DNA of 64,000 bases from an uncultured Buttiauxella sp. (GTDB lineage Bacteria > Pseudomonadota > Gammaproteobacteria > Enterobacterales > Enterobacteriaceae): positions 339,352 to 403,351 of the forward strand of contig CAMLJN010000001.1 in NCBI GenBank assembly GCA_946480445.1, read 5' to 3'. Of this stretch, positions 1 to 64,000 are shown piece by piece. Under the pieces are notes generated by a model. That model was not told where the DNA came from. It did no database searches and was given only the letters and a program-made list of their open reading frames with translations. The position numbers were made by a program, and so were the translations under genes. How positions within the stretch are numbered: the stretch's first letter is position 1; every line of letters begins with the position of its first letter.

Positions 1-596
1 TTTTTCTCAAATCTAGATAACTTTCCTACTAATGCACTTGTTGTATTCTTTTCAAATAGAGTAAAAATCAAATCCAGCACTTCTTCTTCTGCATTCTCAG
101 TTTCTGCTAGTTTTTTGATATCCAATAGCAATTCTTTAGGCACAGGTTTTTGTAATGTATTTACATCAATAAACAACCTAGCTTCATCTATAGGTGTCAA
201 CTCTGAAAAAATAACAACTGGGATACGTAATTTTTTATCATCAAAACCTTTTTCATATAATTTTCTAAAACCATAAGCACGATGCTGACCATCTATAATC
301 AGAAAAGATTTAATATCATTATTAAAGCTTAATGTTTTTTTCTTACTATTATACTCAAAATCAGCAGATGCCTGAGCAGAAAGAATAATACTAGAAGGTA
401 TCACACCACCATTATAAATATAATTAGCGATAGATTCAGCTCGGTTCCCATCTAAGCTTCGTTGAAATCCTTCCTCTGGGTCTTCAGATCTAGGATTAGG
501 AGAACAGCAACTTGCTATAATTTCAATAGGTAGAGTTAGGCTATAGAACCTATGTTTACCCTGAATGATTAATGATGCACTAACCGATTCCTTCAT
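1..596 (-). CDS. DGQHR-domain (DndB-like) protein, 3' end off-window
   Basis: Reading the minus strand from an ATG at 596 gives 198 open codons running off the left edge. The protein has an EEGFQR motif near residues 41-46, a DGQHR motif at residues 102-106 inside an LIIDGQHRAYGF stretch, and a later FIDVNTLQKPVPKELL segment. This is the pattern of the DGQHR family, which includes DndB (transcriptional regulator of phosphorothioate DNA-modification clusters) and DndB-like proteins of other DNA-modification islands. The gene is strikingly AT-rich next to its neighbours, a sign of separate acquisition. It is the first gene on the left-arm side of cos, pointing away from cos, a cargo position in P2-like phages. 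A weak ribosome site (GGATGG) precedes the start. Family assignment is firm; its role here (regulator, defence or superinfection exclusion) is inference. Confidence 0.8.
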   Translation of the reverse strand, partial: MKESVSASLIIQGKHRFYSLTLPIEIIASCCSPNPRSEDPEEGFQRSLDGNRAESIANYIYNGGVIPSSIILSAQASADFEYNSKKKTLSFNNDIKSFLIIDGQHRAYGFRKLYEKGFDDKKLRIPVVIFSELTPIDEARLFIDVNTLQKPVPKELLLDIKKLAETENAEEEVLDLIFTLFEKNTTSALVGKLSRFEK

Positions 597-625
597 GATC
601 CATCCAATTAAATATTGTTTCACAC

Positions 626-646
626 ACGGCCGACACTGTCGGCCGT
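626..646. repeat. Perfect inverted repeat upstream of the DGQHR gene
   Basis: A 9-bp perfect stem (ACGGCCGAC / GTCGGCCGT) with a 3-base centre lies 30 bases upstream of the DGQHR start, between it and cos. It could be an operator for an autoregulator or part of the packaging region. It is GC-rich inside an AT-rich leader. No function is established. Confidence 0.5.
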
Positions 647-706
647 CAAATTTTCTATAACATATCATGAAGAGATTGACTATGGGAGTACAACTGATTG
701 CGCGCG

Positions 707-725
707 CTCGTATCCCCGCCACGCC
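707..725 (-). other. cos: Phage cos site (19-nt cohesive end)
   Basis: The minus strand reads GGCGTGGCGGGGATACGAG. As I recall them, the 19-nt cohesive ends are GGCGAGGCGGGGAAAGCAC for P2 and GGCGTGGCGGGGAAAGCAT for 186. The first 13 bases match 186 exactly and the tail diverges. Position and orientation fit: gene A and the SOS module lie to the right, and the left arm (toward Q) follows the 5' end. The flank at 740-775 (TTTTCATGCACCTGCATGAC) is a small palindromic stretch of the kind found next to P2-type cos. Exact nick points are inferred from the alignment. Confidence 0.75.
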
Positions 726-770
726 TGGCCGCTTTGTGTAGTGGTTTTCATGCACCTGCATGACATTAGC

Positions 771-794
771 AAAAGCCCGCCATTCCTGGCGGGC
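771..794 (-). terminator. Rho-independent terminator after the 280-aa membrane protein gene
   Basis: On the minus strand an 8-bp perfect stem (GCCCGCCA / TGGCGGGC, loop GGAA) is followed by TTTT. It lies 49 bases beyond the stop of the gene at 843-1685 and just before cos. Confidence 0.75.
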
Positions 795-842
795 CTCAGC
801 AAAAACGATCCTCAAACGATCATGCGGATTCATGCAGCATAG

Positions 843-1685
843 TCATGCACTACCCTGCTCTGCGTCGCCAGCAGTCCTTCTCCTGCGTGTTGATGGCTTT
901 TTACCACCCAACTTGCGACAGTCTTTCCGGTCGCGCGCTTCGTCTTCTTTAAATTTGTTATACGTTTCAGTGTCAAAAAACGAGATGGTTTCAACTTCAT
1001 CTTTAGGGATTAGCACACGGAAATCCTGGATATTCAGGCGCGACATCCCACCGATAACGCCGCTTTCAAGATAGTGCTGATGATAGTTCGTCGTGATGCT
1101 TATCGTGAGATCATCTTTATCACGATAGCCGCTTAACATAGGGAGTATTTCCAGGTGTTCCGACAGCCCATTTTCCAGCGCCGGACACGTCACTAGGCCA
1201 ACATAGATTTTTCGCGATGAGAGTGTCGCGATGATCGGAAATTGTCGTGCTGATGCTTCCATCAGCAATGACTCAAAAGAGTTATTCCCCACAGCCTTAG
1301 CAAGTGCATCCCAGCGGCGATCACCACTCTTTGTACGCAACTTATTACCCAGGCCAGAAATTGCAGAAAGCACAATTGAAATAACAACCCATGCAATCTG
1401 CTTGATTTCATTGATACGCTGGGCTTTGTCGGATGAAGTAGACAACATGCCGTTGAAGCTATCCGGCGTAAGATTAAGCTCATTGGATAGCCAGCGGAAC
1501 CCACCTGTAATATTCAGGACGAAGGTTAAAAAGCCACCGACCAGAAAGAACACAATTCCCCAGGCGGCGACAAAAAAATAAGCGTCCCAGCCATTGGAAC
1601 GCTTATATCTGTAACGTGTTGAAAGTGATAGGTTTACATATATAAAACCACTAACCAAAATCACTGCTAAAAGTAATGTTGCCAT
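843..1685 (-). CDS. Phage cargo membrane protein of unknown function
   Basis: I do not recognise a family for this 280-residue protein. It has three hydrophobic segments near residues 1-22, 34-62 and 95-113. After these comes a cytoplasmic-looking domain of about 150 residues and a very basic tail (KKPSTRRRRT). Its ATG overlaps the stop of the upstream 72-residue gene (TAATG at 1683-1687), so the two are translationally coupled. A terminator follows at 771-794. The pair sits between dinI and cos, the interval that holds tin/old in P2 and varies between relatives. A role in phage exclusion or defence is plausible from position and architecture (small soluble protein plus membrane effector) but unproven. 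Confidence 0.8.
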   Translation of the reverse strand: MATLLLAVILVSGFIYVNLSLSTRYRYKRSNGWDAYFFVAAWGIVFFLVGGFLTFVLNITGGFRWLSNELNLTPDSFNGMLSTSSDKAQRINEIKQIAWVVISIVLSAISGLGNKLRTKSGDRRWDALAKAVGNNSFESLLMEASARQFPIIATLSSRKIYVGLVTCPALENGLSEHLEILPMLSGYRDKDDLTISITTNYHQHYLESGVIGGMSRLNIQDFRVLIPKDEVETISFFDTETYNKFKEDEARDRKDCRKLGGKKPSTRRRRTAGDAEQGSA

Positions 1686-1903
1686 TATCGGGTTCTGTAA
1701 TAATGTTTTGCTTTGACAGTGCTCGTTTTGATGCCTTCAAGCTTATCCATCTGATCTCTGATGGCTTTCATAGCTTCTTCGTTGGACAAATCTACGGACA
1801 CAAAACCATCTTTACTCAGATTGAGCTTGTCCTGGTTCTCTTTCAGAACCCGTGCCAAACGTTCAACTGGATTACCCAGCCTCAATGCGGCGATACTTGA
1901 CAT
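1685..1903 (-). CDS. Small soluble partner of the adjacent membrane protein, unknown function
   Basis: This is a 72-residue hydrophilic, mostly helical protein with no signal peptide or cysteines. An AAGGAGGGG ribosome site (minus strand, about 1906-1914) lies 5-8 bases before the ATG. Its TAA overlaps the next gene's ATG, giving a two-gene operon that ends at the 771-794 terminator. It could be a sensor, chaperone or antitoxin-like regulator of the membrane protein; the sequence alone does not decide. Confidence 0.75.
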   Translation of the reverse strand: MSSIAALRLGNPVERLARVLKENQDKLNLSKDGFVSVDLSNEEAMKAIRDQMDKLEGIKTSTVKAKHYYRTR

Positions 1904-2189
1904 AACCCCTCCTTCTTATATGGCGCGGAAGTGTACTCTTCGTCACCAGCAACCACAACAGCAAATTCCTTGTAACTAAGACAACCGTTTTAACTGTTGG
2001 TTGCGTTACTTAACTTAAGTTCATTGCCCCTAATCGCGCAAGATGTTTCTGCTTTAAGCCGCTGCATTTAGCATATATAGTGCCTCTTATGAGAAGTAGG
2101 CACTAACCAAGACAATTTCTAACGCCTCGCATGGCTCGTTGTTCAACCTTGCGGACGGTAAAAAACAGTTTTATCGTCCGCAACGTTCG
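1904..2189. other. Non-coding gap between the two-gene cargo operon and dinI
   Basis: I see no convincing gene here. The gap should hold the promoter for the leftward 72-aa/280-aa operon. Its right end carries a strong hairpin (2149-2183). Its composition is more AT-rich than the phage core genes. Confidence 0.5.
2149..2183. terminator. Long hairpin downstream of dinI
   Basis: TTGCGGACG (2149-2157) pairs with CGTCCGCAA (2175-2183). Pairing continues inward through one G-U and a TAAAA/TTTTA arm, so nearly all of it pairs around a four-base loop. It begins 7 bases past the dinI stop and probably ends the SOS transcript. It lacks the usual T tract after the stem, so the T-rich arm may serve or it may be an RNA-stabilising hairpin. 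Confidence 0.5.
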
Positions 2190-2423
2190 CTAATGTAACC
2201 AGCTGTCTCCCTCCCAGACCTGCTGCATTATTTCCATCACTCGCTTTTTGTCTTCATCCAGTTTTAACCCGCTCAGCTCGACGCCGTTGGCGCTGCCCTT
2301 GCGGATACGAATTGCTGTTTTGGGATACAGAGGGCGCAAATTACGGTAAAGCTCGGATTCAAGGGCGTCCAGTGTAGCCTGGCTAATCTTCTGCTCTTTA
2401 TCGATCATTATTTCAATGCGCAT
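2190..2423 (-). CDS. DinI-like SOS protein
   Basis: This 77-residue protein starts MRIEIMIDKEQ and ends with a KKRVMEIMQQVWEGDSW helix, the same layout as E. coli DinI (81 aa; acidic C-terminal helix that binds the RecA filament). DinI-like genes are common in 186-related prophages and are thought to modulate RecA during induction. It is the second gene of an operon with the 62-residue gene upstream (12-bp gap), driven from a promoter under two LexA boxes at 2659-2689. The ATG has a GGGGGAGAT ribosome site. Confidence 0.85.
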   Translation of the reverse strand: MRIEIMIDKEQKISQATLDALESELYRNLRPLYPKTAIRIRKGSANGVELSGLKLDEDKKRVMEIMQQVWEGDSWLH

Positions 2424-2435
2424 ACAGATCTCCCC

Positions 2436-2624
2436 CTAACTGATTACGTCCATCGACCGGCAGTATTCATGGCTGCGGATTTTCGCCATCAGCTCGTCGG
2501 TCAGTTCGGACACCCACTGGATAGCCAGCCGCTTTTCTTCGTCGCTGCACTCACTAGCCGCTACAAGCTTGATAAAAAAATCAATGCGCTGGAGCTTCAA
2601 CGACTCCAAAAAATAATCCTGCAT
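2436..2624 (-). CDS. Small SOS-regulated phage protein, first gene of the LexA-controlled operon
   Basis: This is a 62-residue acidic, helical protein of unknown function. I chose the ATG at 2624 over one at 2651 because AGGAGGGAAA sits directly before it. The start is 35 bases from twin LexA boxes, so it should be silent in the lysogen and expressed on DNA damage. In phage 186 the corresponding SOS-controlled position encodes the antirepressor Tum, but Tum is about twice this long and I see no similarity, so I do not call it tum. Confidence 0.7.
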   Translation of the reverse strand: MQDYFLESLKLQRIDFFIKLVAASECSDEEKRLAIQWVSELTDELMAKIRSHEYCRSMDVIS

Positions 2625-2658
2625 TTTCCCTCCTATCACTACCACGGACACATAACAA

Positions 2659-2689
2659 CTGTATATATATACACTGTTTATAATTACAG
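2659..2689 (-). promoter_or_regulatory. Two abutting LexA boxes
   Basis: CTGTATATATATACAC (2659-2674) differs from the ideal LexA box by one base. CTGTTTATAATTACAG (2674-2689) is a perfect CTGT-N8-ACAG. The two share base 2674. They lie just upstream of the 62-aa gene and dinI and should make this operon SOS-inducible, as LexA control of p95 does in phage 186. Confidence 0.88.
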
Positions 2690-2785
2690 CATAGTAGGGA
2701 TTTGCGAATGTAAACCGTTTTTTATCTGTCAGTTAGATCGCTCTGATGCGGATCAATAAGAGCATGAATTGTTAAAGCTGCGGCA

Positions 2786-5179
2786 TCAGTACCACTGACG
2801 CCATTTGTCATCTTCCTGCAGGCGGTGGTTGCGGTAAAAAATACGCTGTCCGGCACCTGACGGAATGCTGCCGCCGCGCAGAAGCAGGTCAAGCTTTGAC
2901 TCGCTACCATCGAACCCTCTGGAACTCAGCTCTGCCTCAAGCTGCAGGCGCTGCTGATCCGAAATAGTCTGTTTATATGCTTTTTTCCGCTTCGGTTTTA
3001 CCAGCCTTAACCTGGCTGTCAGCTCCCGCCGTTCCTTCTGGCCCATGTTGTGGAGATATTCCTGCAGCTCCTTCTCATTCATAGTTTTAATATCGGGTAA
3101 ATCACCCCCTGATTTGTTCAGATCTTCAACAGGGGGACAGTTATTGCCACGAGTCCAAGGGGCGCAAGCGCCCTGGTCGGCTGTCGCCTCCTGAACGTCA
3201 ACGGCCTTACGAACCTTTTTCCACTTCACCGCGTGCGTGCAAATCTTGCCCTCTGCAATCGGGGACCAGATGCCATAGATACGAATACCGTGATCGCCGT
3301 AGGCGCTCGGCTCGTCGTTAAGCTCATATGCCGTGCGGACAAGGTGATGTTTGCGGGGAACCAGTACACCGCCCTGCTTCATGATGTAGGTGGCAAAGCA
3401 ACCTGCATCTGCAGCTGCCAGTACCGCATCCAGACGTGGATTATCCAGTACCGCCGCACCCGCTTTGCGTTCGCCCTGTACTCTCGCCGCCTGACCAGCC
3501 AGCAAGCGCAGCTCGCGGTATACCTGACGTCCTGGAATACCAAAGAAACGGAACTGCTGAACACGGTGCAGTGACGCCCAGGCGCTGACATGCTCGGCAC
3601 TGTCACGCAGTGATCTGCCGGTTTCTTTGCTGATTTCTTTAGCCAGCCCGCGCCCGTCGATGTTCTTGCTGATGTATTTGGCGATGTAGCTGGTCGGCGT
3701 GCCCTTGCGCGGGTTGATTAGCTCGGACTTGAAGCGCGGCCCGGTATTGGTGCCCAGCTCCTCGCGGTCTTCACGGATGGCAAACTTACGCAGCAGCGCA
3801 GTGATGGAACGACGGTCTTTTTTGCGCATAAAGCACAGCAGATGCCAGTGCACGGTGCCGTCATGGTGCGGCTCTGCCACGCGGACGCCGTACCAGCGCA
3901 GACCCGCCTTGTGCATTGCCTTGCGGAAAGCGGCGAACGTATCAACCAGATAGTCACTGCTCTGCCGGACGGTAGCGCTGGTCCACTTCGGATTAGGTCT
4001 GCCGTTGTTGAGGGTTGCGTGGAAGCGTGACGGGCAGGTGATGGTATAGAACACAGGGCAGTCTCCGCGCATTTCCGCTATTAGCTCCAGCCCTTTGACA
4101 CAGGCCATCATTTCGTTGCGGCGGTGTGCCGGGTTGCTGTTGCTGGCGTTCACCACGTCTTCCATGTCCAGCGTGTCACCGTCTTCGTTGACCAGCTCAT
4201 GCGAGCGGAAGAACTCCAGCGATTTGCGGCGCTGCTCGCGTTTGTGGATCACGGCTTCATAGCTGACATATGGGGACGCTTTTTTGCTGACCAGGCAAAC
4301 GGCCCGCAGCTGTTCCTCCCGCCACCCGCAGCGCATCTGCCACAGTTTGCGATACCACCAGTCCGCGCACAGCATACGCGCCAGCGACGATGGGATCAGT
4401 TCATAAGGCACCGGCTTGCGGCGGTGCTTTTTGCGGCGTAACTGCTCAAACGCTGGCGGGATGACCTCAAGGCGCATGGCTTCTGCAGCAACCCTTTCCC
4501 ATGCCTGGCGGATTTCTTCTGGTTTAACATCATCACTAACAAACAGATCACCGCAGGCCGCTTCAAGACACATGCTCATATGTGCCGCAACCAGCGTGGA
4601 AAGGCGCTTGACCTGATCCTGATTCATTTCAGGCAGTACCAGCAGCCCCTCCAGTCCGTCATGACTCGCCATGAACCGGAAAGAGGCAGACACCTGACTG
4701 TCACGCACGCGCTCCAGCCGCTCAAGACACGGCCTGATTGTTTCGCGCAGGTAGCGGGAATAGGCTTTTGCTCTGCCCAGACTATGGAAATATTTAATCC
4801 GCTCCAGCAGAGGCTTGCTGATATGGGACGGCATGGCATTAACGTCAGCCAGAATGACCAGATCGTGGTTAAAACGCTGCTGCTCGCGCGCCATTTTGGC
4901 ACGACTGATCAGCCGGTCCTGTTCCATTTCACGCTGGACAGGATCACGAGATTCATTGAAGAAATAGCGTTCCCAGACCTCATCGCTCAGCGCCTCACGG
5001 CGCAGCTGCTCCTGCTCGTTATCCGCAGCGTAAAGAGCGATCAGGTTTGAAAGCGCAGACTCCGGCGCAACTTCCGCCGGGTCCAGATAGGGGTTAACTG
5101 CTTTCTTTGGTTTACTCCAGGCAAAAGCAGCGGCGGCATCACATGCGCCGCCGTAGTTTTTAGTTTCGTGATCGCTCAC
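2786..5179 (-). CDS. A: Phage replication initiation endonuclease gpA
   Basis: The 797-residue protein belongs to the P2 gene A family (P2 A is 761 aa). It nicks the origin and initiates rolling-circle replication of the phage DNA. The HUH metal site is visible as H444-W-H446. The nicking tyrosines are Y498 and Y502 (YIAKY), the same spacing as the Tyr450/Tyr454 pair of P2 A. Start is GTG at 5179, overlapping the dam stop (GTGA), with GAGGTG before it. The origin in P2 lies within A and should be searched here. Confidence 0.95.
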
Positions 5180-6033
5180 GCGTGCACCTCATGCACGACA
5201 GAACAATCAAAACCGCCCGCCTGATCGAATCCAACCCAATAGCGCTGTTTAGAAACAGCGATGATTTCCGCAGCAGACTTACCGTCTCCGGCCTCAACCC
5301 CCATGCTTCGCTTAGTGGTTATGCAGTGCCGGGTAAAATTGCGATAAAGGGAACGGGTCAGCGGTGTGTCGCTGTTGGAAACGATAACCGGGTGACCTTC
5401 TGATGAACGGCGCTCAAGAATAGAGGTCAGGTGATACTGGTCATCCTCAGTAAATCCTGCTGCGTGGTATGCAGTGAAAGTGCCGTCATACGGCGGATCG
5501 CAATAGACCACATCGCCCGCCTGTAGCATTGCCAGTGTCTCGTCATAACTGGCGCAGATGAACGTGGCCCGGCGGGCCTTTTCCGCAAAGGTGAGGATTT
5601 CTGCATGAGGGAAATAGGGCTTTTTATAGTTGCCAAACGGAACATTAAATTGCCCGCTCAGGTTGTAACGGCACAGCCCGCGATAACAATGGCGATTCAA
5701 ATATAAAAACAGCGCCGCACGTTCCAGCGCGGTCAGCGTCGTATCGGTATTAAATCGCAGGCGGTTTTGATAATAGCTTTCAGCATTATTATCCTCGCTG
5801 AAAAATACCAGCGCACAAGCAATTAACTCCTCAGTGTGCTGCGCAGCTTTCTGGTAAAGGTTTATTAAGTCGGCGTTAATATCCGCGACAAGATAATGAG
5901 GATAGTCTGTCGCCATCATCACAGCACATGAACCTGCAAAAGGCTCAACCAGGCGAGAACCGGCAGGCAGGTGCTGCATCAACTCAGGCATGACAGCGGT
6001 TTTATTGCCCGCCCATTTCAGTATGGTGCTCAT
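5176..6033 (-). CDS. dam: Phage DNA adenine methyltransferase (Dam family)
   Basis: This 285-residue D12-class N6-adenine methyltransferase starts with the KWAGNK motif of Dam enzymes. It has the FAGS SAM-binding loop at residues 32-35 and the DPPY catalytic motif at 179-182. Close relatives methylate GATC. Phage copies probably protect phage DNA or tune transcription and replication. It is tightly coupled on both sides: its ATG overlaps the zinc-finger gene stop (ATGA) and its TGA overlaps the A start (GTGA). Confidence 0.93.
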
Positions 6034-6257
6034 ACCGCACCTCCGTTGTAGTGCTTGCCTTTCAGCTCAGCGATTTCCTGACAGGTGATACAGCACTGCA
6101 CGCCCGGAATAGCGCGGCGGCGATCTGGCGGGATTGGTGCATCGCAATCAATGCAGAGAACACGGGAAACGCCCGGCGCTCGATTGCGGGCGGTGTGGAT
6201 GTGGCGCAGCAATTCTTCTTCAACGTGTTTCTGTACGCGGTCCATTGAGTCACCCAT
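6030..6257 (-). CDS. TraR/DksA-type C4 zinc-finger protein
   Basis: This 75-residue protein has CIDC followed by CITC near residues 39-60, the four-cysteine zinc finger of the TraR/DksA family, and an N-terminal helix. Phage members bind the RNA polymerase secondary channel or are assumed to. Equivalent genes sit upstream of A in many P2-like phages. Its ATG overlaps the preceding stop (TAATG) with GGAGAT upstream. Confidence 0.85.
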   Translation of the reverse strand: MGDSMDRVQKHVEEELLRHIHTARNRAPGVSRVLCIDCDAPIPPDRRRAIPGVQCCITCQEIAELKGKHYNGGAV

Positions 6258-6490
6258 TAGTGGATCTCCATAGCCTGATGGCGGTAGGTTTCGCTTTCCT
6301 GCAACAGCAGCTCCAGCGCCTCGTTAATGTCCAGTTGATTGGTTTTGATGTGGTTAGCCAGGTTAACCATGCGGCTCGCCATCACTTCCGCTCGTGCGCG
6401 GCGTTCTTCCATGCGCGCCTCAGTCAGCAACTGATTTAGGCGAGCATCACCTGGTCCGGTTTTAGTGGTACGGATTTCAATATTTCGCAT
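6257..6490 (-). CDS. DUF2732-type phage early protein
   Basis: This 77-residue, highly charged helical protein starts MRNIEIRTTKTGPGD and contains EARMEERRARAEVMASR. It resembles the DUF2732 family found between cII and A in 186/P2-like phages. Function is unknown. The ATG has an AGGAGAAAAAA ribosome site. Confidence 0.75.
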   Translation of the reverse strand: MRNIEIRTTKTGPGDARLNQLLTEARMEERRARAEVMASRMVNLANHIKTNQLDINEALELLLQESETYRHQAMEIH

Positions 6491-6558
6491 TGTTTTTTTC
6501 TCCTGAATTTGGGCAATAAGAAGCCCGGCGGGTTTACGCCATTAATTTCTGTTTTGGA

Positions 6559-6900
6559 TTAATTCGGCATGGTTAGCCGTTTTGGAAATAAGCTCACCAC
6601 TGCACGAAAATGATTCATTACTTTAACCAGCTCCCGCTTTTCGTCAGTAGTCAGATTACTAATATTGACGCCATGACGTTCTGCCGGAATTTTTGCCATA
6701 TAAAAAATGGCTGCCAGCGCCCGCTCATTCTGTTTATTATTTATATCGCGTGGATCGCGCATATCTTTAATAAACCTTTCAAGCTCCGGATCAATATTCA
6801 GACCAAACACTTTAGCCCTCAATTCCGCAATATGGTTCAGTCCGTCCAGACGTTCACCGGGGCTTAATGGAACAGTCGCCGTAGCGCCCTCAATAGCCAT
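6559..6900 (-). CDS. P2-like phage early protein (DUF5347-like)
   Basis: This 113-residue soluble protein resembles a conserved early-region protein of 186/P2-like phages that I associate with DUF5347, from memory. It has no signal peptide or catalytic motif. It overlaps the fil gene end, consistent with the early operon starting at cox. Confidence 0.65.
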   Translation of the reverse strand: MAIEGATATVPLSPGERLDGLNHIAELRAKVFGLNIDPELERFIKDMRDPRDINNKQNERALAAIFYMAKIPAERHGVNISNLTTDEKRELVKVMNHFRAVVSLFPKRLTMPN

Positions 6901-7064
6901 GATTTCCCCTGTTTAATTCTGGACAGGTCAGCCAACAGTGCGTCCTGTGAGCTGCACGGGTGCCAGCGTTTGCCATCCTTCCCCATGATCCAGCCGTGAC
7001 CGTAGTGCATTGCTGGGCTTTGCTTTATGAGAAGTGACGCGAAAGATGGTTCTTTAGTCAGCAT
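6864..7064 (-). CDS. fil: Phage filamentation protein Fil-like
   Basis: The product has about 66 residues. The core (SFASLLIKQSPAMHYGHGW, then GKRWHP) matches the 186 Fil family, whose expression blocks host division and causes filamentation. I chose ATG 7064, with GAGGTGG before it, over an in-frame GTG at 7070. The 3' end overlaps the next gene. In 186 the equivalent gene also follows cII. Confidence 0.75.
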   Translation of the reverse strand: MLTKEPSFASLLIKQSPAMHYGHGWIMGKDGKRWHPCSSQDALLADLSRIKQGKSWLLRALRRLFH

Positions 7065-7071
7065 AACCACC

Positions 7072-7581
7072 TCAGATCAGACCGAACGAAGCGCCGAGGC
7101 CCGTCACGGTATCCACCGCGCTTGCCATCGCCGGGTTAGCCTGCAAACGCGCCTGCATCGAAACGGCAGCCAGTGCCATCAGACGAGTTACAGAGTTAAT
7201 GCTGCTGATAACATCGCGGCGGCCTGCAGTGGTTTTCACATAACCAGATACAGCACCGGCAGCAACACGTCCGATTTCAGCAGTAGCACTCATGACGTAA
7301 TGCGGCAGCTTCTCTTTTGCCACTTCGTTCATCGGTACGCACGGCAGACAGTGAATCTGGGCCAGAAAGCCATCAACCAGAGTTGAGTCCTCAGTGAGAT
7401 CGGTAAGCAACCAGATTTCCGGTGCGGTGAGCTGGTGCGGTTGTTCCGGGTTTAGCTTATTCCGCAGTGTCTGAACGTTCATTCCTGCACGCTCTGCCAT
7501 CCTTGCCATGTTGTGACGTAAGGCAAAGGCCCGGCAAGCTTCATCGAAGTGCGGATGTTTAGAAACGCGATAATCAAACAT
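7072..7581 (-). CDS. cII: 186-type CII transcriptional activator
   Basis: At 169 residues it has the same length as 186 CII, the activator that promotes establishment of lysogeny from pE. A helix-turn-helix spans about residues 24-43 (NMARMAERAGMNVQTLRNKL), and the C-terminal half is alanine-rich and helical. It follows cox in the leftward early operon and has an AAAGGAATT ribosome site. Confidence 0.9.
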   Translation of the reverse strand: MFDYRVSKHPHFDEACRAFALRHNMARMAERAGMNVQTLRNKLNPEQPHQLTAPEIWLLTDLTEDSTLVDGFLAQIHCLPCVPMNEVAKEKLPHYVMSATAEIGRVAAGAVSGYVKTTAGRRDVISSINSVTRLMALAAVSMQARLQANPAMASAVDTVTGLGASFGLI

Positions 7582-7616
7582 GTCGTAATTCCTTTTCTTA
7601 TCTCAGAATGGAACTA

Positions 7617-7853
7617 TCAAGCTTGCATTGCGATTTCACAGCCTTGAGCTGCTTCCATCGTCAAAGCGAACATGTTGATTTCGATGAGGCTGTTAACACC
7701 TGCTTTCTTTCTGATTGGCAGGCGGTTTTCACGGATCATCTGGCGAGCATAGCTTGGCTTATAGCCAGTACGGCGGCAGAACTCATCCAGTGTGATGTAA
7801 GGCTCAGCCACCACAAGATTGATGCTAGGGCGCATTGAAAAGTTTCTATTCAT
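7617..7853 (-). CDS. cox: Cox/Apl-type excisionase and lytic regulator
   Basis: This 78-residue winged-helix protein (YITLDEFCRRTGYKPSYARQ) is of the Cox/Apl class. In P2 and 186 these proteins repress the lysogenic promoter and direct Int toward excision. It is the first gene of the leftward early operon and diverges from cI, with the switch region between. Assignment to Cox or Apl rests mostly on position plus the DNA-binding fold. Confidence 0.82.
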   Translation of the reverse strand: MNRNFSMRPSINLVVAEPYITLDEFCRRTGYKPSYARQMIRENRLPIRKKAGVNSLIEINMFALTMEAAQGCEIAMQA

Positions 7854-7952
7854 GATGCACTATTCCTCAGTTTGGGTACTAACCACACTATTCAGTAATG
7901 TTCACAACTATAAATCGGTTCACAACCCGGAGAATAGGATCACAAAACGCCA
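7854..7952. promoter_or_regulatory. Lysis-lysogeny switch region between cox and cI
   Basis: This 99-bp divergent region carries TTCACAAC at 7901-7908 and again at 7919-7926, plus a related ATCACAAA at about 7939-7946. The spacing is 18-20 bp. These direct repeats are the best candidates for repressor or Cox binding sites. TATAAA at 7909-7914 could be the -10 for rightward cI transcription. Promoters are not resolved. Confidence 0.6.
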
Positions 7953-8576
7953 ATGCCAACTTCAAACATCACAATTCGCCATGTTAGCGATAAACTGAAA
8001 TCTGAGATTATGAAAAACACGGGTGGGCAAAAAGTCATTGAGCGCATCCTGAAAGCCTATGGATTCAGCTCTCGGCAGGCCTTTTGCAATCATCTTGGCG
8101 TTTCGCAAAGCACCATGGCTAACCGTTACGCCCGAAACACGTTCCCCTCCGATTGGGTCGTTATCTGCAGCATGGAAACCGGGGCGTCACTTAAATGGCT
8201 AAGTTCTGGTGAAGGAATGATGTTTGAGGACGGTCAAGATGACAGAGCTGTGATGTTGCAACACAAAAAAATCACAAATGGGATTTTAAGCTCACCAATT
8301 GAGATTGTTTGCGATAAGAGTGAGATACCTGATGGGTTGCACGCGCCTTTTGTCATTACCGCAGAAAAATTCCGCTTCTTAGTGGATTTGTATGAAGGTG
8401 ACATTACTGATGGGTTCTGGTTAGTCCAGATAGACGGCCTTGTGAGCGTGAGAGAAATTTACAGATTCCCTGGCGGGCGCGTACGAATTGAAAACGGCAA
8501 AGCATCATTCGAATGCGCCGTATCAGACGTAAAAGTTATTGGTAAAGTCATTAGCAAAACTGAGTTTATGGAATAA
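7953..8576 (+). CDS. cI: 186-type CI lysogeny repressor
   Basis: This 207-residue protein has an N-terminal helix-turn-helix (about 33-58, containing SSRQAFCNHLGVSQSTMANRY) and a C-terminal oligomerisation domain, as in the 186 CI repressor (192 aa). 186 CI is not RecA-cleaved; induction uses the SOS-made antirepressor Tum. The DNA-damage input here would likewise come through the LexA-controlled operon at 2190-2624. It is the first gene of the rightward lysogeny operon. Confidence 0.9.
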   Translation: MPTSNITIRHVSDKLKSEIMKNTGGQKVIERILKAYGFSSRQAFCNHLGVSQSTMANRYARNTFPSDWVVICSMETGASLKWLSSGEGMMFEDGQDDRAVMLQHKKITNGILSSPIEIVCDKSEIPDGLHAPFVITAEKFRFLVDLYEGDITDGFWLVQIDGLVSVREIYRFPGGRVRIENGKASFECAVSDVKVIGKVISKTEFME

Positions 8577-8587
8577 GGAGATCGGAT

Positions 8588-9481
8588 ATGAGTCAGTTCA
8601 GCGCATTTAATTACTCACAAAACAGAGACAAAGCGATTGCTAACCTCATTAATATTATTGAGGGAATGACTTGTGATGGAAAAGTCAGCGAGAAGGAAAT
8701 GATATTCCTTGATACGTGGCTGCTGGAATCAGAGGTTCTCTCACAGAATTACTATGTAAATTGCATAAGAGCAAAAATCTCTGACATCCTTTCTGACGGC
8801 AGAGTAGAACAAAGCGAGCTGGATGATTTAAAAGAACTCTTACTCGAGATGCAACGCGGTTTGATGGATACGCCAAACATTGACCTTTATTCGACTGATT
8901 CAGACAAGCATCTGTTGGAAGGGTTATGTAAAGGAATGGCATCCGATTATCATTTGAGTGATGAAGAAATCAGCTATCTTAATTGGTTTCTGTCCACCAA
9001 TGCAGCCCTTAAAAGTAATTACCCTGGCAAACATTTATACTCCCTGGTTCAGTCAATCCTATCTGATGGTGTTATTACAGAATATGAGAGAGTATTGCTT
9101 CTGGAGGAAATTACTGCATTCACTGGATCTAATATTTCAGAGGGTATTGTGGATGGGTATTCCACAACATCCCCCGTTGATCTCGTTGAACAGTTTTATC
9201 CAGAAAATAGCAAAGTGTGCTTAACAGGTAAGTTCCTTTGCGGCTCACGCCGTCAGTGTGAAGCAGACCTAATAAAACTCGGATGCACAATATCAGATCG
9301 AGTAACCCAAGATTTAGACTACCTCATCATTGGAGCGCTCAGCTCGAAGGATTGGAAATTTCAGAGTTTTGGCAGAAAAATTGAGCAAGCGATCGATTAT
9401 CGTGACAACAAAGGTACACCACTTAGGATCCTTAGTGAGGAACACTGGCAGAGCCTAACGCGTACAGCCGAACAAGGCTAA
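8588..9481 (+). CDS. TerB-like and BRCT domain protein, phage cargo
   Basis: The 297-residue protein has an N-terminal helical part with repeated acidic signatures (CDGKVSEKE at about 29, SDGRVEQSE at about 69, SDGVITEYE at about 159), the pattern of TerB-like domains. The C-terminal BRCT domain (about 206-290: CLTGKF, then LGCTISDRVTQDLDYLIIG) resembles that of NAD-dependent DNA ligase. No catalytic site is seen. It has a clear AAGGAG site and lies 11 bp after cI and 3 bp before int, so it should be expressed in the lysogen. BRCT domains bind DNA ends or phosphoproteins, and TerB domains occur in stress and defence proteins. A guard function for the lysogen is inference. Confidence 0.75.
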   Translation: MSQFSAFNYSQNRDKAIANLINIIEGMTCDGKVSEKEMIFLDTWLLESEVLSQNYYVNCIRAKISDILSDGRVEQSELDDLKELLLEMQRGLMDTPNIDLYSTDSDKHLLEGLCKGMASDYHLSDEEISYLNWFLSTNAALKSNYPGKHLYSLVQSILSDGVITEYERVLLLEEITAFTGSNISEGIVDGYSTTSPVDLVEQFYPENSKVCLTGKFLCGSRRQCEADLIKLGCTISDRVTQDLDYLIIGALSSKDWKFQSFGRKIEQAIDYRDNKGTPLRILSEEHWQSLTRTAEQG

Positions 9482-9484
9482 ACC

Positions 9485-10501
9485 ATGGCAGTAAATAAAT
9501 TAAGCAATGGAAAATGGCAGGCTCAGGTCTTCCCAAATGGCAGGGACGGGCGGCGGATACGCCGCCAATTTGCCACAAAGGGAGAGGCACTGGCATTTGA
9601 ACGGCACTTAAAAGATCAGTCTCAGGAAAAACCATGGCTGGGTGAGAAGGTAGACAGACGTCGAGTCACTGATCTCGTTGAAACTTGGTTCAACGCGCAC
9701 GGCGTAACTTTATCTGATGGAGTGAAACGTAAAGGGGCAATGGAATTTGCCTGCCTGGCCATGGGCAACCCTTTGGCGACTGAATTTAATGCAAAGCTTT
9801 TTGCAACCTATCGCGAACAGCGGTTAAGCGGGAAAATCACCCGCTCAGATCGCGTGAAGTCTGTTACCCCACGCACGGTCAATCTTGAACTGGCTTATTT
9901 CCGGGCCATGTTTAACGAGCTGAAAAGGCTTGATGATTGGATAGCACCGAACCCTCTGGAGAATGTCCGGGAGTTTAAAATAGATGAGGCGGAACTGGCC
10001 TGGCTAACGGTTGATGAAATTAAGCTCCTACTTGCAGAATGTGAGAACAGCAGAGCACAGGACCTTGTCACCATAGTTAAGATATGTCTCGCCACTGGTG
10101 CAAGGTGGGGTGAAGCTGAATCCATTACAGGCAAGCAGATTAGCCCTGGCAAGATCACGTACATCAAAACGAAAGGCAAAAAGAACCGAGCTGTTCCAAT
10201 CAGTGAAAATCTATACGAGATTCTCCCCAAATTGAGAACATCTAAACCAGTGTTTGCTGGATGCTATTCTGCATTTCGTGGGGCTATTAGGCGTGCGGGG
10301 ATTGAACTACCCGACGGGCAATTGTCCCACGTACTACGGCATACATTTGCCAGCCACTTTATGATGCGTGGGGGCAACATCCTTGTACTGCAGCGTATCC
10401 TTGGACATACAGATATCAAGGTGACAATGCGCTATGCACATTTCGCGCCAGACCACCTCACTGAAGCAATAAACCTTAACCCTCTAAACCTTCTAACCTA
10501 A
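9485..10501 (+). CDS. int: P2-family tyrosine integrase
   Basis: This 338-residue tyrosine recombinase has the full catalytic set: R207 (TGARWGE), lysine in the KGKKNR hairpin near 230, H282-x-x-R285 (HVLRH), H308 (LGHTD) and nucleophile Y317 (MRYAHF). It has an N-terminal arm-binding domain. It starts 3 bases after the TerB/BRCT stop with no strong ribosome site, suggesting coupled translation. It should integrate at the tRNA-Ile core 11183-11229, separated from it by one cargo gene. Confidence 0.95.
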   Translation: MAVNKLSNGKWQAQVFPNGRDGRRIRRQFATKGEALAFERHLKDQSQEKPWLGEKVDRRRVTDLVETWFNAHGVTLSDGVKRKGAMEFACLAMGNPLATEFNAKLFATYREQRLSGKITRSDRVKSVTPRTVNLELAYFRAMFNELKRLDDWIAPNPLENVREFKIDEAELAWLTVDEIKLLLAECENSRAQDLVTIVKICLATGARWGEAESITGKQISPGKITYIKTKGKKNRAVPISENLYEILPKLRTSKPVFAGCYSAFRGAIRRAGIELPDGQLSHVLRHTFASHFMMRGGNILVLQRILGHTDIKVTMRYAHFAPDHLTEAINLNPLNLLT

Positions 10502-10531
10502 ATTAACCAAATAATATTTAGTGGAGAAAAC

Positions 10532-11044
10532 ATGTCTAATACAAAGGCTGTATTATCAAAAATCAATAACACATCTAATACCGTAAAGACTAAAGCAACT
10601 TCAGCTTCTAACGTTGCAAAAGGCGAGATTGGAGAGCGCCTAACAAGAGAAATTCTTGACGAGTGGGGAACATTTTATTTTGCTATCGAACAAAACAAAC
10701 ACACCCTACCTCAATGGATATCTGAGATAGGAGGGAAACGCCCCGATTTTCTAGCATTTGCTGGTGATGATAATCAAATAATACTCATCGACTCAAAGTT
10801 TTATAAAAATTTCAATGGATTCTTCTACTTAGAAAAAGCGGAAATTACACGCTACACAAACCTTATTAATCATCTCGGAAATCGTAGCATAAATGTAGAG
10901 GTTCTTTTTCTTTTTCCTATTGGAGGCATGGCTGATCATAATTTCTACGCATTCTCTCTCGATGACGCGAAAGAGGCTGAGGAGGTAGAGATCGATGGCA
11001 TTATGAATAAGCAGCTGATTGCAAGTACAGTTTTTAACGTATAA
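10532..11044 (+). CDS. PD-(D/E)XK nuclease-like protein, phage cargo
   Basis: This 170-residue protein has a candidate PD-(D/E)XK core: helix with E32/E35 (KGEIGERLTRE), P71-D72 (KRPDFLAF) and D87-S-K89 (ILIDSKFYK). The middle proline-aspartate and DSK strand fit restriction-endonuclease-fold enzymes. The N-terminal 28 residues are serine/threonine-rich and probably disordered. It has its own GTGGAG ribosome site and lower GC than the phage core, and lies between int and att, a usual cargo slot. No methyltransferase partner is adjacent. Function is inferred from the motif only. Confidence 0.75.
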   Translation: MSNTKAVLSKINNTSNTVKTKATSASNVAKGEIGERLTREILDEWGTFYFAIEQNKHTLPQWISEIGGKRPDFLAFAGDDNQIILIDSKFYKNFNGFFYLEKAEITRYTNLINHLGNRSINVEVLFLFPIGGMADHNFYAFSLDDAKEAEEVEIDGIMNKQLIASTVFNV

Positions 11045-11070
11045 CGGTGCCTGCAGATGATCGCTAAAAG

Positions 11071-11091
11071 TGGCAGCAAAATGGCAGCAAA
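11071..11091 (+). repeat. Tandem direct repeat, candidate Int arm-type sites
   Basis: TGGCAGCAAA occurs at 11071-11080 and 11082-11091, an 11-bp period, about 100 bp from the att core. Tyrosine integrases of this family bind short direct repeats flanking the core. This is a reasonable arm-site candidate. Confidence 0.5.
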
Positions 11092-11182
11092 CCTATTCGC
11101 TATGCTGGCATATTCTCCATTATTCGATTTCATAAGCGCTTGAAATAAAAGCATCTTATTGTTTTACATAGCTTTAGTTTCG

Positions 11183-11229
11183 GACTCATAATCGCTTGGT
11201 CGCTGGTTCAAGTCCAGCAGGGGCCACCA
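11183..11229 (+). other. Prophage attachment site: 3' part of tRNA-Ile(CAU)
   Basis: The 47 bases from GACTCATAATCG to GGGGCCACCA match the anticodon stem-loop to CCA end of ileX/ileY-type tRNA-Ile2 (CAU anticodon). The sequence to the left does not form the 5' half, so this is the displaced 3' remnant. The functional tRNA should be at the other end of the prophage, off-window to the left. The duplicated core is at least these 47 bp. Confidence 0.88.
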
Positions 11230-11255
11230 AATTTTATCTTTAGAATCATATAATT

Positions 11256-11281
11256 AAGCCAATCGACAGAGTGGCTTTTTT
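11256..11281 (+). terminator. Terminator of the displaced tRNA-Ile gene
   Basis: AAGCCA (11256-11261) pairs with TGGCTT (11272-11277) and runs into six Ts. It lies 27 bases after the tRNA CCA end and is chromosomal, so it probably ended the original tRNA transcript. The rest of the 11045-11410 gap holds no gene. Confidence 0.65.
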
Positions 11282-11410
11282 GTTTTTAGCCCCCGGAAAC
11301 GCTCACCACACCCGTTAACATCCTCTGTGCATTTTGTTATCCTCGGTCATTACCCAAAAGATTCACTCCCCCTCAAAAAACACTGCTAAAACAACTAATA
11401 AGGAACGTCT

Positions 11411-12523
11411 GTGTACACCCAGAATGAGATGTTTAAAAAAGAGATTGAGTGGTCCTCCCGCCATATGGTTCGCACTCTTAAGCAGGTGCAGGCCCTCCCG
11501 GATCTGAGCCATGTGCGCCTCGCCTGTAACATGCATCTCGATCTGAAGATGATTCCCCTGGTGGAAGGCTTGCTGAAGAAGAATGCCAAAATATTTCTGA
11601 CCACCTGTAATCCGACGACCGTGCAGGACGAGGTTGTCTCTTATCTTGTCGAGGCGGGAGCTGAAGCCTGCGCCTGGCGCAATATGAGCGATGCCGACTG
11701 GCGCGATGCCTGGGAAAAAGCGATTGCCTGGCGCCCCACTCACCTGTGTGAAATGGGGGCGGATATAACCACCCTGCTGCATCAGCGCGGCGAGTTCGGG
11801 GATGTTGTTGCCTGCCTGGAGGCAACCGGTTCTGGCGTAAATCGTCTTGTGGATCTGCGCCCTGGCTACCCCATCTTTAACTGGGACGATTTGCCGGTAA
11901 AAGAAGGGCTGCACAACCGCCATATGGTTGGATTAACGGCCTGGCAGACCTTCTTCCAGACCACACATCTGACGCTGCACGAAAAGAAAGTGCTGGTGAT
12001 TGGCTACGGCCTGGTAGGCCAGGGGGTTGCGGCCGCGGCAAAAGCTTACGGTGGACAGGTGATGGTGGCCGAAATTGATCCCGCACGTCGCTTACAGGCC
12101 GCCTACGATGGCTGGCACGTCGTTGATATCCATGAAGCGATTAGCACGACAGATGTTGTTGCCACCGCCACCGGCGCGAAGAAGGTTGTCAGCGCTGCGG
12201 TGCTGGATCAGGCGAAGGACGGCGTATTCGTGCTCAACGTGGGTCACGTAGCCGAAGAGATCGACTGCGACTATCTGAAGCAGTATCCGAACGAGGAAGT
12301 CATGCCATTTATCAACGCCTATCAGCTAAACGGCAAAACGCTCTATCTGATGGCAAACGGCTCCATGCTGAACCTCACCGCCGGGTTCGGCGATAGCCTC
12401 AACGCCTTCGACGTCACCCTGGCCGTAATGGCAAGCGGACTCAAACACATTGTCACCGAAGGGCAGAAAGCGGAAAAAGCCGTCTACCTGCTGCCAAGAT
12501 CCGTCTGGGAAAAGGCCCTGTAA
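11411..12523 (+). CDS. S-adenosylhomocysteine hydrolase-like NAD-binding protein
   Basis: At 370 residues it is shorter than true AdoHcy hydrolases (430-470). Their landmarks align: H42, D118 (EMGAD), E137 (LEATG), K164, the Rossmann loop GYGLVGQG at 198-205, and H279 (NVGHVAEEID). The aspartate four residues after the catalytic lysine is a histidine here (H168), although the next Asn (N169) is kept. Enteric bacteria normally break down AdoHcy with Pfs/LuxS, so the substrate may differ. Start is GTG with AAGGAA upstream. It is the first chromosomal gene after the prophage, with no operon partner. Confidence 0.8.
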   Translation: MYTQNEMFKKEIEWSSRHMVRTLKQVQALPDLSHVRLACNMHLDLKMIPLVEGLLKKNAKIFLTTCNPTTVQDEVVSYLVEAGAEACAWRNMSDADWRDAWEKAIAWRPTHLCEMGADITTLLHQRGEFGDVVACLEATGSGVNRLVDLRPGYPIFNWDDLPVKEGLHNRHMVGLTAWQTFFQTTHLTLHEKKVLVIGYGLVGQGVAAAAKAYGGQVMVAEIDPARRLQAAYDGWHVVDIHEAISTTDVVATATGAKKVVSAAVLDQAKDGVFVLNVGHVAEEIDCDYLKQYPNEEVMPFINAYQLNGKTLYLMANGSMLNLTAGFGDSLNAFDVTLAVMASGLKHIVTEGQKAEKAVYLLPRSVWEKAL

Positions 12524-12576
12524 GCCCTCCTCCCTGTGTTTTGATCGGTGCCGTTTCCGCAAAAGGCGAAACAGAT

Positions 12577-12605
12577 AAGGGGCTGTGCAATGCAGCTGGC
12601 CCCTT
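12577..12605. terminator. Possible terminator hairpin between the SAHH-like gene and ascB
   Basis: AAGGGGC (12577-12583) and GCCCCTT (12599-12605) form a 7-bp stem between convergent genes. No long T run follows on either strand, so termination is only possible. Confidence 0.35.
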
Positions 12606-12696
12606 GTTCAGGCGGCACACTTAATCTGCTCCGGGCCCTTTTAAACAGCGGGTAAGAGATGAAGACCGACGCAGGTACGCGATCTCGTATCGTTGG

Positions 12697-15589
<2,893 letters not shown>

Positions 15590-15609
15590 TGTCACAGCTC
15601 TCAAGGGTA

Positions 15610-15622
15610 GGTAACCGGTTCC
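15610..15622. promoter_or_regulatory. AscG operator candidate
   Basis: GGTAACCGGTTCC is a near-palindrome centred on the LacI/GalR-type CCGG and close to the AAACCGGTTT-type AscG sites of E. coli. It lies 21 bases upstream of ascF in the ascF/ascG divergent region. A weaker relative, CAACCGGGTACC, is at about 15765-15776 next to the ascG start. Confidence 0.6.
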
Positions 15623-15781
15623 ATATAAGAGTGTTAAGATCGAATAGTTAGATCAACAAAATATTTTTCCCAGATCTTAATCTGTGATGGAGATCGTTAT
15701 AAACGGCCGGGAAAAGCCGATTTTGCCTCGTTATAGGGGGCGTGTAGAATGTGGAAAATGTTCAGCAACCGGGTACCTTCC

Positions 15782-16804
15782 ATGTCGACAATGCTTGAAG
15801 TGGCAAAAAAAGCAGGCGTTTCAAAAGCCACCGTTTCGCGGGTGCTGTCCGGCAAAGGTTACGTGAGCGAGGCGACCAGGGATCTGGTTTATCAGGCCAT
15901 TGAAGAAACCGGCTATCGCCCTAACCTGCTGGCAAGGAACCTCGCCAGCAATACTTCACAGTGTATCGGCCTGGTGGTCACCAACACGCTGTACAACGGC
16001 AGCTATTTCAGCGAAATCCTCTCTCAGGCGGCGAAAAAACTGGAAGACAACGGTCGTCAGCTGATCCTGATGGACGGCAAGCACAGCGCCCAGGAAGAGC
16101 GCGAGGCCATTCAGTTTCTGCTGGATTTGCAGTGCGACGCGATCATTATCTATCCACGCTTTTTAACAACGGACGCCATGGATGACATCATCGAGCAGCA
16201 CAGGCAGCCGATTATGGTGGTCAACCGCAAGCTCCGAAAACACCACAGCCACTGTATTTGCTGTGACCACAAAGGGGCGAGTTTTAACGCAACAAAATAT
16301 CTACTTGCGCAGGGCCACCGGGATATTGCGTTTCTGACCGGCTCGCTGGATTCCCCCACGGCAATAGAGCGGCTTTCAGGCTATAAAGAGGCTTTAAATA
16401 GCTTTAATGTTGCCGTGCGGGATACGCTTATCGTCCCAGGAAAATGGACGCCCGCCAGCGGATTTTCCGCCGTAGAATCATTATTAAACAATGAGATAGC
16501 TTTTAGCGCCGTGCTGGCAAGCAACGATGAAATGGCCGTCGGAGCCATAAAGAAATTAAGCGATGCGGGCATCCGCGTGCCGGATGACGTCTCTGTGATT
16601 GGCTTCGATAATATCCCGACCGCTCCCTATATGACGCCGGCCCTGACAAGCGTAAAAGATCCGGTCAGCGAGATGATGGGCGAAGTGATTAACCGACTGA
16701 TTTCGATGCTGGATGGCGGTTACTTATCAAAAGACAATTTGTTTACCGCAGAGCTGATCGTGCGGGATTCTGTAGCGAAAAAGACGGATATAAACGGTGG
16801 GTGA
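15782..16804 (+). CDS. ascG: LacI-family repressor AscG
   Basis: This protein of about 340 residues has an N-terminal helix-turn-helix (TMLEVAKKAGVSKATVSRVL) and a periplasmic-binding-like sugar domain, aligned along its length with E. coli AscG. It represses the divergent ascFB operon. I start at ATG 15782 (MSTMLEV, as E. coli MMTMLEV). An upstream ATG at 15749 would add 11 residues. The ribosome site is poor for both, which suits a low-copy repressor. Confidence 0.93.
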   Translation: MSTMLEVAKKAGVSKATVSRVLSGKGYVSEATRDLVYQAIEETGYRPNLLARNLASNTSQCIGLVVTNTLYNGSYFSEILSQAAKKLEDNGRQLILMDGKHSAQEEREAIQFLLDLQCDAIIIYPRFLTTDAMDDIIEQHRQPIMVVNRKLRKHHSHCICCDHKGASFNATKYLLAQGHRDIAFLTGSLDSPTAIERLSGYKEALNSFNVAVRDTLIVPGKWTPASGFSAVESLLNNEIAFSAVLASNDEMAVGAIKKLSDAGIRVPDDVSVIGFDNIPTAPYMTPALTSVKDPVSEMMGEVINRLISMLDGGYLSKDNLFTAELIVRDSVAKKTDINGG

Positions 16805-16875
16805 CGCCGCGTTTTTCCTCCCTACGGCCCCAGAGCCGCAGGGAGAATTCGTAAAATCGTCCCCCACCGGCTGGT

Positions 16876-17907
16876 TTAATCAGCTACTTTGACAATCAGT
16901 TTGCCAAAATTTTTGCCCACCAGCAGTCCGCGGAAAGCCTCAACGGCGTTTTCCAGCCCGTCGACAACATCTTCCCGGAACTGAATTTTACCTTCGGCAA
17001 TCCACTGGCTCATCTCTTTAAAGAACTCCGGGTAACGATCTGCGTAGTCCTGGGCGATAATAAAGCCCTGCACGCGCAGACGCTTTTTCAGGATAGTGCC
17101 CATCAGCAGCGGCAGGCGGTCCTCGTTAAAGGCGCTATTTTTCCCGTTGTACTGACTTATCACGCCGCAGACGGGAATACGCGCTTTGATATTCAGCAGC
17201 GGCAGAACCGCATCAAATACCGCACCACCAACGTTCTCAAAATAGACGTCGATACCCTGCGGGCAGGCCTTTTTAAGCTGCTCTGCAAAGTCTGGCGCCT
17301 TGTGGTCGATACAGGCATCGAATTTAAGATTCTCCGTCACATGGCGGCATTTCTCCGCCCCGCCTGCAATGCCAACGATCTTCGCACCACGCAGTTTAGC
17401 CACCTGACCGACTACGGAACCCACCGCGCCGCTCGCCGCCGCAACGACAACGGTTTCCCCTTTTTGCGGGTTGCCAATGTCGGTAAGCCCCATGTAGCCG
17501 GTAAATCCGGGCATCCCCAACAATCCCAGCGCCCAGGAAGGATGCTCCATGTTGGCATCAAGCTTTTGCAGGCCCGCGCCGTCTGAAACGGCGTAATCCT
17601 GCCAGCCGGTGTACGCCAGCACCAGGTCACCCTGCTGGTAATCCGGATGTTCAGATTGTTCCACCCGGCAGACGGTGCCGCCCACAATCACATCGCCGAT
17701 AGCCAGCGGTGCAGAATAGGACTCCGCGTCATCCATCCGCCCGCGCATATACGGGTCGAGGGAGAGATAGAGGGTACGCAGCAGCAGCTGGCCTTTGCCT
17801 GGCTGAGGGACATCTGCTTCTTTCAGGACGATATCTTCATGCGTTGGCATACCCTGCGGGCGTTTCGCCAGCACAAAACGGCGGTTAATCCGGGAAGACT
17901 GTGTCAT
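16876..17907 (-). CDS. curA: NADPH-dependent oxidoreductase CurA (YncB) family
   Basis: This 343-residue MDR protein of the leukotriene B4 dehydrogenase/2-alkenal reductase branch is close to E. coli CurA (YncB, NADPH-dependent curcumin reductase). The dinucleotide-binding segment is AAASGAVGSVVGQ, followed by GIAGGAEKC. It reduces alpha,beta-unsaturated carbonyls in the cytoplasm. The ATG at 17907 has GGAGAGCGTT before it; the frame is open 37 codons further upstream but has no site there. It stands alone. Confidence 0.9.
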   Translation of the reverse strand: MTQSSRINRRFVLAKRPQGMPTHEDIVLKEADVPQPGKGQLLLRTLYLSLDPYMRGRMDDAESYSAPLAIGDVIVGGTVCRVEQSEHPDYQQGDLVLAYTGWQDYAVSDGAGLQKLDANMEHPSWALGLLGMPGFTGYMGLTDIGNPQKGETVVVAAASGAVGSVVGQVAKLRGAKIVGIAGGAEKCRHVTENLKFDACIDHKAPDFAEQLKKACPQGIDVYFENVGGAVFDAVLPLLNIKARIPVCGVISQYNGKNSAFNEDRLPLLMGTILKKRLRVQGFIIAQDYADRYPEFFKEMSQWIAEGKIQFREDVVDGLENAVEAFRGLLVGKNFGKLIVKVAD

Positions 17908-18161
17908 AACGCTCTCCATAAAATGGGGTCGTGAATACATGCTTAATCTCTCCCAGAGTAGCCAAAAAAGCAGGATTGGAGGATGAAAAACGTGCCCTTT
18001 ACACGCTTCCTCATACAATAAAATTACCCCCTTTGAAGGGGCGTTATTTACTTAAGCCTTAGCGCCCCCAAAAGGGGTCACTAATTCACGCATGGTTTAA
18101 CTTGAACAAGCTAAGAGCCTCCTGCGCCTGAAACGGTAATTTAAGCAGGCGGTTCGTGCCA

Positions 18162-19682
18162 TTAATGCAGCACCGTGACCGCATCTTCCAGACGCTCGGC
18201 GCGGTGTTTTACCATGGCAGAAACATGCGCACCTTCTTCCACCAGCGCGGCGTTTTTCCTGGTGATGGTATCCAGCTCAGCCACCGCACGGGTTAAGTCT
18301 GCCAGCCCGTCCGCCTGCTCTGAGGTCGCGTGGCTGATTTGCCCGAGCAGCCTGGTGACGTTTTGTACCTGGGTCACGATGTCCTGCATGGTGCGCCCTG
18401 CGGCGTGGACCTGTACGGTCCCGGACTGGACTTTACTGGCGCTGGCCTCAATCAGCTTGCGGATGTCGTTGGCCGCCGCCGCGCTGCGGCTTGCCAGGCT
18501 GCGCACTTCTCCGGCTACTACGGCAAAACCTTTGCCCTGCTCCCCTGCCCGGGCGGCTTCCACCGCTGCGTTAAGCGCCAGGATGTTGGTCTGGAAAGCG
18601 ATGTCGTTAATCAGGCTGGTAATAGATCCGATACGCTGCGTGCTGTCGGCGATGTCGTCCATCGTGGTGACCACTGTCTCCATCGCCCGTCCACCGTGCG
18701 CTGCCGCGTCACTCGCGGAGCTGGAAAGTTTGTCTGCCGCCGCCGCGGTTTGTGAGTTTTGCTGCACCGAGGTGGCCATCTGATTCATGGTGGTCACCGT
18801 TTGCTGTACGTTAGCTACTGTCTGACGCGTGCGCTCATTCAGCTCGTCATTGCCTTTCGCCATCGCCTCGCTGCCGCTGCGAACGCTTTCAACCTGATGG
18901 CTGACATCGTTCATCAGCCAGCGGCACATCAGGCCGAGCTGGCCGATAGCCCTCAGCGTCATCCCTATCTCATCGGTACGGGGAAGATGGTCAATGGTTT
19001 GCCGATTTCCCGTCGCGACCTCAAGCGCCTGGCGCGCTACGTTCTCCAGCGGACGAGCAATTTGCCACTCCAGCAGCCCGCAGGCCGCTACCGTCGTCAG
19101 CAAGGTAAATAACAGGTGCAAAGCGTTTTGCCCTGTCGCCAGTTCCACAGCTAATAGCGCAGCCATGAGTCCACTCATCATCAGGCGAATACGCCAGCGC
19201 AGCGAAAGCGTCGGCAGTTTACCGAACCAGTTTTTGCGTAGCACCAGTCCTTTGTGCAAACGACGATTGGCACGCCCTTCACTCAGCGCCTTGTACAAAG
19301 GCTCAACCCCGGCCACTTCCTGCGGCGTTGCTTTTGTGCGAATTGACATATAGCCGGTGATTTTCCCGTGGCGCACCACGGGAACGGCGTTGGCGCGAAC
19401 CCAGTAATGATCGCCATTTTTACGCCGGTTCTTCACGATGCCGGTCCACGGCTCGCCCTGCTGGAGGGTAAACCACATATCGGCGAAGGCCGCCTTCGGC
19501 ATATCCGGGTGGCGGACAAGATTGTGGGGCACACCAATCAATTCATGTAGCTGATAGCCGCTGACGTGCACAAACGTATCGTTGGCGTGCGTCATATTGC
19601 TTTGCAGGTCGGTGGTCGACATCAGAGTGGTTTCGTCATCCAGCAAAAATTCGTGCTGTGTAACAGGGGGGCGCGCAGACAT
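18162..19682 (-). CDS. aer: Aerotaxis receptor Aer
   Basis: At 506 residues it equals E. coli Aer. It has an N-terminal PAS domain that binds FAD (TTLMSTTDLQSNMTHAND to about 120), a hydrophobic membrane hairpin near 165-205, HAMP, and the conserved signalling tip (NILALNAAVEAARAGEQGKG). It senses redox changes of the respiratory chain and signals to CheA/CheW. A sigma-28 promoter at 19735-19761 places it in the flagellar class 3 regulon. The usual neighbour patA is displaced by about 7 kb here. Confidence 0.97.
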   Translation of the reverse strand: MSARPPVTQHEFLLDDETTLMSTTDLQSNMTHANDTFVHVSGYQLHELIGVPHNLVRHPDMPKAAFADMWFTLQQGEPWTGIVKNRRKNGDHYWVRANAVPVVRHGKITGYMSIRTKATPQEVAGVEPLYKALSEGRANRRLHKGLVLRKNWFGKLPTLSLRWRIRLMMSGLMAALLAVELATGQNALHLLFTLLTTVAACGLLEWQIARPLENVARQALEVATGNRQTIDHLPRTDEIGMTLRAIGQLGLMCRWLMNDVSHQVESVRSGSEAMAKGNDELNERTRQTVANVQQTVTTMNQMATSVQQNSQTAAAADKLSSSASDAAAHGGRAMETVVTTMDDIADSTQRIGSITSLINDIAFQTNILALNAAVEAARAGEQGKGFAVVAGEVRSLASRSAAAANDIRKLIEASASKVQSGTVQVHAAGRTMQDIVTQVQNVTRLLGQISHATSEQADGLADLTRAVAELDTITRKNAALVEEGAHVSAMVKHRAERLEDAVTVLH

Positions 19683-19734
19683 AGCAACTCCGTTATGCTA
19701 GTGATCCAGATGTTAATTTTTCTCTCATAATGTT

Positions 19735-19761
19735 ATTTCGGCGCTGCAAAAATTTACTTTA
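19735..19761 (-). promoter_or_regulatory. Sigma-28 (FliA) promoter of aer
   Basis: On the minus strand TAAA (19758-19761), 15 bases, then GCCGAAAT (19735-19742): an almost ideal TAAA-N15-GCCGATAA. The -10 ends 53 bases from the aer start codon. Confidence 0.88.
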
Positions 19762-19770
19762 ACAGTTAAA

Positions 19771-19815
19771 CTTGACGGAGATCACACTTTTAAAATTAGC
19801 CATAGCCTTTATAAT
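19771..19815 (+). promoter_or_regulatory. proP promoter with CRP-like site
   Basis: TATAAT at 19810-19815 has no good -35. CTTGA-N6-TCACA at 19771-19786 (8 of 10 conserved CRP positions) would be centred near -43 of the resulting start. E. coli proP P1 is likewise CRP-controlled. It is back to back with the aer promoter. Confidence 0.5.
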
Positions 19816-19979
19816 GGTTTCCTCACCGATCTGTATTCACTAATAATTTCATGTAGTTACTAAAAGAGGTTTTTCCGCCGAACGAAGTGATGCAGTTTTA
19901 GCCGTCAAATTGTGACTGGCCCACTACACTCTGTGAGAGACATTTGCTTGTTCCCGCAAGGAAAATAAAGAGGATTAGA

Positions 19980-21485
19980 ATGTTAAAAAGGAAAAAGAAA
20001 GTCAGACCTATCAAGGTCAGTGACGTTACTATCATCGACGATAGCCGCCTGAAAAAAGCGATTACCGCAGCCTCCCTCGGTAACGCAATGGAATGGTTCG
20101 ATTTCGGCGTATACGGCTTTGTGGCCTTCGCGCTCGGTAAGGTCTTCTTCCCGGATGCCAGCCCAAGCGTGCAGATGATTGCCGCCCTCGGGACCTTCTC
20201 CGTTCCCTTCCTGATCCGTCCACTCGGTGGTTTGTTCTTCGGCATGCTGGGCGATAAATACGGTCGTCAGAAAATCCTGTCGATCACCATCATCATCATG
20301 TCACTGAGTACCTTCTGTATTGGCCTGATCCCCTCGTACGAGACAATCGGTATCTGGGCGCCCATCCTGCTGCTGCTTGCCAAGATGGCGCAGGGGTTCT
20401 CGGTCGGTGGCGAATACACCGGAGCTTCTATTTTCGTAGCGGAATACTCCCCGGACCGTAAGCGCGGCTTTATGGGCAGCTGGCTCGACTTCGGCTCCAT
20501 AGCAGGTTTTGTCTGCGGGGCGGGCGTGGTGGTGCTGATTACCGCTATCGTCGGTGACGATAACTTCCTTGAATGGGGCTGGCGTCTGCCGTTCTTCCTG
20601 GCGCTGCCGTTAGGGATTATCGGTCTGTATCTGCGCCATGCTCTTGAAGAAACGCCGGCGTTCCAGCAGCACGTTGATAAGCTGGAACAGGGCGACCGCG
20701 AAGGCCTGGCCGACGGTCCTAAGGTTTCCTTTAAAGAGATTGCTACTAAGCACTGGCGCAGCCTGCTGACCTGTATCGGGATCGTGGTATCCACCAACGT
20801 GACCTACTACATGCTGCTCACCTATATGCCGAGCTACCTGTCGCACAACCTGCACTATTCCGAGAACCACGGCGTGTTGATCATCATCGCGATCATGGTC
20901 GGGATGCTGTTTGTACAGCCGATGATTGGCCTGTTGAGCGACCGCTTTGGCCGCCGTCCGTTTATCATCGTCGGTAGCCTTGGGCTGATCATCTTCTCCA
21001 TTCCGGCGTTTATTCTGATTAACAGCAACGTGCTGGGACTGATTTTCGCCGGTTTACTGCTGCTGGCCGTAATCCTCAACTGCTTTATCGGCGTAATGGC
21101 CTCCACGTTACCGGCGATGTTCCCGACGCACCTGCGCTATAGCGCGCTGGCCAGCGCCTTTAACATCTCCGTGCTGATCGCAGGGCTTACGCCAACCATC
21201 GCCGCCTGGCTGGTTGAAACCACCGAAAACCTGATGATGCCTGCTTATTATCTGATGGTCTTTGCGGTGCTTGGCCTGATTACCGGTCTGACGATGAAGG
21301 AAACCGCGAACAAGCCGCTGAAAGGGGCAACCCCTGCCGCTTCCGATATCGCTGAAGCGCGTGAAATCGTGCAGGAGCATCACGATAATATCGAGCATAA
21401 AATCGAAGATATCGATCGTGAAATTGAAGAGCTGCAGGCCAAACGTTCGAACCTGGTCGATCAGCACCCGCGTATTAACGAGTAA
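19980..21485 (+). CDS. proP: Proline/glycine betaine:H+ symporter ProP
   Basis: This 501-residue major facilitator protein is collinear with E. coli ProP (500 aa). It has twelve membrane segments and the MFS loop GDKYGRQK near 100. The C-terminal cytoplasmic coiled coil (about 455-495: HDNIEHKIEDIDREIEELQ) is typical of osmosensing ProP. It imports compatible solutes on hyperosmotic shock. Start ATG 19980 has GAGGA upstream. In E. coli proP is elsewhere (93 min), so its place between aer and patA is unusual. Confidence 0.96.
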   Translation: MLKRKKKVRPIKVSDVTIIDDSRLKKAITAASLGNAMEWFDFGVYGFVAFALGKVFFPDASPSVQMIAALGTFSVPFLIRPLGGLFFGMLGDKYGRQKILSITIIIMSLSTFCIGLIPSYETIGIWAPILLLLAKMAQGFSVGGEYTGASIFVAEYSPDRKRGFMGSWLDFGSIAGFVCGAGVVVLITAIVGDDNFLEWGWRLPFFLALPLGIIGLYLRHALEETPAFQQHVDKLEQGDREGLADGPKVSFKEIATKHWRSLLTCIGIVVSTNVTYYMLLTYMPSYLSHNLHYSENHGVLIIIAIMVGMLFVQPMIGLLSDRFGRRPFIIVGSLGLIIFSIPAFILINSNVLGLIFAGLLLLAVILNCFIGVMASTLPAMFPTHLRYSALASAFNISVLIAGLTPTIAAWLVETTENLMMPAYYLMVFAVLGLITGLTMKETANKPLKGATPAASDIAEAREIVQEHHDNIEHKIEDIDREIEELQAKRSNLVDQHPRINE

Positions 21486-21502
21486 ACTCGCTATATGCGG
21501 TA

Positions 21503-21530
21503 AACGCCGGGCCTTCGCCCGGCGTTTTTG
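21503..21530 (+). terminator. proP Rho-independent terminator
   Basis: AACGCCGGGC (21503-21512) pairs with GCCCGGCGTT (21517-21526), loop CTTC, followed by TTT. It lies 17 bases after the proP stop. Confidence 0.9.
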
Positions 21531-21678
21531 TTTCCCACATTCCTTATTGCTATTGGATATATCGTATATTTATAAGCAAAGTCGTTTTTGGACTTTGTGA
21601 ATAGCCATTACTCACCTAACGTAATCTGGCTATAGAATAAAAACCGATAATAATTCTTTCGTTTCGCAGGGTGCACAC

Positions 21679-23247
21679 ATGCAAAGAAAAGTTCTGCCGT
21701 TACTGCTGCTGGCCGCACTATCCGCCAGTACCTTCGCCGCTACGCCGCCAAATGCTTTGGTTGTTGCCCAGGGCCTGGATGACCTCGTCAGCCTCGACCC
21801 GGCAGAAGCCAACGAGCTTTCCAGCATTCAGACCGTACCCAGCCTTTATCAGCGTCTCGTGCAGGCCGACCGCAACGATCCGGCCAAAGTGATCCCCGTG
21901 CTGGCGCAGAGCTGGCAAGGCGATGCCGCCGCTAAAAAGCTGATTATCAAACTGCGCCCGACGGCAAAATTCTCCTCCGGAAACCCGCTGCGCCCGGAAG
22001 ACGTCATTTTCTCTTATACCCGTGCGGTTATGCTCAATAAGTCCCCTGCTTTTATTCTTAACGTGCTCGGCTGGCAGCCAAATAACATTGCGGGCCTGCT
22101 TAAAAAAGTCGATGAGCATACCCTTGAGCTGCGCTGGACGGCCGAGGTGAGTCCGGCCGTGGCGCTAAATATTCTCTCCACGCCAATTGCCTCTATCGTG
22201 GATGAAAAAACCGTGGCGCCGAACGCCAAAGCGGGTGATTTTGGTAACGACTGGCTGAAAATGCATTCCGCAGGCAGTGGTCCGTTCAAAATGCGCGTCT
22301 ATCAGCCACACCGGGCCATCGTGCTCGACGCCAATCCAACCACACCGGGCAATGCGCCAAAAGTTAAAACGGTTATTATCAAAAACGTGCCCGATTCAGC
22401 AGCCCGCCGCCTGCTTATCCAACAAGGCGACGCGGATATTGCCCGCGATTTGGGTGCCGACCAGACCAGCACCCTGGAAGGCAAACCCGGCCTGAAAGTA
22501 CTGAGCATCCCCTCCGCCGAACAGAACTATATGGTGTTCAACGTAGGTAACGATGCCAACCCGCTGCTGAAGAATCCGGCGCTGTGGGAAGCAGCCCGCT
22601 ATCTGGTGGATTATGAGGGCATCACAAAGGACCTGCTGAAAGGCCAGTACTTTGTGCATCAGAGCTTCCTGCCGGTAGGCTTTGCAGGCGCGCTTGCTAA
22701 CAATCCGTTTAAGTTTGACCCGGCAAAAGCAAAAGAGATCCTTGCCAAAGCGGGGATAAAAGACGCGCACTTCACGCTGGACGTGGAAAACAGGCCGCCG
22801 TTTATTACTATCGCTCAGTCCATGCAGGCAAGCTTCGCTCAGGCTGGCGTGAAGGTCGATCTTCTGCCCGCCGCGGGCAGCCAGGTGTATGCGCGCGTAC
22901 GAGCTAAACAGCACCAGGCCGCTATCCGTCTGTGGATCCCGGACTACTTTGACGCCCATTCCAACGCCAGCGCCTTTGCCTATAACGACGGCAAAACCAG
23001 TACCGTCGCAGGCCTCAACGGCTGGCATATCCCGGAGCTGAATAAGCAAACGCTGGCTGCCGTAGCGCAAGCCGATCCGGCTAAGCGTCTGGATCTGTAT
23101 AAGAAAATCCAGCAGGAATTACAGCGCAGCTCTCCATATGTGTTTATTGACCAGGGCAAAACCCAAATCGTGGTCCGTGATAATGTGAAGGGCTACCAGC
23201 AGGGGCTGAACGCGGATATGGTGTATTACGATCGCGTGAGTAAGTAA
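21679..23247 (+). CDS. ABC transporter solute-binding protein, family 5 (peptide/nickel/opine type)
   Basis: This 522-residue periplasmic binding protein has a clear signal peptide (MQRKVLPLLLLAALSASTFA, cleavage near 20/21) and the SBP_bac_5 fold (LVVAQGLDDLVSLDPAEANE, GSGPFKM). It is the first of five same-strand importer genes. Length and fold fit DppA/SapA-type proteins. The ligand (peptide, peptide-antibiotic, opine or metal chelate) cannot be read from sequence. Confidence 0.9.
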   Translation: MQRKVLPLLLLAALSASTFAATPPNALVVAQGLDDLVSLDPAEANELSSIQTVPSLYQRLVQADRNDPAKVIPVLAQSWQGDAAAKKLIIKLRPTAKFSSGNPLRPEDVIFSYTRAVMLNKSPAFILNVLGWQPNNIAGLLKKVDEHTLELRWTAEVSPAVALNILSTPIASIVDEKTVAPNAKAGDFGNDWLKMHSAGSGPFKMRVYQPHRAIVLDANPTTPGNAPKVKTVIIKNVPDSAARRLLIQQGDADIARDLGADQTSTLEGKPGLKVLSIPSAEQNYMVFNVGNDANPLLKNPALWEAARYLVDYEGITKDLLKGQYFVHQSFLPVGFAGALANNPFKFDPAKAKEILAKAGIKDAHFTLDVENRPPFITIAQSMQASFAQAGVKVDLLPAAGSQVYARVRAKQHQAAIRLWIPDYFDAHSNASAFAYNDGKTSTVAGLNGWHIPELNKQTLAAVAQADPAKRLDLYKKIQQELQRSSPYVFIDQGKTQIVVRDNVKGYQQGLNADMVYYDRVSK

Positions 23248-23255
23248 CCTTTAAT

Positions 23256-23346
23256 ACCCCTCACCCTGACTCTCTGACAAGGAGAGAGGGAAGCGTATTC
23301 GGTCCGCTTCCCTCGCCGCTGCGGGGAGAGGATTTGGGTGAGGGGT
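23256..23346. repeat. GC-rich intergenic palindrome, copy 1
   Basis: The ends ACCCCTCACCC (23256-23266) and GGGTGAGGGGT (23336-23346) are perfect inverted repeats enclosing CTCTC/GAGAG blocks. This is the best-formed member of a family seen at five places in the window. It sits inside the ABC operon between the binding-protein and permease genes, where it may shape mRNA stability. Confidence 0.75.
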
Positions 23347-23373
23347 AAATACCCACAACACAAAGAGTTCCCC

Positions 23374-24423
23374 ATGTCAGAAGTTCCCATGCCCCAGGCT
23401 GCGGGCCGCCTCAGCCGTCCGCTGCTGACCTTACTGCAGGGCCTTTTTACCCTGGCATTAACGCTCGTTGGTCTACTGCTCATTACCTTTGCTCTTTCTG
23501 CACTATCCCCGGTAGATCGGGTACTGCAAATTGTGGGCGATCACGCAAGCCAGGCGACCTATGATCAGGTTCGTCATCAGCTGGGCCTCGACCAGCCGCT
23601 GCCGCTCCAGTTCTGGCATTATCTGACCAACCTCGCCCACGGTGATTTCGGTACGGCCAGCGCAACGGGGCAGCCAGTGCTTGAGGACTTACTGGCCGTC
23701 TTTCCCGCCACGCTTGAGCTGGCTACCCTCGCGCTGATTATTGGTAGCCTGCTGGGTATCATTTTGGGCGTGCTCTGTGCGCGTTTTGCAGGATCGCCGT
23801 GGGATTTAGCGGTACGCACCTTTACGTTACTGGGCAACTCAGTGCCCATTTTCTGGCTGGGTCTGCTAATGCTGGCGCTGTTTTATGCCCGTCTGCAATG
23901 GAGCGCGGGGCCAGGGAGGCTGGACGATATTTATCAGTACAGCATAGAGGCCAGAACCGGCTTTGTACTTATTGATACCTGGCTTTCCGGCGACCGGGAC
24001 GCGTTTCTTAACGCCATCAATCATCTCGCCCTGCCCGTGCTTTTGCTCGCCTGTTACTCGCTTGCCAGTATTACTCGCCTGACGCGCACCGCGTGCCTGA
24101 GCGAAATGAGCAAGGAATACATCACGCTTGCCCGGGCTAAAGGTGCGGGAGACATGACAATATTCATTCGTCATGTGCTGCCGAATATCCGCGGTACTTT
24201 AATCACCGTGATTGCCCTGGCGTATACCAGCATGCTGGAAGGTGCCGTGCTCACGGAAACCGTCTTTTCCTGGCCGGGCATTGGCCGTTATCTCACCACC
24301 GCCCTGTTCGCCGGAGACACGACGGCAATAATGGGTGGCACGCTGCTGATTGGCGTCTCCTTTGTGCTTATCAATAATCTGACTGACGTGCTGGTGCGCG
24401 TCACTGACCCGAGGGTGCACTGA
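23374..24423 (+). CDS. ABC transporter permease, DppB type
   Basis: This inner-membrane permease of about 349 residues has six predicted membrane segments. The cytoplasmic EAA loop (SEMSKEYITLARAKGAGDMTI) contacts the ATPase. I start at MSEVPMPQ (23374) because the longer form runs into the palindromic repeat. Its TGA overlaps the next ATG (ATGA at 24420-24423 region), showing coupled translation. Confidence 0.9.
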   Translation: MSEVPMPQAAGRLSRPLLTLLQGLFTLALTLVGLLLITFALSALSPVDRVLQIVGDHASQATYDQVRHQLGLDQPLPLQFWHYLTNLAHGDFGTASATGQPVLEDLLAVFPATLELATLALIIGSLLGIILGVLCARFAGSPWDLAVRTFTLLGNSVPIFWLGLLMLALFYARLQWSAGPGRLDDIYQYSIEARTGFVLIDTWLSGDRDAFLNAINHLALPVLLLACYSLASITRLTRTACLSEMSKEYITLARAKGAGDMTIFIRHVLPNIRGTLITVIALAYTSMLEGAVLTETVFSWPGIGRYLTTALFAGDTTAIMGGTLLIGVSFVLINNLTDVLVRVTDPRVH

Positions 24424-25256
24424 TGCCGTCCTCACTTTTTCTGCGACGCCTTCTGCGCTCGCCCGCGGCGCTCTGCGGCCTGATGGTCATCACCTTGCTG
24501 GTGCTGGTGGCTCTTTTCGCGCCGCTGCTCGCGCCTTTCGATCCCAACTGGCAGGATGCCGCCGCGCGTCTGCAACCCCCAAATTCCCTGCACTGGTTAG
24601 GGACGGATAGCTATGGCCGCGACCTTCTTTCACGCCTGCTGTTCGGCTCTCGCCCGGCGCTTGCGCTGATCGCGCTGGTCACGGTGATTACTCTGCCTGC
24701 GGGCCTGTTAATCGGCATTCTGTCCGGCTATTACGGCGGCTGGCTGGAACGCGCGCTGATGCGTTTTACCGACGTGGTCATGTCCATGCCGCGGCTCATC
24801 CTGGCCTTCGCTTTTGTCGCTATGTTGGGACCGGGCCTGGTGAACGGCGCGCTGGCCCTGGCGCTGACAACCTGGCCTGCATATGCTCGCCAGGCCCGCA
24901 GCGAAATTCAGCGGCTGCGCCACAGCGACTATCTCGCCGCTGCGGAAATGATGGGTATAAAAGGTAGCCGCCTGCTGGTCGGCCATATTCTGCCGCTCTG
25001 TCTGCCCTCGGCCATCGTACGCCTGGCTTTGGATCTCGCCGGAATTATTCTGGCCGCAGCCGGGCTGGGCTTCCTGGGTCTGGGCGCCCGCCCGCCGATG
25101 GCGGAATGGGGGGCAATGATCGCCGACGGTATGCAGGTGATATTCGACCAGTGGTGGATCGCCGCCATTCCGGGCGCTACCATCCTGACCAGCAGCCTGG
25201 CATTTAACCTGTTGGGCGATGGCCTGCGCGACGTACTGGAGCCGCAACATGACTGA
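24423..25256 (+). CDS. ABC transporter permease, DppC type
   Basis: This 277-residue partner permease has an N-terminal segment, the LGTDSYGRDLLSRLLFGSR motif typical of DppC/OppC proteins, and an EAA loop (ARSEIQRLRHSDYLAAAEMMG). Both neighbours overlap it, by 1 and 8 bases. Confidence 0.92.
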   Translation: MPSSLFLRRLLRSPAALCGLMVITLLVLVALFAPLLAPFDPNWQDAAARLQPPNSLHWLGTDSYGRDLLSRLLFGSRPALALIALVTVITLPAGLLIGILSGYYGGWLERALMRFTDVVMSMPRLILAFAFVAMLGPGLVNGALALALTTWPAYARQARSEIQRLRHSDYLAAAEMMGIKGSRLLVGHILPLCLPSAIVRLALDLAGIILAAAGLGFLGLGARPPMAEWGAMIADGMQVIFDQWWIAAIPGATILTSSLAFNLLGDGLRDVLEPQHD

Positions 25257-26082
25257 CAGAATCACCGTTTCCGGGCTGAACATCGACTACCCCGCAGGCC
25301 GGGTGGTAAGCAATCTTTCTTTTACGCTGGGCAACGAGCGCCTGGCGCTGGTGGGCGAATCCGGCTCAGGTAAATCCATGACGGCCCGCGCCCTGATGGG
25401 GCTGGTACGTCAACCGGGCAAAGTCAGCGCAGAGCAGCTTACCGTGCTGGACCACAACTTACTGGCGATGAAAAGCAGCGCCTGGAACAAACTACGCGGC
25501 AATGACATTGCGATGGTGCTTCAGGATCCACGTTATGCTCTCAATCCGGTGAAAAGCGTGGCCCAGCAGATCGACGAAGCGCTGCGGCTGCATCAGAAAC
25601 TCTCCGCCGCTGACCGCCGCGAACGCGTTCAGCAGTTGATCCGCTCCGTCGGGCTGGCAGACCAAGTGCTCACTCGTTATCCCGGCGAGCTTTCCGGCGG
25701 TATGGGCCAGCGAGTGATGATCGCCATCGCGCTGGCTAATAACCCCAAAGTATTGATTGCCGACGAGCCCACTTCCGCACTCGATGCCCGCCTGCGCAAC
25801 CAGATTCTGGAGCTGCTGGTTGAACAGTGCGAACGGCGCCAGATGGCGATGCTGCTGATCAGCCACGATTTACCTCTGGTGGCAGAGCACTGCCACCGTG
25901 TACTGGTGATGTATCAGGGGCAAAAGGTGGACGAAATGGCAGCTCAGGCATTGTCCAGCGCAACACATCCGTATACCCGCACCCTGTGGACATGCCGTCC
26001 GAATGCGGGCACCTACGGGCAAATGCTGCCCGTACTGGACCGCGGCCAGTTCCAGCAAGGAGCACAGCATGGCGATCGTTGA
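25249..26082 (+). CDS. ABC transporter ATPase, DppD type
   Basis: This 277-residue ATPase has Walker A GESGSGKS, signature LSGGMGQR, Walker [13 protein letters not shown] and switch His (LISHD). Start ATG 25249 (MTDRITV) overlaps the permease end by 8 bases. Its C-terminus is shorter than typical DppD and I do not see the usual cysteine-rich iron-sulfur tail in full. Confidence 0.92.
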   Translation: MTDRITVSGLNIDYPAGRVVSNLSFTLGNERLALVGESGSGKSMTARALMGLVRQPGKVSAEQLTVLDHNLLAMKSSAWNKLRGNDIAMVLQDPRYALNPVKSVAQQIDEALRLHQKLSAADRRERVQQLIRSVGLADQVLTRYPGELSGGMGQRVMIAIALANNPKVLIADEPTSALDARLRNQILELLVEQCERRQMAMLLISHDLPLVAEHCHRVLVMYQGQKVDEMAAQALSSATHPYTRTLWTCRPNAGTYGQMLPVLDRGQFQQGAQHGDR

Positions 26083-26791
26083 GGTCAAAGACTTAGGCGT
26101 GGAATTTATCGCAAAAGGAACGCTGAAAACGGCCGTTGCCGGGGCGAGCTTTCTTATTGAGCCGGGCGAGACGTTTAGTCTGATTGGCGAATCCGGCTGC
26201 GGCAAGTCGACAATCCTGCGCGTGCTGGCGGGCCTGCAGCGCGACTGGCGCGGTCAGGTGAACCTCCTCGGGAATGCTATTGCGGCGGGCAAACGCTTTC
26301 AGGGAACGCTGCGCCGCGAGGTACAGATGGTCTTTCAGGATCCCTACGCCTCGCTGCATCCAAACCACACAATCTGGCGCACTCTGGCAGAACCGTTAAA
26401 AATTCATGGTGAAAACCCCATTGAAGCCCGCGTGAACGATGCCTTAACGCAGGTCGGTTTGCCTTCCGATGCGGCAAGCCGTTATCCGCACCAGCTGTCC
26501 GGAGGCCAGCGCCAGCGAGTAGCCATTGCCCGTGCGCTCCTGCTGCGCCCAAGAATCCTGCTGCTTGATGAGCCAACCTCGGCCCTGGATATGTCGGTGC
26601 AGGCGGAGATCCTCAACCTGCTTAACCGGCTGAAAGAGCAGCATAAGATGACCTATCTGCTGGTCAGCCACGACGCCGATGTGATTGCCCACATGTCAGA
26701 CCGCGCGGCTTTTATGGCCGCCGGGGCCATCCAGCGTACTTTTGACCGCGCCGCCCTGGTGCGCGGTGAGCACAGGCTGGCTGCCGCCTGA
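26069..26791 (+). CDS. ABC transporter ATPase, DppF type
   Basis: This 240-residue ATPase has Walker A GESGCGKS, signature LSGGQRQR, Walker [13 protein letters not shown] and LVSHD. The ATG at 26069 has AAGGAG before it and overlaps the previous gene by 14 bases. It lacks the usual DppF C-terminal extension. It is the last gene of the importer operon. Confidence 0.92.
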
Positions 26792-26801
26792 TCGTTGAGC
26801 A

Positions 26802-26824
26802 AACCGCACCACAAGGGTGCGGTT
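26802..26824 (+). terminator. Hairpin after the ABC importer operon
   Basis: AACCGCACC pairs with GGTGCGGTT around ACAAG, 11 bases past the last stop. No T tract follows, so termination is uncertain. Confidence 0.4.
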
Positions 26825-26937
26825 ACAGCCCCCCGCCCCGAACACTCTGTCTTTCCCTCAGCATTTAAACACGCAAAATCACGGCCTGAGTGATTATTAA
26901 TTGTGCAGCTCTCGTTTCGCTAAGTCGTTTATCCTGA

Positions 26938-28416
<1,479 letters not shown>

Positions 28417-28418
28417 TG

Positions 28419-28451
28419 CCTGACCCTCTTCCCTAAGGGGAGAGGGTCAGG
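28419..28451. repeat. GC-rich intergenic palindrome, copy 2
   Basis: CCTGACCCTCT (28419-28429) and AGAGGGTCAGG (28441-28451) form a 15-bp stem including the inner TCCC/GGGG. It sits between convergent patA and lptG and may act as a bidirectional terminator. It marks the joint between two blocks that are far apart in E. coli. Confidence 0.7.
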
Positions 28452-28498
28452 GCAACCCTGCGGCAGGAGTCTGGCAGCAGCGCCTTCCTGCCGGCAGA

Positions 28499-29578
28499 CT
28501 AGCCGGAGCGCTTCATCATCAGCCAGAGGCTTATCAGGAAGAAGCTGGCGCTTGGCAGCAGCGCCCCCAGCACTGGCGGAATGTTGTAGACCAGGCTCAA
28601 CGGCCCGAAGATCTGATCCAGCACGTAGAACACGAAGCCGAAGCTGATTCCGGTCACGACTCGTATCCCCATCGGCACGCTACGCAGCGGGCCAAAAATA
28701 AACGACAGCGCCATCAGCATCATGACCGCCACCGACAGCGGGGCAAAGATCTTGCTCCACATATTGAGCTGGTAACGTCCTGCGTCCTGGCCGCTCACCT
28801 TCAGGTATTTCACATAATTGTGCAGACCGCTTATCGACAGCGCATCCGGATCCAGAGCGACCACGCCGAGTTTGTCCGGCGTAAGGCTGGTTTTCCATTC
28901 GCCACTGACGGTCTGAGAACCCGTGATCTGCTTCGGATCGGTGAGGTTAGACTCGTCGACCTGCGACAGGCGCCATACCTTGTGCTGCGGGTCGTATTGC
29001 GCCGACGCGGCGTAACGCACGGATTGCAGACGACGCTCCTTATTGAAGGCGTAAATACTGACGCCCGCAATTTGGTTGTTGTCCTTCACACGCTCAATAT
29101 AGACAAAGTTTTGCCCGTCTTTAGCCCATAACCCATTCTGAGTGGAGAGTAATGAACCGCCGAGCATCTGCTGGGCACGGTAGTTACGCGCCATTTGTTC
29201 GCCCTGCGGAGCCACCCACTCCCCAATCGCCATGGTCAACAGGACCAGCGGAATGGCGGTTTTCATCACCGAAAGCGCAATTTGCAAACGGGTAAAGCCG
29301 GAAGCCTGCATCACCACCAGTTCGCTGCGCTGGGCGAGCATCCCCAGCCCTAACAGCGCGCCTAGCAGCGCGGCCATCGGGAAGAAGATCTGGATGTCTT
29401 TCGGCACGCTCAGGAGGGTATACAAACCGGCGCCCAGGGCGGTGTAGTCACCCTGCCCTGATTTTTTCAGCTGATCGACAAACTTGATAATGCCCGACAG
29501 CGACACCAGCATGAACAGCGTCATCATGATGGTGTTGAAGATAGTTTTCCCGATATAACGGTCAAGTACGCCAAACAT
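28499..29578 (-). CDS. lptG: LPS export ABC permease LptG
   Basis: At 359 residues (E. coli 360) it has six membrane segments in two groups of three flanking a large periplasmic beta-jellyroll domain (about 130-265). With LptF and LptB2 it forms the inner-membrane complex that extracts LPS and passes it to LptC. Its ATG follows the lptF stop with no gap. Confidence 0.96.
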   Translation of the reverse strand: MFGVLDRYIGKTIFNTIMMTLFMLVSLSGIIKFVDQLKKSGQGDYTALGAGLYTLLSVPKDIQIFFPMAALLGALLGLGMLAQRSELVVMQASGFTRLQIALSVMKTAIPLVLLTMAIGEWVAPQGEQMARNYRAQQMLGGSLLSTQNGLWAKDGQNFVYIERVKDNNQIAGVSIYAFNKERRLQSVRYAASAQYDPQHKVWRLSQVDESNLTDPKQITGSQTVSGEWKTSLTPDKLGVVALDPDALSISGLHNYVKYLKVSGQDAGRYQLNMWSKIFAPLSVAVMMLMALSFIFGPLRSVPMGIRVVTGISFGFVFYVLDQIFGPLSLVYNIPPVLGALLPSASFFLISLWLMMKRSG

Positions 29579-30679
29579 TTAAGCCGCTCCTTTTTTGCTG
29601 AAGCGCGCACGTAGCTGGCGCACAGGAACCGTATCCCAGACGTTTAGCACCAGCGCGATGCCAATGTAGACGAGATTCACCAGCCACATCCATATCATCG
29701 GGTCTATCTTACCTTTCGCCGCATTGGACTTCAGCGAGGTCTGCAACAGGAAGAAGACCAGATAAAGCAGCATCGCCGGGAGCATAGACAGCACGCGTCC
29801 CTGACGTGGGTTAACCACGCTTAACGGCACAACCATCAGCGCCATAATAAAGACGGTCAGCACCAGCGTGATGCGCCAGTGCAGCTCCGCGCGGGCATTA
29901 GGTTTATCGCTTTGCCACAGGGTCTTCATGTCCATCTGGCTGGCATCGTCCGGGTTTAATGCCACCGTCTGGTGCCCGACAATAGCCTGATAGTCCTGGA
30001 AATCCGTAATACGGAAGTCGCGCAGCATCGCGGTGCCTTCAAAGCGGGTTCCCGTATTGAGCGTCACCACCTGAGAGCCATCATACCGCAGGGACAGATG
30101 CCCGGAGTCAGCCACAATAACCGACGGGCGAGCGTTGCCCTTCGGACGAATTTGCGCAAGAAAGACGTCTTTAAAACTGGAGCCGTCAACGCTTTCAATA
30201 AATAACACGGAGTTGCCGTCGGTCGCCTGCTTAAATTGCCCCTGGGCCAGCGCCGCCATGCCGGGGTTGGCTTTGGCTTCCGCCAGCACTTCGTCCTGAT
30301 GGCGCGAAGACCAGGGACCGAGCCACATGGAATTGACCATGGCCACCACACCGGTAAAGAGTGCGAGGATCATCGCGGCTTTGATTAAGACCGCTTTACT
30401 CAGACCGCAGGCATGCATTACCGTGATTTCACTCTCGGTATATAGCTGCCCGAGCGTCATTAATAGCCCTAAAAACAGGCTCAACGGCAGGATAAGCTGC
30501 GCCATTTCCGGCACGCCTAATCCGAGGAGAGAAAGTACGAGGTTTGTCGGAATATCGCCCTCAACCGCCGCCCCGAGGATCCTGACCATCTTTTGACAAA
30601 AGAAAATCAAAAAGAGGATGAAGAGGATCGCAAGTTGGCTTTTGAGCGTCTCTCGAACCAGATATCTTATGATAATCAC
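29579..30679 (-). CDS. lptF: LPS export ABC permease LptF
   Basis: This 366-residue protein equals E. coli LptF in length and layout (six membrane segments, periplasmic jellyroll). It is the first gene of lptFG, divergent from pepA as in E. coli. The 276-base gap to pepA holds both promoters. Confidence 0.96.
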   Translation of the reverse strand: MIIIRYLVRETLKSQLAILFILFLIFFCQKMVRILGAAVEGDIPTNLVLSLLGLGVPEMAQLILPLSLFLGLLMTLGQLYTESEITVMHACGLSKAVLIKAAMILALFTGVVAMVNSMWLGPWSSRHQDEVLAEAKANPGMAALAQGQFKQATDGNSVLFIESVDGSSFKDVFLAQIRPKGNARPSVIVADSGHLSLRYDGSQVVTLNTGTRFEGTAMLRDFRITDFQDYQAIVGHQTVALNPDDASQMDMKTLWQSDKPNARAELHWRITLVLTVFIMALMVVPLSVVNPRQGRVLSMLPAMLLYLVFFLLQTSLKSNAAKGKIDPMIWMWLVNLVYIGIALVLNVWDTVPVRQLRARFSKKGAA

Positions 30680-30952
30680 ATTAAGTACGCCTGTGAAAAC
30701 GAGTCTTTTTGCAGGAAAATCGCTTGTTTCATCGCTTATACGTCATTTATTCTCTTGAGTCGTCGAAAACATCGCTAAGATTAGAAAACCCGGCGAAGTG
30801 ATGTCCCAGGGTGATTTAACTGACGTTGCCGAAACCGTAAAAATACATTCGTTAAGATTAACACGAAGTCATCGCAACAGCGGACATGAGTTACGAGAGC
30901 TTGCAATTCTAGCTGTAGCCACCGCCGTTGTCTTTAAGATTCAGGAGCGTAG

Positions 30953-32467
<1,515 letters not shown>

Positions 32468-32470
32468 CTG

Positions 32471-32550
32471 TCTCTCACCCCGGCCCTCTCACCGGAGGAG
32501 AGGGCGCAAACTAAAGTGCCCTTCTCGCGGGAAGGGGGTTAGGGTGAAGA
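32471..32550. repeat. GC-rich intergenic palindrome, copy 3
   Basis: A TCTCTCACCCCGGCCCTCTC start and a GGAAGGGGGTTAGGGTGA end are complementary in outline, with an inner CCTCTCACCGGAGGAGAGG hairpin. It fills the pepA-holC gap. Confidence 0.65.
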
Positions 32551-32583
32551 CGGCGTCCACATTCACTACAAAAAGCTGGCTTA

Positions 32584-33042
32584 ATGAAAAACGCGACGTT
32601 CTACCTTCTCGACAACGACACCGCCGCAGGCGAGCTGAGTGCCGTTGAAGCGTTGGTCTGTGAACTGGCTGCAGAACAGTTTCGGGCGGGAAAACGCCTG
32701 CTTATCGCCTGCGTAGATGAGCAGCAGGCCATCCGTCTGGATGAAGCGCTCTGGCAGCGCGATGCCCACGCATTTGTGCCGCATAATCTGGCCGGTGAAG
32801 GGCCGCGTTACGGCGCGCCGGTAGAACTGGCCTGGCCTCAGCGCCGCGGGAGTTCGCCACGCGATGTTCTTATCAGCCTCTTACCGCAGTTCGCAGATTT
32901 TGCCACCGCTTTCCATGAAGTGATAGACTTCGTTCCTTACGAAGATATTCAAAAACAACTGGCCCGTGAGCGCTACAAGGCGTATCGCGTTGCTGGTTTC
33001 CACTTGACTACGGCGACTCATACCCCGCCGGGAACGACATAG
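32584..33042 (+). CDS. holC: DNA polymerase III chi subunit HolC
   Basis: This 152-residue chi subunit links the clamp loader to SSB. It aligns with E. coli HolC (147 aa) up to RYKAYRVAGF, after which the tail reads HLTTATHTPPGTT instead of the short ending of E. coli, where holC abuts valS. The C-terminal difference looks like a small local change in the holC-valS joint, not a frameshift in the core. No strong ribosome site is seen. Confidence 0.93.
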   Translation: MKNATFYLLDNDTAAGELSAVEALVCELAAEQFRAGKRLLIACVDEQQAIRLDEALWQRDAHAFVPHNLAGEGPRYGAPVELAWPQRRGSSPRDVLISLLPQFADFATAFHEVIDFVPYEDIQKQLARERYKAYRVAGFHLTTATHTPPGTT

Positions 33043-33048
33043 CAGACA

Positions 33049-35904
33049 ATGGAAAAGACATATAACCCGCAAGATATCGAACAGCCGCTTTACGAGCACT
33101 GGGAACAGCAGGGCTACTTTAAGCCAAATGGCGACACCAGCCAGGAAAGCTTCTGCATCATGATCCCACCGCCGAACGTCACCGGCAGCTTGCATATGGG
33201 TCACGCCTTCCAGCAGACGATCATGGACACCATGATTCGCTACCAGCGCATGCAGGGCAAAAACACCCTGTGGCAGGCGGGGACTGACCACGCCGGCATC
33301 GCGACCCAGATGGTGGTCGAGCGCAAAATTGCCGCCGAAGAAGGGAAAACCCGTCACGACTACGGCCGCGACGCCTTTATCGAGAAAATCTGGCAGTGGA
33401 AGGCTGAGTCTGGTGGCACCATCACCCGTCAGATGCGTCGTCTTGGCAACTCCGTAGACTGGGAGCGCGAGCGCTTCACCATGGACGAAGGCCTGTCCAA
33501 CGCGGTGAAAGAAGTGTTCGTTCGCCTGTACAAAGAAGACCTGATTTATCGTGGCAAGCGCCTCGTAAACTGGGACCCGAAACTGCGCACCGCTATTTCC
33601 GATCTGGAAGTAGAAAACCGCGAGTCTAAAGGCTCCATGTGGCATCTGCGCTATCCGCTGGCCGACGGCGCGAAAACCGCCGACGGTAAAGATTACCTGA
33701 TCGTTGCCACCACCCGTCCGGAAACCGTGCTGGGCGATACCGGCGTAGCCGTATACCCGGAAGATCCACGCTATAAAGATCTGATCGGTAAATTCGTGGT
33801 GCTGCCGCTGGTTAACCGCCGTATTCCGATCGTGGGCGACGAGCACGCCGATATGGAAAAAGGCACCGGCTGCGTGAAGATCACGCCTGCCCATGACTTT
33901 AACGACTACGAAGTAGGCCGTCGTCACGCTCTGCCGATGATCAACATTCTGACCTTCGACGGCGATATCCGTGAATCGGCAGAGGTGTTTGATACTAACG
34001 GCGAAGAGTCCACCGTTTACGGCAACGACATCCCGGCAGAATTCCAGAAGCTGGAGCGCTTTGCCGCCCGTAAAGCCGTGGTCGCTAAGTTTGACGAACT
34101 GGGCCTGCTCGACGAAATCAAACCTCACGATCTGACCGTGCCTTACGGCGACCGTGGCGGCGTGGTTATCGAACCGATGCTCACCGACCAGTGGTACGTT
34201 CGCACCGCGCCGCTGGCGAAAGTCGCCGTTGAAGCCGTGGAGCAAGGTGACATTCAGTTTGTGCCTAAGCAGTACGAAAATATGTACTTCTCCTGGATGC
34301 GTGATATTCAGGACTGGTGTATTTCCCGACAGCTCTGGTGGGGTCACCGCATTCCGGCCTGGTACGACGCCGCAGGCAATGTCTACGTAGGCCGTAACGA
34401 AGCGGAAGTTCGCGCTGAGAACAATCTCGGTGATGAGATAGCGCTTAACCAGGACGAAGACGTGCTGGATACCTGGTTCTCCTCCGGCCTGTGGACCTTC
34501 TCCACGCTGGGCTGGCCTGAGAACACCGAAGCGCTGCGTACCTTCCACCCAACCAGCGTGATGGTCAGCGGCTTCGACATTATCTTCTTCTGGATTGCGC
34601 GCATGATCATGCTGACCATGCACTTCATCAAAGACGAAAACGGCAAGCCGCAGGTTCCGTTCAAAACCGTGTACATGACCGGCCTTATCCGCGACGACGA
34701 AGGGCAGAAAATGTCCAAGTCCAAGGGTAACGTTATCGATCCGCTGGATATGGTTGACGGCATCTCCCTGCCAGACCTGCTTGAAAAACGCACCGGCAAC
34801 ATGATGCAGCCGCAGCTGGCGGAGAAAATCCGCAAGCGCACCGAGAAGCAGTTCCCGAACGGCATTGAACCGCACGGCACCGACGCCCTGCGCTTTACGC
34901 TTGCGGCGCTGGCTTCTACCGGTCGCGATATCAACTGGGATATGAAGCGCCTGGAAGGCTATCGCAACTTCTGTAACAAGCTGTGGAACGCCAGCCGTTT
35001 CGTACTGATGAACAGCGAAGATCAGGACTGCGGCTTTAACGGCGGCGAGCTGGTGCTGTCACTTGCTGACCGCTGGATTCTGGCCGAGTTTAACCGCACC
35101 GTGAAGGCGTACCGTGAAGCGCTGGACAGCTATCGTTTTGATATTGCTGCCAACATTCTCTACGAATTCACCTGGAACCAGTTCTGTGACTGGTATCTGG
35201 AGCTGACCAAGCCGGTGATGAACAACGGCACCGAAGCGGAGCTGCGCGGGACGCGTAACACGCTGATCAACGTGCTGGAAGGTTTGCTGCGTCTTGCGCA
35301 TCCTATCATCCCGTTTATCACCGAAACCATCTGGCAGCGCGTGAAGGTCCTCAAAGGCATTAATGAAGATACCATCATGCTGCAGCCGTTCCCGGCGTAT
35401 AACAGCGCTCAGGACAATGAAGCGGCCTTCGCAGACACCGAGTGGCTGAAACAGGCCATTACCGCCGTGCGTAACATTCGCGCGGAGATGAACATTGCCC
35501 CGGGCAAACCGCTGGCAGTATTGCTGCGCGGTTGTAGCAGCGATGCGGTTCGTCGTGTCAACGAGAACAGCACCTTCCTGCAAAACCTGGCCCGTCTGGA
35601 AAGCATTACTATTCTGCCAGCCGCTGATAAAGGTCCGGTTTCCGTGACCAAGATCATCGACGGCGCAGAGCTGCTGATCCCGATGGCAGGCCTGGTCGAT
35701 AAAGCCGCCGAGATCGAACGTCTGGCAAAAGAAGTCGCTAAGATTGAAATTGAAATTGGCAAAATCGAAGGCAAACTGTCTAACGAAGGCTTTGTGGCAC
35801 GCGCGCCAGCAGAAGTTGTGGCGAAAGAGCGTGAGCGTCTGGTTGGCTTTGCCGATGCAAAAGCGAAGCTGATTGAGCAGCAGGCGGTTATCGCCGCGCT
35901 GTAA
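33049..35904 (+). CDS. valS: Valyl-tRNA synthetase
   Basis: At 951 residues it equals E. coli ValS. The class I signatures are [12 protein letters not shown] (HIGH, near residue 45) and KMSKS (near 554). The editing domain lies between them and a C-terminal coiled coil ([17 protein letters not shown]) ends the protein. It charges tRNA-Val and hydrolyses mischarged Thr-tRNA. It lies 6 bases after holC. Confidence 0.98.
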
Positions 35905-35923
35905 CAGGACTTGCTGATGTTTT

Positions 35924-35952
35924 AAGGCCGGGGCTCCCCCCGGCCTTTTTTG
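35924..35952 (+). terminator. valS terminator
   Basis: GGCCGGGG (35926-35933) pairs with CCCCGGCC (35938-35945), flanked by AA/TT and followed by a T run. It ends the pepA-holC-valS region. Confidence 0.92.
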
Positions 35953-36043
35953 TTGCCCCTAATCTGTGCGGCTCTTATTGCACCCGATGCGCGGGAATGC
36001 TATTAAATCGACATATGTTGCAAAAAGTATCACGAGCCAAATA

Positions 36044-36547
36044 ATGACTATCGCTACTCCGGTTGACCTGGCCCTGCGCCGGGTCGCCCAGCCCGACAAT
36101 CCAGCCATCGCTTATGTCATCCGTGCGGTTTCGGCGGAATATGGTTTAACGGCCGATAAAGGCTACACCGTGGCCGATCCCAACCTCGACGAGCTGTATC
36201 AGGTTTACAGCCAGCCGGGCCACGCCTACTGGGTTGTGGAGATGAATGGAAAGGTCGTGGGCGGCGGCGGCGTAGCACCGCTGTCGTGCAGCGAGCCGGA
36301 TATTTGCGAGCTGCAAAAGATGTATTTCCTGCCCGAGGTCCGTGGCAAAGGCTTAGCCAAACGTCTGGCCCTGAAGGCGCTGGATTTTGCCCGTGAGCAG
36401 GGCTTTCAACGCTGCTATCTGGAAACCACCGCTTTTCTGACAGAAGCGATCGCGCTTTATGAGCGGCTGGGCTTCGAACACATCCCCGAGCCTCTGGGCT
36501 GCACCGGGCATGTGGACTGCGAGGTGAGGATGCTAAAAACGCTCTGA
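36044..36547 (+). CDS. yjgM: GNAT-family N-acetyltransferase YjgM
   Basis: This 167-residue protein has the same length as E. coli YjgM. The GNAT acetyl-CoA motif is [13 protein letters not shown]. Substrate is unknown. I start at MTIATPV (36044); an ATG at 35966 would add 26 unconserved residues. It follows valS as in E. coli. Confidence 0.9.
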
Positions 36548-36565
36548 TAAGCGCGCACTGCACGT

Positions 36566-36603
36566 AAAAAGGCCCGCCGGATGCGATCCCTGCGGGCCTT
36601 TTT
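36566..36603. terminator. Bidirectional terminator between yjgM and uhpT
   Basis: AAAAAGGCCCGC (36566-36577) is perfectly complementary to GCGGGCCTTTTT (36592-36603). A/T tracts on both sides let it serve both convergent genes. Confidence 0.9.
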
Positions 36604-36619
36604 CATTGTTTAAACGGGA

Positions 36620-38011
36620 TCAGGCTGCGGCTAACTTTTGCAGACGTTTTTCACGGCGAATCTTACGCTCTTCAAACACCGCGACAACCGCCATCAGTAC
36701 GATACAGCCGATCGCTGCCGCATCCAGCGCGGCAAAGGTGCCCGCCCAGCCGGTGAGGCCGAAGATCGGCGTGCCATCGGCAATCATCCCCAGGCCCAGC
36801 TTGGCAAAACTGTCGCCAATCAGGTAGGCGAAGGTGCCTTTGATGCCGTCCGCCGCGCCGATGGCTTTCTTCGGCACGAAGCCCACCGCCGCCACGCCAA
36901 TCAGCAGCTGCGGGCCGAACACCAGGAAGCCAAGCGCAAACAGCGAAGCCAGGTAAACATACTGGTTGCTGGCATGCTGATACACGCCCAGGGTGGCAAT
37001 AATCAGCGCCAGCGCAACGCAGGCCACCAGCGCACGGCGTCCGTTTGCAAGATCCGACAGCCAGCCCCACAGCAGGGTGCCGACGAGAGCGCCCACTTCA
37101 AACAGGGTGAAGCCCTGAATCGCCACTTCTTTGGAGAGTTTAAGCTCCTGGAAGGCGTACACGGTGGACCACTGGTCAATACCAATACGCACCACGTAAA
37201 GGAAGATGTTGGAGAAGCACAGCAGCCAGATAACTTTGTTCTTCAGTACATACTCAACGAAGATCTGCCATTTGGTCATCGCGTTATCTTCGGTTTCTTT
37301 GTCTTCTTCGCTGACCTCTTCGCCAAACAGCTCTTCGGCTGTGCCGAGGCCGTAAGATTCCGGGGAGTCGCTGCCGTAGCGCAGAGCAATAAAACCGACA
37401 ATCAGGGCGATAATGGAAGGGAAGATAAACATCCCGATGACGTGGCCGTTAAACAGATAGTTCGCACCAAACAGGGCAACGCCCGCCGCCCCCGCCCCGC
37501 CGAGGTTGTGGGAGATGTTCCACATCCCCAGGTAGCTGCCTCGTTTACGGCGAGGCGTCCATTTGGTAATGGTCGAGTAACTGCACGAGCCGCCGGTACT
37601 CTGGAAGAAACCGCTCAGCGCGTAGAAGGCAATCATCAGGAACAGGCTAACCGAGCCTGCGCCCATGCTGGCGCTGAAGCCAAGCATACAGATAGCGGAG
37701 AGAATCAGCATAAACGGCAGGAACTGCTTGGTGTTTTTGCCGTCCGCGTAATAGGAAACCAGCGTTTTGCCCACGCCGTAGGTGATGGAGAACCCGAGGC
37801 CGATCATCCCCAGTTGCGTCATGCTCAGCCCGTAGGTCGAGATCATGTCGTTTTGCGCGATGTTGAAATTTTTGCGGATCAGATACATCGTCAGGTAGCC
37901 GATAAACACCACCAGATACGACTGCATAAAGGGTTTGAACCACATCTTGCGCCGCACTTCGAGCGGCAGATCCAGGGTGGGCTTGCGCACCTGGTTTAAA
38001 AAGGCCAGCAT
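36620..38011 (-). CDS. uhpT: Hexose-6-phosphate:phosphate antiporter UhpT
   Basis: This 463-residue MFS protein is almost identical to E. coli UhpT from [19 protein letters not shown] onward. It has twelve membrane segments. It exchanges external glucose-6-phosphate and related sugar phosphates for phosphate, and also lets in fosfomycin. Transcription depends on UhpA and on signalling by UhpB/UhpC encoded upstream. Confidence 0.97.
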
Positions 38012-38149
38012 GGATGACTCCTGATTTGAATTCCTGCTTGATGGCAGGCATTGTAAAAATCAGCGCGCCAGCAGGCCTGAGACAGCATCCAGGAGAGATC
38101 GGGAAAATTTCTTAGTTTTGCCCCTCTTGGGGCAAAAAGGTGAGATGCA
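38012..38149 (-). promoter_or_regulatory. uhpT promoter region
   Basis: The 138-bp uhpC-uhpT gap should carry UhpA sites and the uhpT promoter. It contains a CCTG/CAGG-rich stretch (about 38062-38097) that could be UhpA sites, and a 9-bp perfect hairpin (TTTTGCCCC / GGGGCAAAA, 38116-38137) near the uhpC stop. Neither is proven. Confidence 0.45.
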
Positions 38150-39481
38150 TCACGCTTCGTTAGCGGCGCGTGGAGCCTGAGCATTTAAGAACGGCAGCAG
38201 CAGCAGAGCCGAAACGCCAGCGGCGGTCGCGATAACCGCAAAGAACCCGCTCCAGTGCCAGACGTCGATAACCCGCGCCAGCGGCCAGCCAGATAGCGAT
38301 GCCCCAAGGTAGGCAAACAGCCCGACAAAGCCCGTCGCAGCCCCGGCAGCCTCTTTGTGGGAACACTCCGCCGCGGCCATGCCGATAAGCATCTGCGGGC
38401 CAAACACAAAGAAGCCGATAGTAAAGAAACAGGCAGCCTGCATCACGTAGCTGGCAAAAGGCATCAGCCACAGCGAGCCAACCGACAGCAGGATCCCGGC
38501 GGCAAAGATAAGGTTCATCGGCCCACGGTTGCCGTTAAACAGCTTGTCCGACCCCCAGCCCGCTACCAGCGCGCCGATAAATCCGCCGAGTTCGAACATC
38601 GTCACCGCAGAGTTAGCCTTGACCAGCCCAACGCCGAGCGTCTCCGCCATGTAGAGATTACCCCAGTCGTTTATCGCCGCCCGCACCACGTACACCAACA
38701 CGTAGCACAGCGACAGCAGCCAGATGTACGGGTTCGCCAGCACGTATTTGTAGAGGATCTCTTTACGCGTTAGCCCTGCCCCCTCCTGCTGCTGAGCCAT
38801 TTCCAGCTCGTCATGCTGCCAGTCGCCCACGGCGGGCAGGCCGACGGTTTGCGGGCGATCGCGCAGGCGCCAGCACAGAAATAGCCCGGCAACAATGGCG
38901 AGGCCGCCAGCAATCATCATCCCGACGCGCCAGCCGTAATTTACCGCCGCCGCGCCGATAATCATCGGAATGAGCGCCCCGCCCAGGTTATGCGCCGTAT
39001 TCCACACCGCCCACCAGCCGCCGCGCTCGCTGCGGGAGTACCACGCCGTCAGCAATCTTGCGCAGACCGGCGATCCCCAGCCCTGGAAAAACGCATTCAG
39101 CGCCCACAGCAGGGCAAACGCCCACAGCGAAGTCGAGAAGCCAAACAGGATGTTGACGATACCGGTGGCAATCAGCCCCAGCCCCATGAAATAACGGGCG
39201 TTGGAGAAGTCGCTGACGATACCGGAAAGAAACTTCGACAGGCCGTAAGTCACGTAAAACAGCGTCGCCAGCAGGCCAATATCGGTGCGCGCCATCACGC
39301 CGGTTGCGAGGATCTCCGGCGCGGCCGCGTTAAAGCTTTTACGGGTAAAATAAAACAGCGCATAGCCCATCCAGATGGTTAGCAGGATGTGACGTCGCCA
39401 GTAGCGGTAGCGGGCGTCGATTTCATTTTTATCGCCCAGCAAAGGCGCGCTGGCCGGTACTTTCAGAAAACTCAACATCAT
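38150..39481 (-). CDS. uhpC: Glucose-6-phosphate sensor UhpC
   Basis: This 443-residue MFS protein is related to UhpT but matches E. coli UhpC (439 aa; RYRYWRRHILLTIWMGYALFYF). It senses external glucose-6-phosphate and activates the kinase UhpB in the membrane. It lies 8 bases after uhpB. Confidence 0.95.
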   Translation of the reverse strand: MMLSFLKVPASAPLLGDKNEIDARYRYWRRHILLTIWMGYALFYFTRKSFNAAAPEILATGVMARTDIGLLATLFYVTYGLSKFLSGIVSDFSNARYFMGLGLIATGIVNILFGFSTSLWAFALLWALNAFFQGWGSPVCARLLTAWYSRSERGGWWAVWNTAHNLGGALIPMIIGAAAVNYGWRVGMMIAGGLAIVAGLFLCWRLRDRPQTVGLPAVGDWQHDELEMAQQQEGAGLTRKEILYKYVLANPYIWLLSLCYVLVYVVRAAINDWGNLYMAETLGVGLVKANSAVTMFELGGFIGALVAGWGSDKLFNGNRGPMNLIFAAGILLSVGSLWLMPFASYVMQAACFFTIGFFVFGPQMLIGMAAAECSHKEAAGAATGFVGLFAYLGASLSGWPLARVIDVWHWSGFFAVIATAAGVSALLLLPFLNAQAPRAANEA

Positions 39482-39488
39482 CGCCCCC

Positions 39489-40994
39489 TCAGACGTATCG
39501 CAACGGCAGACAGACGCTGACGCGCGTGCCGTGAGTGCAGGAGATGGCCAGGGTGCCGCCCAGCGCCGTCACACGCTCGCGCATCCCGATAAGTCCAAAG
39601 CCCTGCTGCTCCAGACCGGGCGGCAGGCCGCTGCCGTCATCCTCAATGACCAGCATCAGCCGATCTTCCTGTCGCCAGCCCTGAAGCGTTACCGCACTGG
39701 CGCTGGCGTGTTTGACGATATTGTTCAGCCCTTCCTGGCAGACCCGGAACAGCGTGACGCGTTGCCCTTCGCTGAGCAGCTGTTCGTCAATCTGCCAGTC
39801 GAGATGGCTGACTATGCCGCGGCTTTCCAGCTCCATTTCGCGCAGCAGGGAGCGTACAGCCTGTTCGAGAGACAGATCATCAAGCTGGCGCGGACGCAGC
39901 CGCCCAAGCAGGCGACGTACCGAATCATAAACGCCAAGCGAGAGCTGCTCGATATGCGCGCCGCTGCGTTTTATGCCGTCATTTTCCAGGGCCTGGCGCT
40001 GCATTATGCCCGCCTGGGTGCGGATCGCCGTGATCGTCTGACCTATATCGTCGTGCAGCTCGCGGGCAACTTCACGACGCACGCTCTCTTCGGTTTCAAG
40101 CAGCCGCTCGGCAAGGCGACGGTTGCGGGAAAGCTCGGTTTGCAGCGACTGGTTCAGCTCGCGCAGGCGCTGAATCCCCGCGCCCAGCAGCAGTCCGGTC
40201 AGGCTTTGCGCCAGCAGTGAGAGGAGGAGATCAACCGGATGATCGTGCCAGGTCTGGCTGGCAATTAACGCAATGGCGTTCATCAGGGTGGCGATAAGCG
40301 CCCCCTGCCAGCCGTAGTGCCAGGCAAGCGCGATAATCGGCAGCGCAAGGCAGAACGGCGTAAAGCGGGAAAGCTCAGCGGGCAGCCCCAGCTGAAGCCA
40401 AAGGCTGACGGCAAAGAGCAGCAGATACCAAATCAGGTGACGACCACGCCAGTTCACCGGCTGGGAAACCAGCGCCGGGCCAAGAGGGTGCCAGACGGTG
40501 CTGGTGAGGTAATGCCAGATAACCAGGCAGGTCGGCGCAAGCGTCAGGCCGCCGGTCAGGGTTAACAGCAATGCGTTCAGGGACTCCTGGCCCTGCCCGA
40601 CCCACGGCAAAGATTGCAGCAGCGCGGCGGCGATGAGCGCGCCGCCCTGGCGCAGTAAAGTACGCCAGTCTCGCTGATGGCGGTAGCGGGAGATTAGCGC
40701 AACCGGCAGCAGGGTCAGTACACCTCCGACGATCAGCAGCGGCAGGTGTGCCAGCACCACTTCATGAGCCAGCCAGCCCAGCAGCAGCCATTCCGCGCCG
40801 AGCAAAACAGGCCAGTAGCCGCGCGGGCATTGCAGCATCAGGCCCAGGCGCAGGCCAAAAGGAAACAGCAGCACCGCAAGTTCGGGCTGCACAACCAGGT
40901 GCAGGCTGATGCTCCACAGGCAGAACCACGCGGCGGAGAAGATAAAAAAGCTGGCGATAACGGCTATCAGCCGCGAGAAAAAAGGCTGCATCAC
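39489..40994 (-). CDS. uhpB: Sensor histidine kinase UhpB
   Basis: This 501-residue protein has a hydrophobic N-terminal half with several membrane segments (MASE1-like) and a HisKA_3 module with H314 in [10 protein letters not shown] HATPase domain ends it ([20 protein letters not shown]). It phosphorylates UhpA when UhpC detects sugar phosphate. Its start overlaps the uhpA stop (ATGA). Confidence 0.95.
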
Positions 40995-41581
40995 CAGCCG
41001 TCAAACAGGCGGCGAGCCAGCGCGACGTCGTTGCTGACGTCGAGTTTTTCCATCAGGTTTGCGCGGTGAACGTGTACCGTTTTCGGCGACAGCCCAAGCT
41101 CGGTGGCAATCTCTTTCACCGCCAGGCCCTGAGCCAGTTTTTCCGCGACCTGGCGTTCACGCCTGGTCAGCGGATCCTGCCGCCCGGCCGCCAGCTTCAT
41201 GGCGATGTCCGGCGTCAGATAGCAGCCTCCGGTCGCCACGGTGTGCACCGCGGCAATCAGTTCGTCCGGGCTGCAACGTTTAGATAAAAAGCCGCGCGCA
41301 CCGGCGTTCAGCGCCTGCTCCACCAGCGCCGGGCTGTCGTGAACCGACAGCATGATGGTCGCCATGCCCTTCGGCAGCTGCGCAAGCAGCTCAAGCCCGG
41401 AAACGTCCGGCATCGAAATATCGCAGATACAGACCTGCACGCCCTGCCCCGGCAGCCCGGCCAACGCCTCACGGCCTGAGCCAAACTCGGCCACAACCTG
41501 AAAATCTGCCTCCAGCCCAAGCAGTTGGGCAAAGCCGGAGCGGACGATAAGGTGATCGTCGATAAGGGCGATGCTAATCAT
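40991..41581 (-). CDS. uhpA: Response regulator UhpA
   Basis: At 196 residues it equals E. coli UhpA. The phospho-acceptor is D54 (CDISMPD), followed by a LuxR/FixJ helix-turn-helix ([17 protein letters not shown]). It activates uhpT. I start at MISIALIDD (41581), matching E. coli; the frame extends 20 codons further without conservation. It is the first gene of uhpABC. Confidence 0.95.
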
Positions 41582-41674
41582 GATGCTTTCCAGGAAGGTA
41601 AAAAACGCGCTTACCTTAGCGATAAGCGCATTGCTGTTCAAGCCTTAAGCGATTCAGTGTTCATCGCCCAGGGC

Positions 41675-42499
41675 TTATTCACCGGCCACCGACAGGCGAA
41701 TAATGGCCGCCGCCTTGGGCTGCGGCAGCAGCAGCACGTTGCGCCACAGCTCCTGCACCATATTACAGACCATCCCCTCTTTGCCCTGCGCTTTTTGCGG
41801 CTCGGACAGCAGCGCCACATCCTGGCCATATTTGTGCACCAGCTGCTGCACAACAGGCTGGATATCAGCTTGCGCCTGCTGACGCTCTTGCGCCGTGACG
41901 GTATGTTTTTGCGGGCCAAATGCCGAACGCAGCATTTCACCATCGACGGCCATGCGCCGCACAGACACTTCCCGCGGTAAAAGTCGGGCAGCATTAATCC
42001 CCCCCTTCACAGCCGGGAACAGGAAGCGGAAGCAGGCGTCGTCGCTGGACTTCTGCACCATCGCAGTTTGCTGCATGTTGATCTGCATATAGGCCACGAC
42101 GTTGGCATCCGGGGCGTCCTGCAGATGTTTTATCTGGAACGCCAGGATCTGCGGCTGAATGGCATCAATGATGTCCTGCTCCGCTTTCCCTTGCTGATAC
42201 ATCTTTATAGCCTGCTGGCGAATATCGGCAAAAAACGCCGGCTGATGTTCCTTCATGATCTGGTAAACCGGCATCTGACTGAAAACCTCATCAAGCTGGT
42301 TTACCTGCACCTGCGCCGCCTCTTTCCCATCGCGCGCAATGAGGTATTTCACATCAACGATATTCCACACAACGATAGCCACGAGGGCGATAACCAGCGC
42401 GCTGACCTTACCTATCCAGCCTTTTCTACGGGCAACGCCCACCACGGCCGCGATAACCGCGCCAACATAGCCTGCGATAATAACGTGAGTCCAGTTCAT
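41675..42499 (-). CDS. Conserved membrane-anchored protein of unknown function
   Basis: I do not recognise the family of this 274-residue protein. Two hydrophobic helices at about 7-22 and 33-47 separated by a basic loop (ARRKGWIGK) anchor it, and the remaining 220 residues are helical with three cysteines. It follows miaE by 12 bases in the same direction with a strong AAGGAA site, suggesting co-transcription. Confidence 0.75.
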   Translation of the reverse strand: MNWTHVIIAGYVGAVIAAVVGVARRKGWIGKVSALVIALVAIVVWNIVDVKYLIARDGKEAAQVQVNQLDEVFSQMPVYQIMKEHQPAFFADIRQQAIKMYQQGKAEQDIIDAIQPQILAFQIKHLQDAPDANVVAYMQINMQQTAMVQKSSDDACFRFLFPAVKGGINAARLLPREVSVRRMAVDGEMLRSAFGPQKHTVTAQERQQAQADIQPVVQQLVHKYGQDVALLSEPQKAQGKEGMVCNMVQELWRNVLLLPQPKAAAIIRLSVAGE

Positions 42500-42511
42500 G
42501 CTTTTTCCTTC

Positions 42512-43276
42512 TTAGTCGGCATCAGGCACGCCGCTGTGGAATCGAAATTCATTGTCAGGGCCTGCGATCAGCGAGGCTTCCACTTCGCCAAAGAAGCGTA
42601 CCCGGTCGTTTATCTCCCCGCCGGCAATCTGCTGTGCCAGCGCCAGATAATCCTGGTAATGACGCGCTTCCGAACGCAGCAGCGACAGATAAAACTTCCT
42701 TAGCTCATCGTCCAGATATGGCGCCAGAGCGGCAAATCGCTCGCAGGAACGCGCTTCGATATAAGCACCGCAGATAAGCTTATCCACCAGCATCACGGGT
42801 TCGTGCGTGCGCACTTCACTCAGCAGTCCTTTGGCATAGCGGCTGGCGGTGATTTTTACATATGGGATGTTACGCGCAATCATGATCTGCCGCACCTGCC
42901 AGAAATGGTGCAGCTCCTCTTTAATCAGCAGCACCATGCTGTCGATAAGTTGCTGGCCCCAGCCGCCGTTGGTTTTCGGCATCACGCTTTTAGCAAGACC
43001 CTTATGGATCGTCAGAAAATCTGGCTCTGCACCGTCGCGGAAGGTAAAAGCTTCATAGGGTTGGAGCCAGGCAAGCAGCGCCTGCGCGCTCTCTTTATCG
43101 GCAACATATTTGCGTATCAGCAACATCGCGGTTTGCGCGGCTTTTAGCTCGCACACCATATGATCGGTCAACAGCAAGGGAAGGTTTTCCGGCTGACGGG
43201 CTTTTTTAATCCACGCAGCGGGAGTGGGGCACTGCAGAAATTGGTTAACGGGGGCGAGGAGTTGCTGATAGTCCAT
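42512..43276 (-). CDS. miaE: tRNA ms2io6A37 hydroxylase MiaE
   Basis: This 254-residue non-haem diiron monooxygenase hydroxylates ms2i6A37 in tRNAs reading UNN codons. The diiron ligands are visible as CELKAAQ, KEELHHF, YIEARSCERF and SEARHYQ. Salmonella has miaE at this locus; E. coli K-12 lacks it. I start at MDYQQLL (43276). Confidence 0.94.
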   Translation of the reverse strand: MDYQQLLAPVNQFLQCPTPAAWIKKARQPENLPLLLTDHMVCELKAAQTAMLLIRKYVADKESAQALLAWLQPYEAFTFRDGAEPDFLTIHKGLAKSVMPKTNGGWGQQLIDSMVLLIKEELHHFWQVRQIMIARNIPYVKITASRYAKGLLSEVRTHEPVMLVDKLICGAYIEARSCERFAALAPYLDDELRKFYLSLLRSEARHYQDYLALAQQIAGGEINDRVRFFGEVEASLIAGPDNEFRFHSGVPDAD

Positions 43277-43391
43277 CGAAATTTCCTGAAATGCAGCGGC
43301 AGAGCGCCGCTGCATCGCTGACTTTAGTGACCGATAGCATAATCATCGCCCTCTCTTTTGTCAGCAAGCTCAGGTACGCACAGGCCGCAGT

Positions 43392-43835
43392 TTACTTCAC
43401 CGCCAGCCCGGAAACGGCGCTGTTTAACTGTTCGGCTCGCTCAAAATTAAGCTCGGCGACACAGGACAGCCGCCTGATTTCATGGGCATTACCCGCGGCC
43501 CCACCGCTAAGCGAAGCCACAAATTGACACTGGCTATCGCGGTACGCAATGAAATGCCGCCCGGAAGCCACGAGCGCCGCGCGGGCCTTCTTTATGGCAC
43601 CAGGTTCCTCATCCCACCCGGCAATTCTGCCGGCGGCAATTTTACCCGCCTTATCCAGCGCCAGCTCGCTCTCCTTCGAGTGCTTTATCAGGCAGTCGCG
43701 CATACCCGCCTGGGAGTATTCGCCGCACGCTTCGCGCAGGGACGCTGCATCATGTGGCGGCTGCGGGGCATTTGCCAGCGCAAGTAGCGGCAGGCTGGCG
43801 GCTAGCAGAATGCATGCTTTCAGTGTTATTTGCAT
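43392..43835 (-). CDS. Secreted LprI-domain protein, candidate lysozyme inhibitor/immunity protein
   Basis: This 147-residue protein has a signal peptide (MQITLKACILLAASLPLLALA). It carries the DUF1311/LprI pattern: ACGEYSQAGMRDCL, then FIAYRDSQCQF, GGAAG and SCVAELNFERAEQL, with conserved cysteines likely in disulphides. LprI of Mycobacterium inhibits lysozyme. Its start overlaps the end of the LysM hydrolase-like gene by 10 bases, so they form an operon in which this would protect the periplasm. Confidence 0.78.
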   Translation of the reverse strand: MQITLKACILLAASLPLLALANAPQPPHDAASLREACGEYSQAGMRDCLIKHSKESELALDKAGKIAAGRIAGWDEEPGAIKKARAALVASGRHFIAYRDSQCQFVASLSGGAAGNAHEIRRLSCVAELNFERAEQLNSAVSGLAVK

Positions 43836-44590
43836 ACGCCGGTCTTCCCTTTTTTAATCAGTGATAATGCATAATCGAGTTTTCTGGCATAGTTAGGATC
43901 GCCGCCGCCGTTGTAGCGAAGCGCGATGGTCGAGGTAGAGATACTACGCCACCCGGTGATCACTCTGCGAACGCTCGCCTTCTGGCACCTGAGCGTCTGC
44001 CCGGGGCGTAAGATCTTGCTTTGCGGATTAAGCTTTTGCATTAATTCAAGTGTGCTTCCCTGCGCTTTCGCTATTTTTGCCATACTGTCACCCGGTTTGA
44101 CGGTGACTTCATAAATTCGGCTGTCGGTGAGAATACTTCGATGCTCAAATTGCGCCATACGCATGAGCAGATAGCCTATTCCCGCCTGAAGATTGTTTAA
44201 CGGCGTCGATCTGATCGTGGCGGGGGTCAATTTCTTTTTCCACGCTTCGGGCAGGATCAACTCTCCACCTTCCTTACCCGACAAAAACGATGTCATCCCC
44301 GGATCGCCTTTCACGCCGATTTGCATCGGGCGAAAATTCCATTCCGAGTTCAGGGCACCTGTTTCTACCCAAACCATCGCTTTAATTAGCTGCCAGTCCA
44401 GAGACATATAGCCAGGCGTTGAGGAAAGATGACGATTGTATTCAGCCACTACCCGCTGAATGTCGCAGTCCCAGGTATTCCACTTCACATCGCCTGGGGC
44501 TTTATTAATACCGTCCTGCCACTTTTCATAACCCGTTTTGGGCGTTTTTTGGGTGGACGTCTGGGTAGCATTAGGAGTCGAAGCTGTCAT
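43826..44590 (-). CDS. Lytic-transglycosylase-like protein with LysM domain, no signal peptide
   Basis: In this protein of about 254 residues the central part resembles an SLT lysozyme fold: KAMVWVETGALN (catalytic Glu position), FRPMQIG and NNLQAGIGYLL. A LysM domain follows (about 160-205: YEVTVKPGDSMAKIAKAQG, then ILRPGQTL). There is no signal peptide; the N-terminus is Thr/Ser/Pro-rich. A muramidase lacking export signals followed by a periplasmic LprI protein is the layout of a type VI secretion effector/immunity pair. I start at ATG 44590, with AGGA eight bases before it. Confidence 0.72.
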   Translation of the reverse strand: MTASTPNATQTSTQKTPKTGYEKWQDGINKAPGDVKWNTWDCDIQRVVAEYNRHLSSTPGYMSLDWQLIKAMVWVETGALNSEWNFRPMQIGVKGDPGMTSFLSGKEGGELILPEAWKKKLTPATIRSTPLNNLQAGIGYLLMRMAQFEHRSILTDSRIYEVTVKPGDSMAKIAKAQGSTLELMQKLNPQSKILRPGQTLRCQKASVRRVITGWRSISTSTIALRYNGGGDPNYARKLDYALSLIKKGKTGVCK

Positions 44591-44798
44591 GTTACACATC
44601 CTGTGATAACTGATAATTGAAACGGCTAAACTTTAGCCTTATTGCGTGCTTTTAAAACAGTTATGACGATGCTATGACAGAATAACCCTTCTGCAAATCC
44701 TTTATTATGGAAGTAAGGGAAAATAGAGATTATTGCCCGATCGGGGGAGGATTGCCGCGTGAAAGCGCAGCGGCTGAGCGCCGCCGCACCGCTTACTT

Positions 44799-45218
44799 TT
44801 AGTGGCGAACGCCGTCGTCGTCTTCGTCCAGGTACTCGTCCCCTTCTTCGCCTTCTTCACCGTTCGGGTCTTCGAAGTAGGTGCCCCAGCCGTCATATTC
44901 CACGCCAAATTTCTCGGCAAGGTTCAGCAGCTGTTCAACCTGCTCGTCAAGCAGCTCAGGTTTCAGGGCGCATTCGCTCAGCACGTCGCAGCAGATGACG
45001 GTATCGCCTTCTTCCACTTCCAGCTCTTCCGGGTCGGTAACCTCATAACCCATTTTGAACGCTTCCACCGCGGCTTTTTCCAGGGTTTCAAAGTCGTCTG
45101 CAGAAAGGTGATGTTCGATGGTGTACAGCGCGTCCGGATCGCTGCCATCTTCCAGTAATTCTTCAATAATCAAACGCGTTTCTTCGCGCTGCTCTTCCAG
45201 CAGTTCTGGATTTGCCAT
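44799..45218 (-). CDS. rraB: RNase E inhibitor RraB
   Basis: This 139-residue, very acidic protein matches E. coli RraB (138 aa; [20 protein letters not shown], acidic [13 protein letters not shown] end). It binds RNase E and alters degradosome composition. ATG 45218 has AGGAAAGGG before it. It is divergent from argI as in E. coli. Confidence 0.96.
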
Positions 45219-45316
45219 GGCCCTTTCCTCAATTTGTCGGCAGATACTTCTATTTTCACACACCCATCGGTTTGCCTCCACCTTTCCCCACAAAGATTTG
45301 TGAGTCCGGGGTTGCA

Positions 45317-45355
45317 AATGAATACTTATATATATAAATTGAATTTTAATTCACA
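45317..45355 (+). promoter_or_regulatory. Tandem ARG boxes (ArgR operator) of argI
   Basis: Box 1 (45317-45334) is AATGAATACTTATATATA. Box 2 (45338-45355) contains TGAATTTTAATTCA, a perfect ARG box core. They are 3 bp apart, the usual spacing for a hexameric ArgR site, and end 26 bases before the argI start. Confidence 0.9.
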
Positions 45356-45381
45356 AAAGTCGTAAGCAGGTGAGAATCAAG

Positions 45382-46386
45382 ATGAGTCACTTTTATCAAA
45401 AGCACTTTCTTAAATTACTGGATTTTACCCCGGCGCAGCTCCAGGCATTGCTGGCTCTTTCCGCAAAGCTTAAGCAGGACAAGAAAAAAGGAACAGAAAT
45501 TCAGCAGCTTACTGGTAAAAACATCGCGCTCATCTTCGAAAAAGACTCGACACGTACTCGTTGCTCTTTCGAAGTTGCCGCCTATGACCAGGGCGCGCGC
45601 GTTACTTATCTTGGCCCCAGCGGCAGCCAAATCGGGCATAAAGAATCAATTAAAGATACGGCCCGTGTGCTGGGCAGAATGTATGACGGCATTCAGTACC
45701 GGGGTTACGGCCAGGAGATTGTCGAGACCCTGGCGGAATTTGCGGGCGTGCCGGTCTGGAACGGGCTGACCAATGAGTTTCATCCTACGCAGCTGCTGGC
45801 CGACCTGCTGACCATGCAGGAGCAGCTGCCGGGCAAAGCGCTTAATGAAATGACGCTCGTTTATGCGGGCGATGCGCGCAATAACATGGGTAACAGCATG
45901 CTGGAAGCCGCGGCGCTGACCGGCCTGGACCTGCGTCTCGTCGCGCCAAAGGCCTGCTGGCCGGAGGAGAAACTGGTGACGGAATGTCGCGCGCTGGCGG
46001 CGCAGACCGGCGGTAAAATCACGCTCACGGAAGACGTGGCCTGCGGCGTGCAGGGCGCTGATTTCCTCTATACCGACGTCTGGGTGTCAATGGGGGAAGC
46101 CAAAGAGAAGTGGGCCGAGCGTATCGCACTCCTGCGCCCTTATCAGGTCAACAGCGCCATGCTGGCGCTGACGGGCAATCCTCAGGTCAAATTCCTGCAC
46201 TGCCTGCCGGCGTTTCACGATGACCAGACCACGCTCGGCAAACAAATGGCGGAGCAGTACGGCCTGCATGGCGGAATGGAAGTCACGGATGAGGTCTTTG
46301 AATCGGCCCATAGCGTGGTGTTCGATCAGGCTGAAAACCGTATGCACACCATTAAAGCGGTGATGGTAGCAACGTTAGCGAAATAA
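45382..46386 (+). CDS. argI: Ornithine carbamoyltransferase ArgI
   Basis: At 334 residues it equals E. coli ArgI. Carbamoyl-phosphate loop STRTR at 56-60, HPTQ, and ornithine-binding [10 protein letters not shown] are intact. It makes citrulline from ornithine and carbamoyl phosphate in arginine synthesis. Start ATG 45382 (MSHFYQK). It is repressed by arginine through the ARG boxes upstream. Confidence 0.97.
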
Positions 46387-46442
46387 TCTCCCTCTCCACG
46401 CGCCTCTCCCTACAGGGGCGAAGGAGAGAGGCCAGGGTGAGG
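46387..46442. repeat. GC-rich intergenic palindrome, copy 4
   Basis: CTCCCTCTCC and GGAGAGAGGCCAGGGTGAGG arms around CTCTCCCTACAGGGGCGAAGG. It lies between convergent argI and tabA. Confidence 0.6.
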
Positions 46443-46453
46443 CTAATACCGCC

Positions 46454-46978
<525 letters not shown>

Positions 46979-47188
46979 TTATTTTACCCAAACCTGTGCA
47001 AACGCATGTTTATCGCAAAAGATGTTGCAGCGGTGCTTCATGGGGAAAGTTTTTATGCAGTCCTGGAGCATAAAGCCGATGATGATGCGCGCCGCTAAGT
47101 TCGCAATATCCTGTTTAATATTAATATTTAAAAAAAAAGCAACGGCAATCACAGTTTGCATTACGCAAATTAACGTCGTTTTAGTCAT
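46979..47188 (-). CDS. Possible small membrane protein
   Basis: 69 codons from an ATG at 47188 with CAGGAAAATAG upstream. A hydrophobic segment spans about residues 2-20 (TKTTLICVMQTVIAVAFFL), and the tail is basic with two cysteines. No family is recognised. The surrounding DNA is AT-rich intergenic sequence, so it may be spurious. Confidence 0.35.
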   Translation of the reverse strand: MTKTTLICVMQTVIAVAFFLNINIKQDIANLAARIIIGFMLQDCIKTFPMKHRCNIFCDKHAFAQVWVK

Positions 47189-47582
47189 AACTATTTTCCT
47201 GAATTTTAACCGCCGAAGATGATCGCCTTTCACTTTTGCATAAGCATGCAATCATTTTAAGAATAAGTATAAATATCAATTGATTAAAAAAATAACCCGC
47301 CTGCATAAAATAACATTCGCGTAACAACGATACGCTAGAATAAAGGCGATAACGCTTAATTATGCATTCTCTTATTCGCTCTTATTTCATATTCCCTGAC
47401 CGCTATAAATTAATGATCAGAGAATTTAAAAGTCACCTCAGCGCGTGACAAACCTCACATTAAATAACCTTTAAGAAATTAAGATACGCCTCACAGACAG
47501 TCTTAATATCTATTTAAAATCCGCTGCAAAATATTTTGCAGCACGGGCACTCTTATCTCCGAATTAATGAAAAGGAAGAGTC
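47189..47582 (+). promoter_or_regulatory. AT-rich regulatory region of the arc operon
   Basis: This is a 394-base stretch without a convincing gene. CGTGA-N6-TCACA at 47444-47459 matches the CRP consensus at 9 of 10 positions, consistent with catabolite control. An inverted AAAATATTTTGCAG/CTGCAAAAT-type hairpin (about 47522-47542) lies in the leader. arcA is preceded by AAAAGGAAGAG. Confidence 0.6.
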
Positions 47583-48803
47583 ATGGACAAACATTATGTC
47601 AGTTCCGAAATTGGCCAACTACGCAGCGTCATGCTGCATCGCCCTAATCTCAGCCTCAAAAGACTGACCCCATCTAATTGTCAGGAACTATTATTTGACG
47701 ACGTGTTATCGGTCGAGCGAGCCGGAGAAGAACACGATATATTTGCCAACACACTGCGCCGCGAAGGCGTGGAAGTTTTATTGCTGACCGATTTATTGAC
47801 CCAGACTCTGGATATTAGCGATGCCAGGGCCTGGCTGCTGGAGACGCAGATCTCTGACTACCGCTTAGGGCCAGCCTTTGCCACGGATGTGCGCGGCTGG
47901 CTTGCCGATATGCCGCATCGTGAACTGGCCCGGCGTCTCAGCGGCGGCCTGACCTATGGCGAGATCCCCACCTATATCCAGAATATGGTTGTGGATACTC
48001 ACGAGGCCACCGACTTTATTATGAAGCCGCTGCCTAACCATCTATTTACTCGCGATACGTCCTGCTGGATTTACAACGGCGTATCTATCAACCCAATGGC
48101 CAAAGCCGCTCGCCAGCGCGAAACAAATAACCTGCGGGCGATTTATCGCTGGCATCCTGCGTTTACCGATGGAAACTTTATTAAATATTACGGTGACGAC
48201 AATATAAATTATGACCACGCAACATTAGAAGGCGGTGACGTATTAGTTATTGGCCGCGGGGCAGTATTAATTGGTCTGTCTGAACGCACCACCCCACAGG
48301 GCGTGGAATTCCTTGCCGAAGCCTTATTCAAACACCAGCAGGCCACAAAAGTTATTGCCGTTGAGCTGCCTAAACATCGCTCCTGTATGCACCTCGACAC
48401 GGTGATGACCCATATAGATATCGACACCTTCTCCGTCTATCCCGAAGTCGTCCGCAAAGACGCCCAGTGCTGGACCCTTACGCCGGATGGTAAAGGCGGC
48501 ATCAAACGCCACCAGGAACCGACTCTCCTGCATGCCATTGAACAGGCTCTGGGCATCGATCAGGTGCGCTTAATCACCACCGGCGGCGATGCGTTCGAAG
48601 CCGAACGCGAACAGTGGAACGACGCCAACAACGTGCTGACCGTTCGCCCCGGCGTGGTCATTGGCTACGAACGCAATATCTGGACCAACGAAAAATACGA
48701 CAAGGCTGGCATCACCGTCTTACCTATTCCGGGCAATGAGTTAGGCCGTGGCCGCGGCGGCGCACGCTGCATGAGCTGCCCACTTGAACGTGACGGCATC
48801 TAA
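47583..48803 (+). CDS. arcA: Arginine deiminase ArcA
   Basis: This 406-residue protein hydrolyses arginine to citrulline and ammonia. The guanidino-group-modifying enzyme signatures are intact: [24 protein letters not shown] and catalytic C396 in [10 protein letters not shown]. It is the first gene of arcA-arcC-arcB-arcD, which yields ATP from arginine anaerobically and raises pH. Confidence 0.96.
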
Positions 48804-48819
48804 GGCAAGGAGAGACGAG

Positions 48820-49731
48820 ATGGAACAGAAACCCACACTGGTTGTAGCCCTTGGTGGCAACGCGCTGCTGAAACGAGGCGAGCCGCTGGAAGCCGAAGTC
48901 CAGCGTAAAAACATCGATCTTGCCGCCAGCACCATCGCCCAGCTTACCACCGCCTGGCGTGTCGTGCTGGTGCACGGTAACGGTCCTCAGGTCGGGCTGC
49001 TGGCGCTGCAAAACAGCGCCTGCCAGGCAGTCACTCCCTACCCGCTCGATATTCTCGGCGCGGAAAGTCAGGGAATGATCGGCTACATGCTGCAACAGTC
49101 GCTGAAAAATCGCCTGCCGGACAGGGAAGTCAGCGTTTTGCTGACCCAGGTAGAAGTGGATGCCGGGGATCCGGCGTTCCTGAACCCCACGAAATACATC
49201 GGTCCGGTCTATGACAAAGCGCAGGCCGACAGTCTGGCCGCGGAAAAAGGCTGGACGGTAAAAGCGGATGGTCAGTACTTCCGCCGCGTGGTGCCTTCGC
49301 CGCAGCCGAAACGGATCCTGGAAAACGACGCCATTAGCGCCCTTATCCAGCGCGATCACCTGGTCATCTGCAACGGCGGCGGCGGCGTGCCGGTGGTGGA
49401 ACGAGCCGACGGCTATCACGGCATTGAGGCCGTTATCGACAAGGATCTCTCTGCTGCGCTGCTGGCCCGTCAGATTGAAGCGGATGCGCTCTTAATTCTC
49501 ACCGATGCCGATGCGGTGTATTTCGACTGGGGCAAGCCAACGCAGCGCCCGATCGCCCACATTACGCCGCAGGAGCTGGACGGCATGACCTTTGACGCCG
49601 GGTCGATGGGGCCGAAAGTCTCGGCGTGCAGCAGGTTTGTTGCGCAGTGCCACGGTATCGCCGGCATTGGCGCCCTGGCCGATGGCCCCGCCATCCTGGC
49701 GGGCGAAAAAGGCACGCTGATCCGCAGCTAA
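48820..49731 (+). CDS. arcC: Carbamate kinase ArcC
   Basis: The 303-residue amino-acid-kinase-fold protein has [10 protein letters not shown] and VHGNGPQVG at the N-terminus and [18 protein letters not shown] and GSMGPKV motifs. It makes ATP from carbamoyl phosphate and ADP. Start ATG 48820 has AAGGAGAGACGAG before it, 16 bases after arcA. Confidence 0.95.
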
Positions 49732-49740
49732 CCGACCGCA

Positions 49741-49771
49741 GCCCGCCCCTCTCCGCTGGAGAAAAGGGCGG
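49741..49771. repeat. GC-rich intergenic palindrome, copy 5 (short)
   Basis: GCCCGCCCCTCTCC and GGAGAAAAGGGCGGC arms around GCT, between arcC and arcB. It is a truncated relative of the 23256-23346 element. Confidence 0.5.
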
Positions 49772-49804
49772 CAAGAAAAATTGAAATTTAAAAGGATAAC
49801 GAAA

Positions 49805-50808
49805 ATGACTATTAACCTGAAAAATCGTAACTTCCTGAAACTGCTAGACTTTAAACCTGCTGAAATTCAGTACCTCATCGATCTCGCCCGCGAGCTGAAA
49901 GCGGCGAAAAAGGCCGGGACGGAAAAGAAAACGCTGGTCGGCAAAAATATCGCCCTGATTTTCGAAAAAACCTCCACCCGCACCCGCTGCGCCTTTGAAG
50001 TCGGCGCGTTTGACCAGGGCGCGCAGGTTACCTATCTCGGCCCAAGCGGCTCGCAGATTGGGCATAAAGAGTCGATGAAAGATACCGCCCGCGTGCTGGG
50101 ACGCATGTATGACGGCATTGAGTATCGCGGCTATGGTCAGGAGATCGTGGAAGAGCTGGGTGAATTTGCCGGTGTGCCTGTGTGGAACGGCTTAACCAAC
50201 GAATTCCACCCAACGCAAATCCTTGCCGACCTGATGACCATGCTGGAACACGCGCCCACTAAAACGCTGCCAGAGATTGCCTTTGCCTACCTCGGCGACG
50301 CCCGCACAACATGGGTAACTCTCTGATGGTGGGTGCCGCCAAAATGGGCATGGATATTCGTCTTGTGGCACCGAAAGCGTTCTGGCCGGAGCCTGCGCTT
50401 GTTGAACAATGCCGAGCGATTGCGAAAGAAACCGGCGGCCGCATCATGCTGACCGACAGCGTGGAAGAAGGCGTGGCGGGCGTTGATTTCCTCTACACCG
50501 ACGTATGGGTGTCCATGGGAGAACCGAAAGAAGCCTGGGCCGAACGCGTCAGCATCATGACCCCGTATCAAATCAATCAGAACGTCCTGAAGGCAACCGG
50601 CAACCCGGCAGTGAAGTTTATGCATTGCCTGCCCGCGTTCCATAACGAACACACCAAAGTCGGCAAAGAGATCGAGGCGGAATACGGCCTGAAGGGGCTG
50701 GAAGTAACCGAGGAAGTCTTTGAGTCAAAACACGCCATCGTCTTTGACGAAGCCGAAAACCGTATGCACACCATTAAAGCCGTCATGGTTGCAACGCTCG
50801 GAGAGTAA
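49805..50808 (+). pseudogene. arcB: Catabolic ornithine carbamoyltransferase ArcB, frameshifted
   Basis: Two reading frames together give a complete 334-residue ornithine carbamoyltransferase: 49805-50326 (STRTR, HPTQ, LGDAR) and 50311-50808 ([28 protein letters not shown]). At 50303-50313 the sequence reads CGCACAACATG where argI has CGCAATAACATG and the family needs Arg-Asn-Asn-Met. Exactly one A is missing after 50305. Total length 1004 is one short of 1005. It is either a recent one-base inactivation or a sequencing error. As read, the first frame ends at residue 173, removing ornithine binding. The product would cleave citrulline to ornithine and carbamoyl phosphate for ArcC. Confidence 0.93.
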
Positions 50809-50881
50809 TTCCCTCGGGCGGCGAGGCTCGCCTCGTCGCCTGCTGTGCATTCGTGCGGCACCCGCCGCAGGAGGAAAGGAA

Positions 50882-52351
50882 ATGGCCGATGTTACCCACG
50901 GGGATGTCAGTGCGACATCCGCATCAGAAGACAAAAAATTAGGGCTCAGCGCGCTGGTTGCGCTGGTCATTGGTTCGATGATTGGCGGAGGCGTCTTCAG
51001 CCTGCCGCAAAACTTTGGCTCCGTTGCCTCACCCGGCGCGCTGCTGATCGGCTGGGCAATCACCGGCATCGGTATGCTGTGTCTGGCCTTTATCTATCAA
51101 AACCTCAGCTCCCGCTGCCCGGAGCTTGAAGGCGGCGTTTACAGTTACGCACGCGCAGGGTTTGGGGATTTTATCGGCTTCCAGTCCGCCTGGGGCTACT
51201 GGTTCTCCGCCTGGCTCGGCAACGTTTCGTATGCAGTGCTGCTGTTTAGCGCAATGAGTTTCTTTATCCCGGTTTTTGGCGACGGAAATAACCTGCCGTC
51301 GATTATCGGCGCCTCCGTCGTCCTCTGGCTGGTACATGCCCTGGTGCTGCGCGGCGTGCGTGAAGCGGCCTATATCAATACCCTTCTCACCGTCGTGAAG
51401 GTCGTGATCCTGCTGGTCTTCATTCTCGCAGTGCTGATCGCCTTTAAGATCGGTGTGTTCACCGCCGATTTCTGGGGCCGCATGATGATCGTTAACGGCC
51501 AGCAGCCGGTGCTCTTCGATCAGGTGAAAAATACTATGCTGATCACCACCTGGGTGTTTATCGGTATTGAAGGCGCCACGGTCGTCTCGGCCCGCGCGGC
51601 AAACCGCTGCGATATTGGTAAAGCGACGGTGATCGGCCTGCTGGGGGCGCTGGCGATTTACGTGCTGGTAAGCGTCCTGTCGATGGGGATTCTGGATCAG
51701 GCTTCCCTTACCGGGCTGAAAAATCCTTCTATGGCAGGCGTGCTGGAAAACGTGGTGGGGGTCTGGGGCGCGAAGTTTGTCGCAGGCGGCGTGATCCTTT
51801 CTGTTGCAGGTGCGCTGCTCGCCTGGACTCTTTTTGCCGCCGAGCTACCGCGAGTTGCGGCAAATGACGGCATTTTCCCGAAAATTTTTGCCAAAGAAAA
51901 CGCCCGACATTCTCCGTCCTTCTCACTGTGGATCACCAATGGGCTAATCCAGCTGTTCCTAATCCTCACCCTGTTCAATGCCGCAGGCTATCAGGCGCTG
52001 TTCTCTATTGCCACCGCCGCGATCCTGCCCCCCTATCTGTTCAGCGCCGCCTATGGCCTGAAGCTGGCGTGGACGGGAGAACGCTATGCGCAGGGCGAAT
52101 CCCGCACCGGCGGGATCGTGCTTGGCATTATCGCGACGGCGTACGGCTTCTGGCTTTGCTATGCCGCAGGCGACTCAATGCTGCTCAGCTCGCTGCTGTT
52201 CACCCCGGGGCTGGTCGTCTTCCTCTGGCAGAAAAAACGGCAGGGGGAAACGGCGCTAAAACCTTTTGAATGGGCAATTGTGGTGGCCTTACTGCTGCTC
52301 GCCGCCTGGACGTTAAAGCTGGTGATCGCCGGTTCAATACAGATTGCCTGA
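50882..52351 (+). CDS. arcD: Arginine:ornithine antiporter ArcD
   Basis: This 489-residue APC-family transporter has about twelve membrane segments and the GSMIGGGVFSLP motif in helix 1. It imports arginine in exchange for ornithine, completing the deiminase pathway. ATG 50882 has a strong AGGAGGAAA site. It belongs to the basic amino acid/polyamine antiporter subgroup with YdgI-type relatives. Confidence 0.93.
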   Translation: MADVTHGDVSATSASEDKKLGLSALVALVIGSMIGGGVFSLPQNFGSVASPGALLIGWAITGIGMLCLAFIYQNLSSRCPELEGGVYSYARAGFGDFIGFQSAWGYWFSAWLGNVSYAVLLFSAMSFFIPVFGDGNNLPSIIGASVVLWLVHALVLRGVREAAYINTLLTVVKVVILLVFILAVLIAFKIGVFTADFWGRMMIVNGQQPVLFDQVKNTMLITTWVFIGIEGATVVSARAANRCDIGKATVIGLLGALAIYVLVSVLSMGILDQASLTGLKNPSMAGVLENVVGVWGAKFVAGGVILSVAGALLAWTLFAAELPRVAANDGIFPKIFAKENARHSPSFSLWITNGLIQLFLILTLFNAAGYQALFSIATAAILPPYLFSAAYGLKLAWTGERYAQGESRTGGIVLGIIATAYGFWLCYAAGDSMLLSSLLFTPGLVVFLWQKKRQGETALKPFEWAIVVALLLLAAWTLKLVIAGSIQIA

Positions 52352-52507
52352 GCGAATTAACGCCCCAGATGGGGCGTTAAATACTGAAAAAGACATGATT
52401 TACAACATTTTTAATTAGGAAACAGGTCAAAACCGGATCCAACAAACAGTTTAAATCGCTGAGTGGCGTAAATTAATCGCCATAGAAATCAAGGAGTGGT
52501 GAACATC

Positions 52508-52987
52508 ATGAGAGCCTCCCGCGTGTCGTCGGAAAAAGAGCAAAACCAGCTGCTACTGTGCCAACGGCTGATTGTGAACAAAAGTTACCGCTCTCAGGAG
52601 GAGCTGCGCCGTGACCTGCAACGCCACGGTTTTGAAGCCATCAGCCAGTCGACGGTTTCCCGTCTTCTGAAGCTGCTGGGCGTCATCAAAATGCGTAACG
52701 CAAAGGGGCAAAAAATCTACGCCTTAAACCCGCAGGAGCAACCTGAGCCGGACGCCGCCCGTTCGGTGGCAGAGATGGTGATAAGCGTCGAACACAACGC
52801 CGAATTTATTATGATTCATGCCGTGGCAGGTTACGGTAGGGCCGTAGCAAGGATCCTCGACTACCGCGCGCTGCCGGAAATTTTAGGCGTCGTAGCCGGC
52901 AGCAGCGTGGTCTGGATTGCCCCCAGGGAAGTGCAGAAAACGCCGCAGGTCCACCGACGGATTTTGCAAACGCTTGGCTTACACTGA
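52508..52987 (+). CDS. ArgR-family regulator of the arc operon
   Basis: This 159-residue ArgR paralogue has an N-terminal winged helix (SQEELRRDLQRHGFEAISQSTVSRLLKLLGVIK) and a C-terminal oligomerisation/arginine-binding domain (GYGRAVARILDYRALPEILGVVAGSSVVW). Salmonella has an equivalent ArgR-like gene at the end of its arc cluster. It probably activates or represses arc genes in response to arginine. I start at ATG 52508 (MRASRV); GTG 52499 is possible because AAGGAG is at 52491-52496. Confidence 0.88.
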   Translation: MRASRVSSEKEQNQLLLCQRLIVNKSYRSQEELRRDLQRHGFEAISQSTVSRLLKLLGVIKMRNAKGQKIYALNPQEQPEPDAARSVAEMVISVEHNAEFIMIHAVAGYGRAVARILDYRALPEILGVVAGSSVVWIAPREVQKTPQVHRRILQTLGLH

Positions 52988-53047
52988 TGTTGAATGACTA
53001 TTCACGGCAACCGTTTGCGAGTGGGTAAAAAACTGTGAATTTGCTGC

Positions 53048-53075
53048 TTGCCTTGTCCATTTACGCGCGTATAAT
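53048..53075 (+). promoter_or_regulatory. pyrLBI promoter
   Basis: TTGCCT (53048-53053), 16-bp spacer, TATAAT (53070-53075), 25 bases before pyrL. In E. coli this promoter is also controlled by UTP-dependent reiterative transcription at the start site. Confidence 0.8.
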
Positions 53076-53100
53076 GCGCCACAATTTGCCGGGAGGAAGC

Positions 53101-53205
53101 ATGGTCCAGTGTGTTCAAAAAATTGCCACACCTCGTCGTCTGAAAGACGGCGCGACCCCGTTTTTCTTCCCGTTGCTGCAATCAATTCCAAAGGCCCCTC
53201 GTTGA
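53101..53205 (+). CDS. pyrL: pyrBI leader peptide PyrL
   Basis: 34 codons ([17 protein letters not shown], then PFFFPLLQ) start like E. coli PyrL (44 aa), with a GGAGGAAGC site. The T-rich PFFF codons are the UTP-sensitive pausing region. When UTP is low the ribosome follows polymerase closely and prevents formation of the attenuator hairpin. The reading frame ends inside the terminator stem at 53205. Confidence 0.92.
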
Positions 53206-53220
53206 GGGGCCTTTTTTTTT
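53191..53220 (+). terminator. pyrBI attenuator
   Basis: AAGGCCCCTC (53191-53200), loop GTT, GAGGGGCCTT (53204-53213), then nine Ts. It overlaps the last codons of pyrL and stops transcription before pyrB when pyrimidines are plentiful. Confidence 0.95.
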
Positions 53221-53248
53221 GCCCGACGCCCGAGAACAGGAGATAACC

Positions 53249-54181
53249 ATGGCTAACCCGCTGTATCAGAAACATATCATTTCCATCAACGATCTCAGTC
53301 GTGAAGAGCTTGAACTGGTGCTGTCCACCGCCGCTAAACTGAAAGCGAACCCGCAGCCGGAGCTGCTGAAGCACAAAGTTATCGCCAGCTGTTTCTTCGA
53401 GGCCTCCACCCGTACCCGTTTGTCGTTTGAAACCTCCATTCATCGCCTGGGCGCCTCGGTTGTTGGCTTCTCTGACAGCAGCAATACGTCGCTGGGCAAA
53501 AAAGGCGAAACTCTGGCGGATACCATCTCGGTTATCAGCACCTACGTCGATGCCATTGTGATGCGTCATCCACAGGAAGGTGCTGCGCGTCTGGCGACGG
53601 AGTTCTCCGGCAGCGTGCCGATTCTTAACGCGGGCGACGGTGCGAACCAGCATCCAACTCAGACGCTGCTCGACCTGTTCACCATTCAGGAAACCCAGGG
53701 GCGTCTGGAAAACCTGCATATCGCGATGGTCGGCGACCTGAAATATGGCCGCACCGTGCATTCCCTGGCGCAGGCGCTGGCCAAATTCAACGGCAACCGC
53801 TTCTACTTTATCGCCCCGAACGCCCTGGCGATGCCGAAGTACATTCTGGATATGCTCGATGAAAAAGGCATCGAGTGGAGCTGTCATGAAGCCATCGACG
53901 ACGTGGTGAGCGAGCTGGATATTCTGTATATGACGCGCGTGCAAAAAGAGCGCCTGGACCCTTCCGAATACGCCAACGTTAAGGCTCAGTTCGTGCTGCG
54001 CGCCGCGGACCTGGCGGGCGCCCGCGAAAACATGAAGGTTCTGCATCCCCTGCCTCGCGTGGATGAGATCACCCCTGACGTGGACAAAACCCGCCATGCC
54101 TGGTACTTCCAGCAGGCCGGGAACGGCATTTTTGCTCGCCAGGCTTTACTGGCCCTGGTGTTGAATCGCGAATTGGCTTAA
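53249..54181 (+). CDS. pyrB: Aspartate carbamoyltransferase catalytic chain PyrB
   Basis: At 310 residues it aligns along its length with E. coli PyrB. Carbamoyl-phosphate loop STRTR at 53-57, HPTQ, and [11 protein letters not shown] are intact. With PyrI it forms the c6r6 enzyme that commits carbamoyl phosphate to pyrimidines. Start ATG 53249 has AGGAG before it. Confidence 0.98.
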
Positions 54182-54197
54182 GTGAGAGGAAAAACAG

Positions 54198-54659
54198 ATG
54201 ACGCACGATAACAAATTACAGGTTGAAGCCATTAAACGCGGCACGGTCATCGACCATATCCCGGCGCAGGTCGGCTTTAAGCTGCTGACGCTGTTCCAGC
54301 TGACCGAAACCGAGCAGCGCATTACCATCGGCCTGAATCTGCCTTCCCGCGAGCAGGGCCGCAAAGACCTGATTAAAATTGAGAACACTTTCCTGACCGA
54401 TGAACAGGTAAACCAGCTGGCACTTTATGCGCCGCACGCCACCGTGAACCGCATCGACGAGTATGAAGTGGTGGGCAAAAGCCGCCCTAACCTGCCGGAA
54501 CGTATCGAGAAAGTGCTGATCTGCCCGAACAGCAACTGCATCAGCCGCAGCGAGCCGGTCTACTCCTCCTTTGCGGTAAAAAAACGCGGCGAGGACATTA
54601 GCCTGAAGTGCAAATACTGCGAGAAAGAGTTCGCTCATCACGTCGTTCTGGCGGATTAA
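54198..54659 (+). CDS. pyrI: Aspartate carbamoyltransferase regulatory chain PyrI
   Basis: At 153 residues it has zinc cysteines C109, C114, C138 and C141 exactly as in E. coli. It binds ATP/CTP/UTP and transmits allosteric control to PyrB. It lies 16 bases after pyrB with GAGAGG upstream. Confidence 0.98.
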
Positions 54660-54662
54660 TCA

Positions 54663-54704
54663 TTGCCGCCCAGGCTCCCGCCTCTATAATGGGCGGGAGC
54701 TTTT
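54663..54704 (+). terminator. pyrI terminator containing a promoter for ridA
   Basis: GCTCCCGCC (54674-54682) pairs with GGCGGGAGC (54692-54700), followed by TTTT. TATAAT (54685-54690) lies in the loop and TTGCCG (54663-54668) is 16 bp upstream, a good sigma-70 promoter for ridA, whose start is at 54728. Confidence 0.8.
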
Positions 54705-54727
54705 AAACCCTTGTTGAGGAGCAATAA

Positions 54728-55114
54728 ATGTCCCGCACTATTAGCACTGAAAACGCACCAGCAGCCATCGGTCCCTACGTACAGGGCGTCGATCTTGGCA
54801 GCATGATCATCACTTCAGGCCAGATCCCGGTCGACCCAAAAACCGGCGCGGTGCCAGAAGATGTCGCGGCTCAGGCACGCCAGTCTCTGGAAAACGTGCA
54901 GGCTATCGTTGAAGCCGCAGGCCTGAAAGTGGGCGATATTGTGAAAACTACCGTGTTCGTCAAAGATCTGAATGACTTCGCTACGGTCAACGCCACCTAC
55001 GAAGCTTTCTTTAACGAGCACAAAGCAACCTTCCCGGCGCGCTCCTGCGTGGAAGTCGCTCGTCTGCCAAAAGACGTGAAAATCGAAATCGAAGCGATCG
55101 CCGTTCGTCGCTAA
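54728..55114 (+). CDS. ridA: 2-iminobutanoate/2-iminopropanoate deaminase RidA
   Basis: At 128 residues it equals E. coli RidA (YjgF). It hydrolyses reactive enamine/imine products of PLP enzymes such as threonine dehydratase. The conserved arginine is in FPARSCVEVARLP and the trimer-forming pattern ends KIEIEAIAV. It follows pyrI as in E. coli. Confidence 0.97.
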   Translation: MSRTISTENAPAAIGPYVQGVDLGSMIITSGQIPVDPKTGAVPEDVAAQARQSLENVQAIVEAAGLKVGDIVKTTVFVKDLNDFATVNATYEAFFNEHKATFPARSCVEVARLPKDVKIEIEAIAVRR

Positions 55115-55134
55115 CGCGCTTCGCGTACAGGATT

Positions 55135-55161
55135 AAAAAAGCCGCTGATGCGGCTTTTTTT
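55135..55161. terminator. Bidirectional terminator between ridA and the hexosaminidase gene
   Basis: AAAAAAGCCGC, loop TGAT, GCGGCTTTTTT. Tracts on both sides serve both convergent genes. Confidence 0.92.
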
Positions 55162-55175
55162 CCGAACGTTAAACT

Positions 55176-57566
55176 CTACTTCATACTCGCCCGCAAAAGC
55201 TTCTGAACCGGATAGACCGCCGCTATAACAACTTCATCCTGCGTTTGCGCCGCGTCATCGAGCTGTTTTTGCATCGCTTTTTGCTCCTCAGCGTTCAGGG
55301 TGCCCTGTTTTGCTATCAGCTCCGTCAGGCGCAGCCCGATGCCCGCGACCTTATCAACCTGCTCTGCCACCGGTTTTATCCCTTTAAGCTGATAGTTGCC
55401 GTCGATGAGTGCCAGCACGTCAGGCGTATTGCTTTGCCAGCGTGTGAAGGTGCGGCGCAGAGAATCAGCGCTGTTGCCATCTTCCGGGTCGGCTATCAGC
55501 TTATCCACCCAGCTATCCATGGCACGAACCTGCCCGCTTTCCGCCCCCAGCGCGTCGGCAAAACGGTTCAGAGGTTCAAACTGGTGATAATTTCCCGCCT
55601 GAAACTTCAGATGCTGGCGCGTGTAGTACTGTGCAGGCTCAATGGCCTGGGCAAGAATTTGCAGCGGCATAATCTCGGTTGTGCCCGCAAGGCGGGTCAT
55701 TTGCCGGGCGGCAGCCGTATGCTGTTGCAGACCAACGGAAACGGTCGACCAGGCGTCAATCGCCTGCAAACGCTGGTACATATTGTCGATGTCTTTCACT
55801 TCTTCGGTGGACCACAGGCGCTCAGCAACCGCAAACGCGCGCGGCCAGAGCTTGATGTCCAGCAGCGGTGCAGTTACGTTCTCCGCCCACAGGGCCGCTT
55901 CCCCGCCCAGAATATTGTTCATCTGATCCGGCGTCGGCACCACCGGCTGTACGCCACCCGGCACATCATCGAGCTTCTGGCCGCTCGCCGGATAGCGCAC
56001 GTTACCGATCAGGAAATAGCCGCTCAATTTATCCTTGTCGAGCGTGAGCACCGGGCGCGTCTCGCCCATCCAGGTATCCACCGTAAAGGTAACCTGGGTT
56101 GCATTCAGCCACTCAATATCACGCACGGCGCGGCGAGACTTGCCTTTGAAATCAATAAAGCCTCGCGAGCCAGAGCTGCTGTTGACCAGGGTAAAGCTGC
56201 CTTCCACCGCGCTGCCTTTCAGGCGTGTCATACTGAAGAACCAGCTTTGCGCGCTGTCAGTATCGGCGATCTGGTCGATACCGTTAAGCCCCTGCGGCAG
56301 GATCTCATTGCGATAGTGGTAGGCGGTAGACTGCGGCTGATCCAGATAGAATCCCGTTGAGAGGATCCCTTTGTAGCCCTTCGCTGCGATCGCCCCCAGA
56401 GAGTCCTGCCCCTGCCAGGACTGGATCAGAATGTTTTTTGGCAAATCAGGATGATAGATCTCATCCCAGCCCATCATCTGCCGATGGTGTTTCTCGAGGA
56501 TCTTCTCCAGCCGCCGGTTGAAATAAGTCTGCAACGCATGGGTATCGGCAAGATTGTGCTGCTGCATAAAGGCCTGGATCGGCTTTGATTCTTGCCACTG
56601 CGTGTCGTCCACCTCGTCGCCGCCAATATGCAAATAGGCATCCGGGAAAATAGCCGTCAGCTCACCGACGATCGTATCGGCAAATTTATAAACCGCTTCG
56701 TTAGCGGGATTAAGCAGCGGCTTGTGTACGCCCCAGTGACGCTCCATCTCGTAAGGCCCCGGCGCGCTCATCAGTTCCGGGTAAGCCACGGCGATGGCTG
56801 ACGCGTGCCCCGGCATATCTATTTCCGGCACAACCCGAATGCCAAGCATGGTCGCGTAACGCACCACCTCTTTCATTTGCGCCTGCGTGTAGAACTCGCC
56901 GTCGCTGGCAGTCTGCTGAAGCCTCGGGTATTTCACGGAGGCAAAGCGCCAGCCCTGATCGTCGCTCAGATGCCAGTGAAGCACGTTGAATTTGGCCGCC
57001 GACATGCCGTCGAGCTGGCGAAGAATATCTTCCACCGGCACAAAGTGACGAGCGGAATCGAGCAGCACGCCACGCCATGAAAAGCGCGGTTCGTCTTTAA
57101 TTGTGACAAAGGGAATAGAGGTGTGCCGGGAACCGCTCTGAATTAATTGCAGCAGCGTTTCCATGCCGCGCATCGCGCCGAAGCGGGTATTGGCAATGAG
57201 CTTCACGCCCTCTGCCGTCACGCTCAGCTCGTAGCTTTCGTCGCTGCCTAATGTTGGCCGCGGATCGACGGCTTTTGCAATCTGAATATTAATGGTTGGT
57301 CTGGATGAGTTCGCCTGCGCAGGCTGGAGCTGCCAGCCCGTTTGCCGGGTGATACGCTGCCGCCAGCGTTCGCTCGCGCCTGCAAGATTATCACCGCTGA
57401 TTTTAATCGACAGGGTGTTATCTAACACCAGGCTCCCTTCCGCCGCCGGGCGAGTGACCTGCTGCGGCCAGGGCATCAGGGGTAAATCCCCCGCCGGGGC
57501 CGCGTGGGCCTGACAGGCGCTGAGAACGCAGGCGGCAAGCAGGCTCAAACGTATTGCATTCAACAT
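55176..57566 (-). CDS. Exported GH20 beta-N-acetylhexosaminidase
   Basis: The 796-residue protein has an N-terminal carbohydrate-associated domain, a GH20 barrel with the catalytic Asp-Glu pair (YLHIGGDEVDD), HWHLSDDQGWR and PEIDMPGHA, and a C-terminal helical extension. The leader MLNAIRLSLLAACVLSACQAHA is a signal peptide; VLSAC also fits a lipobox at Cys18, so it may be a periplasmic enzyme or a lipoprotein. It probably releases GlcNAc from chitooligosaccharides or glycans. ATG 57566 has AAGGAAGAG; an upstream in-frame ATG at 57632 has no site. Confidence 0.92.
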   Translation of the reverse strand: MLNAIRLSLLAACVLSACQAHAAPAGDLPLMPWPQQVTRPAAEGSLVLDNTLSIKISGDNLAGASERWRQRITRQTGWQLQPAQANSSRPTINIQIAKAVDPRPTLGSDESYELSVTAEGVKLIANTRFGAMRGMETLLQLIQSGSRHTSIPFVTIKDEPRFSWRGVLLDSARHFVPVEDILRQLDGMSAAKFNVLHWHLSDDQGWRFASVKYPRLQQTASDGEFYTQAQMKEVVRYATMLGIRVVPEIDMPGHASAIAVAYPELMSAPGPYEMERHWGVHKPLLNPANEAVYKFADTIVGELTAIFPDAYLHIGGDEVDDTQWQESKPIQAFMQQHNLADTHALQTYFNRRLEKILEKHHRQMMGWDEIYHPDLPKNILIQSWQGQDSLGAIAAKGYKGILSTGFYLDQPQSTAYHYRNEILPQGLNGIDQIADTDSAQSWFFSMTRLKGSAVEGSFTLVNSSSGSRGFIDFKGKSRRAVRDIEWLNATQVTFTVDTWMGETRPVLTLDKDKLSGYFLIGNVRYPASGQKLDDVPGGVQPVVPTPDQMNNILGGEAALWAENVTAPLLDIKLWPRAFAVAERLWSTEEVKDIDNMYQRLQAIDAWSTVSVGLQQHTAAARQMTRLAGTTEIMPLQILAQAIEPAQYYTRQHLKFQAGNYHQFEPLNRFADALGAESGQVRAMDSWVDKLIADPEDGNSADSLRRTFTRWQSNTPDVLALIDGNYQLKGIKPVAEQVDKVAGIGLRLTELIAKQGTLNAEEQKAMQKQLDDAAQTQDEVVIAAVYPVQKLLRASMK

Positions 57567-57693
57567 GACTCTTCCTTTCAACGTGATAAACAAAGTGACG
57601 GGCCGGAAAAAGCAAAAACACTCTGGTAACACGTGAAGAAATTTTCATCAAGGCAGCGGCGAGATGCAGATCACATCTCGCCGATGTTTAAGA

Positions 57694-60408
57694 CTACTGC
57701 CAGCCGTAGCGGCGGGCATAGAAGCCTTTCACGGCCTGGGTCAGTATCATATAGCCGGCCAGAATCGCAATCAGCCACGGGAAATAGCTCAACGGCAGAG
57801 CCTGAAGCTGCAGGTAGCTCGCCAGCGGCGAGAATGGCAGGCTAATGCCCACGACCATGACCACCAGCGTCATAACCAGCAGCGGCCAGGCGGCGCGGCT
57901 CTGGATAAACGGAATGCGACGGGTACGAATCATATGCACAATCAACGTCTGCGACAGCAGTCCGACCACGAACCAGCCGGACTGGAACAGGGTTTGTGCT
58001 TCTGGCACGTTAGCCTTGAAGACCCACCACATAAGGCAGAACGTCAGAATATCGAAAATCGAGCTAATCGGGCCGAAGAACACCATAAAGCGCCCCAAAT
58101 CCGCCGGATTCCAGCGCTGCGGTTTGGCAATTTGCTCGTCATCAACGTTATCAAACGGAATTGCCACCTGGGAGACATCATAAAGCAGGTTCTGAATCAG
58201 CAGGTGTAGCGGCAGCATCGGTAAGAAGGGCAGAAAAGCGCTCGCCACCAGCACGCTAAACACGTTACCGAAGTTGGAGCTGGCCGTCATTTTGATGTAC
58301 TTGAGCATATTGGCAAAGGTACGGCGTCCTTCGATCACCCCCTCTTCCAGCACCATCAGGCTTTTTTCGAGCAGGATGATATCCGCCGCTTCCCGGGCAA
58401 TATCTACCGCGCCGTCCACCGAGATCCCGATGTCAGCCGCGCGCAGGGCTGGCGCATCGTTGATACCGTCCCCCATAAAGCCCACAACGTGCCCTTCACC
58501 GCGCAGCAGACGCACGATGCGCTCTTTATGCATAGGCGTCAGGCGCGCAAAAAGCGTGGTGCGCAGCGCAAGTCGGGCCAGCTCTTCATCGCTCAGGTTT
58601 TCTATTTCGCTGCCCGTGACAAGTTCACCGACATCCAGCCCGACCTCACGACAGACTTTCGCCGCCACCAGCTCGCTGTCCCCGGTAAGGATTTTGACGG
58701 TGATGCCACTTTCTTTTAAGGCCTTGAGCGCCGGAGCCGTAGTTTCCTTCGGCGGATCGAGGAACGCGATATACCCTTCAAGGATCAGATCCGACTCATC
58801 AACCCGGCTGTAGTCTCCGCTGCGCGCGGGCAGGAATTTTGTTGCTACCGCCACCACTCGCAGACCCTGGCGGTTCAAATCATTTGTCACGCGGCGAATA
58901 CGTTTGTGCATACTGTCGTTGAGCGGCACAATTTCATCCCCGTGGCGTACCTGAGTACAGACGTTGAGGATCTCCTGTAGCGCGCCTTTACAGATTAGCT
59001 GATGCACCTGCGGCTCTTCTGAAACCACCACCGACATGCGGCGACGCTCAAAATCAAACGGGACTTCATCAATTTTCTGCCAGCGGGCGACGGCTCTGCG
59101 GGCATGTTCGGCTTCCACCCCTTCGAGTACCGCCACGTCGAGAAGGTTTTTCAGGCCGGTCTGGTAGTGGCTGTTCAGCCACGCCGTCTCCAGCACGCGG
59201 TCGCTTACGCCCCCCAGAATGTCGGTGTGCGTCTCAAGAATGATGCGGTCCTGAGTCAGAGTGCCTGTTTTGTCGGTACACAGGATGTCCATCGCCCCGA
59301 AGTTCTGTATGGCATCAAGATGCTTAACGATGACCTTCTGCTTAGACAGTTTGACCGCACCCCGGGCGAGCGTCGAGGTGACGATCATAGGCAGCATTTC
59401 CGGAGTAAGGCCAACAGCGACCGAGAGAGAAAAAAGAGCGGCCTCCCACCAGTCACCTTTAGTGAAGCCGTTAATCAGCAGTACGACCGGCGTCATCACC
59501 AGCATAAAGCGAATCAAGACCCAGCTGACGCGGCTGATGCCTTTCTGGAAGGCATTAGGCTCGCTTTCCTGCTGGGTAACGCGCCCGGCCAGCTGCCCAA
59601 ACCAGGTGTTGCCGCCGGTGGCGATAATCATCGCCAGCGCCGTGCCGCTCACCACGTTGGTGCCCATAAAGCACAGCGTGTCGCATTCCAGCGGGTTCTT
59701 ATGTGCCGGTTCGCGGCTGACGGCCACTTTTTCGACCGGTAACGATTCGCCGGTGAGGGATGCCTGGCCGACAAACAGATCCCGGGCTTGCAGCACGCGC
59801 AAATCCGCCGGGATCATGTCACCTGCGGCAAGCTTTACTATATCCCCCGGCACCAGCCGATCGAGCGGGATTTCGACGTAGGCATTTTCGCCAGTTTCCT
59901 CCACCACGCGCAGTACGGTGGCGGTGTTGCTGACCATCGCCTTGAGCGTATCCGCCGCCCTGGTGGAACGCGCTTCCTGAACGAAGTTGAGCAACGTGGC
60001 AATGACCACCATCAACGCAATCACCCCTGCGGCAAACAGATCTTCCGTAGAGTACGAAACAATCCCCAGCACGGTAAGCAGCAGGTTGAACGGGTTGCGA
60101 TAGCAGGTCCATAAATGCACCCACCACGGTGCGGGCTTCTGCGCCGGAATTTGGTTGGTGCCATATTTTTCCAGCGCGGCCTCCACCTCACGCGCGTTCA
60201 GCCCTTCAGGGTGCCTGCCAAATTCGTTGTACAGCTGCGTTTGCGAGGCTGCGGCATATTTCAGACACGCTTCGGTGAGCGAGGCCGGGATGTCCGCGGC
60301 CTGGGCGATGTTTTTACCATCCGGCATCGGATCGCGCTGGATCAGGCGGCGTGGCAAGTGGCGGCTGAGCTGTGAAAACAGCTGCCGGGTCAGGTTTTTA
60401 AACTGCAT
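57694..60408 (-). CDS. mgtA: Magnesium-importing P-type ATPase MgtA
   Basis: This 904-residue P3B ATPase (E. coli 898) has the phosphorylation motif DKTGTLT near 377, TGES actuator loop, GDGINDAPAL hinge and ten membrane segments. It imports Mg2+ at low external magnesium. Transcription starts from a PhoP box promoter (60702-60718) and passes a leader of about 270 bases with the mgtL peptide, as in Salmonella. Confidence 0.97.
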   Translation of the reverse strand: MQFKNLTRQLFSQLSRHLPRRLIQRDPMPDGKNIAQAADIPASLTEACLKYAAASQTQLYNEFGRHPEGLNAREVEAALEKYGTNQIPAQKPAPWWVHLWTCYRNPFNLLLTVLGIVSYSTEDLFAAGVIALMVVIATLLNFVQEARSTRAADTLKAMVSNTATVLRVVEETGENAYVEIPLDRLVPGDIVKLAAGDMIPADLRVLQARDLFVGQASLTGESLPVEKVAVSREPAHKNPLECDTLCFMGTNVVSGTALAMIIATGGNTWFGQLAGRVTQQESEPNAFQKGISRVSWVLIRFMLVMTPVVLLINGFTKGDWWEAALFSLSVAVGLTPEMLPMIVTSTLARGAVKLSKQKVIVKHLDAIQNFGAMDILCTDKTGTLTQDRIILETHTDILGGVSDRVLETAWLNSHYQTGLKNLLDVAVLEGVEAEHARRAVARWQKIDEVPFDFERRRMSVVVSEEPQVHQLICKGALQEILNVCTQVRHGDEIVPLNDSMHKRIRRVTNDLNRQGLRVVAVATKFLPARSGDYSRVDESDLILEGYIAFLDPPKETTAPALKALKESGITVKILTGDSELVAAKVCREVGLDVGELVTGSEIENLSDEELARLALRTTLFARLTPMHKERIVRLLRGEGHVVGFMGDGINDAPALRAADIGISVDGAVDIAREAADIILLEKSLMVLEEGVIEGRRTFANMLKYIKMTASSNFGNVFSVLVASAFLPFLPMLPLHLLIQNLLYDVSQVAIPFDNVDDEQIAKPQRWNPADLGRFMVFFGPISSIFDILTFCLMWWVFKANVPEAQTLFQSGWFVVGLLSQTLIVHMIRTRRIPFIQSRAAWPLLVMTLVVMVVGISLPFSPLASYLQLQALPLSYFPWLIAILAGYMILTQAVKGFYARRYGWQ

Positions 60409-60565
60409 AAGAGTCCCTTAGCGCAGCGAACGGCCACGCCTGGTAGACCTGCGGACAGGGCAAAGCCATGCCGGTCAGGTCAATTTTTACTGTGCAGGGA
60501 TCGATATCAATCAGATCGCTGCCTTACATGTTCCGGCAAGGCAGTCGCTTCTAAAGAAGGGTGTC
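60409..60565 (-). promoter_or_regulatory. mgtA 5' leader (Mg2+/proline-responsive)
   Basis: The untranslated leader between mgtL and mgtA contains GC-rich inverted segments, e.g. CTGCGGACAGG and CCTGCACAG-type stretches. In Salmonella this RNA forms alternative structures controlling Rho-dependent termination according to mgtL translation and Mg2+. I infer the same from position and length, not from a folded structure. Confidence 0.65.
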
Positions 60566-60616
60566 TTACCGGATGGGTCCTGTCATGACAGGAAATGGAC
60601 TGGGATCGGGTTCCAT
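60566..60616 (-). CDS. mgtL: mgtA leader peptide MgtL
   Basis: 16 codons reading MEPDPSPFPVMTGPIR with GGAGGCAAC before the ATG. Salmonella MgtL begins MEPDPTPLP. The acidic/proline start that destabilises ribosomes at low Mg2+ and senses proline supply is kept. The second half differs completely. Confidence 0.88.
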   Translation of the reverse strand: MEPDPSPFPVMTGPIR

Positions 60617-60683
60617 GTTGCCTCCGGTTGAAAGATGATGGGAATCGCTACATTACGCCCCCCGGCGTAAGTAAAGCGCAGAT

Positions 60684-60718
60684 AGAGTACACCGGTGAAA
60701 CTAAACCATACGTAAACC
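60684..60718 (-). promoter_or_regulatory. PhoP box and promoter of mgtA
   Basis: On the minus strand GGTTTA, five bases, GGTTTA (60702-60718) is a perfect PhoP box. Twelve bases further a TACTCT -10 (60684-60689) follows. This gives a start near 60677. Confidence 0.9.
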
Positions 60719-60802
60719 GGATTTTGCCCATTGTGGTTTGTTGAGCACTAGCACTTTAATGTATAAAACCTACGCCAATCATTTCAGGGACTGAGCACCG
60801 CC

Positions 60803-61750
60803 ATGCAAAACCGCCTTACCATCAAAGACATTGCCCGCCTGAGCGGCGTGGGCAAATCCACCGTCTCACGCGTGCTGAACAATGAGAGCGGCGTCAGCGC
60901 CCGCACGCGTGAAAAAGTGGAGGCGGTGATGCAACAGGAAGGTTTCTCCCCTTCCCGCTCGGCGCGGGCGATGCGCGGGCAAAGTGATAAGGTTGTGGCG
61001 ATCATTGTGACTCGTCTGGATTCCCTGTCCGAAAACCTCGCCGTGCAAACGATGCTGCCTGGCTTCTACGAACAGGGCTATGACCCCATCATGATGGAAA
61101 GCCAGTTTGATCCGAAGCTGGTGGAGGAGCATCTGGGTATGCTCCAGCGCCGCAACATTGACGGCGTGATCCTGTTTGGCTTTACCGGTATCACCGAGAA
61201 GATGCTACAGGCCTGGCAGTCCACGATGGTGCTGATGGCCCGCGATGCCAAAGGCTTTGCCTCCGTGTGCTATGACGATGAGGGAGCCATCAATATTCTG
61301 ATGTCGGCACTGTATCAACAGGGCCATCGCCATATCAGTTTTCTGGGCGTGCCCGACAGCGACGTGACGACCGGTTTACGCCGTCACAGAGCCTATCTCG
61401 CCTTCTGTCAAAAGCACGGGCTGACGCCAAACGTGGCCTTGCCGGGCCTTGCTATGAAGCAAGGCTACGATCACGTTGCCGAAGTCCTGTTGCCGGAAAC
61501 CACCGCTCTGCTTTGCGCAACCGACACGCTGGCCCTGGGCGCCAGCAAATATCTTCAGGAGCACCAGCGCACCTCCCTACAGCTTGCAAGCGTGGGGAAT
61601 ACGCCACTGATGAAGTTTCTGCATCCGGAGATCATCACCGTCGATCCAGGCTATGCACAAGCCGGGCAGCAGGCGGCTTTGCAGCTGATCGGCCAGATCA
61701 CCCAGACCCGAGATCTGCGCCAGATCGTTATCCCCAGCACCCTCCTGTAA
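60803..61750 (+). CDS. treR: Trehalose operon repressor TreR
   Basis: At 315 residues it equals E. coli TreR. The LacI-type helix-turn-helix is at residues 5-25 (LTIKDIARLSGVGKSTVSRVL), followed by a trehalose-6-phosphate-binding domain. It represses treBC through the operator at 61791-61804 and is itself separate from them. Confidence 0.96.
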   Translation: MQNRLTIKDIARLSGVGKSTVSRVLNNESGVSARTREKVEAVMQQEGFSPSRSARAMRGQSDKVVAIIVTRLDSLSENLAVQTMLPGFYEQGYDPIMMESQFDPKLVEEHLGMLQRRNIDGVILFGFTGITEKMLQAWQSTMVLMARDAKGFASVCYDDEGAINILMSALYQQGHRHISFLGVPDSDVTTGLRRHRAYLAFCQKHGLTPNVALPGLAMKQGYDHVAEVLLPETTALLCATDTLALGASKYLQEHQRTSLQLASVGNTPLMKFLHPEIITVDPGYAQAGQQAALQLIGQITQTRDLRQIVIPSTLL

Positions 61751-61790
61751 ACGCGTCGATCGCCGGTTTATTGTGATCTTCGCCCTGTTT

Positions 61791-61804
61791 CGGGAACGTT
61801 CCCG
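61791..61804 (+). promoter_or_regulatory. TreR operator upstream of treB
   Basis: CGGGAACGTTCCCG is a perfect 14-bp palindrome with the AACGTT core used by TreR. A TTGTGATCTTCG sequence just upstream (61770-61781) could be one half of a CRP site. Confidence 0.85.
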
Positions 61805-61869
61805 TTTTCGTCAAAAGAATTAATCGTTACCCTTGTGGCAGGTCATTACTCCTTATTCGGGGCCCTACA

Positions 61870-63288
61870 ATGAGCAAAGTGAAACAACAGGATATCGACA
61901 GGCTGATTGAGCTGGTGGGGGGACGCGAAAACATCGCGACCGTCAGCCACTGTATTACCCGGCTGCGTTTTGTACTGAACAATCCCGCGATCGCGCGTCC
62001 GAAAGAGATCGAAGATCTGCCGATGGTTAAAGGCTGCTTTACCAACGCCGGGCAGTTCCAGGTCGTTATCGGCACCGAGGTGGGCGATTACTACCAGGCC
62101 CTGATCGCCACCAGCGGGCATAACACGGCGGATAAAGAGCAGGCCAAGCTGGCAGCACGCCAGAATATGAAGTGGCACGAGCGCCTGATCTCGCATTTTG
62201 CGGAGATCTTCTTCCCCCTCCTGCCAGCACTGATCAGCGGTGGTTTGATCCTCGGCTTCCGCAACGTGATTGGCGACCTGCCGATGAGCAACGGGCAGAC
62301 GCTGGCGCAAATGTATCCGTCGCTGCAGAGCATCTATGATTTCCTGTGGCTGATTGGCGAGGCAATCTTCTTCTACCTGCCGGTCGGCATTTGCTGGTCT
62401 GCCGTGCGCAAAATGGGCGGGACGCCTATCCTTGGTATCGTGCTTGGCGTAACGCTTGTTTCGCCGCAGCTGATGAACGCCTACGATCTGGGCAGCAAAA
62501 TTCCCGAGGTGTGGAACTTCGGCCTGTTTACGATCGAGAAGGTGGGTTACCAGGCTCAGGTGATTCCTGCGCTGCTGGCCGGACTTGCCCTTGGCTTTAT
62601 TGAGACGCGTCTGAAACGCATTGTGCCGGATTACCTCTATCTTGTAATAGTGCCTGTTTGTTCGCTGATCCTGGCGGTGTTTCTCGCCCACGCGTTTATC
62701 GGCCCGTTTGGCCGCTGGATTGGCGACGGCGTGGCCTTTGCGGTTCGTCACCTGATGACCGGCAGCTTTGCACCCGTTGGCGCGGCGCTCTTTGGCTTCC
62801 TGTACGCGCCGCTGGTGATTACCGGCGTTCATCAGACTACGCTCGCCATCGACATGCAGATGATTCAGAGCATGGGCGGCACGCCGGTCTGGCCGCTGAT
62901 TGCGCTGTCAAACATCGCGCAGGCTTCTGCGGTCGTCGGCGTCATTATTTGCAGCCGTAAGCACAACGAACGTGAAATTTCAGTTCCGGCGGCAATCTCG
63001 GCCTATCTGGGCGTAACCGAACCGGCGATGTATGGCATCAACCTGAAGTATCGCTTCCCGATGCTGTGCGCCATGGTCGGCTCTGGAATTGCAGGCTTGC
63101 TGTGTGGCTTAAATGGCGTGATGGCGAACGGCATAGGCGTTGGCGGGTTACCCGGCATCCTGTCCATCCAGCCGCGTTACTGGGAGGTGTACTCCATCGC
63201 CATGCTGATTGCCGTTGTGGTGCCTATTGTACTGACAACCGCGGTCTATAAACGCAAATATCGTCAGGGCAGGTTGTTAGTCGTGTAA
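61870..63288 (+). CDS. treB: PTS trehalose-specific EIIBC TreB
   Basis: This 472-residue protein matches E. coli TreB (473 aa). EIIB cysteine is in VSHCITRLRF near residue 29, followed by a membrane EIIC domain. It imports trehalose as trehalose-6-phosphate, using EIIA-Glc. The ATG follows a leader with the TreR operator; treC lies 47 bases downstream. Confidence 0.97.
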   Translation: MSKVKQQDIDRLIELVGGRENIATVSHCITRLRFVLNNPAIARPKEIEDLPMVKGCFTNAGQFQVVIGTEVGDYYQALIATSGHNTADKEQAKLAARQNMKWHERLISHFAEIFFPLLPALISGGLILGFRNVIGDLPMSNGQTLAQMYPSLQSIYDFLWLIGEAIFFYLPVGICWSAVRKMGGTPILGIVLGVTLVSPQLMNAYDLGSKIPEVWNFGLFTIEKVGYQAQVIPALLAGLALGFIETRLKRIVPDYLYLVIVPVCSLILAVFLAHAFIGPFGRWIGDGVAFAVRHLMTGSFAPVGAALFGFLYAPLVITGVHQTTLAIDMQMIQSMGGTPVWPLIALSNIAQASAVVGVIICSRKHNEREISVPAAISAYLGVTEPAMYGINLKYRFPMLCAMVGSGIAGLLCGLNGVMANGIGVGGLPGILSIQPRYWEVYSIAMLIAVVVPIVLTTAVYKRKYRQGRLLVV

Positions 63289-63335
63289 TTTTTAACGGGG
63301 GCCAGCAGCGGTCCCCTTAGCTTTAGGAAAGTGCT

Positions 63336-64000
63336 ATGAATTCAACTCCTCCATGGTGGCAGCATGGTGTCATCTACCAGATCTACCCGAAGAGTTTTCA
63401 GGATACGACCGGTAACGGTACCGGCGATCTGATTGGCGTGATTAAGCGTCTCGACTATCTGAAATTACTGGGCGTGGACGCCATCTGGCTGACGCCGTTC
63501 TATGTTTCGCCGCAGGTAGATAACGGCTATGACGTGGCCAACTACTGCGCCATCGATCATACCTACGGCACGCTGGATGACTTCGATCTGCTGGTCACTG
63601 AAGCGCATGAGCGCGGCATACGTATCATTCTGGATATGGTGTTTAATCACACCTCCACACAGCACGCCTGGTTCCACGAAGCGCTGAACAAAGAGAGCGC
63701 CTATCGCGAGTATTATATCTGGCGCGACGGCACGCCGGATCTGCTGCCCAATAACTGGCGCTCCAAATTTGGCGGTAACGCCTGGCGCTGGCATGCCGAA
63801 AGCGGCCAGTATTACCTGCACCTGTTTGCGCCTGAACAGGCGGATCTCAACTGGGAAAACCCGCAGGTGCGCGCCGATCTGAAGAAAGTGTGCGAGTTCT
63901 GGGCCGATCGTGGCGTGGACGGCCTGCGTCTGGATGTGATCAACCTGGTGTCCAAAGATCAGGACTTCCCGGACGACAGTGAAGGGGGCGACGGTCGCCG
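63336..64000 (+). CDS. treC: Trehalose-6-phosphate hydrolase TreC, 5' part
   Basis: 221 codons are visible before the window ends (E. coli TreC has 551). GH13 features: WWQHGVIYQIYPKSF, DMVFNHTS and the catalytic Asp in GLRLDVIN. It cleaves trehalose-6-phosphate to glucose and glucose-6-phosphate. ATG 63336 has TTTAGGAAA before it and it shares the treB transcript. Confidence 0.97.
   Translation, partial: MNSTPPWWQHGVIYQIYPKSFQDTTGNGTGDLIGVIKRLDYLKLLGVDAIWLTPFYVSPQVDNGYDVANYCAIDHTYGTLDDFDLLVTEAHERGIRIILDMVFNHTSTQHAWFHEALNKESAYREYYIWRDGTPDLLPNNWRSKFGGNAWRWHAESGQYYLHLFAPEQADLNWENPQVRADLKKVCEFWADRGVDGLRLDVINLVSKDQDFPDDSEGGDGR

Follow-up and report, generated by a model that had tools for sequence, protein, structure and literature searches.

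A conserved two-gene cargo of a P2-like prophage, with a predicted Sm-like membrane protein and a terminator-like hairpin inside its coding sequence

What is the role of two adjacent prophage genes when neither product carries a domain name? The question arises in a 64,000-nt stretch of DNA from an uncultured Buttiauxella sp. (hereafter the window), in which a small gene (gene 1) precedes a gene for a membrane protein (gene 2; Table 1). Gene order in this prophage is portal, a 310-aa ORF, a DGQHR/DndB-like ORF, the pair, dinI, a 71-aa ORF, and gpA. This order, together with the identity of the portal and terminase to annotated E. coli copies (84 and 94%, respectively), places the pair as cargo in the A-to-cos (i.e. 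gpA-to-portal) interval of a P2-like prophage, which is variable between phages, and agrees with a preliminary description of the locus. The gpA-gpQ interval of P2-like phages is a site of defense systems (Rousset et al. 2022, PMC9122126; Vassallo et al. 2022, PMC9519451), and it also holds nondefense cargo, including partition systems and a toxin (Rousset et al. 2022, PMC9122126).

The preliminary description reported two ORFs of 72 and 280 aa joined by a TAATG overlap, and we recover both with the same endpoints. A Shine-Dalgarno sequence is not seen in the 30 nt preceding the gene 2 ATG; given this and the overlap, translational coupling of the two genes is likely from the sequence. The terminator that had been assigned to the unit is also present, as a probable one downstream of gene 2 (−24.6 kcal/mol; equalled by 1 of 200 shuffles), and is not among the matches of a simple terminator consensus scan.

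Table 1. Positions of the pair, its predicted structural elements, and its immediate context (coordinates are those of the window)
Feature	Position	Strand	Basis or remark
Gene 1	1903-1685	minus	72-aa small soluble protein, PHROG 9843
Gene 2	1685-843	minus	280-aa membrane protein, PHROG 3630; 3 TM helices and a predicted cytosolic Sm/LSm-like domain
TAATG stop-start overlap, gene 1/gene 2	1687-1683	minus	Sequence
Shine-Dalgarno AAGGAGG of gene 1	1914-1908	minus	Read directly from sequence, before the gene 1 ATG
TM helix 1, residues 2-19	1629-1682	minus	AlphaFold and hydrophobicity
Helix 2, residues 32-60	1506-1592	minus	AlphaFold and hydrophobicity; overlaps conserved RxxGWxxYFxVAxxG motif
Helix 3, residues 87-119	1329-1427	minus	AlphaFold and hydrophobicity
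Sm/LSm-like barrel (predicted), residues 151-236	978-1235	minus	AlphaFold, Foldseek, and profile-found proteins; conserved Y161, G163, P182, G186, R188, Y201
Terminator-like hairpin, gene 2 codons 27-36	1606-1578	minus	T run 1577-1572 follows; kept in the window's clade
Probable intrinsic terminator downstream of gene 2	797-772	minus	GC-rich hairpin then TTTT
dinI-like gene, upstream of the pair	2190-2423	minus	Context, outside the module

Both proteins match phage families over nearly their whole length (PHROG 3630 for gene 2, E 1.4e-97; PHROG 9843 for gene 1, E 6.4e-36), and the PHROG library gives no function for either. Neither window protein is matched in Pfam or NCBIfam, and PADLOC 2.0.0 (a 2023 release, which predates newer systems) returns 0 families for both, in line with the earlier statement that neither can be recognized. 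No single Pfam or NCBIfam family is common to their relatives, and gene 2 matches no nuclease family. The label DUF2207, found on one E. coli copy, applies to 1 of 83 gene 2 members (E 0.01) and was rejected, and sequence searches of solved structures return nothing convincing (best E 0.083 and 0.035). Literature searches using the PHROG names, the protein accessions of several copies, and Sm-like/LSm defense membrane proteins yield no description of the pair among the matches listed and in the text passages covered, those of DefensePredictor (PMC13092281) included.

Relatives were collected from genomes (99 of 129 pattern-matched stretches, the best 80 of which were used), from viral contigs (164 of 166 pattern-matched, best 80 used, and a further set of 34 of 37), and from phage, plasmid, and E. 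coli records. A profile match is present at 201 loci. Of these, 175 are usable for folding, their gene 2 measuring 230-340 aa; removal of near copies leaves 82. The gene 2 family used in the folding and hairpin tests has 83 members.

The two genes are inherited together as a conserved unit, and their proteins diverge in parallel. Specifically, an ORF of 50-110 aa ends no more than 60 nt from the gene 2 start in 77 of 80 nonredundant relatives (82 loci minus two dropped at contig ends), compared with 57 of 216 controls, i.e. mechanically listed ORFs of 220-360 aa from the same loci. When the small ORF has to end within −20 to +16 nt of that start, the counts are 68/80 and 26/216. By profile, both genes are full length at 113 of 137 distinct loci, gene 1 is intact with a gene 2 that is not full length at 8 (with no clear case of the reverse), gene 2 is intact without a profile-recognized gene 1 at 12, and neither is full length at 4. 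At least 8 of the 12 loci without a recognized gene 1 do have a short ORF ahead of gene 2; the identity of some of these is uncertain. The asymmetry between broken copies says little, because gene 1 is a four-fold smaller target. Distances between gene 1 copies and between gene 2 copies have a rank correlation of 0.77 (64 loci), a value reached in 0 of 999 permutations. The preliminary description had called the unit a discrete module and had named a lack of co-conservation in other genomes as grounds against its reading; the loci above display co-conservation. A possible gene 1 without gene 2 occurs in Klebsiella phage Kp4865-1 (L225 3974-4153, E 0.2).

Judging from record titles, relatives of the pair occur in Gamma-, Beta-, and Alphaproteobacteria and in Acidobacteria; the shorter or broken copies include one on a Binatia contig. 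With the window's own genome included, gene 2 is found by profile in 38 of 198 genomes of the window's family (three weak or partial), in 9 of 369 genomes of its class, and in 12 of 398 of its phylum (a few weak or partial). Of 5426 complete E. coli genomes, 61 have a DNA match to the pair, and 51 of these matches cover at least 80% of it; a count of 1179/5426 is not valid for the pair and was set aside, because that query ran through flanking sequence to dinI. Among 50,697 phage records, the 12 that match represent seven phages (phi14.1, SEN5, C5a, SEN4, phiES15, U5, and U6), of which phi14.1, SEN5, and C5a are Peduoviridae, SEN4 has the same species name as SEN5, and phiES15 carries an integrase. 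Matches are also found in 31 of 72,556 plasmid records, 25 of them from Salmonella, and both Salmonella plasmids examined are conjugative IncC. Lastly, chromosomes carry the pair beside ordinary genes.

The sites that the pair occupies are equally varied. At 23 of 82 loci, the neighborhood includes gpA, portal, or terminase of P2-like type. Elsewhere, the pair sits between minor tail and tail assembly genes (lambda K- and I-like; L159), between endolysin and terminase (L182), beside the integrase and attP of Cronobacter phage phiES15, and, in E. coli C5, between hokD and DUF968/RusA/Q genes, where gene 2 has 195 aa only. Occurrence at several unrelated sites of temperate phages, on plasmids, and on chromosomes is more in keeping with cargo than with a role in phage structure or lysis, and we rejected the latter. 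The preliminary description had named homology to such a role as grounds for dropping its reading, and in the loci inspected the role is indeed unlikely.

Some of these sites would suit a protein that acts on incoming DNA, i.e. superinfection exclusion at entry, in which gene 2 would block DNA injection by related phages from the inner membrane, with gene 1 as a helper and no death of the cell. For example, the pair lies between a tape-measure gene and a phrog_791 gene with preceding tail genes in L172 (in L171 a similar upstream gene is followed by the contig end) and upstream of a tape-measure gene in L080, a kind of site at which HK97 carries gp15. In Pseudoalteromonas phage C5a, it lies between repressor and integrase, on the same strand as both and with other genes intervening, which also fits exclusion. 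A known counterpart is SieA of P22, a prophage-carried inner-membrane protein of 162-164 aa with three predicted TM helices that blocks phage DNA injection (PMC10883804). Gene 2 resembles SieA in prophage carriage and, by prediction, in inner-membrane placement and three TM helices. However, SieA is much smaller and sufficient alone, whereas the soluble domain of gene 2 is large and conserved and gene 2 comes with a small partner that is likewise conserved; the pair is found on plasmids and chromosomes as well. We regard exclusion as a rather unlikely explanation, with some weight nonetheless.

The conjugative plasmids among the carriers point in a different direction, namely to an addiction module that stabilizes prophages and plasmids, with gene 1 as a labile antitoxin, gene 2 as a membrane toxin, and any antiphage effect secondary. 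The order of the genes, small first and coupled membrane gene second, agrees with this, and a built-in terminator (see below) would favor an excess of antitoxin. Against it, the pair is also present in chromosomes beside ordinary genes, where addiction has no clear use, and a simple pore toxin would not be expected to have the size and strong constraint of gene 2. We see a slim chance that addiction is the primary role of the pair.

The nearest neighbors of the pair were scanned for 104 of the 121 listed, from 64 loci mostly outside the P2 group. Many are ordinary genes. Integrases are the commonest Pfam match (8/104) and no Pfam family exceeds this. In PADLOC, 197 models match some neighbor, 25 of them being among the matches listed. 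Ten proteins chosen by hand, including the two adjacent cargo genes of the window, give four strong PADLOC matches, three weak ones, and three with none; the strong ones are a CD-NTase (L089), a type I restriction subunit (L114), DRT3a (L204), and an AbiLi/AriA-like ATPase (L086). Being a hand-chosen and uncontrolled set, these neighbors lend weak support to a defense role. In Klebsiella phage ST15-OXA48phi14.1, a SEFIR-domain gene directly follows the pair in the same hotspot (L001 7059-8492).

The three-helix membrane protein of the preliminary description is reflected in three hydrophobic segments (residues 1-19, 39-57, and 91-109) and in an AlphaFold model built from 83 sequences (mean pLDDT 89.7), which has three long helices interspersed with and followed by shorter ones, then a barrel of six strand segments, and a C-terminal helix. 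Positive charges following TM helix 1 would put the next loop on the cytosolic side, and the barrel with it. The predicted C-terminal domain combines a helix with the small beta barrel that follows it, as in Sm-type proteins. Profile and structure searches had been proposed as the way to place the two proteins; while the sequence search is unconvincing, Foldseek matches for gene 2 are of Sm/LSm type, the 50 PDB matches listed comprising snRNP/spliceosome or LSm entries, the Sm-like 3by7, and one NatC entry. The best E is 5.4e-3, TM-scores by target range from 0.41 to 0.72, and 0 of 600 matches reach E 0.001; as such, the model suggests a resemblance to the Sm/LSm fold rather than homology.

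Conservation was checked at 25 loci, which gave 23 proteins that had been found by profile and differ from every row of the alignment. Residues G13, G32, Y161, G163, G186, and Y201 are kept in all aligned proteins of this set. G186 and Y201 are each found in 22/22, P182 and F237 each in 21/22, S185 in 20, and R188 in 19, while DKD varies (D189 14/22, K190 8/22, D191 9/22). SGYRDKD was therefore rejected as an invariant motif, its invariance being partly an artifact of its use as the search probe for relatives. Modeled alone, gene 1 gives a helix, beta hairpin, and helix at low confidence (pLDDT 64), too weak for a fold search; such a model might be expected of a protein that folds on its partner.

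Sm-like folds often bind RNA. This property, and the nondefense cargo of the P2 hotspot, would agree with lysogenic conversion unrelated to defense, e.g. in inner-membrane physiology or in membrane RNA handling through the Sm-like domain. A function in conflict better suits carriage by so many kinds of mobile element, and we hold a nondefense role to be very unlikely.

About 80 nt into gene 2 there is a further hairpin, with a 10-12-bp stem, a short loop, and a T run (−18.6 kcal/mol; 0 of 200 shuffles as good). In a synonymous-recoding test of all 83 members, the natural segment folds far better in 24 (z −2.7 to −6.3); 0 of 200 recodings are as good in 22 of these, and 1 and 2 in the other two. 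Of the remaining 59, z falls below −1.64 in seven, whose folds are different. Codon choice in the 24 members is conserved at 0.77-0.84 in segments starting at codons 26-30, compared with a median of 0.37, and a scan along gene 2 (14 of the 24, 35 positions) finds a single outlier, −2.65 at start codon 22, with the rest between −0.76 and 0.93. The hairpin clade was set after the recoding result, and the test was repeated by a fixed rule over all 83 members. This rule finds an in-register hairpin in 21 (three of the 24 fail its strict form) and a hairpin elsewhere in eight others, four of them near or past the gene 2 end; in control coding sequence, it finds 5 such hairpins in 507,132 nt. In the tree, 23 of the 24 form one supported clade with the hairpin in all, and L058, with a weaker hairpin, lies outside. 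The exact hairpin pattern occurs in viral contigs within gene 2 in 54 of 54 matches, and the window's own genome has one copy. An Rfam match across the hairpin was below cut-off and was discarded.

Taken at the level of sequence, the recoding test, codon conservation, in-register scan, and clade distribution argue for a real element in the nucleotide sequence, under selection that the protein alone would not impose. The system must be able to do without it, since 59 of 83 members lack it. From its form, we infer that transcription may terminate there.

Could the hairpin instead act at the DNA level (e.g. as a recombination boundary) or serve as a pause site in the mRNA, aiding membrane insertion? 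Two relatives bear on this. At the center of gene 2 (window ~1585-1160), DNA identity between the window and L001 and L005 is 65-83%, compared with ~90-100% on either side (95-100% from gene 1 up to the hairpin). Recombination between alleles thus appears to take place within gene 2, and the change in identity falls near the hairpin. In addition, when the 24 are aligned, five of the ten pairs are invariant and just one covaries, and two of five covariation measures do not exceed shuffles. On the other side, 97.9% of pair cells are standard, and the covarying pair is UA in 17 members and CG in 7, with no mismatch, the CG members lying on three separate branches of the tree (read by eye). The T run on the 3′ side is also kept, giving the form of an intrinsic terminator, and we consider a DNA-level element or a pause site quite unlikely. 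The mosaicism better explains the low dS of gene 1 relative to gene 2, for which synonymous constraint over gene 1 was considered and rejected. As for the protein, gene 2 is under purifying selection, with dN/dS against the window of 0.04-0.06 in five of seven comparisons (the other two are saturated), similar to gpA (0.07).

The Sm-like fold, the spread outside P2 phages, and the hairpin within gene 2 all go beyond the preliminary description. With them in hand, we tentatively favor, at somewhat less than an even chance, a two-gene lysogenic-conversion module in which a membrane effector is restrained or armed by its small partner and most likely protects the carrier from other phages. Under such a scheme, most transcripts would end at the intragenic hairpin, leaving the gene 1 product in excess, and gene 2 would be completed only when ribosomes reinitiating at TAATG cover the hairpin. 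The gene 1 product would bind the cytosolic domain of gene 2 and keep it inactive until an infection cue frees it, upon which gene 2 would disturb the inner membrane, in the manner of abortive infection, before the infecting phage multiplies. A more specific form of this proposal seems unlikely as a whole, namely that the pair is a widespread undescribed antiphage system whose Sm-barrel membrane effector is held by the small protein and whose expression is gated by an intrinsic terminator within the effector ORF. Its regulation would amount to a translation-coupled lock, i.e. no effector would be made without the inhibitor, since ribosomes coming from the inhibitor gene would hold the hairpin open. 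The abortive-infection function suggested in the preliminary description is plausible, although the present data do not tell it apart from exclusion or addiction. We regard the pair as a mobile module, protective or addictive, whose architecture and regulatory element are both unusual.

Known systems offer partial precedents for the favored module. Csx23 joins N-terminal TM helices to a C-terminal cytosolic sensor domain, and Cap15 disrupts membranes once activated (PMC11014256, which discusses the latter). Gene 2 shares the layout of Csx23, a TM domain with a cytosolic domain, which offers a precedent for action through the membrane. However, Csx23 and Cap15 answer cyclic nucleotides from a linked system, whereas the fold predicted for gene 2 is Sm-like, and a nucleotide synthase is not a regular neighbor of the pair, with one CD-NTase (L089) identified among the 104 scanned. 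SNIPE, which is antiphage and acts at phage entry, is likewise membrane-anchored with a cytosolic domain, but unlike gene 2 it has one TM helix, DUF4041, and a GIY-YIG nuclease. DUF6338 membrane proteins also begin with hydrophobic helices and have a C-terminal motif that looks similar by eye; homology to them is not supported, with a profile-comparison probability of 5% (5 DUF6338 rows) and 0 of 83 gene 2 members matching DUF6338 in Pfam at E 0.1.

For the regulation, the nearest parallels are type III toxin-antitoxin systems and AbiF, in which an intrinsic terminator keeps the inhibitor above the downstream effector (PMC12373285, PMC8167048). In those systems, an RNA serves as the inhibitor and the terminator stands between it and the effector gene, whereas the pair has a conserved protein upstream and its hairpin within the effector coding sequence. 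A tandem-repeat RNA of the type III kind is absent from window positions 600-2700, where the only tandem repeat is AT-rich (2658-2688) and lies upstream of the 71-aa ORF.

If the favored reading is true, a system whose membrane component is present in 38 of the 198 genomes sampled from the window's family has escaped notice for want of a domain name on either protein. A membrane-anchored Sm-like domain would then be a new type of sensor for membrane effectors, and the intragenic hairpin an unusual safety device, i.e. a terminator suppressed by the effector's own translation. Even without a function in defense, the pair is a clean case of cargo that crosses phage types, plasmids, and chromosomes.

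The surroundings of the pair hold further elements. A second two-gene cargo lies between the pair and the portal (window 1 to ~600 and the stretch before the window; L205 12039-14185). Its DGQHR protein has weak similarity to DndB/DpdB (E 9e-8 and 3e-8), and its 310-aa protein has no PADLOC match. In the gap between dinI and gene 1, a long hairpin (window ~2142-2186) could be the dinI terminator or a leader of the pair. Upstream of the 71-aa ORF and dinI lies CTGT-N8-ACAC (window 2659-2674, one mismatch), which resembles a LexA box and suggests that the genes preceding the pair may be under SOS control.
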